In this document: positions 1 to 58,412 of the stretch, piece by piece
How the letters are laid out: the number at the start of each line of letters is the position of its first letter
Position numbering within the stretch: the first letter of the stretch is position 1
NCBI GenBank assembly: GCA_035717485.1
Contig: DASTIQ010000120.1
Span: 1-58,412, forward strand
Reading direction: 5' to 3'
DNA from: Thermoanaerobaculia bacterium
Lineage (GTDB): Bacteria; Acidobacteriota; Thermoanaerobaculia; UBA5066; DATFVB01
Length of the DNA: 58,412 nucleotides
The notes under the pieces: generated by a model
What the model was told of the DNA's origin: nothing
Seen by the model: only the letters and a program-made list of their open reading frames with translations
Databases searched by the model: none
Made by a program: the position numbers and the translations under genes

Positions 1-884
1 AGGAGCACGCGAAAGAGGAACAGCGCGACCCGCGAAGGGGGCTCCGCGCCTGGCGACGCTCCGCGGAGGCGGCGCGGATCGACGAGGAAGATCGTCAGGA
101 AGAGGGTCTCGATGAGGAGCGCGTCCCACTGGAACGAGAGAAATTCGTTTCCGACCGCCGAAAGCGAGAGATAAAGCGCCCAGCACCCGCCGGCGCAGAC
201 CGCCGGTAGAACGTCGGCGGCCAGCAGGATCGAGAGAAGGGCGCCGGCGGCGCATGCGGCCTGGAGAGCGCCGTTTCCGGCGCCCAGCCAGAAGATCGAC
301 GGAAGTAGGGCGTACGCGCGGCTGCCGAGCTCGCCGCGGGCCGCCGACAGGAGCTCGCCGGCGGGAGCGATTCCGCGAGAGCCGATGAGGCCGTCCACCT
401 GAGACCAGAGGGAGATGAAGGCCGTGAGCGAGATCGCCCCGAGGACACCGATGAAAAGCCGCCGCGAGCGGATGGACGTCGGCGGGCGCGGGTCGGGTCC
501 CCAGACGGCCCGAGTCACCGCGTCCGCGGCTCCCCGGTGCGAGGCGATCCCGCGGTACAACAGATCGGCAGCGGCCGCGAAAGGCGGAAATCGGCGGTAG
601 AGCGCGAGAGGAGTCCCTCGGCCCGGCCGGAGGGCGAGCGCGCGGAACACCGCTTCCGCGCCGAAGAACACGGTTCCGTCCGGGAGGACGAGCCCGACCG
701 CGCGCCGGAAGGCGTCGGCCGGGATCTCCGGGAACCTCGCGTTCGCGGTCTGGAACGGCTCGAACTGCGCCCGGCCGCGGAGGACGCCGCGCCAGCGCGC
801 CACCCAGAAGCGGCAGAAGCCGCAGTCGCCGTCGAACACGACGAGCGGCGTCGGGGGAGGCGTCGCCGTTCGAAGTTCGGCCAT
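1..884 (-). CDS. DCC thiol-disulfide (DUF393) domain fused to lipase maturation factor-like membrane protein (C-terminus outside window)
   Basis: The reading frame opens with ATG at 884 and runs off the left edge after 294 codons. Residues 16-24 read VFDGDCGFC, the Asp-rich CxxC signature of the DCC/DUF393 thioredoxin-like family. From about residue 155 hydrophobic membrane segments begin, including stretches such as SLTAFISLWSQVDGL and a late FLSFQWDALLIETLFL, which resembles the lipase maturation factor (LMF1) membrane region. DUF393 domains fused ahead of LMF-like modules are known in bacteria. It starts 28 nt after the gpmI stop on the same strand, so it is probably co-transcribed with gpmI. 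No clear Shine-Dalgarno is visible. A role in oxidative folding or export of secreted enzymes is inferred from the family only. Confidence 0.75.
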   Translation of the reverse strand, partial: MAELRTATPPPTPLVVFDGDCGFCRFWVARWRGVLRGRAQFEPFQTANARFPEIPADAFRRAVGLVLPDGTVFFGAEAVFRALALRPGRGTPLALYRRFPPFAAAADLLYRGIASHRGAADAVTRAVWGPDPRPPTSIRSRRLFIGVLGAISLTAFISLWSQVDGLIGSRGIAPAGELLSAARGELGSRAYALLPSIFWLGAGNGALQAACAAGALLSILLAADVLPAVCAGGCWALYLSLSAVGNEFLSFQWDALLIETLFLTIFLVDPRRLRGASPGAEPPSRVALFLFRVL

Positions 885-912
885 GATCAGCCGCGCCGGC
901 GCGCCGGAGCGC

Positions 913-2469
913 TCACCCGGAGAAGATCCTCAGATCCCGTCCGGTCATTTCCCGGGGCGCTTCGATCTCCTGGAGTGCGAGAAGGGTCGGCGCGACGTCG
1001 CGGAGCGACCCTCCCGGCGCGAGCCAGAAGCGGCGTCCTCCGGGTGAGGCGACGATCAAGGGAACCGGATTCGTCGTGTGCGCGGTGTGGGGCTCGCCCG
1101 TGGCCGGGTCGATCATCTGTTCGGCGTTTCCGTGATCGCCGGTCATCAGGAGCGCGCCGCCGCGCGCGAGGACCGCGTCGGCGAGACGGCCGAGGCACGC
1201 GTCGAGGCATTCGATCGCGACGATCGTCTCGGCGAGCTTCCCGGTGTGGCCGACCATGTCGGCATTGGCGTAGTTCATGACGATCGCGTCGTGAGCGCCC
1301 GATGCGACCGCTTCGAGCGCTTTTTCCGTGATCTCGGGGGCCGCCATCTCGGGCCGCAGATCGTACGTCGCGACTTTCGCGGAGGGAACGAGGACCCGGC
1401 TCTCGCCGCCGTACTCCTTCTCGACTCCGCCGTTGAAGAAATACGTCACGTGCGCGTACTTCTCGGTCTCGGCGAGGCGGAGGTTCGTCCGGCCCGCCTT
1501 CTCCCAGGCCTCGGCGAGGATTCCCGAGAGGGTCTCGGGAGGGAAGGCGGCGGGAAGGCGGAATTCTTCCTTGTATTCGGTCATGCCGACGTACGCCGGG
1601 AACGCCGCCTCTCCCCGCTCGAACGCGTCGAACGTGCGGGACGTCAGCGCTTCGGTCATCTCTCGAGCGCGATCGGCGCGGTAGTTGAAGAAGACGACCC
1701 CGTCGTCGCTCCGGATCGTGGCGGCCGGCGTTCCGTCCCGCTCGATGACGGTCGGCCGGACGAACTCGTCGGTTTCGCCCGCCTCGGCCGCCATCCGGAG
1801 CGCCTCGTCGGGACCGCTCGCCCGCCGCCCCCGGCCGTGGACGAGCGCGTCGTAAGCGAGTCGCACCCGGTCCCAGCGCTTGTCGCGATCCATCGCGTAG
1901 TAGCGTCCGGAAAGCGTCGCGATCGCGCCGAGGCCCCCCTGCGCGATCTCCTCTTTCAGACGACCCACGTAGGTTCCGGCGGATTCCGGCGGAGTGTCCC
2001 GGCCGTCCAGGAACGCATGCACGAAGACGCGCGGAAGGCGCTCGCGCCGGGCGAACTCGAGAAGCGCGAAGAGGTGCCGCTCGTGGGAATGGACGCCGCC
2101 GTCGGAGAGGAGGCCGAGCAGGTGCAGCGCGCCGCCCCGCGCGCGAATCCCGGCGGAGAGCGCCCGCAGCGCGGAATTCCGGAAGAAGCTTCCATCGCGG
2201 ATCGACAGGTCGATGCGCAGGATGTCCTGCGGCACCATCCGGCCCGCGCCGAGGTTCAGGTGCCCGACCTCGGAATTCCCCATCTGCCCCGCCGGGAGGC
2301 CGACGTCCTCTCCGGAAGCGGAAAGAAGCGCGTACGGAAACTCGCGGACGAGGCGGTCGTAGGCGGGAGTGCGGGCGAGCGCGATCGCGTTCCCCTCGCG
2401 CTCGTCGCGAACGCCCCAGCCGTCGCAGATCACGAGAACGGCGGGGCGAGGCGGCGAAACGCGAGGCAC
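913..2469 (-). CDS. gpmI: 2,3-bisphosphoglycerate-independent phosphoglycerate mutase
   Basis: The 518-aa product interconverts 3- and 2-phosphoglycerate in cytosolic glycolysis/gluconeogenesis. It has the normal iPGM length. The N-terminal VICDGWG supplies a metal-binding Asp, and [15 protein letters not shown] carries the phosphoserine nucleophile. The phosphotransferase part continues with [10 protein letters not shown]-like [10 protein letters not shown] and [10 protein letters not shown] near the C-terminus. The GTG start at 2469 has no Shine-Dalgarno but lies 7 nt after an AATAAT hexamer, which fits a leaderless transcript. It is divergent from the tkt operon across 55 bp and followed by the DCC/LMF gene. 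Confidence 0.96.
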
Positions 2470-2476
2470 GACCGAG

Positions 2477-2482
2477 ATTATT
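2477..2482 (-). promoter_or_regulatory. Putative -10 element of gpmI (leaderless)
   Basis: On the minus strand AATAAT lies 7 nt before the GTG start of gpmI, inside the AT-rich 55-bp divergent gap with tkt. No convincing -35 box is visible. The spacing predicts transcription starting at or next to the start codon. Confidence 0.45.
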
Positions 2483-2524
2483 CAGAATTCGCTCCATTTT
2501 GGAATTGTTTTCGCATGTGATTAC

Positions 2525-4720
2525 ATGAGCCCGATCAGAGGAGGTCCGGTGAGCTCTGTGTCCAGGAAGAATCCCCCCGCGCCGGCCGAGGACCTCGATC
2601 GGCTCTGCATCGACACCGTTCGCACACTCTCGATGGATGCGGTCCAGAAGGCGGACTCCGGCCATCCGGGGACGCCGATGGCTCTCGCGCCCGCGGCGTA
2701 CGTGCTCTGGAGCCGCATCCTCCGATACGACCCGAAGGATCCGCTGTGGCCCGACCGCGACCGGTTCGTCCTTTCGTGCGGGCACGCCTCGATGCTGCTG
2801 TATTCGGTGCTCTTCCTCACCGGATACGCCGTCACCCTGGAGGACATCGAGAACTTCCGGCAGCTGGGCTCGAAGACGCCGGGCCACCCGGAACGCGGCA
2901 TGACGCCCGGCGTGGAGGTCACGACGGGACCGCTCGGGCAGGGCTTCGGGAATGCCGTCGGGATGGCGATCGCCGAACGGCTCCTCGCGAAGAGGTTCAA
3001 CCGTCCCGGGCACGCGGTCGTCGACCACCGGACGTGGGGATTCTGCAGCGACGGCGACATCATGGAGGGAGTCTCTTCCGAAGCCGCGTCCATCGCGGGC
3101 CATCTGCGGCTCGGGAAACTGAACCTCCTGTACGACGACAACCACATCACGATCGAGGGGAATACGTCCCTCGCCTTCGACGAGGACGTGCAGGGGCGCT
3201 TCGAGGCGTACGGCTGGCACGTGCTCCGGGTCGAGGACGCGAACGACCGCGCCGCGCTCGAGGCCGCCTACCGGCAAGCCGCCGCCGAGATGGGGCGCCC
3301 CTCGCTCATCATCTGCCGTTCCCACATCGGATATCCGTCGCCGCACAAGACCGACAGCGCGGAGGCCCACGGCTCTCCGCTCGGTGAGGACGAGGTCCGG
3401 GAGACGAAGGAGATCCTCGGGTGGGACCCGAACGCTCATTTCGCGGTGCCCCCCGAGGCGCTTTCCCGGTGGCGGGAAGCGGGAAGGAAGAGCGCCGAAC
3501 ACCACGCGGGGTGGAAGCGCCGCTTCGACGCGTACGCGAAGGCGTTTCCCGGTCTCGCGCGGGAATTCCAGGACGCGATGGCCGGCAAGCTCCCGGCCGG
3601 CTGGGACGCGGACGTCCCGGCCTTCCGGCCCGAGGATGCGAAGAAAGGGCAGCTCGCGACGCGGAAGGCCTCCGGCAAGGTCCTGAACGCCATCGCGAAG
3701 CGCTATCCCGCTCTCGCCGGCGGCTCCGCGGACCTGGCGCCCTCCACCGACACGCTGATCGAGGGCGAGCCGGACTTCGAGAAGGAGTCCACCGGCCGCA
3801 ACTTCCACTGGGGGATCCGCGAGCACGCGATGGGGGCGGCGCTCAACGGCATGGCGGCCCACGGCGGTATCCGCCCGTTCGGCGCGACGTTCTTCATCTT
3901 CTCCGACTACATGCGGCCTTCGGTGCGGCTCGCCTCGCTTTCCGAGCTCCCCGTCATCTACGTCTGGACGCACGATTCGATCGGACTCGGCGAGGACGGC
4001 CCGACGCACCAGCCGATCGAGCACCTGGCCTCCTTTCGCGCGATGCCCGGAATCGTCCTGATTCGCCCGGCGGACGCGAACGAGACGGCGCAGGCGTGGA
4101 AGGCGGCGATCGCCCACACGGAGGGGCCCGTCGGGCTCGTGCTCACCCGGCAGGGCGTTCCCGTGCTCGATCCGGCGAAGTACGGCGCCGCGATGCGCGT
4201 CGATCGCGGAGGCTACGTGCTTTCCGAGGCGTCCGGCGGCCGTCCCGCGGTGATCCTGATCGCATCCGGCTCGGAGGTCTCGGTCGCGCTCGAGGCCCGG
4301 GAGCTCCTTTCGAAGAAGAAGATTCCGGCTCGCGTCGTCTCGATGCCGTCGACGTGGCTTTTCGACCGGCAGCCGCGGGCGTACCGCGAGCAGGTCCTCC
4401 CGCCGTCGATCGCCGCCCGCGTCTCGGTCGAGGCGGGGACGACGTTCGGATGGGCGAAGTACGTCGGTCCGCGCGGGATCGCGATCGGGATCGATCGCTT
4501 CGGATCGTCGGCCCCCGGCCCGACGAACATGAAGGAGGCGGGATTCACTCCGGAGCATGTCGCTCGCGAGGCCGCCCGGCTCGTCGCCCGCCTCGACGCC
4601 GCCCGGCCCGCCGGGAAGAAGAAACCCGCTCGGGCGTCCCGGTCGCGGAAGGCCGCCGGCGCCCGCCGTGGACCATCGACCCGCAGACGGCCGGCGCGGC
4701 CGGCGAGGAAGAAGAGATGA
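2525..4720 (+). CDS. tkt: Transketolase with basic C-terminal tail
   Basis: Thiamine-diphosphate enzyme that moves two-carbon ketol units between sugar phosphates in the non-oxidative pentose phosphate pathway. The product (731 aa) has the transketolase N-terminus [13 protein letters not shown], the ThDP/Mg motif CSDGDIMEG, the central [16 protein letters not shown] and the C-terminal domain. About 40 extra residues at the end are Lys/Arg/Ala-rich ([13 protein letters not shown] onward), not part of the usual fold. ATG 2525 is taken as start; in-frame GTGs at 2549 and 2558 follow a GAGGAGG stretch at 2538-2544 and could be the true start. Its stop overlaps the rpiB ATG (ATGA). First gene of the sugar-phosphate operon. 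Confidence 0.95.
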
Positions 4721-5202
4721 AAGTGGCGTTCGGATGCGATCACGCCGGGTTCGAGCTGAAGCGCGAGCTCCTCGCCTGGGCCGAATCCGCGGGGCATCGC
4801 GTCGTCGATCTCGGGAACACGAGCCTCGACCCCGCCGACGACTATCCCGATTTCGCGCGCGCCGTCGCGGTCGCCGTCTCGCGGGGAGAGGCGGAGCGCG
4901 GGATCGTCGTGTGCGGCTCGGGCGTGGGGGCGTCGATCGCGGTCAACAAGGTTCCGGGCGCGCGGGGAGCCGTCTGCCACGACACCTTCTCGGCCCACCA
5001 GGGAGTCGAGGACGACGACGCGAACATCCTGACGCTCGGCGCGAGGGTGATCGGCGGATCGCTCGCCCGGGAAGTGGCGGCGGCGTTCCTGAATGCCCGC
5101 TATTCGGGAGCCGAGCGGCACGCGCGTCGGCTGGAGAAGGTCAAGCAGATCGAGCTCGACGCCCGGACCGGCGTCTTCGAATTTCCGGAGGTGAAGAGAT
5201 GA
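4717..5202 (+). CDS. rpiB: Ribose-5-phosphate isomerase B
   Basis: The 161-aa product converts ribulose-5-phosphate to ribose-5-phosphate. It has the RpiB/LacAB opening [10 protein letters not shown], the catalytic cysteine loop [15 protein letters not shown] and the phosphate/acid-base histidines in [10 protein letters not shown]. Length is normal to slightly long for RpiB. It overlaps tkt upstream by ATGA and tal downstream by ATGA, so it is translationally coupled inside the pentose phosphate operon. Confidence 0.95.
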
Positions 5203-6356
5203 GCGACGCCCGGAACTCCCTTTTCCGGCTGAAGGACTACGGCGTCTCGGTGTGGTGCGACGAGCTCTCGCGGGACATGATCCGCGGAGGCGAGCTGAAG
5301 AGGCTGATCGACGAGAAGGCGGTCGTCGGGGTGACGTCGAACCCGTCGATCTTCCAGAAGGCGCTTTCGGAGGGAAACGCCTACGACGCGGACATCGAGA
5401 AGCTCGTCGCGGCGGGCAAATCGACCCCGGAGGTGTTCGACGCGCTCGCGGTCCAGGACATCCGGGAAGCCTGCGGCGTGCTCCGTCCCGTCTACGACGC
5501 GACCGAGGGCGAGGACGGGTACGTGTCGATCGAGGTGCTCCCGTCGCTCGCCGGAGACACCGAAGGAACGATCGCGGAGGCGACCCGGTATCACCGGGAG
5601 ATCGCCCAGCCGAACCTGATGGTCAAGATCCCGGCGACTCCGGCCGGCATTCCCGCGATTCGCCGGATGATCGCGGGCGGGAAGTCGATCAACATCACCC
5701 TGATCTTCTCCGTCGACCGCTACGCCGAAGTCGCGGAGGCCTACCTCGCCGGCCTCGAGGAGTTCGTCCGCCAGGGCGGCGATCCGCGGCCGGTCGCGTC
5801 CGTCGCGTCGTTCTTCGTCTCGCGGATCGACACCGAGACCGACAAGCGGATCGACGCCGAGCTCGCCTCGGAAAAGGATCCGGAGCGGCGGCGGCGCCTC
5901 GAATCGCTGAAGGGCCGGATCGCGGTCGCCAACGCGAAGCTCGCCTTCGCGAAATTCCGGAAGATCTTCTCGGGGCCGCGGTGGGAAGCCCTCGCGTCGA
6001 AGGGCGCGCGGACGCAGCGCTGCCTCTGGGCATCGACGTCGACGAAGAACAAGGCCTACTCCGACATCCTCTACGTCCAGGAGCTGGTCGGCGGTCCCAC
6101 GGTGAACACGATGCCGATCAAGACCATGGACGCTTATCTCGACCACGGCCGGCCCGAGGAGACGCTGACGCGGGGCGTCGAGGAAGCGCGGCGCGACGTC
6201 GCGGCGCTCGCGGAGTTCGGCATCGATTACCACGACATCACCGACAACTTCTCGGAGAGCGACGGAGTCCGGAAGTTCGAGGACTCGTACCGGGAGCTCC
6301 TGGCGGGGCTCGAATCCAAGCGACGGCAGGACGCGGGCGTCGCGGCGCGCCGGTGA
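5199..6356 (+). CDS. tal: Transaldolase
   Basis: The 385-aa product transfers a three-carbon dihydroxyacetone unit between sugar phosphates. The N-terminus has VTSNPSIFQKAL, the Schiff-base lysine lies in LMVKIPATPAG, and NITLIFSVDRY and GPTVNTMP complete the transaldolase barrel. The Tal subtype resembles the transaldolase half of known bifunctional transaldolase/glucose-6-phosphate isomerases, and here the isomerase is the next, overlapping gene. It starts with ATG overlapping the rpiB stop; its TGA overlaps the GTG of pgi. Confidence 0.94.
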   Translation: MSDARNSLFRLKDYGVSVWCDELSRDMIRGGELKRLIDEKAVVGVTSNPSIFQKALSEGNAYDADIEKLVAAGKSTPEVFDALAVQDIREACGVLRPVYDATEGEDGYVSIEVLPSLAGDTEGTIAEATRYHREIAQPNLMVKIPATPAGIPAIRRMIAGGKSINITLIFSVDRYAEVAEAYLAGLEEFVRQGGDPRPVASVASFFVSRIDTETDKRIDAELASEKDPERRRRLESLKGRIAVANAKLAFAKFRKIFSGPRWEALASKGARTQRCLWASTSTKNKAYSDILYVQELVGGPTVNTMPIKTMDAYLDHGRPEETLTRGVEEARRDVAALAEFGIDYHDITDNFSESDGVRKFEDSYRELLAGLESKRRQDAGVAARR

Positions 6357-8047
6357 AGCGCGCGCCCGGCCGCGACTGGGCCCGGCTGGGACCGGCCGCG
6401 AGCGCCGTCCGGGAGTCCGCCGAGCGCCTCGCGCGCGAAGAGTTCGTGGACCGCGTCTGGCGGCGCGATCCGTTCCTCTGGAAGTCCGACGAGAAGCACC
6501 GGGAGATCATCGAGAACGCCCTCGGCTGGCTCGATGCGCCGTCCGAAATGCTCCGCCGGGCGACGGAGCTCGAAGAGTGGGCCATCCACGCCCGCCGCGG
6601 GAGGCGTTTCGTCGTCCTCTGCGGAATGGGCGGTTCTTCGCTCGCGCCGGAGGTCTTCGGGCGCGTGCTCGGCCGGCCCGACGCTCCCGAGCTCATCGTC
6701 CTCGACTCGACGTCCCCGGAACAGGTCCGGGACGCGTCGGAGCGCATCGATCTCGACGCGACGCTCTTCCTGATCTCGTCGAAGTCGGGCGGGACGCTCG
6801 AGACGATCTCGCAGTTCCGGTATTTCCACGACCAGGCGCTCCGCCGCTCCGGGCCTCCGGAGCGCGCCGGCGAGCAGTTCGTCGCGATCACGGATTCCGG
6901 CTCGCCGCTCGAAAAGCTCGCGATCGAGCACCGGTTCGCCGAAGTCTTCGAGAACCTGCCCGGGATCGGAGGACGCTACTCGGCGCTCTCGTACTTCGGC
7001 CTGGTCCCCGCGGCGCTCTGCGGCGTCGACCTGCCGCGCCTCCTCGAGCGGGCGGACGAGGCGGCGCAGGCGTGCCGCACGCCGGGCCTCCGCAATCCGG
7101 GGCTCTCTCTCGGCGCGGCGCTCGGCCGCCTCGCGCGAGACGGGCGGGACAAGGCGACGATCGTGTGCTCCGCGGCGATCGCGCCGTTCGGCGCATGGCT
7201 CGAGCAGCTCGTCGCCGAATCGACCGGGAAGGAAGGCACCGGCGTCGTGCCGATCGACGGCGAGCCGACCGGCTGGCCCGAGGACTACTCGTCCGACCGG
7301 TTCTTTCTCTACGAGAGGCTCGACGGAGCGGAGGGCGCGGGGGAAGCGGACGAGAAGCTCGACCGCCTGGCGCAGGAGGGGCATCCGGTCCGCGTCCGCG
7401 CGTGGCGCGACCGGTACGATCTCGGGGCGCGGATGTTCGTCTGGGAATTCGCGGTCGCGGCCGCGGGCGCGGTGCTCGGGATCGATCCGTTCGACCAGCC
7501 GAACGTGCAGGAATCGAAGGACAACACGAACGCCGTGCTCGCCGGGTTCGGGAAGACGAAGTCCCTCCCGAGGGAGCGCGGCCGGCGCGCTGCCGGTGGC
7601 GTGTCGCTCCACGGCGAGACCCTCGAGCGGCTCCTCGGGGAAGCGCGTCCGGGCCGCGACTACCTGGCTCTGCAGGCGTACGTGGACCGGAGCCCGCGCA
7701 ACGAGGAGACGCTCCTCCGGCTCCGGCGCGATCTCCGGAACCGGATTCGATGCGCGACGACGGTCGGGTTCGGACCGCGGTTCCTCCATTCGACGGGCCA
7801 GCTCCACAAGGGAGGACCGAAGGAGGGGGTGTTCCTGCAGTTCGTCGATCCCGGCGAGGGGGACGTCCCGATCCCCGGCTCCGACTTCGGCTTCGCGACG
7901 TTTCTCGAGGCGCAGGCGATCGGCGACGAGAAGGCTCTCCGGAGCCGCGGCCTGCCTTTTTCGGGCGCCTCCGCTTCGGGGCCGTCGGCGGACGCGCTCT
8001 CCGCCTGGGCCGATCGCGTCCGGTCGGCGCTGGAGGGGCGGAAATGA
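6353..8047 (+). CDS. pgi: Glucose-6-phosphate isomerase (SIS-domain type)
   Basis: The 564-aa product should interconvert glucose- and fructose-6-phosphate, linking glycolysis with zwf downstream. Visible landmarks are GMGGSSLAPEVFG and SSKSGGTLETI (sugar-phosphate binding in the SIS fold) and the late HSTGQLHKGGPKEGVF around the catalytic Lys. The sequence type matches the C-terminal half of Tal-Pgi fusion enzymes rather than the classical Pgi. GTG start at 6353 overlaps the tal stop (GTGA), and the stop overlaps the ATG of gnd (ATGA). Tal plus Pgi total 949 residues, close to the fused form. Confidence 0.9.
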   Translation: MKRAPGRDWARLGPAASAVRESAERLAREEFVDRVWRRDPFLWKSDEKHREIIENALGWLDAPSEMLRRATELEEWAIHARRGRRFVVLCGMGGSSLAPEVFGRVLGRPDAPELIVLDSTSPEQVRDASERIDLDATLFLISSKSGGTLETISQFRYFHDQALRRSGPPERAGEQFVAITDSGSPLEKLAIEHRFAEVFENLPGIGGRYSALSYFGLVPAALCGVDLPRLLERADEAAQACRTPGLRNPGLSLGAALGRLARDGRDKATIVCSAAIAPFGAWLEQLVAESTGKEGTGVVPIDGEPTGWPEDYSSDRFFLYERLDGAEGAGEADEKLDRLAQEGHPVRVRAWRDRYDLGARMFVWEFAVAAAGAVLGIDPFDQPNVQESKDNTNAVLAGFGKTKSLPRERGRRAAGGVSLHGETLERLLGEARPGRDYLALQAYVDRSPRNEETLLRLRRDLRNRIRCATTVGFGPRFLHSTGQLHKGGPKEGVFLQFVDPGEGDVPIPGSDFGFATFLEAQAIGDEKALRSRGLPFSGASASGPSADALSAWADRVRSALEGRK

Positions 8048-8937
8048 AGATCGGCATGATCGGGCTCGGCCGCATGGGCGCCAACATGACGAAGCGGCTG
8101 ACCCGGGGCGGTCACGAGGTCGTCGCGTATTCGAGGGGAGACGCCGAGGGAGCCGCGCGGGACGCCGGGGCGCAATGGGCGGCCTCTCCGCAGGCGCTCG
8201 CGCGGTCGCTGCCGAAGCCGGCCGTCGTCTGGCTCATGATCCCGGCCGGTCCGCCGGTCGACGAGACGATCGCCGCCCTCCGCCCGGGGCTCGCCGCAGG
8301 CGACGTCGTGGTCGACGGCGGGAATTCCTACTACCGCGACTCGATGCGCCGCGCCACGGAGCTCGCGAGCGCGGGCGTGTTCTTTCTCGACGCCGGGACG
8401 TCCGGCGGCGTCTGGGGACTGGAGAACGGCTATTGCCTGATGGTCGGGGGAGACGCGGGAGCAGTCGAGCGGGTCCGGCCGATCTTCGAGACGCTCGCGC
8501 CCGAGAACGGTTTCGCGCGGGTCGGCGCCTCCGGAGCGGGGCACTACGTCAAGATGGTCCACAACGGAATCGAATACGCGATGCTCCAGTCGCTCGGGGA
8601 GGGATTCGAAATCCTGAACGCGTCCGATTTCTCGCTCGATCTTCCGCAGATCGCCGGCATCTGGAGATATGGCTCCGTCGTCCGATCGTGGCTCCTCGAC
8701 CTGCTCACGGACGCCCTCGGGAAGGATCCGAAGCTCGAGCACATCCGGGGCTGGGTGGATGACTCCGGCGAGGGCCGCTGGACCCTCAAGGAAGCGATCG
8801 ATCATGCCGTTCCCGCTCCCGCGCTGGCGGATGCTCTCTTCGCCCGGTTCCGCTCGCGGCAGGCGGATTCGTTCTCGGCGCGCGCAATCGCGGCTCTTCG
8901 GAACGAATTCGGCGGCCACGCGGTGAAGAAGTCGTGA
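8044..8937 (+). CDS. gnd: 6-phosphogluconate dehydrogenase, decarboxylating, short type
   Basis: The 297-aa product oxidatively decarboxylates 6-phosphogluconate to ribulose-5-phosphate. The Rossmann start is MIGLGRMGANM, followed by VVDGGNSYYRD and the catalytic GAGHYVKMVHNGIEY with its Lys and His-Asn pair, then GWVDDSGEGRWT. At about 300 aa it belongs to the short class rather than the 470-aa enteric type. The start overlaps the pgi stop (ATGA); the zwf frame begins 1 nt after its stop. Confidence 0.94.
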   Translation: MKIGMIGLGRMGANMTKRLTRGGHEVVAYSRGDAEGAARDAGAQWAASPQALARSLPKPAVVWLMIPAGPPVDETIAALRPGLAAGDVVVDGGNSYYRDSMRRATELASAGVFFLDAGTSGGVWGLENGYCLMVGGDAGAVERVRPIFETLAPENGFARVGASGAGHYVKMVHNGIEYAMLQSLGEGFEILNASDFSLDLPQIAGIWRYGSVVRSWLLDLLTDALGKDPKLEHIRGWVDDSGEGRWTLKEAIDHAVPAPALADALFARFRSRQADSFSARAIAALRNEFGGHAVKKS

Positions 8938-8938
8938 C

Positions 8939-10726
8939 GTGCCGGCGAGGCGCGCAGCATTGGACCTGCCGGCGAGGCGCGCAGCACAGGACGTGCCGGC
9001 GAGGCGCGCAGCATTGGACGTGCCGGCGAGGCGCGGGAACGCAAACGTGCCGGTGAGGCCGAAGAAGAAGGCGCGAGGGAGGCGCGGGAAAACGGCGGTC
9101 TCCCGCCACCGGAAACACCCGGCGGGCGGACGAAAGAAACCCGCCGCGGCGGCCGCGCGGCCCGATACGACGCGGCAGCCTCCGAAGCCCCTCGTCTCCG
9201 CCCCGCTCGACGGGACGCCGGCCGCTCCCGAGCCGTGCGCGATGGTGATCTTCGGGGCTTCGGGCGACCTCACCGCGCGCATGTTGATGCCGGCGCTCGC
9301 CAAGCTCGCGAAGGAGCGGGCTCTCCCGGACGGGTTCTTCGCCGTCGGCGTCTCCCGCAGCCCGATGACCGATGCCGGGTTCCGGACCGCGATGCAGGCC
9401 GCCGTCGCGAAATTCTCGACGGACCCGCTCCAGGTCACCGAGCTTCCTCCGGAGTTCCTGGGCCGACTCCATTACGTCACCGGAGAGTTCCACGAGCCCG
9501 CGACCTACCGGCGGCTGAAGACGATGCTGGCGAAGGCGCGCCGCAAGGGCGGCGCGGGGTGCCCGGAGAACCACGTCTTCTATCTCGCGACACCGCCCGA
9601 CGTCGATCCGGTCATCGTCGACCATCTCGGGCGCGCGGGGCTGGCCCGGGAGGAGACCGGCTGCTTTTCTCGCGTCGTCGTCGAAAAACCGTTCGGTCAC
9701 GACCTCGAGTCGGCGCGGGCGCTGAACGCGGAGATCCATCGCGTTTTCCGCGAGGACCAGATCTTCCGCATCGACCACTACCTGGGAAAGGAGACGGTCC
9801 AGAACATCCTGGTCCTCCGGTTCGCCAACGGCATCTTCGAGCCGCTCTGGAACCGGCGATACATCGATAACGTGCAGATCGCGGTGGCGGAATCGCTGGG
9901 CGTCGGCCATCGGGCGGGGTACTACGAGTCGGCTGGCGTCGTGCGCGACATGTCCCAGAACCACCTGCTGCAGCTCCTCTGCCTGACCGCGATGGAGGCG
10001 CCGGTGCGCCTCGACGCCGAATCGGTGCGCGGCGAAAAGGTGAAGGTTCTCCGCTCGATCCGCCCCATCCCTCCCGACCGGCTCGATGAATCGGCGGTGC
10101 GCGGCCAGTACGGTCCCGGCGTCGTCGGGGGCGAGGAGGTCGCGGGCTACCGCCAGGAGCCGGGGGTCTCGCGTCAGTCGGCGACCCCCACGTACGCGGC
10201 GGTGCGCTTCTTCATCGACAACTGGCGGTGGGCCGGGGTCCCCTTCTACCTCCGCTCGGGGAAGCGGCTCGAAAAACGGATGACGGAGATCGCGATCGAA
10301 TTCCGGGACGTGCCGCACACGACGATCTTCCTCAAGGAGCCGGGCGGATCGGGACGCCTCGAGAAGAACGTGCTGAGATTGAAGATCCAGCCGGACGAGG
10401 GAATCTCGCTGAAGTTCCTGGCGAAGATCCCGGGCGCGGGGATGCGGGTCACCCCGGAATCGATGGACTTTCCGTACGACCAGCTCGGGGCCGCACAGCA
10501 CGGCGGATACGAGCGGCTCCTCCTCGACATCATGCACGGAGACGCGACGCTCTTCACGCGCGGCGACGAAGTCGAGGAGGCCTGGCGCGTCGTGATGCCG
10601 ATCCTCGAGGGGTGGGAGAAGACGAAGCCGCGAGGCTTCCCGAACTATCCCGCGGGGACGATGGGTCCCGAGGTGGCCGCGAACACCTTCATCGAAGGAG
10701 ACGGACGCCACTGGCGCAAGCTCTAG
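8939..10726 (+). CDS. zwf: Glucose-6-phosphate dehydrogenase with repetitive basic N-terminal extension
   Basis: Makes 6-phosphogluconolactone and reduced cofactor as the first step of the oxidative pentose phosphate branch. The conserved core starts near residue 100 with VIFGASGDLTARMLMPAL; VVEKPFGHDL, RIDHYLGKETVQN (substrate-binding Lys and catalytic His) and DMSQNHLLQLL follow. In front of the core lie about 95 residues not seen in ordinary G6PD: four 9-residue repeats of the VPARRAALD kind, then Lys/Arg/Ala-rich sequence. Each repeat supplies a possible GTG or CTG start, so the true start is uncertain; the longest frame (GTG 8939, 595 aa) is given. The core enzyme call is firm. Confidence 0.93.
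   Translation: MPARRAALDLPARRAAQDVPARRAALDVPARRGNANVPVRPKKKARGRRGKTAVSRHRKHPAGGRKKPAAAAARPDTTRQPPKPLVSAPLDGTPAAPEPCAMVIFGASGDLTARMLMPALAKLAKERALPDGFFAVGVSRSPMTDAGFRTAMQAAVAKFSTDPLQVTELPPEFLGRLHYVTGEFHEPATYRRLKTMLAKARRKGGAGCPENHVFYLATPPDVDPVIVDHLGRAGLAREETGCFSRVVVEKPFGHDLESARALNAEIHRVFREDQIFRIDHYLGKETVQNILVLRFANGIFEPLWNRRYIDNVQIAVAESLGVGHRAGYYESAGVVRDMSQNHLLQLLCLTAMEAPVRLDAESVRGEKVKVLRSIRPIPPDRLDESAVRGQYGPGVVGGEEVAGYRQEPGVSRQSATPTYAAVRFFIDNWRWAGVPFYLRSGKRLEKRMTEIAIEFRDVPHTTIFLKEPGGSGRLEKNVLRLKIQPDEGISLKFLAKIPGAGMRVTPESMDFPYDQLGAAQHGGYERLLLDIMHGDATLFTRGDEVEEAWRVVMPILEGWEKTKPRGFPNYPAGTMGPEVAANTFIEGDGRHWRKL
8940..9060 (+). repeat. 27-bp tandem repeat at the zwf 5' end (four units plus a partial)
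   Basis: Units begin at 8940, 8967, 8994 and 9021 with a partial fifth at 9048; each starts TGCCGGCGAGGCGCG. Units 1-3 are near identical and unit 4 has diverged in its second half. The period is nine codons, so the frame is kept. The unit resembles the terminus of the intergenic element at 22911-23031 (GCCGGCGAGGC followed by a GCAKC-like stretch), a possible source. Confidence 0.85.
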
Positions 10727-10732
10727 TCCGGA

Positions 10733-10752
10733 GCGCGCATGGCCGTGCGCGC
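10733..10752 (+). terminator. GC-rich hairpin after zwf
   Basis: GCGCGCA at 10733-10739 pairs with TGCGCGC at 10746-10752 across a 6-nt loop, 7 nt after the zwf stop. No T-tract follows, so it may be an attenuating or mRNA-stabilising hairpin rather than a true terminator; pgl begins 83 nt later and is probably still in the operon. Confidence 0.35.
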
Positions 10753-10835
10753 GGAGGACTCCATCCCGACTTTCGCCCGCCGTCGCGAACGGGAAACCTT
10801 TCGGGAAGGGAAGCCGGGATGATCGGAGCTCCACG

Positions 10836-11525
10836 GTGATGCGTTCCGTTTTCGAAACACCGCCCGCGCTCGCCTCGGCCGCGGCCGACGAGTTCCTCCG
10901 AGCGGGACGGGAGGCGATTTCCGCGCGCGGGGCGTTCCTCGCGGCGCTTTCGGGAGGGGAGACGCCGCGCGCCACCCACGCCGCGATCGCCGAACGGGCC
11001 GGAGAGATCGACTGGATGCGCGTTCATCTCTTCTGGGGAGACGAGCGCTGCGTGGCGCCCGACGATCCGCAGAGCAACTACCGGATGGCGCGGGAGACGC
11101 TCCTTTCCCGGGTGCCGATCCCGGCCGCGAACGCGCACCGGTGGCGGAGCGAGCTTCCCCCCGCCGAGGCCTCCGCGCTCTGCGAGCAGGAACTTCGCTC
11201 GGTCGCGGGGACGCCGCCGATCCTCGATTTCGTCTTCCTCGGGCTCGGCGGCGACGGCCACACGGCTTCGCTCTTTCCCGGAACGGATGCGCTGTCGATC
11301 ACCCACCGCTCCTGCGCCGCGAACTTCGTGTCCTCTCTCGGCGCCTGGCGTCTGACGCTGACCTATCCGGCGCTGAACGCCGCGCGCGAGGTTCTTTTCC
11401 TCGTCGAGGGAGAGGCGAAGCGGGAGATCGTGGGGAAGATCGAGGCGGGTGCCGATTACCCGGCCGCCAGGGTAAAGGCCGCGCGGACCCTCTGGTTCAT
11501 GGACAAGGCGGCGGCGGGGGAGTAG
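10836..11525 (+). CDS. pgl: 6-phosphogluconolactonase
   Basis: The 229-aa product hydrolyses 6-phosphoglucono-lactone between the zwf and gnd reactions. DevB/Pgl family landmarks are ALSGGETPRATH, VHLFWGDERCVAPDDPQSN and LGLGGDGHTASLFPGT. Start is GTG 10836 or the adjacent in-frame ATG 10839, with GGAG at 10825-10828 as a weak ribosome site. It is the last gene of the plus-strand sugar-phosphate operon and is followed by an inverted-repeat element. Confidence 0.93.
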   Translation: MMRSVFETPPALASAAADEFLRAGREAISARGAFLAALSGGETPRATHAAIAERAGEIDWMRVHLFWGDERCVAPDDPQSNYRMARETLLSRVPIPAANAHRWRSELPPAEASALCEQELRSVAGTPPILDFVFLGLGGDGHTASLFPGTDALSITHRSCAANFVSSLGAWRLTLTYPALNAAREVLFLVEGEAKREIVGKIEAGADYPAARVKAARTLWFMDKAAAGE

Positions 11526-11563
11526 CCGGCGCCCCCTCGTCGGGGCATCGATTCCGGTGCCCG

Positions 11564-11689
11564 GGCGCGGGGAGATGCGAGCCAGACGCGCACCCACACG
11601 CCGCCGAACCCCGCAGGCGTCCTGTCAACGTACGTCGGAGGGGTACGGCGGTCGAGGACGCGCGTATTCGCTCGATGTATCGCCGCGCC
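11564..11689 (-). repeat. Intergenic element copy C (about 126 bp, terminal inverted repeats)
   Basis: Read on the minus strand it opens GGCGCGGCGATACATCGAGC; the other end, reverse complemented, opens GGCGCGGGGAGATGCGAGCC, so the ends form an imperfect inverted repeat of about 27 bp. The left end and middle align with the copies at 18507-18629 and 31677-31795. It fills the gap between convergent pgl and the BI-1 gene. Confidence 0.65.
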
Positions 11690-11692
11690 CGC

Positions 11693-12406
11693 CTAGCGGC
11701 GGCGGCCCATGAAGCGGAGCAGGAACAGAAACAGGTTCACGAAGTCGAGGTAGAGGCGCAGGGCGCCGATGATCGCCAGGTTCTGAACATGGCCTTCCGG
11801 GGTCGCGACGGCCATCGCCTTGAGGCGCTGCGCGTCCCATGCGGTGAGACCGGTGAACACGATCACCCCGATGATCGAAATCGCGAATTGCAGCCCGTCC
11901 GAGTGGACGAACATGCCGACGACCATCGCGAGGATCAGTCCGATCAGACCCATCGAGACGAACGAGCCGATGCCCGCGAGGCTCTTCTTGGTGACCGTTC
12001 CGAACAGCGCGAGACCGCCGAACATCCCGGCGGTGACGAAGAAGGTCGTGGCAACCGACGTCGCCGTGTAGGCGAGGAAGATCGTCGAGAAGAGCACACC
12101 GTTCAACGCGGCGTACGCGACGAATGCGCCGATGGCGGCCGCGGGCGACATCTTCAGGACCCGCGCCGAAAGGTAGACGACGAGGCCGAGCTCTCCGATC
12201 ATCAGACCGAAGAACAGAACCGGATTGCGCGCGAAACCGATGACGAGCGAGGGATTCGAGGCCATCGCGACGGCGACGAGACCGGTCAGGGCGAGGCCCG
12301 CGAACATCCAGCCGTAGACGCGCCGCAGGAAGAGCGAAACGCGGCTCGCCGCTCCGACGGCGGACGACTGGAATCGGGCGTCCGGGGTCACTTCAAAAGG
12401 GTTCAT
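11693..12406 (-). CDS. Bax inhibitor-1/YccA family membrane protein
   Basis: The 237-aa product is almost entirely hydrophobic, with about seven membrane segments and the BI-1/UPF0005 pattern, including LNGVLFSTIFLAYTATSV, the FTGLTAWDAQRLKAM signature and a C-terminal LRLYLDFVNLFLFLLRF followed by GRRR. The family includes YccA/YbhL, proposed as calcium or proton leak channels or FtsH modulators; the function here is not shown. A TAGAAT hexamer and GGAGG Shine-Dalgarno lie within 40 nt upstream of the ATG, so this gene has an ordinary leader. It is divergent from the barrel-like gene at 12499. Confidence 0.92.
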   Translation of the reverse strand: MNPFEVTPDARFQSSAVGAASRVSLFLRRVYGWMFAGLALTGLVAVAMASNPSLVIGFARNPVLFFGLMIGELGLVVYLSARVLKMSPAAAIGAFVAYAALNGVLFSTIFLAYTATSVATTFFVTAGMFGGLALFGTVTKKSLAGIGSFVSMGLIGLILAMVVGMFVHSDGLQFAISIIGVIVFTGLTAWDAQRLKAMAVATPEGHVQNLAIIGALRLYLDFVNLFLFLLRFMGRRR

Positions 12407-12486
12407 GCTGTTTTTCCATCCTCCAGACTCATTCTAACGCGAACGAAGGCTCGTTCCTTCCCGCTTCGCGGCGGGCGAAACCGCGC

Positions 12487-12492
12487 CATAAT
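12487..12492 (+). promoter_or_regulatory. Putative -10 element of the gene at 12499 (leaderless)
   Basis: CATAAT lies 6 nt before the ATG at 12499 and no Shine-Dalgarno is present between them, so the transcript probably starts at or next to the ATG. Confidence 0.4.
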
Positions 12493-12498
12493 CGGCGA

Positions 12499-13614
12499 AT
12501 GCGATCGAAAACGGCCTCGGCGCTCGGGCTCGCGGCTCTGGTGGCGGCCTCGTCCGCTCTCGCGCAGACGCCCGCGCCGGGGGCGAAGGCGACGGGGATG
12601 GGGGGGACCTTCGTCGCGTCGGGAAACGACGCCACGGCCCTCTGGGGAAACCCTTCGGAGCTCGTCGAGTGTCCTCTGGGGTGCGCGACCGTCTTCGGCG
12701 GCGCGGCGGGCGTCGACGAGAACGGGTTCGCGCGGACCCTCCGGGACGACTTCCAGGGAGTGGACGTCGGCAACCTCACCGATCCGGCCGAGATCGCGAA
12801 GCTCCTCGACGATCTGCGCGACTTCGCGACACCGGGAACGGGCACGATCGGCTCCGGCAGCGCGGGACTGGGGTATGCGCTGCGGGGATTCGGCATCGGG
12901 ATCGGGGAGACCGTCTACGCGGGAGCATCTCCCGCCATCCAGTACGCGGCTCCCGGTTCGCCGATCCCGTCTCTCGCCTCGCGCGTGGTCCTGAAGGGGA
13001 TCGAAGCGCGGGAGATCCGGGCGGGCTACGCGGGCACTTTCCTCGGCTTCACGATCGGCGGCGACGTCCGATACATCCAGGGGCGAACCTATTTCGCGAC
13101 GGAATCGCTCGCCGAGGCCGCGGACGATCCGTTGTCGCTCCTTCGGGACGCCTTGAAGAAGAGCGAGACGCGGACGGACAAGGTGGCTTTCGACCTCGGC
13201 GCGGTGTATCGGGCGATGCTCGGGAAACTCCGGGTCGGCATCGTCGCCCAGAACCTGAACGAGCCCGAGTTCGATTTCGCGGACGGGTCGCGGGCGCCTC
13301 TTCCCCGCGCGATCCGCGCCGGAGCGGCGTTCGCGCCGGTGTCGTTCGACGGGATCGTCTTTTCCGCCGACGCCGACCTGAACAAGCAGAAAACGCTCGT
13401 CCCGGGGCTCTCGAGCCGCCGGATCGCCGCGGGGGCCCAGATCTTCTTCGTGCGGGTCGGCGCGTTCCGGGATCTCGAGGCGGTCGATCCTCACTGGGCG
13501 TTCACGGCCGGTCTGCAGCTCCCCCTGAAAGTCGTTTCGATCGGCATCTCGGGCGTCTACTCGTCGGACAAGCGCGACGTCGGCGCGGCAGGAGAGCTCC
13601 GAATCCGGCTGTAG
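12499..13614 (+). CDS. Exported TraF/PorV-like beta-barrel protein
   Basis: The 371-aa product starts with a signal peptide (residues 1-22, hydrophobic LGLAALVAASSALAQ with an AQT cleavage region). The mature start GAKATGMGGTFVASGNDATA is typical of the TraF/UPF0164/PorV class of outer-membrane barrels, with the early Gly-rich GMGG and a WGNPSEL motif. The rest alternates short hydrophobic and polar strands and ends in an aromatic-poor barrel strand (ELRIRL). No partner secretion genes are nearby, so the role is unknown. The start codon is preceded by CATAAT with no Shine-Dalgarno. Confidence 0.75.
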   Translation: MRSKTASALGLAALVAASSALAQTPAPGAKATGMGGTFVASGNDATALWGNPSELVECPLGCATVFGGAAGVDENGFARTLRDDFQGVDVGNLTDPAEIAKLLDDLRDFATPGTGTIGSGSAGLGYALRGFGIGIGETVYAGASPAIQYAAPGSPIPSLASRVVLKGIEAREIRAGYAGTFLGFTIGGDVRYIQGRTYFATESLAEAADDPLSLLRDALKKSETRTDKVAFDLGAVYRAMLGKLRVGIVAQNLNEPEFDFADGSRAPLPRAIRAGAAFAPVSFDGIVFSADADLNKQKTLVPGLSSRRIAAGAQIFFVRVGAFRDLEAVDPHWAFTAGLQLPLKVVSIGISGVYSSDKRDVGAAGELRIRL

Positions 13615-13791
13615 CCGCGCCCTCGAAGGATCGTTCCACGCGGCCGGCGTCCCGTCCAGCGCGCCGGGCGCGGCAGAAAGCCGGATCTCCGTTTTGGCAG
13701 TTCTCGAGGCCGGGGCCTTTCGCATCGCGGAAGGCTTCGACGAGCGGAGCCCGCCGTCGCGCGCTCCCGGTCCCCGAATCCGATCTTGCGG

Positions 13792-15873
13792 CTACGCTTC
13801 GGCTTCCGCGGTCTGCTTCTTCCCCGACTCCGCGATGATCTTCTCGCGCACGATGTGCGGAACCTCCGCGTAGTGGGAGAAGTCCATGTGGAAATCGCCG
13901 CGTCCCTGCGTGATCGAGCGCAGAGTCGAGCCGTACGTGAGCATCTCGGCCATCGGAACGAGCGCGCGGATCGTCTGGCGGTCGCCGTCGGCTTCCATTC
14001 CCTGGACCTGGCCGCGTCGCGACGAAAGGTCGCCCATCAGGTCGCCCATGTACTCGGCGGGAGCGTAGACCTCGACCTGCATGACCGGCTCGAGGATCGT
14101 GGCCCCTGCCTTCGCCATCGCCTCGCGGTAGGCGAGCGATCCCGCGATCTTGAACGCCATTTCCGAGGAGTCGACGTCGTGGTACTGCCCGTCGTAGAGC
14201 CGGACCTTGAAATCGACCATCGGATGTCCGGCGAGATATCCCTTCCGGCGCGCCTCCTGGATCCCCTTTTCCACGGCCGGGATGAAGTTGCGCGGGATCG
14301 CTCCGCCGAAGATGTCGTTTTCGAACTCGAAATCCGCTCCCCGGGGGAGGGGCGAAACCTCGATGCGGCAGTCGGCGAACTGGCCGTGTCCGCCCGACTG
14401 TTTCTTGTGGCGCCCGTGCGCCTCGGCCTTCCGGGTGATCGTCTCCCGGTACGGGACCTTCGGCGGATGGAGGATCACCTCGACGTTGTAGCGCTTCTTG
14501 AGGCGGGCGACGGCGATCTCGACGTGGAGCTGACCGGCGCCGGAGAGGTGGAACTCCTTCGTCTCCTCGTCGCGCTCGAAATGGAGCGACGGGTCTTCCT
14601 CGATCAGTTTGTGGAGCGCGTTCGAGATCTTGTCCTCGTCGGCCTTCGCCTTGGCCTCGATCGCGAACGCGATCGCCGGCTCGGGGAAGGGGATCGCGGG
14701 AAGCTGGAGCGGGTTCTCCTTCGAGGAGAGGCTGTCGCCGGTGAACGTCTCCTTGAGCTTCGCGACCGCGCCGATGTCGCCGGCGCGAACCTCCGCGACG
14801 CTGACGTGCTCCTTCCCCTGCGGGAGGAAGAGCCCGGAGAAGCGCTCGGGCATTCCCTTCCCGGAGTTCCAGTACGTGCCGTCGGACTTGAACGTCCCGG
14901 AAAAGACGCGGAAGTACGTGATCCGCCCGGAAAACGGGTCGGAAATGGTCTTGAAGACCTGGGCGAGCGGCGGCCCGTTCTCGTCGCCCTTGACGAGCGT
15001 GTCCTTCCCGTCCCGGTCCTTCGCCGCGACCGAGGTCCCCGCCGGCGCGGGCAGGAGCGCGACGCACGCGTCGAGCAGCCGGAGCACGCCGATCTCGAGC
15101 TGCGCGGAGACGCACATGACGGGGAAGACCTTGCGCTCGGCGATCTCCTCCTGGAGTCCGGGGAGGAGGTCCGACGCATCGAGCGTGCCGTTGGCGAAGA
15201 ATTTCTCCATGAGGTGGTCTTCCCCTTCGGCGACCATCTCGACGAGGTTCTTGTGCTCGGCGTCGGCGCGTTCCCGGTATTCCTCGGGGATCGCTCCGTC
15301 GAGGCGCTTCCCGTCCCGGAGCATGTGCGATTCCATCCGGACGAGATCGATCGTCCCGCGGAACTCCTTCTCCGCCCCGACGGGGATCTGGAGCGCCAGC
15401 ACGCCGCGGCCGAACTTCTTCTGGAGGTCCGCGACGCACCGTTCGAGGGAAGCGCGATCCCGGTCCATGCGGTTGACGACGAAGATCACCGGCTTCTTGA
15501 ACTGCTCGGCGAATTTCCACGCCTTCTCGGTCTGGACCTCGATGCCGGCCACGGCGTCGACGACGATCATCACGGCATCGGCGGCGGCCACCGCGCAGCG
15601 GGCCTCGGAGACGAAGATTCCGTAGCCGGGCGCATCGATGAAGTTGATGCGGGTCTCGCGATGGATCGCGTGCGCGACCCCGAGGTTGATCGAGATCTTG
15701 CGGTCGATCTCTTCGGCGTCGAAATCGGTCACGCAGGTTCCGGCGTTGATGTCGCCGGCCCGCGTCACGGCGCCCGCGCGGTGCAGCATCGCCGATACCA
15801 GGGTCGTCTTTCCGACGGTGTTGTGGCCGAGGACGGCCACGTTGCGGATCTCGTTCGCGGAGAAGAGCTTCAT
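13792..15873 (-). CDS. Elongation factor G-like GTPase (EF-G2 type)
   Basis: The 693-aa product has all EF-G domains: N-terminal GTPase with P-loop GHNTVGKTTL, switch-2 FIDAPGYGIF, base-specificity NRMDRD, then domains II-V including HGRHKKQSGGHGQFADC and a C-terminal RGDFHMDFSHYAEVP. Canonical EF-G has a His after DxPG; here it is Tyr, as in the EF-G2/FusA2 branch found beside a normal FusA in many bacteria. The usual rpsL-rpsG-tuf neighbours are absent, supporting a paralogue. Role is probably a ribosome-associated or specialised translocation GTPase, not assured. ATG at 15873 has a GGGAGG ribosome site and an upstream TAGAAT. Confidence 0.92.
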   Translation of the reverse strand: MKLFSANEIRNVAVLGHNTVGKTTLVSAMLHRAGAVTRAGDINAGTCVTDFDAEEIDRKISINLGVAHAIHRETRINFIDAPGYGIFVSEARCAVAAADAVMIVVDAVAGIEVQTEKAWKFAEQFKKPVIFVVNRMDRDRASLERCVADLQKKFGRGVLALQIPVGAEKEFRGTIDLVRMESHMLRDGKRLDGAIPEEYRERADAEHKNLVEMVAEGEDHLMEKFFANGTLDASDLLPGLQEEIAERKVFPVMCVSAQLEIGVLRLLDACVALLPAPAGTSVAAKDRDGKDTLVKGDENGPPLAQVFKTISDPFSGRITYFRVFSGTFKSDGTYWNSGKGMPERFSGLFLPQGKEHVSVAEVRAGDIGAVAKLKETFTGDSLSSKENPLQLPAIPFPEPAIAFAIEAKAKADEDKISNALHKLIEEDPSLHFERDEETKEFHLSGAGQLHVEIAVARLKKRYNVEVILHPPKVPYRETITRKAEAHGRHKKQSGGHGQFADCRIEVSPLPRGADFEFENDIFGGAIPRNFIPAVEKGIQEARRKGYLAGHPMVDFKVRLYDGQYHDVDSSEMAFKIAGSLAYREAMAKAGATILEPVMQVEVYAPAEYMGDLMGDLSSRRGQVQGMEADGDRQTIRALVPMAEMLTYGSTLRSITQGRGDFHMDFSHYAEVPHIVREKIIAESGKKQTAEAEA

Positions 15874-15951
15874 CCGGACCTCCCGTTCGGTCCGGCGATT
15901 CTATCAAACGGGAGTTCCACCGGCGGCGCGGTCGGAGTGGTCGAGGGCGGC

Positions 15952-16836
15952 CTAGAAGCCGATCCGCGCGGCGAGGCCGTTCCGGATCGGCACGATGTCG
16001 AGCGACGTCTGGACGGGCTCTCCGACCGCCTCGCGCTCGTGCTTGTGGACGATGTACTTCCCGACGACGGTGCCGAACACCGCGCCGGCGAACACGTCGC
16101 TCGCGAAATGGACGTGGTCGTTCACGCGGTCGAAGGCGATGACCGACGCGAGGGTATAGGCCACGGTCGGCACGACCCATCCCCGGGACCGAGCGGCCAC
16201 CACGGAAGCGAGGGCGAACGCCTGGGTCGTGTGGCCCGAGGGGAACGAGGAGTTGCTCGACGCGAAGTCGAAGTCCGTCTTGCCGTTGGACTGGTAGGGG
16301 CGCTCGCGCCCGAAGGCGGGCTTGATGACGAGATTCTCGACGAGCGCGGTGAGGATGCTCGCCTCGAGCGCTTCCCGGCCGGTGTCGCGGAGGTTGGGGC
16401 TGCGGAAGACGAGTCCGGCGCCGATCGCGACGATCGCGGCTTCGGTCCCGTTGCCGCCGCCGAAGCTGGTGGTCGCCGACGAGACGTGGTTCGTGAAGTC
16501 GGAACGGTTGTTCTGCGCCGCCCGGTCGATGCCGTGGTCCGCCGCGATCAGGCCGCCCAGAACGACGGTGAACGCGCCCGCTTTCTCCCAGTCCGTCTTC
16601 GTCCAGTGCGCCGGCGCGGTCACCATCCCGACGCTGTCGCTGAAATACCGCCCGGCCTCGTGGGCGACCGCGTGGATCGCGCGCTGCAGGGGGTTGTTCC
16701 CGGGCGCCTGGACCTTCGGAGCGACTTCGCCCCCGACGGTGTCCCCGGCCTCGCCGCCCACCTGTGCCCGGGCGGGGGTCACCGCGGCTCCGAGAACGAC
16801 GAGCGCGCACGAAACCGTGCGAAGCACCTTCCCCAT
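15952..16836 (-). CDS. PAP2-family phosphatase, exported/membrane-anchored
   Basis: The 294-aa product begins with a signal-like hydrophobic segment (VLRTVSCALVVLGAAVTPARA). The PAP2 acid phosphatase motifs are present: KPAFGRERP, PSGHTTQAFALA and FDRVNDHVHFASDVFAG, giving the Lys/Arg, Ser-Gly-His and Arg/His/Asp catalytic set. It probably dephosphorylates a lipid or isoprenoid phosphate at the periplasmic side. A family of such proteins serves undecaprenyl- or phosphatidate turnover; substrate unknown here. It follows the small membrane gene at 16880 by 43 nt and is divergent from cardiolipin synthase, which also concerns phospholipids. Confidence 0.88.
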   Translation of the reverse strand: MGKVLRTVSCALVVLGAAVTPARAQVGGEAGDTVGGEVAPKVQAPGNNPLQRAIHAVAHEAGRYFSDSVGMVTAPAHWTKTDWEKAGAFTVVLGGLIAADHGIDRAAQNNRSDFTNHVSSATTSFGGGNGTEAAIVAIGAGLVFRSPNLRDTGREALEASILTALVENLVIKPAFGRERPYQSNGKTDFDFASSNSSFPSGHTTQAFALASVVAARSRGWVVPTVAYTLASVIAFDRVNDHVHFASDVFAGAVFGTVVGKYIVHKHEREAVGEPVQTSLDIVPIRNGLAARIGF

Positions 16837-16879
16837 AGCACAAGGAATGCCACGCGGACTGGTACCATCCGGGCACCCG

Positions 16880-17014
16880 TCAGGCGCAGGCGCGGGAAAA
16901 CAGCACGGCGAGGAAGAGGATGACCGCACCCAGGACCACGGCGAGCAGGATTCCCGCGGCGGCCACGGCCCGCGGCGAGGTGCGCGCCCTCTCCTCCTCC
17001 TTCGGGTCCGCCAC
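16880..17014 (-). CDS. Small single-pass membrane protein (44 aa)
   Basis: GTG-started frame of 44 codons. The N-terminus is charged (ADPKEEERARTSPR), followed by one strongly hydrophobic helix, GILLAVVLGAVILFLAVLF, ending SRACA. A TAAGAT hexamer lies 7 nt before the GTG (17022-17027), the same arrangement seen at several other gene starts in this window, which argues that it is transcribed. It precedes the PAP2 gene on the same strand. No family is recognised. Confidence 0.5.
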   Translation of the reverse strand: MADPKEEERARTSPRAVAAAGILLAVVLGAVILFLAVLFSRACA

Positions 17015-17021
17015 GGCCGCG

Positions 17022-17027
17022 ATCTTA
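17022..17027 (-). promoter_or_regulatory. Putative -10 element for the 44-aa gene and PAP2
   Basis: TAAGAT on the minus strand with a 7-nt spacer to the GTG at 17014. It lies in the short divergent gap before cardiolipin synthase. Confidence 0.4.
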
Positions 17028-17041
17028 CGACGCGGAAGCCC

Positions 17042-18502
17042 ATGCTGACGCATCTGGCCCACGTCGCGGCGCTCTTCGAACGGATTCCGTTCTGGGCGCT
17101 CTTCGCGTACGACGTGATCGTCCTCGCGGTGATCACGCTCGCGATCGTCCGCCGCCGCGGGTTCGCGAGCACGCTCGCGTGGATCTTCGCGATCATCGCC
17201 GTTCCGGGCGCCGGGGTGCTCGCCTACCTGCTGCTCGCCAATCCGCACGTCGCCCGGACCCGCCGGGCGAAGCGTCGAGCGACCCTCCGGTTCCGCCAGC
17301 GCCGGGGGCATGCCCGCGGACCGGGCGGCGACCGTCCGCGCCTGACCCCCCCCGAGCGCGGCGTCCTGCGTCTGGCGGAGCGCCTCTCCGACGCCGCGCC
17401 CGTGGCGGGCAACCGCGCGGAGCTCGTCTCGAGCAACGAGGAGGCCGCGCGCCGGATCACCGACGCGATCGCATCGGCCCGGCGGTCGATCTGGGCCGAG
17501 TACTACATGATCAAGAACGACCCGACGGGGAACGAGTTCCTGGCTCTCCTCGCGCGGCGGGCCGGCGAGGGGCTCGACGTCCGGCTCCTCTACGACGCGG
17601 TCGGGTCGTGGGGAATCGACGGCGCGGCCCTCGGGGCGATCCGGCGAGCCGGGGGACACGTGGAGGTCTTCCTTCCGATCAACCCGCTCCGCCGCCGGTG
17701 GGCGGTCCACCTGAGGAATCATCGAAAGATCCTCGTCGTCGACGGCGAGATCGCGATGACCGGCGGGATGAACGTCGGCGACGAATACTCCGGACGGCTG
17801 GGCCGCGGCCCGGTCCCGGCGTGGCGCGACACGCTCCTCGTGCTGGAAGGGTCGGCGGCCGGCGCGCTCGCCGAGGTCTTCGCCGAAGACTGGTCCTTCG
17901 CGACCGGATCGGAGGAGATCCTCGACGTTCCCCGCGAAGCGCAGCCGGACGGCGGCAGCCTCGTCGCCGTGCTCCCGAGCGGACCGGACCAGGAAGCCAA
18001 CGCCGTGCGTCTGGCGTACTTTGCGGGCATCACGTCGGCCGTTTCCCGCTGCTGGATCGCGAGCCCCTATTTCATCCCGGACGGGCCGACGAACCGGGCG
18101 CTCGTGACGGCCGCGCTCCGCGGCGTCGACGTGCGGATCCTCCTTCCCGAGAGGAACGACGTGACCCTCATGGGTCCGGCCGGTCGCTCGTACTACTCGG
18201 CCCTCGTCCGGGCCGGCGCCCGGATCTTCGAATACCGGCCGGCGATGCTCCATTCGAAGCTCATGTCGATCGACGGCCGTTGGTGCCTGATCGGGTCGGC
18301 CAACGTGGACGTCCGGAGCTTCTGGCTGAATTTCGAGATCAGCGCGCTCGTGTTCGATCCCGCTTTCGCGGCCGTCGTCGACGCCCAGTTCGAGAAGGAC
18401 GTCGCCGACAGCCGCGAGATCACGCCCGAGATCCTGTCGGGGAGGGGGTTCTTCGCGGCGCTCGGCGAAGGGGTAGCGAGGTTGATGTCGCCGCTCCTGT
18501 AG
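17042..18502 (+). CDS. cls: Cardiolipin synthase (two HKD phospholipase D motifs)
   Basis: The 486-aa product should condense phosphatidylglycerol into cardiolipin at the inner membrane. Two N-terminal membrane helices (residues about 18-36 and 43-62) precede two PLD domains with HLRNHRKILVVDG and HSKLMSIDGRWCLIGSAN. The length and the paired N-terminal helices match bacterial ClsA. ATG 17042 is chosen because it begins directly before the first helix. An inverted-repeat element follows 4 nt after the stop. Divergent from the small membrane and PAP2 genes. Confidence 0.92.
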   Translation: MLTHLAHVAALFERIPFWALFAYDVIVLAVITLAIVRRRGFASTLAWIFAIIAVPGAGVLAYLLLANPHVARTRRAKRRATLRFRQRRGHARGPGGDRPRLTPPERGVLRLAERLSDAAPVAGNRAELVSSNEEAARRITDAIASARRSIWAEYYMIKNDPTGNEFLALLARRAGEGLDVRLLYDAVGSWGIDGAALGAIRRAGGHVEVFLPINPLRRRWAVHLRNHRKILVVDGEIAMTGGMNVGDEYSGRLGRGPVPAWRDTLLVLEGSAAGALAEVFAEDWSFATGSEEILDVPREAQPDGGSLVAVLPSGPDQEANAVRLAYFAGITSAVSRCWIASPYFIPDGPTNRALVTAALRGVDVRILLPERNDVTLMGPAGRSYYSALVRAGARIFEYRPAMLHSKLMSIDGRWCLIGSANVDVRSFWLNFEISALVFDPAFAAVVDAQFEKDVADSREITPEILSGRGFFAALGEGVARLMSPLL

Positions 18503-18506
18503 AGGG

Positions 18507-18629
18507 GGCGCGGCGATGCATCGAGCCGGACGGGCGCGTGCCGTCCGCGAGACCCTGCGACCTACGCCCGGTAGGCCTCGGGATCTCGCGGCCGGCCCGC
18601 ATCCCGTCGGGCTCGTGCCTCGCCGCGCC
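18507..18629 (+). repeat. Intergenic element copy B (123 bp, strong terminal inverted repeats)
   Basis: Begins GGCGCGGCGATGCATCGAGC and, read from the other end on the opposite strand, GGCGCGGCGAGGCACGAGCC. The matching ends run about 34 bp with few mismatches. It fills the gap between convergent cls and the ferredoxin-MBL gene and aligns with copies at 11564-11689 and 22911-23031. No coding potential seen. Confidence 0.75.
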
Positions 18630-18670
18630 CATGCAACTGAAACCGCCATCCCTCCTGGGATTTCCAGTCA

Positions 18671-19570
18671 CTATGGTGTCCTTTCCATCCACCGGATGCA
18701 CTCCTCCAGCGAAGCCCTCATCTCGGCTTCGGGAGCGTGGTGAAGGCGGCCGTGGCCCGGCAGGACCCACGAGAACCGGTAGTCCCGCAGACGCTTCATC
18801 GACCCGATCTGCTCGCGCCAGGAATACCAGCACGCGTCGCGGAACGCCGTGAGACGCTTCCGGTTCGGCGACCCGGCGAGGTGGTCCCCCGTGAAGAGAT
18901 GGGTGTCGCGGTAGAGGAGGACCGCGTGCCCGCGGGTGTGGCCGGGAGTCGGGATCGCCGTGAGGTCGGGATCGATCGCGAGGGGCGCATCGCCGCTCCA
19001 GGCCTCCTCGACGCCGAGCCGAGCGCCGCCGTCCTCCGACCGGAGGAACCGCCGGCATCCGAACCGTTCCGCGAACCGGGCATGGTCGGCGACGTCGTCG
19101 CGGTGGGTCAGGAAGAGAACCGAGACGCCGCCGATTCGCTCGAGCGCGCGGACGAGGGGCGGCGCGAAACGCGGGGAGTCGACGAGGACGTTGCCCCCTT
19201 GCGCCGCCGGCCGACGGATCAGCCAGCTCTCCGCCCCGAAGCTCGACGCGGCGCGGAATCCGCAGGAATACACGTTTTCCGAGACCGGGTCGGGGAAGGC
19301 TTCGGTCCCGATCCTCCGGGAAAACGAACGGGGAGCGCCGATCGACCCGGTCGGGCACGCGACGAGGGCCATCATGGCGCGCCGGACGTCGGCGTCGCCG
19401 ATGGGCTGACTCCCGACGCTCGACGCGCCGCCGTGGTCGCGGAACGTCCCGGGGGCGATCTGGCGGCACGCGTCGCAGTCGATGCACGTGCGGTCGACGT
19501 AGAAGTCGCCGGGGACATTTTCGGGAAGCCGGAGCGCTTCGCGGGCCATCGAGATCTTCAACGGCGCCAT
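18671..19570 (-). CDS. Ferredoxin domain fused to metallo-beta-lactamase-fold hydrolase
   Basis: The 299-aa product has a single-cluster ferredoxin-like N-terminus: C29, C32, C35 (TCIDCDACRQIAP) and C72 (VACPTGSIG). From about residue 100 the metallo-beta-lactamase fold follows, with THRDDVADH as the metal-binding motif, IPTPGHTRGH, FTGDHLAG and a C-terminal VLPGHGR. The THRDDVADH form differs from the usual HxHxDH but keeps His and Asp-His positions. The reaction is unknown; a hydrolase or persulfide/glutathione-type activity with electron-transfer control is conceivable. ATG 19570 is the first start; M8 is an alternative. The stop lies 41 nt from element copy B. Confidence 0.83.
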   Translation of the reverse strand: MAPLKISMAREALRLPENVPGDFYVDRTCIDCDACRQIAPGTFRDHGGASSVGSQPIGDADVRRAMMALVACPTGSIGAPRSFSRRIGTEAFPDPVSENVYSCGFRAASSFGAESWLIRRPAAQGGNVLVDSPRFAPPLVRALERIGGVSVLFLTHRDDVADHARFAERFGCRRFLRSEDGGARLGVEEAWSGDAPLAIDPDLTAIPTPGHTRGHAVLLYRDTHLFTGDHLAGSPNRKRLTAFRDACWYSWREQIGSMKRLRDYRFSWVLPGHGRLHHAPEAEMRASLEECIRWMERTP

Positions 19571-19641
19571 GGGCGCTCGAATTCCGCGAAGGGCGGTCTC
19601 CGAACGCCGGGGCGCGGCCGGCCGGGGCGGGAAGAAGGGCG

Positions 19642-20730
19642 CTAGGGGCGGCGCTCGGCGGCCGTTTCCTTCTCCCAGGCGCTCGTCTGCCAGTTCGCGG
19701 GGCGGTTCGGATGCGACCAGCCCGGGATCGTCATCATCAGGCGGTCGGCGAGCGCGGCCACGTACGGCTCGTACATCCGTCGGACGTCCTGGAGCGTCTC
19801 GTCGGCGGCTTTCGGGGCGCAGAGGGGCACGCCGGCCGACCGCAGCTCCGCGCGGATCTCGGCGAGCGCCGACGGGGAGAGCCGCTCACCGCTCCCGTGA
19901 CGAGGGGCGATGTGGAGCACCTGCGAGAGATCGACGACGGCGTGGCGCGCGATCGCGTAGGTGAGTCGGGCCTGCCACGCGATCTCTCCCTCCGCGTGCG
20001 CGATCAGGAGCGCGCACGTGTCGAGGATCGCCGTGAGCGCGGCGAGCCACGACTGATTGTCGTGCTGGGAGCGGTAGTAGCAGAGGACCGGATACGACAG
20101 GTGGCTTTCCATGAGGTCCGCCGTCCAGACCTCCCAGTCCCTCAGAAACCGGGCGAGAGATCCGACGTGCTCGGGACGGCCGTACCTCGAGAGGAGCTCC
20201 CGCGCGCTGGGAGGGGAGCCGGCGCGCGCGTCGAGAAGCGAGATGTTCGTTTCGCGGCGCGAGAAGGCGCCGTAGATCACCGGGAGGTAGCCGATCGTGA
20301 GCGCGAGGAATCCGAAGCCGACTCCCGCTTCGAGCACCGTCACGATGCGGCCGGCGGTCGCCTTTGGCGTCACGTCCCCCAGTCCCAGCGTGAAGAACGT
20401 CGATCCGCTCATGTAGAGGTCCATCGGGAAGCCGCCGGCGGTTCCCACGGCGGCGTGCAGGAGCGAGAAACCGAACACGAGACCGACCGCCCAGAACGCG
20501 ACGAGCATCAGGAGCGAGAGCGGGCCGAAGGCGGAGAGAAGCGCCTGCCGGGGTTTCCCCGCGGGAACGCGCCGCGCGACCGCCGCGACCGCGTTCCACG
20601 CGACCGCGTAGAAGAGGCGGGTCAGCCGGAAACGGTGAGTGACCCGCCGCGGCAGGACGATCGACTCGAACGCGTCCCAGAGGATCACGAGGACGATCAC
20701 GCTGCCCGCGAGGGCGCGGAGCCCCGTCAT
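19642..20730 (-). CDS. Two-helix potassium channel with long cytosolic domain
   Basis: The 362-aa product has N-terminal membrane segments and a pore with selectivity filter TLGLGD in TFFTLGLGDVTP, the ion-channel-2 (Kir/KcsA-like) pattern. It is followed by a helix GVGFGFLALTIGYLPVIYG and about 200 residues of soluble helical sequence (from SRRETNISLL). That C-terminal domain is not a recognised RCK domain. ATG 20730 is preferred over GTG 20760 because GGGAG sits 5 nt upstream. The ATG overlaps the stop of a possible 29-codon leader frame. It lies downstream of the MglA fusion gene. Confidence 0.82.
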   Translation of the reverse strand: MTGLRALAGSVIVLVILWDAFESIVLPRRVTHRFRLTRLFYAVAWNAVAAVARRVPAGKPRQALLSAFGPLSLLMLVAFWAVGLVFGFSLLHAAVGTAGGFPMDLYMSGSTFFTLGLGDVTPKATAGRIVTVLEAGVGFGFLALTIGYLPVIYGAFSRRETNISLLDARAGSPPSARELLSRYGRPEHVGSLARFLRDWEVWTADLMESHLSYPVLCYYRSQHDNQSWLAALTAILDTCALLIAHAEGEIAWQARLTYAIARHAVVDLSQVLHIAPRHGSGERLSPSALAEIRAELRSAGVPLCAPKAADETLQDVRRMYEPYVAALADRLMMTIPGWSHPNRPANWQTSAWEKETAAERRP

Positions 20731-20816
20731 GGGTCTCCCGCTCCGCGGGGCCGCCGGCACCGGCGCGGAGCATCCGCCGGGTTTCCCAGGGCGGAGCGCC
20801 GCCGGTCGCCCTTCAT
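20727..20816 (-). CDS. Possible 29-aa arginine-rich leader peptide before the potassium channel
   Basis: ATG at 20816 follows a TAAGAT hexamer (20824-20829) by 7 nt, the spacing seen at other leaderless starts here, and its TGA overlaps the channel ATG (ATGA). The peptide is basic (starts MKGDRRRSALG, eight Arg in 29 residues) and resembles no family. The hexamer overlaps the TAA stop of the MglA gene. It may simply be the channel promoter and leader. Confidence 0.25.
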   Translation of the reverse strand: MKGDRRRSALGNPADAPRRCRRPRGAGDP

Positions 20817-20826
20817 GAGCCCGATC

Positions 20827-22875
20827 TTACGACGGGGTGTGCGGATCTCCGAGGCGGCCGGCGAGGTCGGCGAGCGCGTCGGCGAGCCGGCGCCGGAGGT
20901 CGTCGGCCGAGCTCTGCCGGCGCGCGAAGTCGTCGCGCGCCTGACGCACCGTTTCGTCGATCTCGGCCGCCGCCCGCCGCCGACTCTCGGTTTCCTCGTC
21001 CCGGAACGCCCGGAACCGCTCTTCGAGCTCCAGGACGGCCTGCCGGGCGGATTCCCGCTCCGCCGTCGAGCGCGCGCTCAGCTCGTCGAGGAGACGTTCG
21101 AGCCGGGCGAGACGCGACTCCTGGTCGACGACGAGCTGGCTGAACTTCTCTTCGGTCTCCTGGATCCGGAAGCCGAGCTTCTCGAGCGCCGCGGCGGTGG
21201 CGAGCGACTCCCGGCTCACCTGCGCGACGAGCTCCATCTCGCGCCCCGATCCCTCCGCGAGCGACTGCTGGAGGTCCGAGATCCCCCGGCGGAGATCGCT
21301 CACCTGGCCCTCCGACGCGAGGCGCGCGTTGGTCCAGTCGGTTCGCAGGAGATCGAAATCCTTCGCCCAGCCGCGGGCGGCTTCGACCTGGCCGAGCCGC
21401 CCTTCGAGCGCGCCGATGCGGGCCGGGATCCCGGCGCCTTGCGCCAGGCCGTTTTCGATCCCCGACAATCTCTGCTCGAGCTCGTCCCATCGGGCGAGCT
21501 TCTCTTCCGCGGCGGAGATCCGGTCGCCCCACGCGGAGACGACGGCGAGCTGGATCATTCGCTCCTCGAAAGCAGAGGCGACCGGCGCCGGCTCGGCGGC
21601 GGGCGGCGGGGTTTCGGGAGCAACCGACGTCGTCTCGGCGGCGGGCCGGGCGGCTTCCGCCATGACGGGAGGCGGGGCTTCTGCGCTCTCCGGACGGGCG
21701 GCTTCCGCCGCAGCCGCCTCGGCAGCCGTCGCCGGCTCCTCGGGGGCGAAAGGCGCCGCGGGGGCTTCGGGCGGCTCCGGCTCGTCGGGGACGTCGGGGA
21801 CGGCGGGGACGGCGAATGCCGCCGTGCTGGCACGATCGTCCTGCCCCGGAAATTCGACGGGAGCCGGCGCGGAGGCGGGCCGTCTGGGGAAGAACGCCGG
21901 ATTGGTGTCTTCCGTGACGCCGGACGGCTCGGCGAGGGGCGGGAACGTCTCGAAGACGATCGCGTCGCGGCGCGCCGTCTCCGCCGGCGCCTCGGCCGTC
22001 CCGGACCCCTCTTCGTCCATCGGAAACGGAGCGACGGCGATCGGCGGGGAGTCGGCGTCCGAAGCCGCGACGGCGGCGGGGTGCGGCGAGGCGAGCGTCG
22101 GGATCGCGCGCGTCGTCCCGAGGTCTTCGGTCTCGGGAAAGGCGATCGGTTCGGGCACACGGCGCGCGGCGGGGGGCGGAACCTCCGGCGCGTGAGCGCT
22201 CATCCCGTGCACCATGGAGCTCTTCCAGGCCGAGAGGTTTTCCGTCTCGCTCGCCGCCGGACGCGCGGGCTTCGGCGCTCCGCGCTTCTGGAGCCGCCGC
22301 AGGATGTCGACGAACGTCAGCTTCGAGATCAGCTTGAACGTCTCGACGACGCCCTTTCCCTCGGACGCGACGGCTTCGATGAACGGGTGCCCGGCGAGAC
22401 CGAGACCTTCCTGGAGCGCGTCGACGGCGAGGACGTCCGGAAGATCCCGTTTGTTGAACTGGACCGCGAAGGGGATCGTCGCCGCGTCGATCCCTTCCTC
22501 CTTCAGATTCTGGCGAAGGTTCTGGAGGCTCTCGAGGTTTTTCGGCAGCTGTGACCAGCGGGAATCGACGACGAAGACGATCCCGTCGGCGCCGCGGAGT
22601 ACGACCCGGCGCGTCTCGTTGTACGGGCTCTGTCCGGGCACGGTCGCGACCTGGAAACGGATCCGGTATCCCTTCAGGTCCCCCAGCTCCACGGGAAGGA
22701 GATCGAAGAAGATCGTCCGGTCGGCGGTCGCCGCCAGCGTGAGGAGATTTCCGACCGAGGAGGGCTCGAGCCGCCGGTGGAGGAACTGGAGATTCGTGGT
22801 TTTGCCGCCGAATCCGGGACCGTAGTACACGATCTTCGCGGTCAGTTCCTTGGAGGCGGCGTTGTAGACGACCAT
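20827..22875 (-). CDS. MglA-family small GTPase fused to a long Pro/Ala linker and coiled coil
   Basis: The 682-aa product opens with an MglA-type Ras-like GTPase: P-loop YYGPGFGGKTTN (residues 17-28), switch-2 ATVPGQSPYNETRR and NKRD, ending near residue 195 (VDILRRLQKRG). Typical MglA is about 195 aa. Here roughly 240 residues of Pro/Ala/Glu-rich linker follow, then about 230 residues of heptad-rich sequence (AEEKLARWDELEQRLSGIE and later RLARLERLLDELSARSTAER), predicted coiled coil. MglA proteins set cell polarity; a built-in coiled coil could be the scaffold arm. ATG 22875 matches the usual MglA start; no Shine-Dalgarno, but TATCAT lies 13 nt upstream. Confidence 0.87.
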   Translation of the reverse strand: MVVYNAASKELTAKIVYYGPGFGGKTTNLQFLHRRLEPSSVGNLLTLAATADRTIFFDLLPVELGDLKGYRIRFQVATVPGQSPYNETRRVVLRGADGIVFVVDSRWSQLPKNLESLQNLRQNLKEEGIDAATIPFAVQFNKRDLPDVLAVDALQEGLGLAGHPFIEAVASEGKGVVETFKLISKLTFVDILRRLQKRGAPKPARPAASETENLSAWKSSMVHGMSAHAPEVPPPAARRVPEPIAFPETEDLGTTRAIPTLASPHPAAVAASDADSPPIAVAPFPMDEEGSGTAEAPAETARRDAIVFETFPPLAEPSGVTEDTNPAFFPRRPASAPAPVEFPGQDDRASTAAFAVPAVPDVPDEPEPPEAPAAPFAPEEPATAAEAAAAEAARPESAEAPPPVMAEAARPAAETTSVAPETPPPAAEPAPVASAFEERMIQLAVVSAWGDRISAAEEKLARWDELEQRLSGIENGLAQGAGIPARIGALEGRLGQVEAARGWAKDFDLLRTDWTNARLASEGQVSDLRRGISDLQQSLAEGSGREMELVAQVSRESLATAAALEKLGFRIQETEEKFSQLVVDQESRLARLERLLDELSARSTAERESARQAVLELEERFRAFRDEETESRRRAAAEIDETVRQARDDFARRQSSADDLRRRLADALADLAGRLGDPHTPS

Positions 22876-22910
22876 GAAACTGGGGCGAATGATAACACCT
22901 CGATTTGGCC

Positions 22911-23031
22911 GGCGAGGCAACGCATCGAGCCCGAAGGGCGCATGCCCGCGTGACCCTCCGACGCACGCTCCGGAACGCCGGCGGGTCCCGCGGGACGACG
23001 CGCATCCCCGCGGGCTCGCCCTCGCCGCGCC
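22911..23031 (+). repeat. Intergenic element copy A (121 bp, terminal inverted repeats)
   Basis: Starts GGCGAGGCAACGCATCGAGC; its far end on the other strand reads GGCGCGGCGAGGGCGAGCCC. Interior stretches such as GACCCTCCGACG and GGCGGGTCCC recur in the copies at 18507 and 31677. It occupies the divergent gap between the MglA gene and the RNase Z-like gene, outside both promoters. Confidence 0.75.
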
Positions 23032-23092
23032 TCGTCGGGACGGCGAAGAGCAGTCCCCGGAGCCGGGGACCCGGGTTTTCCCCGGTTCTTGG

Positions 23093-23098
23093 TAGTCT
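23093..23098 (+). promoter_or_regulatory. Putative -10 element of the RNase Z-like gene (leaderless)
   Basis: TAGTCT with a 7-nt spacer to the ATG at 23106. No Shine-Dalgarno lies between. Confidence 0.35.
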
Positions 23099-23105
23099 CC
23101 CCGCC

Positions 23106-23936
23106 ATGGCCGAAACGACGACCCTCCGCGTCTGCGACGTGCCGATCGTCGGACGCTCGGTCGCCGGACAGGAATCGTTCTACCGCCTGCCGACTCTCCG
23201 CTCGGCGCTCGAGATCGGACGATGCCCGAACGCGCTCGTCGCGGTCCCGAACGTCTTCGTGACGCACGCCCATCTCGACCATGCGGCGGGAGTCGCCTCG
23301 TATGCCTCGCAGCGGACGCTCCAGGGGCTGGAGGCGGGGAGGGTGTTCCTGCCGGCGGAGGCGATGGAGGGGTTCGAGAAGATCCTCGCGCTGCACGTCG
23401 AGCTCGAGGGATTCCATCGGTACGCGGCCCACCTGAAGGGCGTCCGTCCCGGCGACCGGATTCCGCTCCGCCACGATCTCGAAGTCGACGTGACCGCGGG
23501 GAGCCATCGGGTTCCGTGCGCCGGCTACGTCTTCTGCGAGACGCGCCGGAAGCTGCGCCGCGATCTCGCCGGAACCTCCGGGGAAGAGATCGCGCGGCTC
23601 CGGGAGCGGGGGATCGGAGTGACCGAGGAGATTCGAACGCCTCTCCTCGCCTACCCGGGGGACTGCGATGCCGGGATCTTCGACGTCGCGCCGGAGATCT
23701 TTCGCGCGCGCATCCTCCTCCTCGAATGCACGTTCATCCGGCCGGGCGAGGAGGAGCGGGCCGCCCGCTACCGGCATCTCCATCTTTCCCAGATCGCCGC
23801 CCGCGCTTCCGATTTCGCCAACGAGGCGATCGTCCTGACGCATTTCTCGGCGAAGTACTCGAGGGAGGAGATCGAGGAGCGGGTGAAGGCGGGGCTGCCC
23901 GATTCGCTGCGGGACCGGGTCGTCGCGTTCGTCTAG
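23106..23936 (+). CDS. RNase Z-like metallo-beta-lactamase-fold hydrolase
   Basis: The 276-aa product has the tRNase Z-type fold: metal motif FVTHAHLDHAAG, GSHRVPCAGYVFCE with a later His ligand, AYPGDCDAGIF and LECTF, and a final IVLTHFSAKYSREEI. The arrangement resembles short tRNA 3'-processing endonucleases and related plant-type proteins, but HAHLDH replaces the common HxHGDH and the exosite is not evident, so the substrate is uncertain. ATG 23106 sits 7 nt after TAGTCT. Its stop overlaps the stop of the convergent gene at 23933 by 4 bp. Confidence 0.78.
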   Translation: MAETTTLRVCDVPIVGRSVAGQESFYRLPTLRSALEIGRCPNALVAVPNVFVTHAHLDHAAGVASYASQRTLQGLEAGRVFLPAEAMEGFEKILALHVELEGFHRYAAHLKGVRPGDRIPLRHDLEVDVTAGSHRVPCAGYVFCETRRKLRRDLAGTSGEEIARLRERGIGVTEEIRTPLLAYPGDCDAGIFDVAPEIFRARILLLECTFIRPGEEERAARYRHLHLSQIAARASDFANEAIVLTHFSAKYSREEIEERVKAGLPDSLRDRVVAFV

Positions 23937-24391
23937 CGTCCGGGCTTCACGACCTCCGCCGCGGCTTTCTGCCCGGCCGCCCACGCCCCCAGGTGCTGCC
24001 GCCACTGGTAGACGGACGCCCTCGGCATCACGAACTCCCGCGTCTCGGCGTCGGTTCCGACGAGCGTCAACACCTCGGCGCGCAGCAGCCGCCGTCCCGT
24101 CGTCGTCATCCGGTTCCCGGAGCTGATGCGGCGGATCGTGCGGAGCGGGAGATCCGTGCGGCGCTCGTGCCGGCTCTCGAAGAAGATCGTTTCCCCCGTG
24201 AGACCGAGGACTCCGGGCACCCGCCGGAAACGTCCGACGCACCGGTCCGCCGGCGTGAGGAGCGCGGGTGGAGCGCCGGCGCGCGCGAGGATCTCCGCGG
24301 CGAGCCGGTCGCGGCTCCGCCTCAGGAGGAGCGGGGGAAGGACGGCGCCGACGGCCACGAGAATCGCGATCGCGGCGACCAGGATCGTCAT
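23933..24391 (-). CDS. Unknown single-pass membrane protein
   Basis: The 152-aa product has one N-terminal helix (ILVAAIAILVAVGAVLPPLLL), then a soluble part beginning RRSRDRLAAEIL. The middle FRRVPGVLGLTGETIFFESR followed by LRTIRRISS is reminiscent of GRAM/PH-like lipid-binding strands, but the resemblance is only visual. The C-terminus is QWRQHLGAWAAGQKAA. ATG at 24391 lies 6 nt from a TACATT hexamer. It is convergent with the RNase Z-like gene and divergent from acyl-CoA dehydrogenase. Confidence 0.6.
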   Translation of the reverse strand: MTILVAAIAILVAVGAVLPPLLLRRSRDRLAAEILARAGAPPALLTPADRCVGRFRRVPGVLGLTGETIFFESRHERRTDLPLRTIRRISSGNRMTTTGRRLLRAEVLTLVGTDAETREFVMPRASVYQWRQHLGAWAAGQKAAAEVVKPGR

Positions 24392-24463
24392 TCAAAAAAT
24401 GTATCATCGCCGCCGGACGCGAGCCGTCGCGCGGGAGCCGCCGGGCGCGTCCGAGGAGGACCC

Positions 24464-25609
24464 TTGAGCTTCGATCTGACCGAGGAAGAGCGGGCGATCC
24501 GGGACACCGTCCGGGACTTCGCGGAAGCGGAGATCCGGCCGCACGTCATGGAGTGGGACGAGGCGCAGGCGTTTCCGCGCGGCGTCTTCGACAAGCTCGG
24601 CGAGCTCGGTTTCCTCGGATGTTTCGTTCCGGAGGCGTACGGCGGGGCGAGCCTGACCGTCTCCCAGTACATCGGCGTCATCGAGGAGCTCGCCCGCGTC
24701 GACGGTTCGGTGTCGCTTTCCGTCGCGGCGCACAACTCCCTCTGCACGAACCACCTCGTGATGTTCGGTTCGGAGGCGCAGAAGAAGGAGTACCTGCCGA
24801 AGCTCGCGAGCGGGGAGTGGATCGGCGCCTGGGGGCTGACGGAGTCCGGCTCCGGGTCGGATGCGGGGGGGATGCAGACGACCGCGCGGCGCGACGGCGC
24901 CGGGTGGGTCCTGAACGGCCAGAAGACCTTCATCACCCACGGCTCGGTCGGACAGATCGCGGTCGTGACGGCCCTGACCGACCGGTCGAAGGGGAAGGGG
25001 GGGATCTCGGCGTTCGCGGTGCCGATGGACACGCCCGGGATCCGTCCGGGAAAGAAGGAGAACAAGCTCGGGATGCGGGCGTCCGACACCTCGACGCTCC
25101 TCCTCGAAGACTGCCGTCTCCCCGCGGACGCCTTGATCGGCGGGGAGGAGGAAGGGTTCAAGCAGGCGCTCCAGATCCTCGACGGCGGCCGGATCGGGAT
25201 CGCGGCGCTCGCGATCGGAATGGCCCGCGGCGCGTTCGAAGCGGCGCTCTCCTACTCGCAGCAGAGGCGGCAGTTCGGTCGCGCCCTCTCGGAGTTCGAG
25301 GCGATCCAGTTCTACCTGGCCGAAATGGCGACGGACATCGACGCGGCGACCCTGCTCACGCGTCGGGCCGCGGCGGCGCGGGACGCCGGAGCGAAAGTGA
25401 CGAAACTCGCCTCCATGGCGAAGTACTTCGCGGGGGAGATGTGCGTGCGCGTCGCGGACCGCGCCCTCCAGATCCACGGGGGATACGGGTTCGTGAAGGA
25501 CTACCCGGTCGAAAAGTTCTTTCGCGACGTCAAGCTCTGCACGATCGGCGAGGGCACGACGGAAATCCAGAAGCTCGTCATCGCCCGGCAGATCCTGAGC
25601 GGCCTTTGA
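24464..25609 (+). CDS. Acyl-CoA dehydrogenase
   Basis: The 381-aa flavoprotein should oxidise a short- or branched-chain acyl-CoA. Landmarks: FDLTEEERAIRDTVRDFAE at the start, GLTESGSGSDAG and NGQKTFITHGS (FAD/substrate), and IHGGYGFVKDYPVEKF with the catalytic-base glutamate in TIGEGTTEIQKLVIARQIL. The TTG start at 24464 follows GAGGAGG (24453-24459) by 4 nt; no earlier good start exists. Its TGA overlaps the TTG of meaB. Linked with meaB and mce it suggests breakdown of valine, isoleucine or odd-chain acids through propionyl-CoA. Confidence 0.93.
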   Translation: MSFDLTEEERAIRDTVRDFAEAEIRPHVMEWDEAQAFPRGVFDKLGELGFLGCFVPEAYGGASLTVSQYIGVIEELARVDGSVSLSVAAHNSLCTNHLVMFGSEAQKKEYLPKLASGEWIGAWGLTESGSGSDAGGMQTTARRDGAGWVLNGQKTFITHGSVGQIAVVTALTDRSKGKGGISAFAVPMDTPGIRPGKKENKLGMRASDTSTLLLEDCRLPADALIGGEEEGFKQALQILDGGRIGIAALAIGMARGAFEAALSYSQQRRQFGRALSEFEAIQFYLAEMATDIDAATLLTRRAAAARDAGAKVTKLASMAKYFAGEMCVRVADRALQIHGGYGFVKDYPVEKFFRDVKLCTIGEGTTEIQKLVIARQILSGL

Positions 25610-26547
25610 CCGATCCGCTCACCCGCGGGGTCCTCGCCGGGGATCCCCGCGCGATCGGCCGCGCGATCTCGCGCGTCGAACGCGGCTCCGATCTCGCGGG
25701 GCTCGTTCGCGAGATCTTCCCGTCGACCGGCCGCGCGCGGGTGATCGGCGTGACGGGTCCTCCCGGCGCCGGGAAATCGACTCTCGTCACCCGGATGGCC
25801 CGGGCGTACCGGGAACAGGGGCGGCGGGTCGGGATCGTCGCGATCGACCCGTCCTCCCCCTTCTCCGGGGGGGCCATCCTCGGAGACCGGATCCGCATGA
25901 GCGAGCTCGACGCCGACCCCGGAGTTTTCATCCGGTCCATGGCGACGCGCGGCGCGCTCGGCGGACTGTCCCGGGCGACCAACGACGCGGTCGACGTTCT
26001 CGATGCGGCGGGGTTCGAGGTCGTGATCGTGGAGACGGTCGGCGTCGGTCAGGACGAGGTCGACGTCGTCCGCGCGGCGGATTCCGTCGTCGTCGTCGTC
26101 CCTCCCGGGCTCGGGGACGACATCCAGGCGCTCAAGGCGGGGATTCTCGAGATCGCGGACCTCTTCGTCGTCAACAAGGCGGACCGGGAAGGCGCCGACC
26201 GCGCCGCGGCGGAGCTCAAGATGAACCTGGATTTTTCGGCACCGCAGGGATGGCGTGCTCCGATCCTCCTGACGGTCGCCACGAAGAACGAAGGGACCGC
26301 GGCGGTGATCGAACGGCTGGAAGCGCACCGCGCGCATCTGGCGGAAACCGGCGAGAATCGCGAGCGGCGGCTCCGGCGCTCCCGCGCACGGCTCCGGGCG
26401 CTCCTCGAAGCGCGCTTCTTTCGGGCCGTCGAAAACGACGCGCACAATCCGAGCGGCCTCGAGGAGTACGTCGTGCGCTTGACGGACCGCGCGGTCGACC
26501 CCTATTCTGCCGCGGACGAGCTCTTCCGGAGGATCGCGGCGCCGTGA
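25606..26547 (+). CDS. meaB: MeaB/ArgK-type G-protein chaperone of methylmalonyl-CoA mutase
   Basis: The 313-aa GTPase protects and reloads the B12-dependent methylmalonyl-CoA mutase. P-loop GVTGPPGAGKSTLVTRM, VAIDPSSPFSGGAILGDRIR, IVETVGVGQDEVDV and VVNKADREGAD are the MeaB/ArgK signature run. TTG start overlaps the acyl-CoA dehydrogenase stop (TTGA); its stop overlaps the GTG of mce. No mutase gene lies in this window, so it must be elsewhere. Confidence 0.93.
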   Translation: MTDPLTRGVLAGDPRAIGRAISRVERGSDLAGLVREIFPSTGRARVIGVTGPPGAGKSTLVTRMARAYREQGRRVGIVAIDPSSPFSGGAILGDRIRMSELDADPGVFIRSMATRGALGGLSRATNDAVDVLDAAGFEVVIVETVGVGQDEVDVVRAADSVVVVVPPGLGDDIQALKAGILEIADLFVVNKADREGADRAAAELKMNLDFSAPQGWRAPILLTVATKNEGTAAVIERLEAHRAHLAETGENRERRLRRSRARLRALLEARFFRAVENDAHNPSGLEEYVVRLTDRAVDPYSAADELFRRIAAP

Positions 26548-26969
26548 TCAAGCATCTCGACCACATCGGAATCGCGGTTCGGTCGCTCGAGGAGGCGCTC
26601 CCGGTCTGGCGCGCCCTCGGGCTGAAAGAGGAGCGGCGCGAGGAAGTTCCCGGCCAGAAAGTCCGGACCGCTTTCCTGGCGGCGGGCGAGCCGTCGATCG
26701 AGCTCCTCGAGCCGACGTCGGAAGATTCGCCGATCGCCGGCTTTCTCGCCCGGCGCGGACCGGGGATCCACCACATCTGCTTCGCCGTCGAGGACCTCGA
26801 GTCGATGCTCGACGAGCTCGCGCGCGCCGGCTACCGCCTCATCCATCGAACCCCCGTCCCCGGAGCCGGAGGGAAGAAGGTCGCGTTCCTGCACCCGGAG
26901 GCCGGGCGGGGCGTCCTGATCGAGCTCTCGGAAGCTTCGCCCGAGGGCGCGTTTCCGGCGCGGACGTGA
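26544..26969 (+). CDS. mce: Methylmalonyl-CoA epimerase
   Basis: The 141-aa VOC-fold enzyme interconverts (R)- and (S)-methylmalonyl-CoA. LDHIGIAVRSLEEALP supplies the first metal His, PGIHHICFAVEDLE the second, and VLIELSEAS the terminal Glu. GTG start overlaps the meaB stop (GTGA), and the GTG of the next gene overlaps its stop. Length and motifs fit the epimerase; glyoxalase I homologues are the main alternative, but the context favours this call. Confidence 0.92.
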   Translation: MIKHLDHIGIAVRSLEEALPVWRALGLKEERREEVPGQKVRTAFLAAGEPSIELLEPTSEDSPIAGFLARRGPGIHHICFAVEDLESMLDELARAGYRLIHRTPVPGAGGKKVAFLHPEAGRGVLIELSEASPEGAFPART

Positions 26970-27286
26970 AGGCCGACACCTACGTCGTGGTCTATCTGCA
27001 CTCGCCGCGCGAGCGATGGTGGGGCCTGCTCCGCGCCGTCACGCCCGCGGGCGCGACGCTGCGCGGGCTCTCGCTCGAATCGTTCGAGCCATGGGCGCGT
27101 TCGGTCGCCCGCGGCGAGGACACCGGGATCGCCCCGACGACGGTGTTCTTCCCGATCCACCGGATCGAGCGGATCGACGAGGACGAATCGACCCTGTCGG
27201 TCGCGTCGCACGCCGACCGGTTCCACGAGTGGACCGGCGAGGACGTGAAAATTCACCTCGTACCCGACTTGGGCGAGACGCAATAG
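26966..27286 (+). CDS. Unknown small protein (106 aa) coupled to methylmalonyl-CoA epimerase
   Basis: GTG start at 26966 overlaps the mce stop. The product begins MKADTYVVVYLHSPRERWW, has a Thr/Leu-rich middle (GATLRGLSLESF, GIAPTTVFFPIHRIERID) and ends VKIHLVPDLG. It is soluble, compact and acidic toward the C-terminus, without Cys or recognised motifs. The tight coupling with acyl-CoA dehydrogenase, meaB and mce suggests an accessory role in propionyl-CoA metabolism, which is inference. Confidence 0.65.
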   Translation: MKADTYVVVYLHSPRERWWGLLRAVTPAGATLRGLSLESFEPWARSVARGEDTGIAPTTVFFPIHRIERIDEDESTLSVASHADRFHEWTGEDVKIHLVPDLGETQ

Positions 27287-27304
27287 TCGCGAGTGACGAG
27301 TCTA

Positions 27305-27392
27305 CGAGTCGCGAGTCAGGGAACCAGAGTCGGCAAGCCGCGTCCGGTTCTGAATCGAAGAACGTCGATACGGACTTTCGACTCGCGACTCG
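27305..27392 (+). repeat. Inverted repeat between convergent genes
   Basis: A perfect 13-bp arm, CGAGTCGCGAGTC at 27305-27317, is repeated in reverse complement at 27380-27392, with 62 bp between. A further direct copy AGTCGCGAGT lies at 27285-27294. It could form a cruciform or act as a bidirectional terminator, but lacks a T-tract. Confidence 0.6.
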
Positions 27393-27437
27393 CCGACGCG
27401 CGGACCGCCCACGCGGGACCCGCGGGGCGCGCATGGG

Positions 27438-28154
27438 TCAGAAGATGACGTTCTGGACGAAGTACTCCGAGGCCGTCATCTGGCCTTCGGTCAGCGCCTT
27501 GATGCTTTCCGGGGTCATCCGGAATCGTCCTCCGTCGCTCCCGGTCGACGAGACGATCTCGACCTCGAGCGCGGGGGTCTTCCCCATCGAGATGAGGTCC
27601 TGCGCGAGCCTGGCCGCGGCCGAGATCCCGCGGAAGACCGCGTCCTCCTGATCGGCGATCAGCACGACTTTCGGTCCCACCTCGAGCTTGTACTGCGTCA
27701 CGCCCGCCCCTTCGAGGATCCGGATCGCCTCGCGGATGATGAGCGGATCGGCGATCTCCGGGGCCGCCGGCTTCGGCGCCGAGGCCTTGCTCTCCTTCCG
27801 GGGCGCGCGCGGCTGCGACTCGTGCTGCTGGATGTAGCGGGAGAGGTTCTGGCGGTCCGTCGAGGTCGCCTTCGGCGTCTCGAGCACCTTCGCGCTCGGC
27901 GTGTTGAGGACGAGGACGTTCCCGACGTTCTCCTGGTTGTACTTGTCGGTCGCGGCGACGTCGACGTTCGCCATCGGGACCTCGGCGACGTTTCCGTTCT
28001 CCATCGTGAAGACCGCGAAGTCCTTCCGAATCGTGTATTTTTGCTTCCCGAACAGCTTGCTTCCGTCCTTCAGGACGACGACGTAGGCCGCGACCGGACG
28101 CGCGGCGAGGGCCGCCAGGAAGGCCGCGACGAGGATTCCGGTCCCGCGTTTCAT
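27438..28154 (-). CDS. Exported protein of unknown function
   Basis: The 238-aa product has a clear signal peptide (KRGTGILVAAFLAALAARPVAA, cleavage near residue 24). Mature sequence starts YVVVLKDGSKLFGKQKYTI, then an FTMENGNVAEVPMANVD stretch, a charged Pro/Lys-rich linker (PRAPRKESKASAPKP) and a C-terminal helical part ending ASEYFVQNVIF. The start was moved to ATG 28154 because GAGGTGAGC precedes it and it begins the signal peptide; an upstream ATG at 28193 has neither. Divergent from aroF. The function is unknown. Confidence 0.7.
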   Translation of the reverse strand: MKRGTGILVAAFLAALAARPVAAYVVVLKDGSKLFGKQKYTIRKDFAVFTMENGNVAEVPMANVDVAATDKYNQENVGNVLVLNTPSAKVLETPKATSTDRQNLSRYIQQHESQPRAPRKESKASAPKPAAPEIADPLIIREAIRILEGAGVTQYKLEVGPKVVLIADQEDAVFRGISAAARLAQDLISMGKTPALEVEIVSSTGSDGGRFRMTPESIKALTEGQMTASEYFVQNVIF

Positions 28155-28182
28155 GCTCACCTCTCCGTGAAGTGCGATCGGG

Positions 28183-28188
28183 TATATT
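28183..28188 (+). promoter_or_regulatory. Putative -10 element of aroF-carA (leaderless)
   Basis: TATATT lies 7 nt before the ATG of aroF at 28196 in the 41-bp divergent gap. No Shine-Dalgarno is present between it and the ATG. Confidence 0.5.
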
Positions 28189-28195
28189 AGCACCG

Positions 28196-29209
28196 ATGCT
28201 CATCGTCATGGATTCGCGCGCGGACGCGGCCGCCGTCCGCCGCGTCATCGAGACGGTCGAGCAGATGGGCCTGAAGGCGACGCCGATCCCGGGCGCGCAG
28301 CGGGTCGCGATCGGGATCACCGGCAACCGCGGCACCGTCGACCCGACCGGCCTCGAGAACCTGCCGGGCGTCCTCGAGATCATTCCCGTCTCCGCGCCGT
28401 ACAAGCTCGTCTCCCGGGAGACGAAGAGCGAGCGGAGCGTCGTGTCGATCGGCGGCGTCGAGATCGGGGGCGACCGGATCGTCGTCGGGGCCGGCCCGTG
28501 CGCGGTCGAATCGGAGGAGCAGACGATCGAGATCGCCCGGCGGGTCAAGGCGGCGGGGGCGACGCTCTTCCGCGGCGGCGCCTACAAGCCCCGAACGTCG
28601 CCGTATTCCTTCCAGGGACTCGGACTCGCCGGATTGAAGATTCTCGCGAAGGCGCGCGCCGAGACCGGGCTCCCGATCGTCACGGAGGTCCTCGACACCG
28701 AGACCGCCGAGGAAGTCGCCGAGTACGCGGACTGCCTGCAGGTCGGCGCGCGGAACATGCAGAACTTCTCGCTCCTGAAGAAGGTCGGGCGGTTGAAGCG
28801 TCCGGTCCTCCTGAAGAGGGGCATGTCGGCGACGATCGAGGAGTTCCTCCTGTCGGCCGAGTACATCCTCGCGGAGGGGAACTACGACGTCGTCCTCTGC
28901 GAACGCGGCGTCCGGACGTTCGCCGACCACACGCGCAACACGCTCGATCTCTCCGCGATCCCCGCGGTGCAGCGGATCTCGCATCTTCCGATCATGGCCG
29001 ACCCGTCGCATGGGACGGGCAAGCGCCACAAGGTGCTGCCGCTCTCTCGCGCCGCCGTGGCGGTCGGGGCCGACGGCCTCCTGATCGAGGTCCACCACAA
29101 GCCGGAAACGGCGCTGTCGGACGGGCCCCAGGCCCTTCTTCCCGAGCAGTTCGCGGACCTCATGAACCAGGTCCGCGCGCTTTCGATCGTCATGGGAAGG
29201 AGCGCGTGA
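28196..29209 (+). CDS. aroF: 3-deoxy-7-phosphoheptulonate synthase (DAHP synthase, type I beta)
   Basis: The 337-aa product condenses phosphoenolpyruvate with erythrose-4-phosphate, the first shikimate step; erythrose-4-phosphate comes from the tkt/tal operon. Residues 1-75 form the ferredoxin-like regulatory domain of the Thermotoga-type enzyme (PYKLVSRETKSE at its end). The barrel has GPCAVES, RGGAYKPRTSPYSFQGLG, VGARNMQNFSLL, LLKRGMSATIEEFLLSAEY and DPSHGTGKRHKV. ATG 28196 matches the length of that subfamily. Its stop overlaps the carA GTG. Confidence 0.95.
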   Translation: MLIVMDSRADAAAVRRVIETVEQMGLKATPIPGAQRVAIGITGNRGTVDPTGLENLPGVLEIIPVSAPYKLVSRETKSERSVVSIGGVEIGGDRIVVGAGPCAVESEEQTIEIARRVKAAGATLFRGGAYKPRTSPYSFQGLGLAGLKILAKARAETGLPIVTEVLDTETAEEVAEYADCLQVGARNMQNFSLLKKVGRLKRPVLLKRGMSATIEEFLLSAEYILAEGNYDVVLCERGVRTFADHTRNTLDLSAIPAVQRISHLPIMADPSHGTGKRHKVLPLSRAAVAVGADGLLIEVHHKPETALSDGPQALLPEQFADLMNQVRALSIVMGRSA

Positions 29210-30285
29210 CCGCCGGTCTCCTCGTTCTCGAAGACGGCACCGCCTACCACGGCAAGGCCGTCGGTGCCCGGGGAACGTTCTTCGGGGAGATCGTCTTCAA
29301 CACCTCGATGACCGGGTTCCAGGAGGTCCTCACAGACCCGTCGTATCGCGGGCAGCTCGTCGTCATGACGGCATCGCACGTCGGCAACTACGGCGCGCGC
29401 CGGGGAGAAGAGGAATCGGACCGGGTGCAGGCCGCCGGCTATCTCGCCCGGGATTTCCCGACGCACTGGAGCGGAACCGGAGGCGAGACCGGGCTCGCCG
29501 ACATGCTGGCGGAGGCCGGCGTCCCCGGACTCTTCGGATTCGACACGCGTTCCCTCGTCCGCAAGCTCCGCTCCGAGGGGGTGATGCGCGCCGGCATCTC
29601 GACCGGGATCCTCGATCCGACCGACCTCCGCCGCCGCGTTCTCGAATCCCCGCCGATGGAGGGGAGCGCGCTCGCGCTGACGGCGGGGACTTCGGAAACC
29701 TACCGCTCGCCCGCCCCCGACGGCGCGCGGTTCCGGGTCGCCGCGATCGACTACGGGATGAAACGGAACCTCTGCCGGCTGCTGAACGGCGCCGGTTGCG
29801 ACGTGACCGTCTTCCCGGCCTCGGCGACCCGCGACGAGATCCTCGCGGAGAAGCCGGACGGCATCTTCCTTTCGAACGGCCCGGGAGATCCCGCCGCGCT
29901 GGAAGCGTGTGTTTCGACCGCCCGCTCGCTCATCGGCGAGAAGCCGATTTTCGGCGTCTGCCTCGGGCATCAGATTCTCGGGCGGGCCCTCGGGGCGTCG
30001 ACGTTCAAGCTCAAGTTCGGGCACCGCGGCGGCAACCATCCGGTGCAGGATCTCGACCGCCACGCGATCGCGATCACGTCCCAGAACCACGGCTTCGCCG
30101 TCGATCCCGCGGGTCTCCCGGGCGGGACCCACGTCTCGCACGTGAACCTGAACGACGGGACCGTCGAGGGCTTTCGCGATCCGGGCCGGCGGGTGCTCGC
30201 GGTCCAGTACCACCCGGAGGGCGCCCCCGGACCCCACGATGCCCGGGGGCTGTTCGCCGAGTTCCTCTCCATGATGGAAGGGTGA
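29206..30285 (+). CDS. carA: Carbamoyl-phosphate synthase small subunit (glutaminase)
   Basis: The 359-aa product hydrolyses glutamine and passes ammonia to CarB for pyrimidine and arginine synthesis. The N-terminal small domain has GEIVFNTSMTGFQEVLTDPS, and the class I amidotransferase has GPGDPAAL, the nucleophile Cys in FGVCLGHQILGRALG and the His-Glu pair in VQYHPEGAPGPHD. GTG start overlaps the aroF stop (GTGA). carB is not adjacent: it lies at 43865, about 13.6 kb downstream on the same strand. Confidence 0.95.
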   Translation: MTAGLLVLEDGTAYHGKAVGARGTFFGEIVFNTSMTGFQEVLTDPSYRGQLVVMTASHVGNYGARRGEEESDRVQAAGYLARDFPTHWSGTGGETGLADMLAEAGVPGLFGFDTRSLVRKLRSEGVMRAGISTGILDPTDLRRRVLESPPMEGSALALTAGTSETYRSPAPDGARFRVAAIDYGMKRNLCRLLNGAGCDVTVFPASATRDEILAEKPDGIFLSNGPGDPAALEACVSTARSLIGEKPIFGVCLGHQILGRALGASTFKLKFGHRGGNHPVQDLDRHAIAITSQNHGFAVDPAGLPGGTHVSHVNLNDGTVEGFRDPGRRVLAVQYHPEGAPGPHDARGLFAEFLSMMEG

Positions 30286-30288
30286 TCG

Positions 30289-30320
30289 AGGCGGCGATCC
30301 ATCGAGCCGTCCGCTTCCGC
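30289..30320 (+). repeat. Half copy of the intergenic inverted-repeat element
   Basis: GGCGGCGATCCATCGAGCC just after the carA stop matches the outer end of copies A and B. No convincing second arm was found before the next gene at 30434, so this looks decayed or truncated. The rest of the 148-bp gap shows nothing else recognised. Confidence 0.35.
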
Positions 30321-30433
30321 TCTGGCGAACGACGACCCGATCGGCGGGGAGTTCGCGCGACGCATGATCGATCGTCGATGCCCGTAGGATCGCGCCGACG
30401 CTTTCCCCGGCTCGCGCGAGGGAAGGTCCGGCC

Positions 30434-31672
30434 TTGACGCTCGCGTCCGAGCTCGCCCTCCGATATTTCCGCCGGCGCTCCTCGCGTCTCGTCTCGCGCG
30501 TTTCCCTCCTCGCCATCGCGGGGGTGGCCCTCGGGGTGATGGCGCTGGTGATCGCGATGGCCCTCCTCTCCGGCTATCGCGACGAGATCCAGGGAAAGCT
30601 GATCGGCGCGAACGCGGACGTCGTCGTCTTTCCGCTGACGTCCTCCGGGATCGCGGACCCCGACGCCCTCGCGGCGAAGCTTCGGGTCTATCGGCGGGTG
30701 CGGGCGGCCGCGCCGGTCATCTACTGGCAGGGGACGGCGGCTTCCGAGGCGGAGCCGGACGGCCTGAACGCCGTGGTCAAGGGGATCGATCCCGAGCGCG
30801 AGCGACTCGTCGCGCCCGTGGGCCGGGTTCTGGAAGCGGGGAACCGCCTCTTCGCGGCCGACGCCGCCGGCCGCGAAGGATGCGCGATCGGGGCGGACCT
30901 CGCGGGCCGGCTTCGCGTGGGAGAGGGCGCGACCGTGCTGTTGACCGTTCCGGACACCTCCCGCCGCGGCGCGGGTTTCACGCTCCGCCGGCGCGCGTTC
31001 CGCGTGTCCGAAGTCTTCCGGACGAACTTCTTCGAGTACGACTCGGAGTGGGTGTTCGTCTCGCGCGCGGCCGCGCGGGCGCTCGCCCGCTTTCCGGCGC
31101 CGGCGAACGTCCTCGAAGTGAAGCTCGACACGATCGACCGCACGCCGGAGGCGACCGCCCGCGTCCGCGAGATTCTCGGGGAGGGATACAGCGTGACGGA
31201 CTGGCGGTCGTTGAACGGCAGCCTCTTCTCCGCCCTGACCGTCCAGAAAATCACCCTCTTCCTCGTCATCGGCCTCATCGTCGCGGTCTCGACCTTCACG
31301 ATCGTCGCCACCCTGGTGATGAACGTCCAGGAGAAGAAGCGCGACATCGGGGTCCTGTCGGCGCTCGGAGCCCCTCCCCGGCTCGCTTCCGGTGCGTTCC
31401 TGAGGCTCGGAATGCTCCTGGGCGGAAGCGGCGTGACGCTGGGCCTCGCCGCGGGGACCGTCGTGTGCGCGGCGCTGACGCGCTTCCGCCTCGTCCGGTT
31501 TCCGCCGGACGTGGCGGAGATCTATTTCGTCTCTTTCGTTCCGTTCGAGGTTCGTCTGCGCGACGTCGCGACGATCGCGGTCTTCGCGCTCGCGGTCATC
31601 GCCCTCGCGGCGTGGCTGCCCGCGCGGAGAGCGGGGCGGATCGAGGTCGCGGAAGCGCTGCGGTACGAATAG
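30434..31672 (+). CDS. LolC/LolE-family lipoprotein-releasing ABC permease
   Basis: The 412-aa product has the MacB/LolE layout: an N-terminal helix (LLAIAGVALGVMALVIAMAL), about 220 residues of periplasmic domain, then three C-terminal helices beginning ITLFLVIGLIVAVSTFTIV and including the cytoplasmic loop QEKKRDIGVLSALGA that contacts the ATPase. It probably extracts lipoproteins from the inner membrane for outer-membrane transfer. No LolD ATPase is next to it. The TTG start at 30434 follows GGAAGG by about 7 nt. It is convergent with the KdpD-like frame, with which it may overlap. Confidence 0.85.
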   Translation: MTLASELALRYFRRRSSRLVSRVSLLAIAGVALGVMALVIAMALLSGYRDEIQGKLIGANADVVVFPLTSSGIADPDALAAKLRVYRRVRAAAPVIYWQGTAASEAEPDGLNAVVKGIDPERERLVAPVGRVLEAGNRLFAADAAGREGCAIGADLAGRLRVGEGATVLLTVPDTSRRGAGFTLRRRAFRVSEVFRTNFFEYDSEWVFVSRAAARALARFPAPANVLEVKLDTIDRTPEATARVREILGEGYSVTDWRSLNGSLFSALTVQKITLFLVIGLIVAVSTFTIVATLVMNVQEKKRDIGVLSALGAPPRLASGAFLRLGMLLGGSGVTLGLAAGTVVCAALTRFRLVRFPPDVAEIYFVSFVPFEVRLRDVATIAVFALAVIALAAWLPARRAGRIEVAEALRYE

Positions 31673-31676
31673 AGCG

Positions 31677-31795
31677 GGCGCCGCGATCTCTCGCGGGGAT
31701 CCGCGCGTCCTCGGTCGCCGCGCCCTCCGACGGAAGTCGAGCATGCCTCCGGGCCCGGCGGGTCCCACGCGGCTCTCGCGGTGCCTCGTCGCTTC
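31677..31795 (-). repeat. Diverged intergenic element copy E at the lolC/kdpD junction
   Basis: Contains CGCGCGTCCTCGGTCGCCG and CCCTCCGACG, matching the interior of copy C, and GGCGGGTCCC matching copy A. Outer ends GGCGCCGCGATC and, from the other strand, GCGACGAGGCACCGC are degenerate forms of the terminal repeats. No stop codon occurs in any minus-strand frame across it. Confidence 0.55.
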
Positions 31796-31858
31796 CGGAA
31801 CGGAGACCGGAGCGTCCACCCCGGCCGCGGTCTCGCAGAGCCCGCACCGATCGCGGTG

Positions 31859-32992
31859 ATCGCTGCCCTCCGTCTCGATCTCGAAGACGTCGATTCCGGA
31901 GCCCACCCGGACGAACGCGTCGATCGGACTTCGCGAAAAGGCGCGCCTCATCCAGGACCGGCGGCTCTTTCCGAAGACCGCGAGCGTGACGCCGTTCTGC
32001 GAGGCGAATCCGAAGAGCTCGCGCGCGACGTTCTTCCCGACGAGCCAGACGACCTTGGCGCCGAGCTCCATCGCGAGCGTGACGTTCTCCGAGAGGAGCC
32101 GGTGGTCGCGCGCCGACATCCGGTTCGGGTGCTCGCCGGGAGTCCGCACGTAAGCCGCGAACCAGTTCGTGTTCATCCGGCCGGCGATCGACGAGCCCCG
32201 CCGGAGGAGCTGCCGGGTCGTCCCGGCGTTGGCCGAGATCGCGACGAGAACCTTCGCGCCGATCGTCGCCGCTTCCTTGTCGACTCCCGCCCGGCGATCC
32301 GCTTCGAGCCGGTCGGCGATCGAACGCATCGCGAGTTCGCGGAGAGAGGCGAGATTCTCGGGGCGGAAGAAATTCTCGAGGGCCGGAGTGATCCGTTCGG
32401 AGGGGTAGATCTTTCCCTCGCGGAGCCGCTGGATGAGCTCCTCGGACGGGAGATCGACGTTGACGATCGCGTCGGCCTGCCGGAGGAGACGGTCGGGGAC
32501 GCGCTCGCGCACGTCGACTCCGGTGGCCCGGGTGACGACGTCGAAGAGGGACTCGACGTGCTGGATGTTCACGGTGGTCATCACGGAGATCCCCGCCGCG
32601 AGGATCTCCTCGACGTCCTGGAACCGTTTCTCGTGTTCGACGCCGGGAACGTTCGTGTGCGCCAGCTCGTCGACGAGGACGATCTCCGGCCTTCGCGCGA
32701 GGATTCCGGGAAGATCCATCTCCTCGATTTCCTTGCCCCTGTACGCGACGCGGCGGCGCGGAAGCATCGGCAGTCCTTCCAGCTTCTCCCGGGTTTCGAC
32801 GCGCCCGTGCGTCTCGACGAATCCGACGACGACGTCGACGCCGCGCTTCTTCAGGAGGGAGGCGTCCTCGAGCATCTGGTAGGTCTTTCCGACGCCGGCG
32901 GCATGGCCGACGTAGATCTTCAGCCTTCCGCGCTTCGCCTTCTCGATGAGCCGGAGGAAATCCTCGGGGGAGGTGCGCCGCTCCGATGCCAT
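31859..32992 (-). CDS. Stand-alone KdpD N-terminal sensor domain (stop codon missing; frame stays open)
   Basis: Only the part that resembles KdpD is given: about 378 codons. It has the KdpD nucleotide-binding P-loop GHAAGVGKTYQMLED, VVGFVETHGRVET, VDELAHTNVPG and FQDVEEIL, then a universal-stress-protein-like domain ending near GSGIDVFEIETEGSDH. The frame does not stop there: it stays open to 30074, antisense to all of the LolC/E gene and the end of carA. The histidine-kinase half is a separate gene at 40017-41465. ATG 32992 is 8 nt after the kdpC stop, so it is the last gene of the kdp operon. The real C-terminus is unresolved. Confidence 0.72.
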
Positions 32993-33000
32993 TCGATTCG

Positions 33001-33588
33001 CTATTTTCGCGGAAACGAGCGATCGAGATCGATGTTGGCGAGCAGAACGTTCACCCGCGGGTCGCCGATGAAGCCGAGCGTGCGCCCTTCGACGTGCCGG
33101 TCGATGACCGCAAGGACGGCGGCCTCGGAGACGCCCCGCGCCTTCGCGATGCGCAGCGCCTGCCACCCCGCGGCCTCGGGGGAGAGGTGCGGGTCGAGGC
33201 CCGACGCGGAGCTGGTGACGAGGTCGGCGGGCACCGGGCGAGTGTCGCCGGGACGGTCCGCCCGGGCCGCCGAGACGGCGTCCTTGACCGCCTTCGCGAG
33301 CGCCGCGCTCGTCGGTCCGAGGTTCGTACCGGAGGACGACGTTGCGTCGTAGCCGTCCTTCCCGGCGGCGGACGGGCGGCCGTGGAGGTACCGCGGATCG
33401 GCGAACGGCTGGCCGATCAGCCCCGATCCCACCGTCCGTCCCGACGCGGTGACGAACGAGCCGTCCGCCTTGTCGCGCCAGAGCAGTCGTGCGGCGAGAG
33501 TGACCGCTCCGGGGTAGATGCCGCCGAAGATCACCGTGGTGACGACGACGAAAAGGATCGAGCGAACGAGCGGTTTCATCACTTTCAT
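33001..33588 (-). CDS. kdpC: Potassium-transporting ATPase subunit C
   Basis: The 195-aa KdpC anchors KdpB to KdpA in the high-affinity potassium pump. One N-terminal helix (ILFVVVTTVIFGGIYPGAVTL) is followed by GSGLIGQPFADPRYLHGRPSA, SSSGTNLGPTS and SGLDPHLSPEAAGWQ, all KdpC hallmarks. ATG 33588 has GAGG upstream. It lies 8 nt after kdpB and 8 nt before the KdpD sensor gene. Confidence 0.96.
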   Translation of the reverse strand: MKVMKPLVRSILFVVVTTVIFGGIYPGAVTLAARLLWRDKADGSFVTASGRTVGSGLIGQPFADPRYLHGRPSAAGKDGYDATSSSGTNLGPTSAALAKAVKDAVSAARADRPGDTRPVPADLVTSSASGLDPHLSPEAAGWQALRIAKARGVSEAAVLAVIDRHVEGRTLGFIGDPRVNVLLANIDLDRSFPRK

Positions 33589-33596
33589 CGGGGACC

Positions 33597-35627
33597 TCAC
33601 GCGAGCCGCAGAGCGACCACGAGCACGTCGATCAGCTTGATGCCGGCGAACGGGACGAGGATCCCGCCGATCCCGTAGATCACGAGGTTCCGCGCCAGGA
33701 TCCTCCCGGCGCCGATCGGCCGGTATCGCACGCCGCGGAGCGCGAGCGGGATCAGCGCGACGATGATCAGGGCGTTGAAAATGACCGCGGAGAGTATCGC
33801 GGACCGCGGGTTCGCCAGGTGCATCACGTTGAGACCGTTGAGCAACGGATACGTCGAGGCGAACATCGCGGGAAGGATCGCGAAGTATTTCGCGATGTCG
33901 TTGGAGATCGAGAAGGTCGTGAGCGCCCCGCGCGTCATGAGGAGCTGCTTGCCGATCTCGACGATCTCGATGAGCTTCGTCGGGTTCGAATCGAGATCGA
34001 CCATGTTCCCGGCCTCGCGCGCCGCCTGGGTTCCCGTGTTCATCGCGACGCCGACGTCGGCCTGCGCCAGGGCGGGCGCGTCGTTGGTGCCGTCTCCGGT
34101 CATCGCGACGAGGTTTCCCCCCTCCTGCTCTCGGCGGATGAGCGCCAGCTTGTCCTCCGGCTTCGCCTGGGCGAGGAAGTCGTCGACGCCGGCTTCCTGG
34201 GCGATCGCCGCGGCGGTCAAGGGGTTGTCGCCGGTGATCATGATCGTCTTGATCCCCATCGCGCGCAGCCGGTCGAAGCGGTCCCGCATGCCGGCCTTGA
34301 CGATGTCGCGGAGCGCCACGACGCCGAGGATCTTCGCGCCGTCGGCGACGAGCAGTGGCGTCGCACCCTGCGCGGCGATCCTGTTGATCTCCTCGCCGAT
34401 TTCCGGCGAATTCCGGCCCCCCAGCTCCTTTACCCACTCCATGACCGAGTCGCCCGCGCCCTTCCGGATCTTCCGTCCGTTGAAGTCGACGCCGGACATC
34501 CGGGTCGCGGCCGAGAACGGGATGAAGGTCATTCCGGCGACGTGCCGGCCGCGGAGACCGTGCCGTTCCTTGGCGAGGACGACGATCGACCGCCCCTCGG
34601 GCGTTTCGTCGGCGAGCGAGGAGAGCTGGGCGGCCTCGGCGAGCGCCTCCACGGCGATGCCTTCGGCGGGGACGAAATCCGTCGCCTGGCGGTTGCCGAG
34701 CGTGATCGTCCCGGTCTTGTCGAGGAGAAGGACGTTGACGTCGCCCGCCGCCTCGACGGCCCGGCCGGACATCGCGAGGACGTTGTGCTGGAGGACGCGA
34801 TCCATTCCGGCGATCCCGATCGCAGAAAGCAGTCCGCCGATCGTCGTCGGGATGAGGCAGACGAGCAGGGCGATGAGCACGGCCGTCGCGGCCTGCCCGC
34901 CGGCGTACAGCGCGAACGGCCGGAGCGTGACCGTCGCGATCAGGAAGACGATCGTGAGCCCGGAGAGGAGGATCGACAGCGCGACCTCGTTCGGGGTCTT
35001 CTGCCGCTGCGCCCCCTCGACGAGTGCGATCATCCGATCGATGAACGTCTCGCCGGGATTCGACGTGATCTCGACGACGATCCGGTCGGAGAGAACCCGG
35101 GTGCCTCCCGTGACCGCGGAGCGGTCTCCTCCCGATTCGCGGATCACGGGAGCGGATTCCCCGGTAATCGCCGATTCGTCGACCGAGGCGATTCCCTCGA
35201 CGACCGTTCCGTCGCCGGGGATGAGCTGCCCGGCCTCGACGACGACGCGGTCGCCCTTTCGAAGCGCGGTCGCCGAGACCGTTTCCTCGTCGCCGCGCTT
35301 GCCGAGACGTCGGGCGGTCATCTCGCTCTTCCCGCGCCGCAGGGTCTCCGCCTGCGCCTTTCCGCGCCCTTCCGCCATCGCCTCCGCGAAATTCGCGAAG
35401 AGGAGCGTGAACCAGAGCCAGAGGGCGATCTGGACGTTGAAAAGGACCTGTCCGCCGCGCGCGACGTCCCGGACGAGGAGTCCCGTCACGAGGAGAGCAC
35501 CGACGAGGACGACGAACATGACGGGGTTCTTCGCCTGCATCCGCGGCGAGAGCTTCACGAACGAGTCGCGGATCGCCGGCCGGACGATCGCCGGGTCGAA
35601 CAGGCCGCGTTTTTCCGGTTTTGCCAC
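33597..35627 (-). CDS. kdpB: Potassium-transporting ATPase ATP-binding subunit B
   Basis: The 676-aa P-type ATPase energises potassium import through KdpA. The phosphorylated Asp is in [21 protein letters not shown] in [15 protein letters not shown] marks the actuator domain, and [21 protein letters not shown] the hinge. Membrane helices carry [21 protein letters not shown]. Normal length. GTG start at 35627 follows AGGAGA and lies 9 nt after the kdpA stop. Confidence 0.97.
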
Positions 35628-35636
35628 GTCGATCTC

Positions 35637-37346
35637 CTAGAAGAGCGTTCCGGCCTTCATCGCGAGCTGCTCGACGATCGGGCCGAGGGAAAACGCCGGG
35701 AAGAACGTCAGCGCGCCGACGATCACGATCACGCCGACGAGGAGGAACGCGAAGAGCGGACCGGTGACCGGGAACGTCCCGGCGGATTCCGGAATCTTCT
35801 TCTTCGCCGCGAGCGATCCGGCGATTCCGAGAATCGGGATGATCATCCAGAACCGGCCGAAGAACATCTCGACGCCGAGCGTGGTGTTGTACCAGAGCGT
35901 GTTCGCGTTCAGGCCCGCGAAGGCGGAGCCATTGTTGCCGGCGCCGGAGGTGTACGCGTACAGGATCTCGGAGAAGCCGTGGGGCCCGGCGTTGGCGAGC
36001 GACGAAAGCCCGGGCTTGACGCGCGCCGCCGCGGCGGAGAATCCGAGGATGATGAGCGTCAGGATGAGCACCGAGAGCATGGCGAGTTTCACCTCGTGGG
36101 CCTCGATCTTCTTGCCCAGGTATTCGGGGGTGCGACCGACCATGAGTCCCGCGATGAACACGGAGAGCACGACGAAGACGAACATTCCGTAGAGCCCCGC
36201 GCCGACCCCGCCGAAGATCACCTCGCCCGTCGCGATGTTCGCGAGCGGAACGAGGCCGCCGAGCGGCGTGAACGAGTCGTGCCACGAGTTGATCGCGCCG
36301 CAGGAGGCGTCGGTCGTGACCGTCGCGAAAAGGGTCGAGTCGCCGATCCCGAACCGGGCCTCCTTCCCTTCCATGTTCCCGGCCGACGCTTCGACGCCGG
36401 CTTTCTGGTGGATCGGATTTCCCCGCCGTTCCGAGATGTCGGCGACGAAGACTCCCGCGAAGAAAAGGATCGCCATCGCGGCGAACACCGCCCAGCCGTG
36501 CCGGACCGACCCCGTCATCCGGCCGAGAGTGTTCGTGAGCCCGGCCCCGATCGCGAAGATCAGCAGCATCTCGACGAAGTTGGTGCCGGGGGTCGGGTTT
36601 TCGTAGGGATGGGCGGAATTGGCGTTGAAGAATCCGCCGCCGTTGGTGCCGAGCTCCTTGATCGCCTCCTGCGAGGCGACCGGGCCCTGCGAGATCTTCT
36701 GCGTCTTCCCCTCGAGCGTCGTGACCGGGACGTCCGCCTTGAAGTTCTGGACGGCGCCGCGGGACACGAGGAAGATCGCGGCGAAGAAGGAGATCGGCAG
36801 GAGCACCCAGAGGAGCGCGCGGGTGCAGTCGAACCAGAAGTTCCCGATCCCCTTCGCCTTCTCCCGGGCGATGCCGCGGATGACCGCGACCGCGATCGCG
36901 ATCCCGGTCGCGGCCGAGAGGAAGTTGTGGTAGGCGAGCCCGGCCATCTGGGTGAAGAACGACATCGTCGACTCGCCGGCGTACCCCTGCCAGTTCGTGT
37001 TCGTCGTGAACGAGACCGCCGTGTTCCAGGAGGAGTCGGGCGAGACATTGCCGAAATGATTGGGGTTGAGCGGCAGCCATTTCTGCAGCCGCTGCATGAG
37101 GTAGAGGACGACGAGCGAGACCGCGTTGACCAGGAGCATGGCGATCGTCCATTCGACCCACGTCTGGTCGCGCTCCGGGTCGACGCCGCAGACGCGGTAA
37201 ACGGCTCTCTCGACCGGCCGGAAGAGGCCGTCGAGGAGGGTTTTCCTTCCCGAGAACACGCGCGTCATGTAGCCGCCGATCAGTGGCGTGATCGCGACGA
37301 TGATCGCGAAATAGACCAGGATCTCGAGGAAGTTGATCGTCGTCAT
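35637..37346 (-). CDS. kdpA: Potassium-transporting ATPase potassium-binding subunit A
   Basis: The 569-aa channel-like subunit has about ten helices and four pore loops, including FTTNTNWQGYAGEST, GTNGGGFFNANSAHPYENP, TTDASCGAINSWHDSFTPLGG and SGAGNNGSAFAGL, the selectivity filters of KdpA. Length and motifs are normal. It follows kdpF by 12 nt and is followed by kdpB. Confidence 0.97.
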   Translation of the reverse strand: MTTINFLEILVYFAIIVAITPLIGGYMTRVFSGRKTLLDGLFRPVERAVYRVCGVDPERDQTWVEWTIAMLLVNAVSLVVLYLMQRLQKWLPLNPNHFGNVSPDSSWNTAVSFTTNTNWQGYAGESTMSFFTQMAGLAYHNFLSAATGIAIAVAVIRGIAREKAKGIGNFWFDCTRALLWVLLPISFFAAIFLVSRGAVQNFKADVPVTTLEGKTQKISQGPVASQEAIKELGTNGGGFFNANSAHPYENPTPGTNFVEMLLIFAIGAGLTNTLGRMTGSVRHGWAVFAAMAILFFAGVFVADISERRGNPIHQKAGVEASAGNMEGKEARFGIGDSTLFATVTTDASCGAINSWHDSFTPLGGLVPLANIATGEVIFGGVGAGLYGMFVFVVLSVFIAGLMVGRTPEYLGKKIEAHEVKLAMLSVLILTLIILGFSAAAARVKPGLSSLANAGPHGFSEILYAYTSGAGNNGSAFAGLNANTLWYNTTLGVEMFFGRFWMIIPILGIAGSLAAKKKIPESAGTFPVTGPLFAFLLVGVIVIVGALTFFPAFSLGPIVEQLAMKAGTLF

Positions 37347-37358
37347 GGCGCAAGTGCC

Positions 37359-37448
37359 CTACACTTTCTCCGCGCGGACCATCGCCCACAGCAGATAGCC
37401 GAGCAGGAACAGCGTCACGACGAGCCCGAGAACGTCTTCCCATCCCAT
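37359..37448 (-). CDS. kdpF: KdpF small membrane subunit
   Basis: A 29-aa single-helix peptide starting MGWEDVLGLVVTLFLLGYL and ending VRAEKV. Length, single helix and place directly before kdpA match KdpF, which stabilises the Kdp complex. AAAGGAAAG precedes the ATG. Confidence 0.85.
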   Translation of the reverse strand: MGWEDVLGLVVTLFLLGYLLWAMVRAEKV

Positions 37449-37458
37449 GGCTTTCCTT

Positions 37459-37542
37459 TCAGATCCGGTCGCAGCGCCGGACGTACCAGACGGACGCCCC
37501 GAAAAGGAGCACGGTCGCGGCGAGGAAGATCAGGTCCCCCAT
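37459..37542 (-). CDS. 27-aa membrane peptide upstream of kdpF
   Basis: Short frame, MGDLIFLAATVLLFGASVWY and then a Cys/Arg end VRRCDRI. GGGAGG lies about 8 nt before the ATG, a strong ribosome site. The YVRxCDR-like ending resembles small peptides that accompany kdp operons in other bacteria. It sits between the barrel gene and kdpF in the same orientation, probably another accessory helix of the pump. Confidence 0.7.
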   Translation of the reverse strand: MGDLIFLAATVLLFGASVWYVRRCDRI

Positions 37543-37556
37543 CTTTCGGTCCTCCC

Positions 37557-38744
37557 TCAGAATCCGGTCGTGGCGCCGAGTGTCACGGTCGTCTGCGCCT
37601 TCGCGTTGGGAATCCAGGGATTCGCGGCGCTTCCGTCGCCCGAGACCCGGTCACGGAAATACATGTCGCCCGTCGCACCGTCGTGCCTTCCTTCGAGACG
37701 GAACGAGATGTGGTCCTGGGGGTGATAGTCGAGCGTGAGGGTCTGCGACGCGACGCGGTCCGCCGGCCAGAAGATGGCGCTGGCGCTACCTTCGGAATTC
37801 GACGGAACGTGCTCCCGGAAGACGTCCGCGCGCGCGGCCACGGAGAATCTCCCGGAGAGCTTGATCCGGATGTACCCGGCGACCGCCTCCCAGGAGCTCG
37901 TGCCGAAGCGGTTGTCCTCCCACCCGGCGTCGCCGGAGAGAATGAACGAGAGACTCGGCGTCGCGTCCCACGTGGCGTAGAGGTCGAAGAGATTCCGCCA
38001 CGGGCTTCCTTCGGGCGCGCCGGTCGAGCGCTCGACGCCGCCGAAGTAGAGGCCGTGGACGGACAGGGTGCCGGTCGGTTTGAACGTCGCCTCGAGATCG
38101 ACCGATTTGTCCCTGTTGTTGTCGACGACGTTGTTCCAGCCGTTGCAGATCATCAGTGTCACGGTCCACTGCTTCGAGAGGTCGGAGGTTGCCGAGACTC
38201 CCGTGTGGTAGAAGGGGAGACCGAAGAAGAGGTTCGACCGGGACCAGTTCCAATTGTCCTTGACGGCGATGTTTTCGACGCCGATCGGGGAAAGGAACAG
38301 CCCGCCTTTGAAGAGCACACCGGTTCCGATCGGGGCCTTGTAGCCGACCCAGGCCTCCTGGACGTACTTCCATGTCGAAGCGTCCGTCGAGCCGGTCGCG
38401 GACGTCCTGGGAAAGGCCGGCTCCGACAGGTAATAGGTGTTCGGCGTGTGGCCGACCTGGAGCGAAACCTTTCCCGACGCCGCGCCCTTCTGCCACGCGG
38501 CGCTCAAGTCCAGGTTGGAGAGCGTGAACGTGCTCTCCCGATTGTCGAACCCGCGATAGTTGGTGATCCGGTTCGAGGGCGTGTTGAAGTTGTAGCTGTA
38601 GAAGGCTTCGACGTAGCCGCCGAGCGTGACCTTGCCGAGGTCGGGCGCGGCAGCGCCGGACGGCGCCGGCGCCGCGGGCTGCTCCTGGGCATGCATCCGG
38701 GCCGCCGGGAGCAACCCCAGGAAGGCGAACACCGCGATCCGCAT
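37557..38744 (-). CDS. Outer-membrane beta-barrel (porin-like) protein of the kdp operon
   Basis: The 395-aa product starts with a signal peptide (RIAVFAFLGLLPAARMHAQ) and a short Pro/Ala linker, then amphipathic aromatic strands (VTLGGYVEAFYSYNFNTPSN, SLQVGHTPNTYYLSEPAF, WSRSNLFFGLPFYHTG) and a C-terminal strand ending in Phe (TVTLGATTGF), typical for BamA-inserted barrels of the putative OmpL/BBP2 group. Its place as first gene before the 27-aa peptide and kdpFABC suggests a potassium-permeable outer-membrane pore, which is inference. ATG 38744 is chosen for the signal peptide; an upstream ATG at 38909 would add a non-signal extension. Confidence 0.85.
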   Translation of the reverse strand: MRIAVFAFLGLLPAARMHAQEQPAAPAPSGAAAPDLGKVTLGGYVEAFYSYNFNTPSNRITNYRGFDNRESTFTLSNLDLSAAWQKGAASGKVSLQVGHTPNTYYLSEPAFPRTSATGSTDASTWKYVQEAWVGYKAPIGTGVLFKGGLFLSPIGVENIAVKDNWNWSRSNLFFGLPFYHTGVSATSDLSKQWTVTLMICNGWNNVVDNNRDKSVDLEATFKPTGTLSVHGLYFGGVERSTGAPEGSPWRNLFDLYATWDATPSLSFILSGDAGWEDNRFGTSSWEAVAGYIRIKLSGRFSVAARADVFREHVPSNSEGSASAIFWPADRVASQTLTLDYHPQDHISFRLEGRHDGATGDMYFRDRVSGDGSAANPWIPNAKAQTTVTLGATTGF

Positions 38745-38933
38745 CCGGCTGCAGTCTCTCCGCCACCGCCGGTCGAGCTCCGGCGCCAGGGCGATCAGCG
38801 CGCGCCGCCCGAGAATCACGTAGCCGGCAAATGCGAGCCCCCGCCCCGGCGTCGCGCCCGCGGGCGACCCGGTCACCCCACGACGAGTGTCGAACGAATC
38901 TCTCTTCATAACCTGACGATCGCTCCGGATCGC

Positions 38934-38966
38934 GGAAGAAGTCCGGAGGAAGTGCGGAAGAATTTC
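38934..38966 (-). promoter_or_regulatory. Three tandem 11-bp direct repeats, candidate KdpE operator
   Basis: On the plus strand the units are GGAAGAAGTCC, GGAGGAAGTGC and GGAAGAATTTC, each 11 bp, i.e. one helix turn apart. They lie about 190 bp upstream of the barrel ATG, and about 25 bp upstream of a possible -10 (TTATGA, minus strand near 38905-38910). Direct repeats at helical spacing are typical of OmpR/PhoB-class sites, and KdpE is encoded just upstream. No experimental motif was used. Confidence 0.4.
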
Positions 38967-38994
38967 GTCAGCCGCGCGGCGGCGGAATCGATCG

Positions 38995-39270
38995 CTATTC
39001 ATCGGGACTCGCTCCCGGTCTGCGCGCTGGACCGAGTGCCCGAAGGGACAGATCAGCCGGTGGGCGATCGCGATGGTCGATCGTGGGTCCGAGCGCGACA
39101 TCGAGGAGCGCGGCATAGAAGACGATCCCGGCGGCCCAGAAGGCGTCGCGCCGAAAGCCGGTCCAGCGGAGCCGGATGTCCGCGGCGACCCAGAGGACGA
39201 CGACCGCGAGAACGGCGAATCCGAGGAGAAGACATTGCCCGCGCGAGCGGCGGCACGCGATTCTTCGCAT
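38995..39270 (-). CDS. Small two-helix membrane protein between kdpE and the barrel gene
   Basis: A 91-aa frame with a basic start (RRIACRRSRGQC), helix LLLGFAVLAVVVLWVAADI, a second helix AFWAAGIVFYAALLDVAL and a polar Arg/Pro tail. It starts 72 nt after the kdpE stop on the same strand and ends 28 nt before the 11-bp repeats. No family recognised. The hydrophobicity pattern is better than expected for a shadow frame, but homologues would be needed for certainty. Confidence 0.45.
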   Translation of the reverse strand: MRRIACRRSRGQCLLLGFAVLAVVVLWVAADIRLRWTGFRRDAFWAAGIVFYAALLDVALGPTIDHRDRPPADLSLRALGPARRPGASPDE

Positions 39271-39342
39271 TCGCCCCGTACTCTGCGCACGCGGAGCGAA
39301 AGGTGTCCGGAAGAACCCCGAAAGGAATTCGAAAGATCGGGA

Positions 39343-40020
39343 CTATTCGCCCGGGTTGAAGCGGTAGCCGACCCAGGGCTCCGTCACGATGCGGCGGGGA
39401 CGATTCGGGTCGGGCTCGATCTTCCGCCGCAGGCTCCCGACGTGAACGCGCACCGTGTCGTTCGTCACGCCTTCGCCCCCTTCCCAGACCGCGGCGATGA
39501 GCTGCCGGTGCGTCCAGAGCGCGCCGGGCTTCGAGAGGAACGTCTCGAGGAGCGCGAACTCGGTCGGCGTGAGGTGGATCTCGCGGCCGCCGCGCAGGAC
39601 GCGCTTCCCGGCCAGGTCGACTTCGACATCGCCGAACCGCAGCGGGCCCGCCACGGCGGGAGCCTGCCGGCGAAGCAGCGCGCGGACCCGCGCGAGGAGC
39701 TCGGCGACGCCGAAGGGCTTCACGACGTAGTCGTCCGCGCCGGCGTCGAGAAGGGCGACTTTCGCCTTCTCCTCGGCGCGGACCGTGAGCACGAGGATCG
39801 GAACGTCGGAGTTCTTCCGCATCTCGCGCACCAGCCCGTGCCCGTCCACGTTCGGCATCGAGAGATCGGTGATCACGAGGTCGAACGGCGCCGCCTCGGC
39901 CTTCTCGATCGCTTCCCGGCCGTCGGCGGCCGTCTCGACCTCGAATCCTTCACGGGAGAGCGCCTCCCGGACGACCTTGCGGATCGCCGGGTCGTCGTCG
40001 ACGACGAGGACGCGTTTCAC
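39343..40020 (-). CDS. kdpE: KdpE-like response regulator
   Basis: The 225-aa OmpR-class regulator has a receiver domain (VLVVDDDPAIRKVV, phospho-Asp in LVITDLSMPNVDG, Lys in VVKPFG) and a winged-helix DNA-binding domain (HLTPTEFALLETFLSKPGA, VRVHVGSLRRKIEPD, EPWVGYRF). KdpE activates kdpFABC transcription. The GTG start at 40020 overlaps the histidine-kinase stop (GTGA), a KdpD-KdpE-like pair. Confidence 0.9.
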   Translation of the reverse strand: MKRVLVVDDDPAIRKVVREALSREGFEVETAADGREAIEKAEAAPFDLVITDLSMPNVDGHGLVREMRKNSDVPILVLTVRAEEKAKVALLDAGADDYVVKPFGVAELLARVRALLRRQAPAVAGPLRFGDVEVDLAGKRVLRGGREIHLTPTEFALLETFLSKPGALWTHRQLIAAVWEGGEGVTNDTVRVHVGSLRRKIEPDPNRPRRIVTEPWVGYRFNPGE

Positions 40021-41465
40021 CGCTCCACCGCCGCGAGCCGGATCTCGAACGCGGTCCCCCCGGTGGTCGAGGCCGCGAGCGAGAGGCGGCCTCCGTTCTG
40101 CTCCGTCAACGTCTTCGCGATGTAGAGGCCGAGGCCGCTGCCGGCCGCTCCGGTTCGGTCGCCGAGGCGGACGAACTTCTCCATCGCGCGATCGCGCTCG
40201 GCCGGGGGGATCCCCGGGCCGGCGTCGCTCACCCGAAAGACGGCGTCCGGCCCCTCCCGGAAGACCGAGAAGCGAACTTCGCTTCCGTCGGGGGAATAGC
40301 GGCCGGCGTTCTCGAGTCCCATCCCGACCGCTTCGGTGATCTGGGCCGGGTCGACCGAGACCATCGTATCCGCGGCGGAGACGTCGACCACGAGGGACTG
40401 CCGGTCGAGCGCCCCGCCGAAGCGGGCGACCGCCGCTTCGGCGATCGCGCCGCACGTGACCCTCTCCCGGCTCGGCCGCGCGGTCCCCGCCTCCAGACGG
40501 ACGACGTTCAGGAGGTCCTCCACGAGCCGCGTGAGGCGCTCGAGGGCGCCGACGACCTCGCGGGACTCGCCGGTTTCGCCGGCGCGACGCTCCCAGTTCT
40601 CGACCGACCCGCGCGCGGCGGCGAGCGGCGTCTTGAGGTCGTGCCCGAGGGTCGCGAAGAGGGTCGATTTCATCTCGTCCCGGGCCCGGGCGCCTTCGGC
40701 TTCTCGCGCGATCCTCAGGAACTTTTCCCGCTCGAGCGCGAGGCCGATCAGGGCGGCGCACCCCTCCGCCATCCGTTCGCTCCTCCGGGCGCCGCGGACC
40801 GCGAGCGCGCCGACCCGGTGGACCCCGAGGGGAACCGGGAGATAGACGTCGGTGCCGCCGGCGGCGGACGGGAAGGCCGCCGAGTTTCCCTGGCGGTAGG
40901 CGATTTCGGCGAGATCCGCCCTCAGCTCGCCGCCTCCGGAAGAGGCGGCGTTGACGAGCTGCCCCCGCCCGTCGTCGAGGTAGATCGCCGCCTGGTCGCA
41001 CTCGAGGGCCCGCCGGACCCGCTCCGCGAGCGTTCCGAGGAGCGCCTCGCGGTTCGTGTCGGCCAGGAAGGCCTGCGAGAGGTCCGTCAACGTCAGGAGG
41101 TCGCCGCGCTCGCGTTCGAGGAGCCGGAGCCGCAGGCGGGCGAGCGCGGAAAGCCGCCCGATCGCGAGTCCGGCGGCGAGGAAGACGAGGAGGGCCACGA
41201 CGTTCCGCGGGTCGGCGATCGTCAGCGTGTACAGGGGAGGGAGGAAGAAGAAGTTGAGCGCGAGGGTCGCCAGCAGCGCCGCCGCGATTCCGGGGCCGCT
41301 CTCCCAGATCCACGCGACGAGAAAGACCGCGAGAATGAGGCCGAGCGCGTCGGCGGCGTCGGTCAGCCCGGGGATCGCCTTCAGGACGGCGACCGTGGCC
41401 GTCACCACGACGAGGGCCGCGGGGAACCCGTACTTCGGATTCGTCCACCTGTCGCGCCCCCGCAT
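40017..41465 (-). CDS. kdpD: KdpD C-terminal-type sensor histidine kinase
   Basis: The 482-aa kinase has four N-terminal membrane helices of DUF4118 type (GLILAVFLVAWIWESGPGI, LLATLALNFFFLPPLYTL, VVALLVFLAAGLAIGRLSA), a GAF-like domain (about residues 125-260), the HisKA box TLGHDLKTPLAAARGS and the ATPase N/G boxes MGLENAGRYSPDG and GSGLGLYIAKTL. It equals the second half of KdpD without the cytosolic KdpD/Usp domain, which is encoded separately at 31859-32992. Its ATG overlaps by 1 nt the stop of the stress-protein gene. Confidence 0.88.
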   Translation of the reverse strand: MRGRDRWTNPKYGFPAALVVVTATVAVLKAIPGLTDAADALGLILAVFLVAWIWESGPGIAAALLATLALNFFFLPPLYTLTIADPRNVVALLVFLAAGLAIGRLSALARLRLRLLERERGDLLTLTDLSQAFLADTNREALLGTLAERVRRALECDQAAIYLDDGRGQLVNAASSGGGELRADLAEIAYRQGNSAAFPSAAGGTDVYLPVPLGVHRVGALAVRGARRSERMAEGCAALIGLALEREKFLRIAREAEGARARDEMKSTLFATLGHDLKTPLAAARGSVENWERRAGETGESREVVGALERLTRLVEDLLNVVRLEAGTARPSRERVTCGAIAEAAVARFGGALDRQSLVVDVSAADTMVSVDPAQITEAVGMGLENAGRYSPDGSEVRFSVFREGPDAVFRVSDAGPGIPPAERDRAMEKFVRLGDRTGAAGSGLGLYIAKTLTEQNGGRLSLAASTTGGTAFEIRLAAVER

Positions 41466-42031
41466 CAGACCTCCGGAGAGAAGTCGATGATGACTTCGAT
41501 CCCCGACTGCCGCAGGAGAGACTCGATCGTGCGGCCGATGATGCCCCCGGCGGCGACCCGGTGAGGATCGAGCCCGACCACGGCGAGGTCCGCGTCGGCG
41601 TCCCGCGCGATCCGGACCATGCCGCGCCCAGCCTGCCGGTCGCGTTCGAGCACCGCGATCGGCACCAGGTCGTGCAGGCGGACGAGATCGGCGGCGTCGG
41701 CGAGATGCGCGTTCGCGCGTTCTTCCTCGGCCGGGAGCGGCGTTCCGAGCGGGAGCGCCATCGGGACCTCGATCACGGAGCCGAGCACGATCTCCGCCTT
41801 CTGCTCCTGCCCGAGCCGGCAGGCGAGCTCGACGGCGCGGTTGTTGTGCGGCCGTCCCTCGACCGGCACGAGGATCCGGCGCACGGCGCTCACGGAATAG
41901 AGCGCGTGGGCGACCGCCTGCCGGACCGGTTGCGGGGGATGCATCATCCACCAGAGGAGCGCTCCCATCGAGACCGCGAAGACCGTCGCGATCACGAGGC
42001 CGAGGGGATGGACGGCGAGACCGGACGTCAT
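41465..42031 (-). CDS. Membrane-anchored universal stress protein
   Basis: The 188-aa product has one helix (LGLVIATVFAVSMGALLWW) and then a UspA domain: RRILVPVEGRPHNNRAVELA and the late VVGLDPHRVAAGGIIGRTIE with the nucleotide-loop Gly residues and a GRTIESLLRQ end. Usp domains in potassium systems often bind nucleotides such as c-di-AMP or ATP. The start at 42031 overlaps the stop of the small membrane gene (ATGA). Together with the APC permease it may form a transporter-regulator pair. Confidence 0.82.
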   Translation of the reverse strand: MTSGLAVHPLGLVIATVFAVSMGALLWWMMHPPQPVRQAVAHALYSVSAVRRILVPVEGRPHNNRAVELACRLGQEQKAEIVLGSVIEVPMALPLGTPLPAEEERANAHLADAADLVRLHDLVPIAVLERDRQAGRGMVRIARDADADLAVVGLDPHRVAAGGIIGRTIESLLRQSGIEVIIDFSPEV

Positions 42032-42213
42032 GAGCGCGCCTTTCTCCAGGCGGCGAACCGGAAGACGCCGTACCCGACGAAGGCGCCCGCCATGAGGAGG
42101 AGCGGGACGGACCCGAGCGTCGTGCCGCGCCAGGCGAGCACCCCCCCGAGCGCCGCGATCACGGCGGCGTTGCCGAGATGGAGCCGTTCGCGCCACGCGG
42201 CGCCCGCCCTCAA
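42028..42213 (-). CDS. Small two-helix membrane protein
   Basis: A 61-aa product with TTG start at 42213 that overlaps the permease stop (TTGA); GGGAGGAG sits just upstream. Two helices, NAAVIAALGGVLAW and PLLLMAGAFVGYGVFRFA, are joined by RGTTLGSV. It ends WRKARS and its stop overlaps the ATG of the stress-protein gene. Unknown family; context suggests a small subunit of the permease. Confidence 0.65.
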   Translation of the reverse strand: MRAGAAWRERLHLGNAAVIAALGGVLAWRGTTLGSVPLLLMAGAFVGYGVFRFAAWRKARS

Positions 42214-43787
42214 GGCTCCTCCCGTTCCGCCGCCCGCGCCCGCGCCCGATCGCGGGCGCCGAGCGCCGCTTCGTACTTCTCGAGCATCTCGAATTCCTCG
42301 GCGGATTTCAGGATCGCTTTCTGGTCCGTTTCCCAGTTTCGCGGGATGGAGCCGAAGACGGGATACCCGTTCTTCTTCCGGAACCACGCGTAATACACGA
42401 AACAGAGCGCCACCCACGAAGGGCCGGCGATGCGGCCGATCCTGTGGGTGAGCACGACCTCCACGAAAACGAAGAGGACCGAGGCCGCGCCGAAGAAACC
42501 GAGGATCGGGACGTCGATCGTCTGTCCGGATTTCGATTTGACCTTGAGGTTCAGCGGGATCTTGTACGGCCGGGGACTGTACGGGTCCGAAAACCGCAGC
42601 CGGATGGCCGCGATGAAGACGACGAAGTACCCGAGGGTCGCGCCGAAGGCGTACATGTTGGCGAGGACGTCGAGCGCCTCGTCCCTGCCGAAGAGGAAGG
42701 CGAGGAGCGTCTGGAGGGCGCCGATCGCCGAAAACACGAGGATCGCCCGGACGGGCGTGCGGAACCGGGCGTGCACCTTGTCGAACCACGGGGAGAGGAT
42801 CTTCAGCTCCGACATCGAGTAGGAGAGGCGCGAGGCCGACATGATGCCGGAATTGGCGGAGATCGAAAGGATCGTCGCGCCCAGGAGCGCCGCGAAGGGC
42901 CCCGCCGCCACGCCGATGAAGGGGATCCGGTGAGCGAGAGTCGCGACGGGATCGGACTTGGCGTCGCGGAAGACCTCCCACGGAAGCAGTCCGTTGGCGA
43001 GCGTCGAGAACGCGAGCGCGAAGATGAAGACGGTGAAGATGAGCGTGATCGACGTCCGCGGGACGATCGTCGCCGGTCGCCGCGTTTCCTGCGCGGCCTG
43101 GGAGATGGACTCGAGCCCGACGAACGAGATGATGGCGAGCGAGGAGCCGTACATGAACTGCTTCATCGACGGGAACGCGTGGGTCCACTGGTGCGCGAGG
43201 AGCTCCGGCTTCCACGCGAGGACGAACCCGAGGATGATGATGGACGATTCCGTGAGGATGTCGATTCCTCCGATGATTTCGTTGAAGAGCGACGATTCCT
43301 TCATCCCCTTGATGTTCAGGAGGGTCAGCATCACGATGATGAAGAGCGACTCGCCGAGCCAGACCGGGTTGAAGTCGCGGAGCGGTCCCCAGGTCACCGA
43401 GACCTTCCCGAGCGACGGCACGAAGAAGTTCACGTACCCGGCCGCCATGACCGAGAAGAGCGCGATGTCGATCGTGTAGTCCAGGAGGAGCGCCGACCCG
43501 GAGAGGAAACCGGTGAAATCGCCGAGTCCGCGCAAGGCGTAGTAGTGTCCCCCGCCCGCGACCGGGTACGTCGCGGCCATCTCCGTGTACGCGAAGCCGA
43601 TCATGATGTAGACGATCCCGGCGACGAGGAACGCGAGGGGCGCGGCGCCCATCGTGTACGCGATGACGAGCCCGAGCGCCGCGTAGATGTCGGCGCCGAC
43701 GTCCGCGTAGCCCCACATGAAGGAGCCCCACACCGAGACGTCGCGGCGCAGCTCCGCGCGCTCGGCGGGCGCGGGATCGGGATTCAT
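42210..43787 (-). CDS. APC-superfamily permease
   Basis: The 525-aa carrier has about twelve helices and the APC features [57 protein letters not shown] and [16 protein letters not shown], plus a C-terminal cytosolic tail rich in charged residues ([16 protein letters not shown]). Most relatives carry amino acids, but it opens an operon with stress-protein and Kdp regulator genes, and KimA-type potassium importers share this fold. Substrate is therefore open. ATG 43787 precedes the first conserved segment; divergent from carB. Confidence 0.85.
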
Positions 43788-43848
43788 GCTCCCGAAGTGT
43801 ATGCCCGGCGCGGAACGGAGAGGGCAACGGCGCAAACGGCGCATCCGC

Positions 43849-43854
43849 TATACT
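43849..43854 (+). promoter_or_regulatory. Putative -10 element of carB
   Basis: TATACT lies 10 nt before the GTG of carB at 43865; a run of C follows. The leader would be only a few nt. Confidence 0.45.
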
Positions 43855-43864
43855 GCCCCCCCAC

Positions 43865-47064
<3,200 letters not shown>

Positions 47065-47068
<4 letters not shown>

Positions 47069-48948
47069 GCGTGCGGACGCTCGGCCGGGCGCTCGGCGCT
47101 CTCCTCGCGGCCGCTGTTCTCTTTTCCGGATTTCCGGCCGGCACCCGCCTCCCCGCGTTCGCCCTCGGCGCGGCGGCGGCCGCTTTCGCCGCGGGATTCG
47201 CCGCGCCGGGGATCGGCCTCGCCGCCGTCGCGTTCGGGTGCGTCGTGTCGGGATCGGCGGCGTCCGGCGACGGAAGATACGGTCCGCTGCCGTGGCCCGC
47301 GCTCGCCGCGCTCTCGTTCGCCGCCGGTTCGGCGTTCCGAAGCGCGATCCGGGGCGCGGACGAGGGCGCGCCGCCGCCGCTCGACCGCTCGCTCGCGCGG
47401 CTCGGCGTCTTCTGGGCGGCGTGCGCGGCGGTCGCGGCGCTTTCCGCGCGGACCTTGTGGGCCGTCCTCCGGGGCCTCGCGGAGCGCGCCGTCAATTCGC
47501 GGGGGATCTCCGATTCCACGGCGATCCGCGGCACCGTGCTCTCGCTCGCGGCCGTGTTCGCCGGGATCGCCCTCTACGACGCGGCGCGCCGCGTTTCTGC
47601 GTCGGATCGTCGCCGCGCCGTCCGGGCGGCGGCCGCCGGAGCGGCCGTCTCCGCGGCGGTCGCCTGGCTCCAGTCCCGCGGCTTCGTCGGGGCGTCGCGC
47701 TCGGCTTACTGGAAGATGATCGGCCGGTTTCCGGGACTCCAGAGCGACCCGAACGCGGCGGGGGTGCTGGCGGCGCTCGCGATCGGTCCCTCGGTCGCCG
47801 CGGCCCTGCACGCTCGCCGCAAGGCGCCGTGGATCGCGGCGGCCCTGGCTCTCGCCGCCGGGATCGCCGCTTCCGGGTCGCGGAGCGGGGTCCTGGCGGC
47901 GGTGATCTCGGTGGCGGCGGTCCTCGTCGTCGATCGCCGCGCGCCTTCCCGCTGGAGGCGTCCCGCGGTCGCGCTCTTCGCGGCCGCGGTGACGGCCGCG
48001 CTGCTGCTCGCCTCGCGCGGACACGGCGGAGCCCTCGAGCGGGTCCTTTCGGTGTTCGATCGCGGCACTCCGTTCGAATACCGGACCTCGTCTCGGAGCC
48101 TGTTCTGGCGCTGCGCCTGGGACGCTTTCCGCAGTGCGCCGCTCGGAGGGATCGGATGGAACGCGTTCTCGTGGAAGCTGCCGGATCTCGCCGCGGCCCG
48201 GGGAACGGCTCTCCCCGTCATGGACAACCCGGGCAATTTCTATCTCCAGTTGCTCTGCGAGACGGGCCTGGCCGGCGCGCTCCTCTTCGCGCTCTTCGTC
48301 GGCCGCGCGGCGCGATCGGCATCCGAGGCCTTCGGCGGCGATTTTCCGGAAAGGGGAGCCGCGGCCGCCCTCGCGGGGCTCGTCCCGGCTCTCGCGGTCG
48401 GCTCGCATCTGTTCGCCGCCGAGGTATCGATCGCCGCCTTCCTGATGCTGGCTCTCGTGGCGGACGGCCGGGGAGAGCGCGCGCCCGCGCGACGAACGCC
48501 CGCCGCGCCGCCCCGTCTCGCGGCCGCCGCGGCGATCGCCGTCGCCGTCGTCGGATGGATCGCTCTCCTGGCTCCCACGGCGAGGGAGGACGAAGCCTTC
48601 CGCCGCTCTCCTTACATCGGACTGTACCCGCCGGAGGGAGCCGGCGGCGCCGTCTTCCGCTGGATGCGGCCCCGGGCCGCGCTCCGCCTCGCGCCGGGAC
48701 AGAAGAAGACCCTCGCCTTCTCCTTCCCGGATCCCGCCGCTCGCCCGCGGAATCTGACGATCGCGCTCGCGGATCGGCCGCTCCTGTCGAGAGCCGTGTC
48801 GTCGCCGCCCGTCTTCCTCTCGTTTCTCTCCGCGCGGGATCGGCCCACCGTCTTTCGCCTCGCCGCGGCTCCGTCGACCCGCCCTTCCGATTCCGGCGGG
48901 GCCGACTCGCGGCTCCTGTCCCTCCAGGTCGCGGGGGCGTGGCCGTGA
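47065..48948 (+). CDS. O-antigen-ligase/Wzy-like multi-pass membrane protein
   Basis: The 627-aa protein has about ten helices and the Wzy_C/RfaL-like motif [20 protein letters not shown] in a periplasmic loop, with [20 protein letters not shown] before it (the usual GWGxNxF-like stretch). It ends with a roughly 110-residue soluble domain ([20 protein letters not shown]). It probably joins or extends surface sugars; no glycosyltransferase genes lie nearby. GTG 47065 overlaps the carB stop (GTGA); GTG 47071 is an in-frame alternative. The next gene also overlaps its stop. Confidence 0.78.
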
Positions 48949-49925
48949 AGGTTCAGTGGCATCCCGCGACCGGGAAGCGCACCGTGTACTCGGTCGATCT
49001 CGAAGCGTGGGGCGGCATCGTGCTCTTCTTCGCGGCGTCCGCGTGCGCTCTTCTCTGGCTCGCGCTCCCTCCGGTGCTCGGAGCCGTGCTGGCGCGCTGG
49101 CGACGGGCTTTCGCGGAAGCCGACGCGAGCGCGTTGAATGCCCGCCGCCGGGAGGCGCTCGATCTCGCGACGTCGGCGCTCCGCCAGGCGAGCGAGCGCC
49201 TCGACACGGATCGCGCGCTCGTCGGCCGGATCGCCTACCTGTATGGCCTGCGGTCGGTCGCGCGCCGCGTGGCCGGCGCGGCCGGAACGGCCGCGGCGGA
49301 ACCGGCGAGCGCCCTGGAGACTTCGGAGCGGCGCGTCGCCGTCCTGGCCCAGGCGGTTTCCGCGATCGAAACGGAGGAGGGAAAGGATGCGGCGCTCGCC
49401 CCGTTCACTCCTTCGACCGCGCCCTTTCCCGAAACGGCATGGGTCGCGACCGGCGACTTCGGCTGGCGCGTCTCGCGGATCACGAATCGGACCGAATTCG
49501 CCGCCGGCCTCGATCTCGCCGCTCCACGGGGACGGCCCGTTTTCGCCTCGGCGGACGGCACCGTCCGGTGGACCGGTCCGGTGACCTTCCGCGGCGCGCC
49601 GGAATATTTCCGGTTCGGAAAGATCGTCGCGATCCGGCATGGCGGGCGAGCGGTGACGGTCTACGGCAATCTCGAGTCCGTATCGGTACGCCGGGGACAG
49701 GCGCTGCGCCGAGGGGACCGGATCGGCACCGTGGGCGTGAGCCCGTGGTTCGGCGCGCCCCGGCTTCGATACGAGGTCTGGCGGACGTTCGAGGGGGAGC
49801 CCTATCCGATCGACCCGCGGCTCGCGATCCTGACCGACCGCTCGCCGGAGGTGCTCGACGCTCTCCGGAAAGCCCTCGCTTCGCCGGTGCGGCCGCCGTT
49901 TCCCCTTCCCGCGGACTTCCGCTGA
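48945..49925 (+). CDS. Degenerate LytM/M23-fold protein with N-terminal coiled coil
   Basis: The 326-aa product has one N-terminal helix (GGIVLFFAASACALLWLAL), a coiled-coil stretch (residues about 55-150) and a C-terminal M23 peptidase fold: GDFGWR, EFAAGLDLAAPRGRPVFASA, GGRAVTVYGNLESVSVR, RLRYEVWRTF. The zinc ligands appear lost: Ala replaces the first His (AAGLD for HxGxD), YGNL replaces YxHL and RLR replaces HxH. Such inactive LytM proteins (EnvC, NlpD type) activate amidases rather than cut peptidoglycan. GTG start overlaps the previous stop (GTGA). Confidence 0.82.
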   Translation: MKVQWHPATGKRTVYSVDLEAWGGIVLFFAASACALLWLALPPVLGAVLARWRRAFAEADASALNARRREALDLATSALRQASERLDTDRALVGRIAYLYGLRSVARRVAGAAGTAAAEPASALETSERRVAVLAQAVSAIETEEGKDAALAPFTPSTAPFPETAWVATGDFGWRVSRITNRTEFAAGLDLAAPRGRPVFASADGTVRWTGPVTFRGAPEYFRFGKIVAIRHGGRAVTVYGNLESVSVRRGQALRRGDRIGTVGVSPWFGAPRLRYEVWRTFEGEPYPIDPRLAILTDRSPEVLDALRKALASPVRPPFPLPADFR

Positions 49926-49936
49926 CGGGGGCCGTC

Positions 49937-51070
49937 TCAGGCGGCCGAGCGCAGGATCTCGAGAACCCGGGCGATTTCGTCCACGTCGTTTCCGACGTGC
50001 GGCGCGAACCGGACCGCGCCTTCGCGAGGGGACGTGATGACCCCCCGCTCCTCCAGCTTCTCGACCGCCCTGCGCGCGTCCCCGTCCGGGGGCACCGCGG
50101 AGAGAATGGCGGAACGCGAGCCGTCCGGCGTGCGGATCGTCCACCCGAGGTCTCCGAGGCCTTTCCGAAGCGCGCCGACGATCCCCCCGATCCGGCGCTC
50201 CGCCTCCTCCATGCCGACGGCAGCGAGGAGATCGATCGCTTCGGAAAGCGCGTACACGGAACCGGTCGGGAGCGAACCCGCCTCGAACCGCCGGCCCGAG
50301 GAGAAGGGGCGGAGGTCGTAGGCGAGCTGCGATTCGCGCCACGGGACGTTCCACCACCCGACCCACGGCGGCCGGATCGCCGACTTCGCCTTTTCGGAGA
50401 ACGCGAAGACCGCGAGACCTTCCGGACCGTAGAGGAATTTGTGTCCGTCCGCCGCGAGCACGTCGACGCCGAGACGTTCCGTGTCGATCGGCATCGTCCC
50501 CAGCCCCTGGATCGCATCGACCACGAAGAGCGCGTCGCGATCGCGGCAGAGGGACGAGAGCTCCCCGAGGGGGAAGTCGAAGCCGGAATGGAACGCGACC
50601 CAGGAGACCGCCACGACGCGCGTCCGCGCGTCGACGAGCGGCTCGAAGTCGGCGGAGGTCAGCCGGCCGTCGCGACTGCGGGCGGCGCGGTACTCGACGC
50701 CGCGCGGCGCGAGATTCATCCAGGGGTAGACGTTGGCGGGGAACTCGAGATCGTCCCCCACGACGTTGTCGCCGGGACGCCAGTCGAGGCCCTGCGCGAC
50801 GAGATTCAGCGCGTGCGACGTCGACGGGAGAAGCGAGATTCGCCCGGCGTCGCCGCCGACGAAAGCGGCGGCTTTCTCGCGGAGCTCGTCGTAGCGTCGG
50901 TACCACTTCTTCCAGTGGAGCGCGCCGAAGTTCGACTGGTCGTCCGCGTGGGCGCGCAGCGCGGCCGCGACGCGGGCGGGGAGCGGCGCGACCGCGGCGT
51001 GATTGAGATAGACGAGGTTCTTGCGGACCGGGAACTGGCGGTCGAGGTTCTCGTTGGAGAAGTCGAACAT
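49937..51070 (-). CDS. Class V aminotransferase (cysteine desulfurase-like)
   Basis: The 377-aa PLP enzyme has NLVYLNHAAVAPLP at the start, VAVSWVAFHSGFDFPLGELS, LFVVDAIQGLGTMPID (Asp to pyridine nitrogen) and the PLP lysine in VLAADGHKFLYGPEGLAVF. The family includes NifS/SufS desulfurases, kynureninase-like and isopenicillin epimerase-like enzymes. No active-site cysteine loop was identified, so a desulfurase role is unproven. ATG 51070 follows CATACT by 6 nt and matches the family N-terminus; the longer frame from 51133 is unlikely. Convergent with the LytM gene by 11 nt. Confidence 0.87.
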   Translation of the reverse strand: MFDFSNENLDRQFPVRKNLVYLNHAAVAPLPARVAAALRAHADDQSNFGALHWKKWYRRYDELREKAAAFVGGDAGRISLLPSTSHALNLVAQGLDWRPGDNVVGDDLEFPANVYPWMNLAPRGVEYRAARSRDGRLTSADFEPLVDARTRVVAVSWVAFHSGFDFPLGELSSLCRDRDALFVVDAIQGLGTMPIDTERLGVDVLAADGHKFLYGPEGLAVFAFSEKAKSAIRPPWVGWWNVPWRESQLAYDLRPFSSGRRFEAGSLPTGSVYALSEAIDLLAAVGMEEAERRIGGIVGALRKGLGDLGWTIRTPDGSRSAILSAVPPDGDARRAVEKLEERGVITSPREGAVRFAPHVGNDVDEIARVLEILRSAA

Positions 51071-51076
51071 GCGGGG

Positions 51077-51082
51077 AGTATG
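51077..51082 (-). promoter_or_regulatory. Putative -10 element of the aminotransferase gene (leaderless)
   Basis: CATACT on the minus strand with a 6-nt spacer to the ATG at 51070. Confidence 0.4.
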
Positions 51083-51179
51083 GCACGCGGCGTCTGCGCG
51101 GCTTGATCCGGTTGCCGGGGAAGGCCGGCTCATCTAAGATCCCCCCAATTTCCACCCGGGGAAAATGAAGGAGGGCATC

Positions 51180-52958
51180 TTGGAGAAACATCGCGTTCTC
51201 GCTCTGGTCGCACTCGTGATCGGATTCGTCGCAATCGACACGGCCGCGCTTGCCGCCGAGCCACCCGGGTGGCTGCAGTGGGGGAGCGACGCGCAGCACA
51301 CCGGGTTCTTCCCGGTCGCGGCCCAGCCTCCGGAGGCGATCCTTTCCGACACCGTCGTCGACCCGAACGCCCAGGCGAGCTACGAAGAGGTCGGAGGCGA
51401 CCTCCTCGTGCACTACCAGGTTCCGCTCACCCAGGGAAACAGCGTTTACATGACCTTCAAGGGACCCGACTGGACGAGCTTCTGGACGTGGCAGACGCAG
51501 AGCTGGGGCATGAAGCGAATGGACTGGAAGAAAGGACAGCTGACGACCAAGTGGTCGAGGTCGTCGGACTGGAAGCCCGTTCCGAACGGTCAATGGAAAT
51601 GGGTCGGCTACTGGCTCTTCGAGGGGCCGCAGTGGGAGCCGGTCTTCCACGGCGCCGTCGCGGGAACGTGGGTGTACATGCCGGGCGCGGGAGGCTCGAT
51701 CTACAAGCTCCGCAAGGACACGGGGGCCGTCGTCTCCCGGATCAAGCCGTTCGGAGCCACGATCAATCCGAACGTCTACGCGAACAGCCCGGTAACGGTC
51801 TGGAACGGGAACGTCTATTACAATGTCATCCAGCTCGACCCCGACAACCCATGGACCTCGGACGTCGTCGGCTCCTGGCTCGTCCGCATCGCCCCGAACG
51901 GGACGGTCACGAAGGTCTCCTATGCCTCGCTGACCCCGGGGGCACCGGGGGCGACGGATCCGTGCACGGTCCAGTTCGGCAACGCCTCGGACGCGAGCTC
52001 TCTGCCGTGGCCGCCGTCGCCGACAGCCATCGCCGGGACGACTCCCTGCGGAACGCAGCGCGTCGGGACGAACATCGCGCCGGCGGTGGCCCCGGACGGG
52101 ACCGTCTACACGGCGAGCCGCGCGCATTTCGTCGACCGGTATTCCTATCTGATCGCGGTCCACGCGGACCTCACGCCGAAATGGGCGGCGTCGCTCCGCG
52201 GACGGCTGAACGACGGATGCAACGTGACCCTGCCGCCGAACGGATCGCCCGGCGGATGCACCGACGGCGCGACGACGGGGGTGGACCCCGCGACGAACGA
52301 GCTCCCCGCGGGCCGGATCTACGACGATTCGACCGCGTCGCCGACGGTGGCGCCCGACGGTAGCGTGCTCTTCGGCGTCTTGACGCGGTACAACTTTGAC
52401 CAGGGACACCTGATGCGGTTCAGCAGCGCGGGAGACTTCCTCGGCGCGTACGGGTTCGGATGGGACATGACCGCCGGGATCTTCCCTCACGACCTGACCT
52501 ACTCGATCATCTTCAAGGAGAACCATTACGGCGACGTCGGCTCCTATTGCAACGTGGAATCGATCTGTCCGTCGGACCGGACCGCGACCTACCCGTCCAA
52601 TCCGGAGGCCTACTTCGTGACGCAGCTTTCTCCCTCCCTCGTGCCGGAGTGGCAGTGGCAGAACACGAACACGGAGAGCTGCGTGCGGAACCCGGACGCG
52701 TCGATCACCTGCACCTCGGATCACCCGAACGGTTTCGAGTTCTGTGTCAACGCCGTCGCCATCGACGCCAACGGCGTCGTCTATGCCGACAGCGAGGACG
52801 GGAACGTCTACGCGGTGGCGCAGGGCGGGACGCTCGCCCACAATCTGTTCCTCAATCTCTCGCTCGGCGCGGCCTACACACCGGTTTCGATCGGATCCGA
52901 CGGCAAGGTGTATTCGCAGAACTTCGGCCACATGCTGGTCACCGGTCTCGCGCCCTGA
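51180..52958 (+). CDS. Exported PQQ/WD40-like beta-propeller protein
   Basis: The 592-aa product starts with a signal peptide (LALVALVIGFVAIDTAALAA). The mature part is a propeller: WLQWGSDAQHTGFFP, GAVAGTWVYMPGAGGSIYKL, APAVAPDGTVYTASRAHFVD and VNAVAIDANGVVYADSEDGN are blade motifs of the PQQ-binding-like type. Three paired cysteine regions suggest disulfides in the periplasm. TTG 51180 is preferred because AAGGAGGG (51168-51175) lies 4 nt before it; ATG 51165 is an in-frame alternative. No enzymatic residues are recognised, so substrate is unknown. Divergent from the aminotransferase gene. Confidence 0.75.
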   Translation: MEKHRVLALVALVIGFVAIDTAALAAEPPGWLQWGSDAQHTGFFPVAAQPPEAILSDTVVDPNAQASYEEVGGDLLVHYQVPLTQGNSVYMTFKGPDWTSFWTWQTQSWGMKRMDWKKGQLTTKWSRSSDWKPVPNGQWKWVGYWLFEGPQWEPVFHGAVAGTWVYMPGAGGSIYKLRKDTGAVVSRIKPFGATINPNVYANSPVTVWNGNVYYNVIQLDPDNPWTSDVVGSWLVRIAPNGTVTKVSYASLTPGAPGATDPCTVQFGNASDASSLPWPPSPTAIAGTTPCGTQRVGTNIAPAVAPDGTVYTASRAHFVDRYSYLIAVHADLTPKWAASLRGRLNDGCNVTLPPNGSPGGCTDGATTGVDPATNELPAGRIYDDSTASPTVAPDGSVLFGVLTRYNFDQGHLMRFSSAGDFLGAYGFGWDMTAGIFPHDLTYSIIFKENHYGDVGSYCNVESICPSDRTATYPSNPEAYFVTQLSPSLVPEWQWQNTNTESCVRNPDASITCTSDHPNGFEFCVNAVAIDANGVVYADSEDGNVYAVAQGGTLAHNLFLNLSLGAAYTPVSIGSDGKVYSQNFGHMLVTGLAP

Positions 52959-53015
52959 ACAGTGCCGCTTCCGCGGGCGGCGACCAGGCGTCGTCCGCGG
53001 GAGCCCGGGGACCGA

Positions 53016-53150
53016 TCAGCGCAGGCCGGTCACGACGTAGAGATTGTTGAGACAGCGGCCGTCGGAATTAGCCTAAGCTCTTCCCGTCCGCCGACAGCAG
53101 CGGATAAGCGACGAAGAGGACTCCCGCCCGGTCGGCGGGGCGACCTCCAC
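53016..53150 (-). pseudogene. 3' remnant of a kinase/TolB-propeller gene
   Basis: On the minus strand one frame reads GVLFVAYPLLSADGKSLG and then a stop (53068-53070); shifted by one base it continues NSDGRCLNNLYVVTGLR to a stop at 53016. Together they look like the conserved last 35 residues of acidobacterial kinase-propeller proteins (ending ...DGKSYAYSYxRxLSDLYxVxGLR). Nothing 5' of it remains coherent: the upstream frames carry stops. The neighbouring intact kinase ends differently, so this derives from another copy. It fills much of the 278-bp gap between the propeller gene and the kinase. Confidence 0.55.
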
Positions 53151-53236
53151 CAGGGGATCCCGTTTTCCCGACCGCACGTCTGGAAGGTCACCCGGGAATA
53201 GAAGGGTGGCTCTGTCGGCGGAGGCGGGAGCCGTGC

Positions 53237-55876
53237 TCATCGCGACGGCCGCTCCTCGGCGAGCCAGATGTCGGCCTCGCGGTCCTCCTCGAGGCTCAGG
53301 ACGACGTGCAGATCGCGGGAGGCGGAAACGCGGCCGGTCAACGGAGGACCGCCGGACACGGGAGAAACCGTTCCCGACGCGGTGTCGAGCATCGCCAGCC
53401 TGTCGCCCCGCACGATCAGAAGCCGGCGGCCGTCGTCGGACCACCCGATCGGGTCGGAGGGCGGGTCGTACACGCGATAGCTCCCGCTCGCGAGATCGAG
53501 AACCGCAGCCCGGACGGGATGTTCGTGCCCGCGATAGACGTATCCCGCGAGACGGCGCCCGTCGGGGGACCAAAGATTGCCGGAGAAGTTCGTTCCCGGA
53601 GCCCCCGGCGGCGGAGGGAACCGACGGGGGTGCTCCCACGGGGGCGCGCCACGCGCGTCGAAGATCGCGACCCCCTCGGCGAGGCTCGTGACGAGACGGT
53701 CGCCCGCAGGGGAGAGGACCGGAACCCACCCGGACTCCTCCTGCGCCGTGCGCGTCAGCGGTTCGAGGCCGCTCCCGTCGGGGCGGATCGCCCACGTTTC
53801 GTAGCGCCCGCCGCGGAGCGATTCGAAGAGGAGCCGGCGGCCGTCCGGCGACCAGGAGACGTAGCGGTCGAATTCCCGGTCGTCGGTCAGCTGGACCGCC
53901 GCGCCTCCGTCGGAAGCGACGACATAGACGTCCTCCTGCGGCCAGAGCGTGGTGAACGCGACCGACTTCCCGTCGGGAGAGGGTTCCGCGGACATGATGC
54001 TGCCGGTCATCGAGAGGACCTCGTGCGCTTCCGAGATCGTCGACCGGACCGGGTCGAAGTCGAATCGACGGATGGTCGATCGCGACGAGTACGCTCCGTA
54101 GACCCAGCGCCTGCCGGAGCGCGCGAGGAAGATGACTTCGTCGGCGGGCAGCGGAACGCTTTCCGGCGAGTCGAGGACTCTTCCGCTCTTCTCGTCGATC
54201 CGGACGCGCCAGAGGTTCATCTGGCCGGCGCGGTCGCTCAGGAAATAGAGGAACCGCCCGTCCTCCGACCAGACCGGATTCCAGTCGACCGCGTCGTCGT
54301 TCGTCACGTCGACGGGCGCTCCTCCGTCGATGCCCACGGTCCACACGTCGCGATTCCCGCCGCGCCGCATCCCCCAGTAGGCGATGCGCCGCCCGGACGG
54401 CGACCACGAAGGCTGATGGGCGTCGCCCGTCTTCAGCTCGCGGCGGGCTCCCGTCGCGGCGTCGACGAGGCCGAGGCGTCCTCCGTCGAGACCCTGATAG
54501 GGGAGGAAGAAGTCCTCGGTCGAATAAGCGATCGTGCGGCCGTCGGGCGACCATGCGGGGTCGTTCCCGACCGGCGAGAGCTTCCGGACCGACTCGCCGT
54601 TGACCCCCATCAGGAAGAGGCCGCCTCCGTCGCGGCTCGAGGCGAAGACGAGTCGGCTCCCGTCGGGCGAGAGCCGCGGGGCGTCGTTGTACGACTCGGA
54701 GCCGGTGGTGAGCACGGTCGGCTTCCGGCCGCCGACGGGAACCGAATCGATGTCGCTCCGATTCGTGTTTCCTGCCGCGAAGAAATTCGTGTCTCCGGCG
54801 GCGAAGAAGAGCGTCCGTCCGTCAGCGGAGAGCTCCGGTGCCCACTCGAGGCCCGGCAGGAACGTGAGCTTCTGGAAACGGAAGGAGGGTGTCGCAGGGG
54901 ACCGGTGGAAGAGAACGATGCCCGCGGCGAGGCCGAGAGCCACCCCGAGGACGGCAACTCCCGCGAGAAGGCCGCGTCCGCGCCGGACGGGCGTCGGGAT
55001 GACGGCTTCGGCCGGGGCCGCCTCCTGCGGGTGCTCGAGGGCGATGCGCGCCTCGCCGATGTCGCGAAGGCGCTCCCGCGGGTTCCGCTCGAGGCATCGG
55101 CGGAGCAGCTCGCGGACACGGGGAGGAACCGACGGCGGAACGCGGCGGAGATCGATCTCCTCCCGCATTACCGCGCCGAGCACGTCGGCGACGCTGTCGC
55201 CGTCGAACAGCCGACGGCCGGTGAGCATCTCCCAGAGAAGGACCCCGAACGCCCAGACGTCGGTGCGCTTGTCGACGGGCCGCCCGCGCGCCTGCTCCGG
55301 GCTCATGTAGGGCGCCGTGCCGAGGATCATCCCGGACTGCGTCCCGACGGAGAGAGTAGGGGAGTCCGAGAGGTCGGGCGAGGACGAAAGGGCCGGGTCG
55401 AGCGCCTTGGCGAGACCGAAGTCGAGGACCTTGACGTTCCCCTCCGCATCCAACTTGACGTTGGCGGGCTTCAGGTCCCGGTGGACGATCCCCTTCTCGT
55501 GGGCGGCCTCGAGTGCTTCGGCGATCTGCCGCGCGATCGGAAGAGCCTCGTCGACCGGCACCGCACCGGCCTCGATCCGGTCCTGGAGCGTCGGCCCCTC
55601 GACGAGCTCCAGGACGAGCGCCTTGACCGCCGTCGAGTCCTCGACGCCGTAGATCGCCGCGACGTGGGGATGGTTGAGCGAGGCGAGCACGCGAGCTTCT
55701 CTCTCGAAACGCGAGAGCCGGTCGGGATCCGCCGAGAGCGACTGGGGCAGGACCTTGATCGCGACGTCGCGTCCGAGCTTCGTATCGCGCGCCCGGTAGA
55801 CCTCGCCCATGCCGCCGGCTCCGAGGGGAGAAAGGATCGCGTACGGGCCGAGGCGGGTTCCGGCAGTGAGGGTCAC
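53237..55876 (-). CDS. Ser/Thr protein kinase fused to TolB/WD40-like propeller
   Basis: The 879-aa product has an N-terminal PknB-type kinase (residues about 9-275): LGAGGMGEVYRARD glycine loop, VAIKVL with K41, IVHRDLKPANVKLD catalytic loop, VLDFGLAKAL metal loop and TAPYMSPEQARG. One helix follows (GLLAGVAVLGVALGLAAGIVL), then a periplasmic propeller with repeated RLSPDGSRLVF- and SWSPSGRRIAY-like blades. The periplasmic part probably senses a ligand and the cytosolic kinase signals. GTG 55876 is chosen because it starts the domain directly. It lies 79 nt after the next kinase in the same orientation. Confidence 0.87.
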   Translation of the reverse strand: MTLTAGTRLGPYAILSPLGAGGMGEVYRARDTKLGRDVAIKVLPQSLSADPDRLSRFEREARVLASLNHPHVAAIYGVEDSTAVKALVLELVEGPTLQDRIEAGAVPVDEALPIARQIAEALEAAHEKGIVHRDLKPANVKLDAEGNVKVLDFGLAKALDPALSSSPDLSDSPTLSVGTQSGMILGTAPYMSPEQARGRPVDKRTDVWAFGVLLWEMLTGRRLFDGDSVADVLGAVMREEIDLRRVPPSVPPRVRELLRRCLERNPRERLRDIGEARIALEHPQEAAPAEAVIPTPVRRGRGLLAGVAVLGVALGLAAGIVLFHRSPATPSFRFQKLTFLPGLEWAPELSADGRTLFFAAGDTNFFAAGNTNRSDIDSVPVGGRKPTVLTTGSESYNDAPRLSPDGSRLVFASSRDGGGLFLMGVNGESVRKLSPVGNDPAWSPDGRTIAYSTEDFFLPYQGLDGGRLGLVDAATGARRELKTGDAHQPSWSPSGRRIAYWGMRRGGNRDVWTVGIDGGAPVDVTNDDAVDWNPVWSEDGRFLYFLSDRAGQMNLWRVRIDEKSGRVLDSPESVPLPADEVIFLARSGRRWVYGAYSSRSTIRRFDFDPVRSTISEAHEVLSMTGSIMSAEPSPDGKSVAFTTLWPQEDVYVVASDGGAAVQLTDDREFDRYVSWSPDGRRLLFESLRGGRYETWAIRPDGSGLEPLTRTAQEESGWVPVLSPAGDRLVTSLAEGVAIFDARGAPPWEHPRRFPPPPGAPGTNFSGNLWSPDGRRLAGYVYRGHEHPVRAAVLDLASGSYRVYDPPSDPIGWSDDGRRLLIVRGDRLAMLDTASGTVSPVSGGPPLTGRVSASRDLHVVLSLEEDREADIWLAEERPSR

Positions 55877-55955
55877 GAGCGGATCCTCGTCCGCCGAAGC
55901 CTGGTCGAAAGCGGAGCGTCGGGCGCGAGGCGGATTCGGGCAGGCCGGGACATGG

Positions 55956-58412
55956 CTAACGCGGCTTGCGAACGGGTAGTTCCGCGCCGGGCACATGGTC
56001 AGCGGCGAGAATCGACGCGAATTCCTCGCCGGTCGAAATCGTGAGGCGCGTGCCGTCGGGCGACAGCCCGAGGGATTCGGTGACGTATTCCGGGGAAAAC
56101 CCGGCGACCGGGCGCCCTCCGGCAACGGCGCCGCGCGCCGGATCGAAATCCTGCGCGAAGACGCCGGTGAGACCGGTCCGGTCCTGTCCGACGTAATACA
56201 CGGTTTTTCCGTTCCGCGCCCATCGGGCGCGTCCGTAGATGATCCCCGGCGCGTCGACCGTGTACGGAACCTCGATCCGGAACGGGGTCTCGCGTCCGGT
56301 CGCGATGTCGACGATGTGGACCGTGTTCCGCAGACCCGTCCGGTCCTGCTCGACGTAGAGCACGTACCGGCCGTCCGGCGAGAGATCCGTCCCGACGGCA
56401 TCCGCCTCGAGGAGCCGGACCGCTCCGGTGCCGTCGGGATGGATCTTCCAGACACCGCGTTTTTCGGCGTTGCCGCTCCAGTAAACGATCCACCGGCCGT
56501 CGGACGTCATCGTCGGATTCTCGGCGTCGGCGCCGTCCTGCGTGACCTGGCGGGCTCCTCCTCCGTCGCGATCGGCGACCCAGACCTCGAGATGGCCCGT
56601 GCGGTCCGAATCCCAGAGGATGCGCTTGCCGTCCGGCGTGAACGCCGGGTCCCAGTCCTGCGCGATGTCGTCCGTCACCTGGCGGAGGGCGCCGGTCGCG
56701 AGATCCATCGCCCACAGATCCAGGTTCCCGCTTCGGTTCGAGGAGAAGAGAACGGCCCGGCCGTCGGGCGAATAAGTCGGCTGGCGGTCGATCGAGCTCC
56801 CTTCCGTCAGGAGGCGCTGAGCCGCGGCGGGCGCGCGGCCATCCGCGACCGAGACCTCCCTCAGGTTCTGACGACGCAGCCGCTGCGAAAGGACCAGACG
56901 TCCGGACGAAAGAACGTCGCAGCGGGAAATCTCGCCCGCGGATGCGTTGATGGCCGCGAGTCCCGGCGCCCAGAGGACCGGCCTCGAGCGCCCGGAATCG
57001 CGGTCGAGGTCGAGAACCCGGCTCTCCGAGCCCGCGATGTCACCCATGATGCTCGCCGACTGGATGTAGAACAGGTGCCGGCCGTTCCCCGACCAGGCGA
57101 GGCCGCCGAGCGCGTAGCTCGCTCCCTGATTGCCGAGGGGCGAGCTTCGACCGGTTTCCGGGTCGATCTGCATCAGTTGCCAGGTCTTGGCGTTCCGGTT
57201 CAGGTTGCCCCGAGAGAACGCGATCACCCGGCCGTCCGGAGACCACCGCGGCGTGTAGATCTCCATGTCCTCGAGGGTCGCGAGCATCTTCTCTTTTCCG
57301 CTCGCGACGTCGTAGATCCCGAACCGGGAGACCGCGCGGATGTCGCGGTGGAGGCGGAAGAACGCGATCTTCGCTCCGTCCGGAGACCACTCGGCCTCGG
57401 CCACGTCGTCGAGGAGCTTTCGCGGTTCGCCCCCCACGAGACCCACGCGGTAGAGCGCCTGCCGGGCGCCGACGTCGCGCAGGAAGAGGATCGAGGACCC
57501 GTCGGGGGAGAAGCGCGGTCGCCGGTCCGGACCCGCAGTGAGCGGCGCTTCTCCGCCGCCGGCGAGCTGCTTGATCCAGATCCGCGATTTCCCGTCGCGC
57601 CAGGACGAGAAGGCCACGAGCTTCCCGTCCGGAGACGCGGCGGGATCGGCGTCGCGGCCGGAGAACGTGAGAGGGTAGACGCGGACCGGATCGACCGCCG
57701 GCAGACGCTGGAGCCGCGTCGTGACGGCGGCACCCGCCGCGAGACCGACGACGGCGGCGATCGCGGCGGCGGCCGCGACGCGGCGGGAACCGGAGGCGGG
57801 TTTCGCGGCAGCGATGGGTCCCGTCGCGGGCCCGCTCGGCTCCTCGAGCGCGAAGGCAATGTCGCTCGCCGACTGGAACCGCTGCTCGGGCTTCTTCTCG
57901 AGGCAGTGCCGGACGACCCGGTCGAGCGCGGGCGGGATCTTACGCCCCGTCTCCGACGCCTCGGGCGGATCTTCGCGGAGAACCGCCGTCATCGTCTCGG
58001 CGGCCGTGTCGCGCTGGAACGCCCGCCGGCCGGTGAGCATTTCGAACAGCACGGCGCCGAACGAAAAGATGTCGGAGCGATGGTCGACCGGCTGGGCCTT
58101 CACCTGCTCGGGGGACATGTACCCGACGGTTCCCATCACGGTGCCCGGCTCGGTGTAGGCGGAAACGGTCGGGGAATGGGTCTCGTCGACCGTGTCCTTG
58201 CGCGCGACCGGCTTCGCGAGGCCGAAGTCGAGGATCTTGACGCGGCCGTCGTGGGTGACGAACACGTTGTCGGGCTTCATGTCCCGGTGGACGATTCCGG
58301 CGGCGTGCGCGGCCGCGAGGCCGGCGCAGATCTGCCGCGAGAATTCGATCGTCTTCCGGAGGGACAGCGGTCCGCCCGACAGGATCTCCCGAAGCGTCTC
58401 CCCCTGCAGGAG
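55956..58412 (-). CDS. Ser/Thr protein kinase with TolB/WD40-like propeller (N-terminus outside window)
   Basis: Open from the right edge, 818 residues remain. The kinase lacks its glycine loop in this window but shows GIVHRDMKPDNVFVTHDG, KILDFGLAKPV and GTVGYMSPEQVKAQPVDHRSD, then a helix (VAAAAAIAAVVGLAAGAAV) and a propeller with PAFTPDGKRILWDSDRTG- and RPRFSPDGSSILFLRDV-type blades. It is the second of two adjacent kinase-propeller genes, 79 nt apart and probably an operon or duplication; their propellers differ. The C-terminus ends in LPVRKPR. Confidence 0.86.
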   Translation of the reverse strand, partial: LLQGETLREILSGGPLSLRKTIEFSRQICAGLAAAHAAGIVHRDMKPDNVFVTHDGRVKILDFGLAKPVARKDTVDETHSPTVSAYTEPGTVMGTVGYMSPEQVKAQPVDHRSDIFSFGAVLFEMLTGRRAFQRDTAAETMTAVLREDPPEASETGRKIPPALDRVVRHCLEKKPEQRFQSASDIAFALEEPSGPATGPIAAAKPASGSRRVAAAAAIAAVVGLAAGAAVTTRLQRLPAVDPVRVYPLTFSGRDADPAASPDGKLVAFSSWRDGKSRIWIKQLAGGGEAPLTAGPDRRPRFSPDGSSILFLRDVGARQALYRVGLVGGEPRKLLDDVAEAEWSPDGAKIAFFRLHRDIRAVSRFGIYDVASGKEKMLATLEDMEIYTPRWSPDGRVIAFSRGNLNRNAKTWQLMQIDPETGRSSPLGNQGASYALGGLAWSGNGRHLFYIQSASIMGDIAGSESRVLDLDRDSGRSRPVLWAPGLAAINASAGEISRCDVLSSGRLVLSQRLRRQNLREVSVADGRAPAAAQRLLTEGSSIDRQPTYSPDGRAVLFSSNRSGNLDLWAMDLATGALRQVTDDIAQDWDPAFTPDGKRILWDSDRTGHLEVWVADRDGGGARQVTQDGADAENPTMTSDGRWIVYWSGNAEKRGVWKIHPDGTGAVRLLEADAVGTDLSPDGRYVLYVEQDRTGLRNTVHIVDIATGRETPFRIEVPYTVDAPGIIYGRARWARNGKTVYYVGQDRTGLTGVFAQDFDPARGAVAGGRPVAGFSPEYVTESLGLSPDGTRLTISTGEEFASILAADHVPGAELPVRKPR

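Follow-up and report, generated by a model that had tools for sequence, protein, structure and literature searches.

A single intact gene in the window, by which we mean the whole 58,412-nucleotide stretch of Thermoanaerobaculia DNA analyzed here, encodes a 682-aa protein that joins an MglA GTPase to a disordered linker and a long helical tail. The assignment of its switch part as a Group 1-type MglA GTPase is well supported. With about even confidence, we propose that the protein is a lineage-specific coiled-coil-tailed paralogue of MglA, which would act as an MglB-regulated switch for polarity or type IV pili and whose tail would oligomerize or anchor it. The role of the tail (scaffold or oligomerization), its partner, and the process it serves are what we infer from the analyses below.

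Gene layout and GTPase domain

The reading frame runs on the reverse strand from an ATG at 22875 to a stop at 20827, as seen from the ORF and its translation, and the same-genus orthologue is 668 aa long and 72% identical. The full protein was modeled with AlphaFold2 as a monomer (mean pLDDT 60, pTM 0.36). The model contains a globular domain up to residue 197, a disordered stretch at residues 198–432 with pLDDT mostly under 50, and helices at 433–477, 483–540, and 546–676 (about 235 helical residues), with pLDDT 80–89 over residues 601–670. The initial annotation had described a Pro/Ala/Glu-rich linker and a long extra C-terminal region and had suggested structure prediction as a check; the model bears out this layout, with the extra region appearing as a helical rod at residues 433–676. 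The features are collected in Table 1.

Table 1. Positions in the window of the tailed GTPase gene, its parts, and its divergent neighbor
Feature	Positions	Strand	Evidence
Complete gene: MglA GTPase, disordered linker, coiled-coil tail	20827..22875	(-)	ORF, translation, same-genus orthologue
MglA GTPase domain, residues 1-197	22285..22875	(-)	phmmer, Foldseek, AlphaFold2, invariant columns in 17 relatives, dN/dS
Disordered Pro/Ala/Glu-rich linker, residues 198-432	21580..22284	(-)	AlphaFold2 pLDDT, composition, same-genus comparison
Helical tail, residues 433-676	20848..21579	(-)	AlphaFold2, helical periodicity, purifying selection over 441-682
Strongest predicted coiled coil, residues 570-619	21019..21168	(-)	COILS-type score p>0.5; best conserved tail stretch between two same-genus copies
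Metallo-beta-lactamase-fold hydrolase gene, divergent from GTPase gene	23106..23933	(+)	Pfam Lactamase_B_2

Residues 4–191 align without gaps, over 188 residues, with the Myxococcus and Thermus MglA structures 5ymx and 6izw (phmmer 1e-54), and the residue numbering of Myxococcus MglA therefore applies unchanged to the 682-aa protein. When the AlphaFold2 GTPase domain, mostly at pLDDT 60–87, was submitted to Foldseek, the top 14 matches were all MglA, the best being 6izw and 5ymx (TM by target 0.82–0.87). We judged family membership by the Group 1 criteria of Wuichet and Sogaard-Andersen 2014, which comprise R53, T54, TVPGQ82, and the NKRD set (PMC4316618). The domain retains R53, T54, D58, TVPGQ82, NKRD144, K181, and K185. 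The Group 1 arginine lies beside the G2 threonine in DRT at 52–54, and the G3 motif TVPGQ occupies 78–82; both are invariant in 17 relatives. The G1 P-loop reads GPGFGGKT at 19–26, and the G4 motif [NT]KxD is present as NKRD at 141–144. At the MglB interface, for which the MglA residues were taken from PMC6785124, the contacts F56, F57, L64, K181, and K185 are retained, while F59 and I67 are each replaced by Leu. K181 and K185 are invariant in the 17 relatives, as are most catalytic and MglB-contact columns. The phmmer and Foldseek matches, together with the motif residues, confirm the MglA-family identity that had been assigned from the sequence at the outset.

The 682-aa protein is therefore like the MglA proteins of M. 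xanthus and T. thermophilus (5ymx, 6izw, 3t1o) in its fold, its Arg53 finger, Gln82, TVPGQ, NKRD, and most of its MglB contacts. Where the known proteins stop, at about 195 residues, this one continues with 235 residues of linker and about 245 of helical tail. Unlike canonical MglA (194–197 aa, encoded with mglB), it is not encoded beside mglB, and it falls in a different clade of the GTPase tree. SofG of Myxococcus xanthus, a second Group 1 MglA-family GTPase, has 239 residues and acts on the positions of pilus ATPases (PMC4316618); it shares the Group 1 assignment with the 682-aa protein but is set apart, by its description, in having no coiled-coil arm of such size.

The helical tail and the relatives that share it

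Of the 235 linker residues, 48 are Pro and 58 are Ala; the 245 residues of the helical region include a single Pro. Core hydrophobics of the tail recur with a local helical periodicity of 0.89, versus 0.29 ± 0.08 for shuffled sequences, and none of 300 shuffles reached as high a value. A COILS-type score, which is a re-implementation with an approximate matrix and served mainly for comparison between clades, exceeds p>0.5 only at residues 570–619 (50 residues; shuffle mean 9, maximum 62). The coiled-coil score of the 682-aa protein alone is modest and not beyond chance, with a few shuffled sequences matching it. The 230-residue coiled coil claimed initially holds in part: about 235 residues are modeled as helical and their periodicity is beyond that of shuffles, but only the 50-residue stretch scores as coiled coil. 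The tail is fairly described as some 235 helical residues that have coiled-coil character. In NCBIfam it matched LiaX weakly, at E 0.009 and with a score well short of the cut-off, and we set this match aside as coiled-coil noise.

Comparison with the same-genus copy indicates that the three parts evolve under different constraint. The GTPase domain is 97% identical (dN/dS 0.016/0.76), the linker is 54% identical with 16 gaps over residues 196–440 (dN/dS 0.38/1.37), and the tail at residues 441–682 is 68% identical with no gaps (dN/dS 0.22/0.89, or about 0.24). The tail, being gap-free with dN/dS of about 0.24, is therefore translated and under stronger selective constraint than the linker. 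This selection and the conserved length eliminate the possibility that the tail is an annotation error or is read out of frame. A stop of translation after the GTPase, which the initial annotation had named as a result that would overturn it, is likewise excluded, as the frame is open and the tail is under purifying selection.

A search of 60 relatives gave MglA matches in 51 genomes. In a quick tree built from the GTPase domains of 114 extracted proteins and M. xanthus MglA, the 682-aa protein falls in clade I, which comprises 30 proteins from six families of its class, with lengths of 337–1038 residues. Clade support is SH-aLRT 89, and 79 in a second, thinned tree; clade I is a separate group with weak to moderate support. 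The canonical MglA proteins, nearly all of exactly 194 residues, cluster with M. xanthus MglA (SH-aLRT 95). All 30 clade I tails contain predicted coiled coil, none with fewer than 28 coiled-coil residues (shuffle mean 1.6), so that across these relatives the coiled coil is beyond chance. What had been put down as an unusual architecture is, in clade I, the rule among the sampled members, and other long-tailed MglA paralogues are common across the phylum.

Clade I tail lengths range from about 140 to over 800 residues, and the linker and tail sequence is poorly conserved between families. Poor conservation of this kind would be expected if the tail were a decaying or neutral extension without function, a reading to which we assign very little probability. 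Such an extension would predict dN/dS near 1 or frameshifts and is already disfavored by the purifying selection and lack of indels over residues 441–682 within the genus, by the coiled coil in every clade I member, and by the long open frames kept across six families. The tail might instead be mainly an autoinhibitory or stability element that folds back on the GTPase and neither anchors nor oligomerizes it. It lies in cis on a flexible linker that is long enough, and MglB provides a precedent for a helix acting on that surface, as its C-terminal helix binds MglA allosterically (PMC6785124). We consider this improbable, however, since the AlphaFold2 model has no compact packing of the tail on the GTPase and the wide range of tail lengths fits a spacer or tether better than a precise lid.

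Clades II and III and other long paralogues, which occur in the same genomes, share the MglA domain and the Pro/Ala-rich linker and have 354–707 residues. Clades II and III differ from clade I in ending in a short beta-strand-like module, and coiled coil is rare in these sister clades (3 of 27 and 1 of 12 tails). Among the 22 best long MglA matches from other classes, coiled coil was absent or marginal (2 marginal), and none of them joins clade I; an origin of clade I outside the class was rejected on these grounds. A whole-protein scan of genome contigs returned only four distant relatives, with other tails. Tailed MglA is therefore common across the phylum, and the coiled-coil kind appears, within the present sampling, to characterize this class. 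The motif [NSAD]PF[DEAGF] occurs more often in clade I tails than in shuffled sequences (22 of 30, versus 2.4), but the linker of the 682-aa protein itself has no clear copy, and we drew no conclusion from the motif.

Two other kinds of tail were seen during this comparison. The short, conserved beta-strand-like end (e.g., ...VPLNLTLDEIRRHRKLKLRITLDVNILK) is found in clades II and III (e.g., L091, L118, L112), in L031 and L033, and in the phylum matches L175–L196, and long MglA paralogues with such ends also occur in Krumholzibacteriota; this terminal stretch may be an unnamed output module. Eight proteins of 709–729 aa fuse the MglA GTPase to GAF-HisKA-HATPase_c (L113 at G024:C165, L106, L122, L128, L133, L139, L145, and L153). 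They come from two families of the same class and have a degenerate MVQFDNxYRQ start, and Pfam confirmed the Arf, GAF, HisKA, and HATPase domains in one of the eight, L113. Compared with the coiled-coil form, this GTPase–histidine kinase chimera seems the more unusual architecture.

MglB, gene neighbors, and a possible link to pili

No Roadblock gene was found among the proteins scanned at 13.5–30 kb of the window, and the initial remark that no MglB partner is seen nearby is true locally. It is misleading for the genome, where mglB belongs with a canonical mglA elsewhere, at a locus that is broken here by a contig end. In relatives, mglB adjoins the canonical mglA (gene order: dnaX, a ~100-codon gene, recR, mglB, mglA), and a same-genus genome carries mglB with a canonical 194-aa mglA at a locus separate from the tailed gene. 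The mglB of G001 is at L065:10570-11076:-. The first genome scan gave one MglA and one weak Roadblock match, so that canonical mglA, clade II mglA, and the matching mglB were apparently missing; the reason is an assembly gap, because contigs end inside the two mglA genes. The mglBA contig of the same-genus genome matches G000:C234, whose last base falls within mglA at residues 175–184, and comparing the DNA of the two genomes placed the end of contig G000:C39 inside the clade II mglA gene. In view of these contig ends, we rejected the idea that the genome truly lacks MglB. The genus also conserves a second, weakly matching Roadblock/LC7 protein of about 122 aa (G000:C15:1942-2208 and G001:C124:9720-9986), which adjoins no mglA.

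Both the genus and family f2 preserve the divergent pairing of the GTPase gene with the metallo-beta-lactamase-fold gene, and the Lactamase_B_2 gene (family F6) lies beside the GTPase at L045, L049, L051, L052, L054, L055, L056, and L058. At six loci of family f8, a gene of about 260 codons without a Pfam match (family F9; L061:10636-11421 and equivalents) is directly beside the clade I gene. Neighbors of clade I genes are conserved only within families: era, corC, and phoH in two families, and nadA and smr in another. As these genes are housekeeping-looking and differ between families, we discarded the neighborhood as a clue to function.

The same neighbors could nevertheless be taken to mean that the protein is an MglA-derived switch working outside polarity and motility, with the coiled coil positioning, for example, envelope growth, chromosome, or ribosome-associated functions. 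No motility gene lies beside the gene for this protein, and with several MglA paralogues per genome, functions must be divided. We regard this as a minority reading, though one that deserves some weight. The retained MglB contacts and catalytic set point instead to the same regulator as that of polarity MglA, and neighbor sets that vary by family resemble the chance positions of a stand-alone gene.

Evidence for a pilus connection comes from the distribution of MglA as a whole. Ten of 61 genomes have no MglA match. The same 10 genomes, and no others, lack a PilT above the curated cut-off, and they all belong to genus g18 (G025, G028, G031, G034, G037, G043, G046, G049, G052, and G055). The sister genus of g18 (G040) has both MglA and PilT, and the pattern suggests that g18 lost pili and MglA together. 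Because the co-loss concerns one genus, it counts as one evolutionary event, and the tie of the MglA family to type IV pili is suggestive. Clade I itself is absent from families f4, f6, f7, f9, f11, and f12, all of which have PilT, so the pilus link concerns MglA generally. In five genomes, a clade II MglA gene lies 7–15 kb from a pilT match (G003:C14, G013:C42, G002:C109, G004:C158, and G040:C15). At the loci read, genes in the vicinity of the clade II gene include hrcA, dnaK, and one for a LysM transglycosylase.

Proposed role and significance

In our proposal of an MglB-regulated, coiled-coil-tailed switch, the GTPase would cycle between GTP and GDP under the MglB encoded beside canonical mglA elsewhere in the genome, as residue conservation suggests. 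The coiled-coil arm would form a dimer or oligomer or dock on a polar or type IV pilus complex, and the flexible linker would let the switch reach partners from its anchor point. In Myxococcus, the MglA effectors SgmX and FrzS couple MglA-GTP to pili at the pole (PMC7519303, PMC7668184, PMC11580455). These are separate effector proteins, whereas the 682-aa protein has its non-GTPase arm in cis; the likeness is functional and no homology is claimed. One chain would then carry the tether that Myxococcus MglA gets from separate effectors. A bolder and rather unlikely extension is that the class holds a whole set of self-scaffolded MglA polarity switches with cis output arms (coiled coil, beta module, or histidine kinase), in which the coiled-coil type would be a GTP-controlled polar scaffold or filament-like hub that works without separate effectors.

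We found no open-licence paper reporting a fusion of MglA with a coiled coil, and coiled-coil-tailed MglA is apparently undescribed. A 2014 survey of prokaryotic Ras-like GTPases excluded sequences of >240 residues, including 39 from the MglA clade (PMC4316618), and tailed MglA has therefore been largely unexamined. At 682 residues, the protein exceeds the ≤240-residue filter of that survey, a choice made for sampling rather than a biological criterion, and the strict label of "small GTPase" does not fit it. The gain from the 682-aa protein itself is moderate, as it combines a known switch with an undescribed arm. The tailed MglA proteins found here are conserved, with several per genome and a terminal module particular to each clade. 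If the tails are output arms, they would name the machines on which MglA paralogues act and would offer a simple test of how tasks are divided within one GTPase family.
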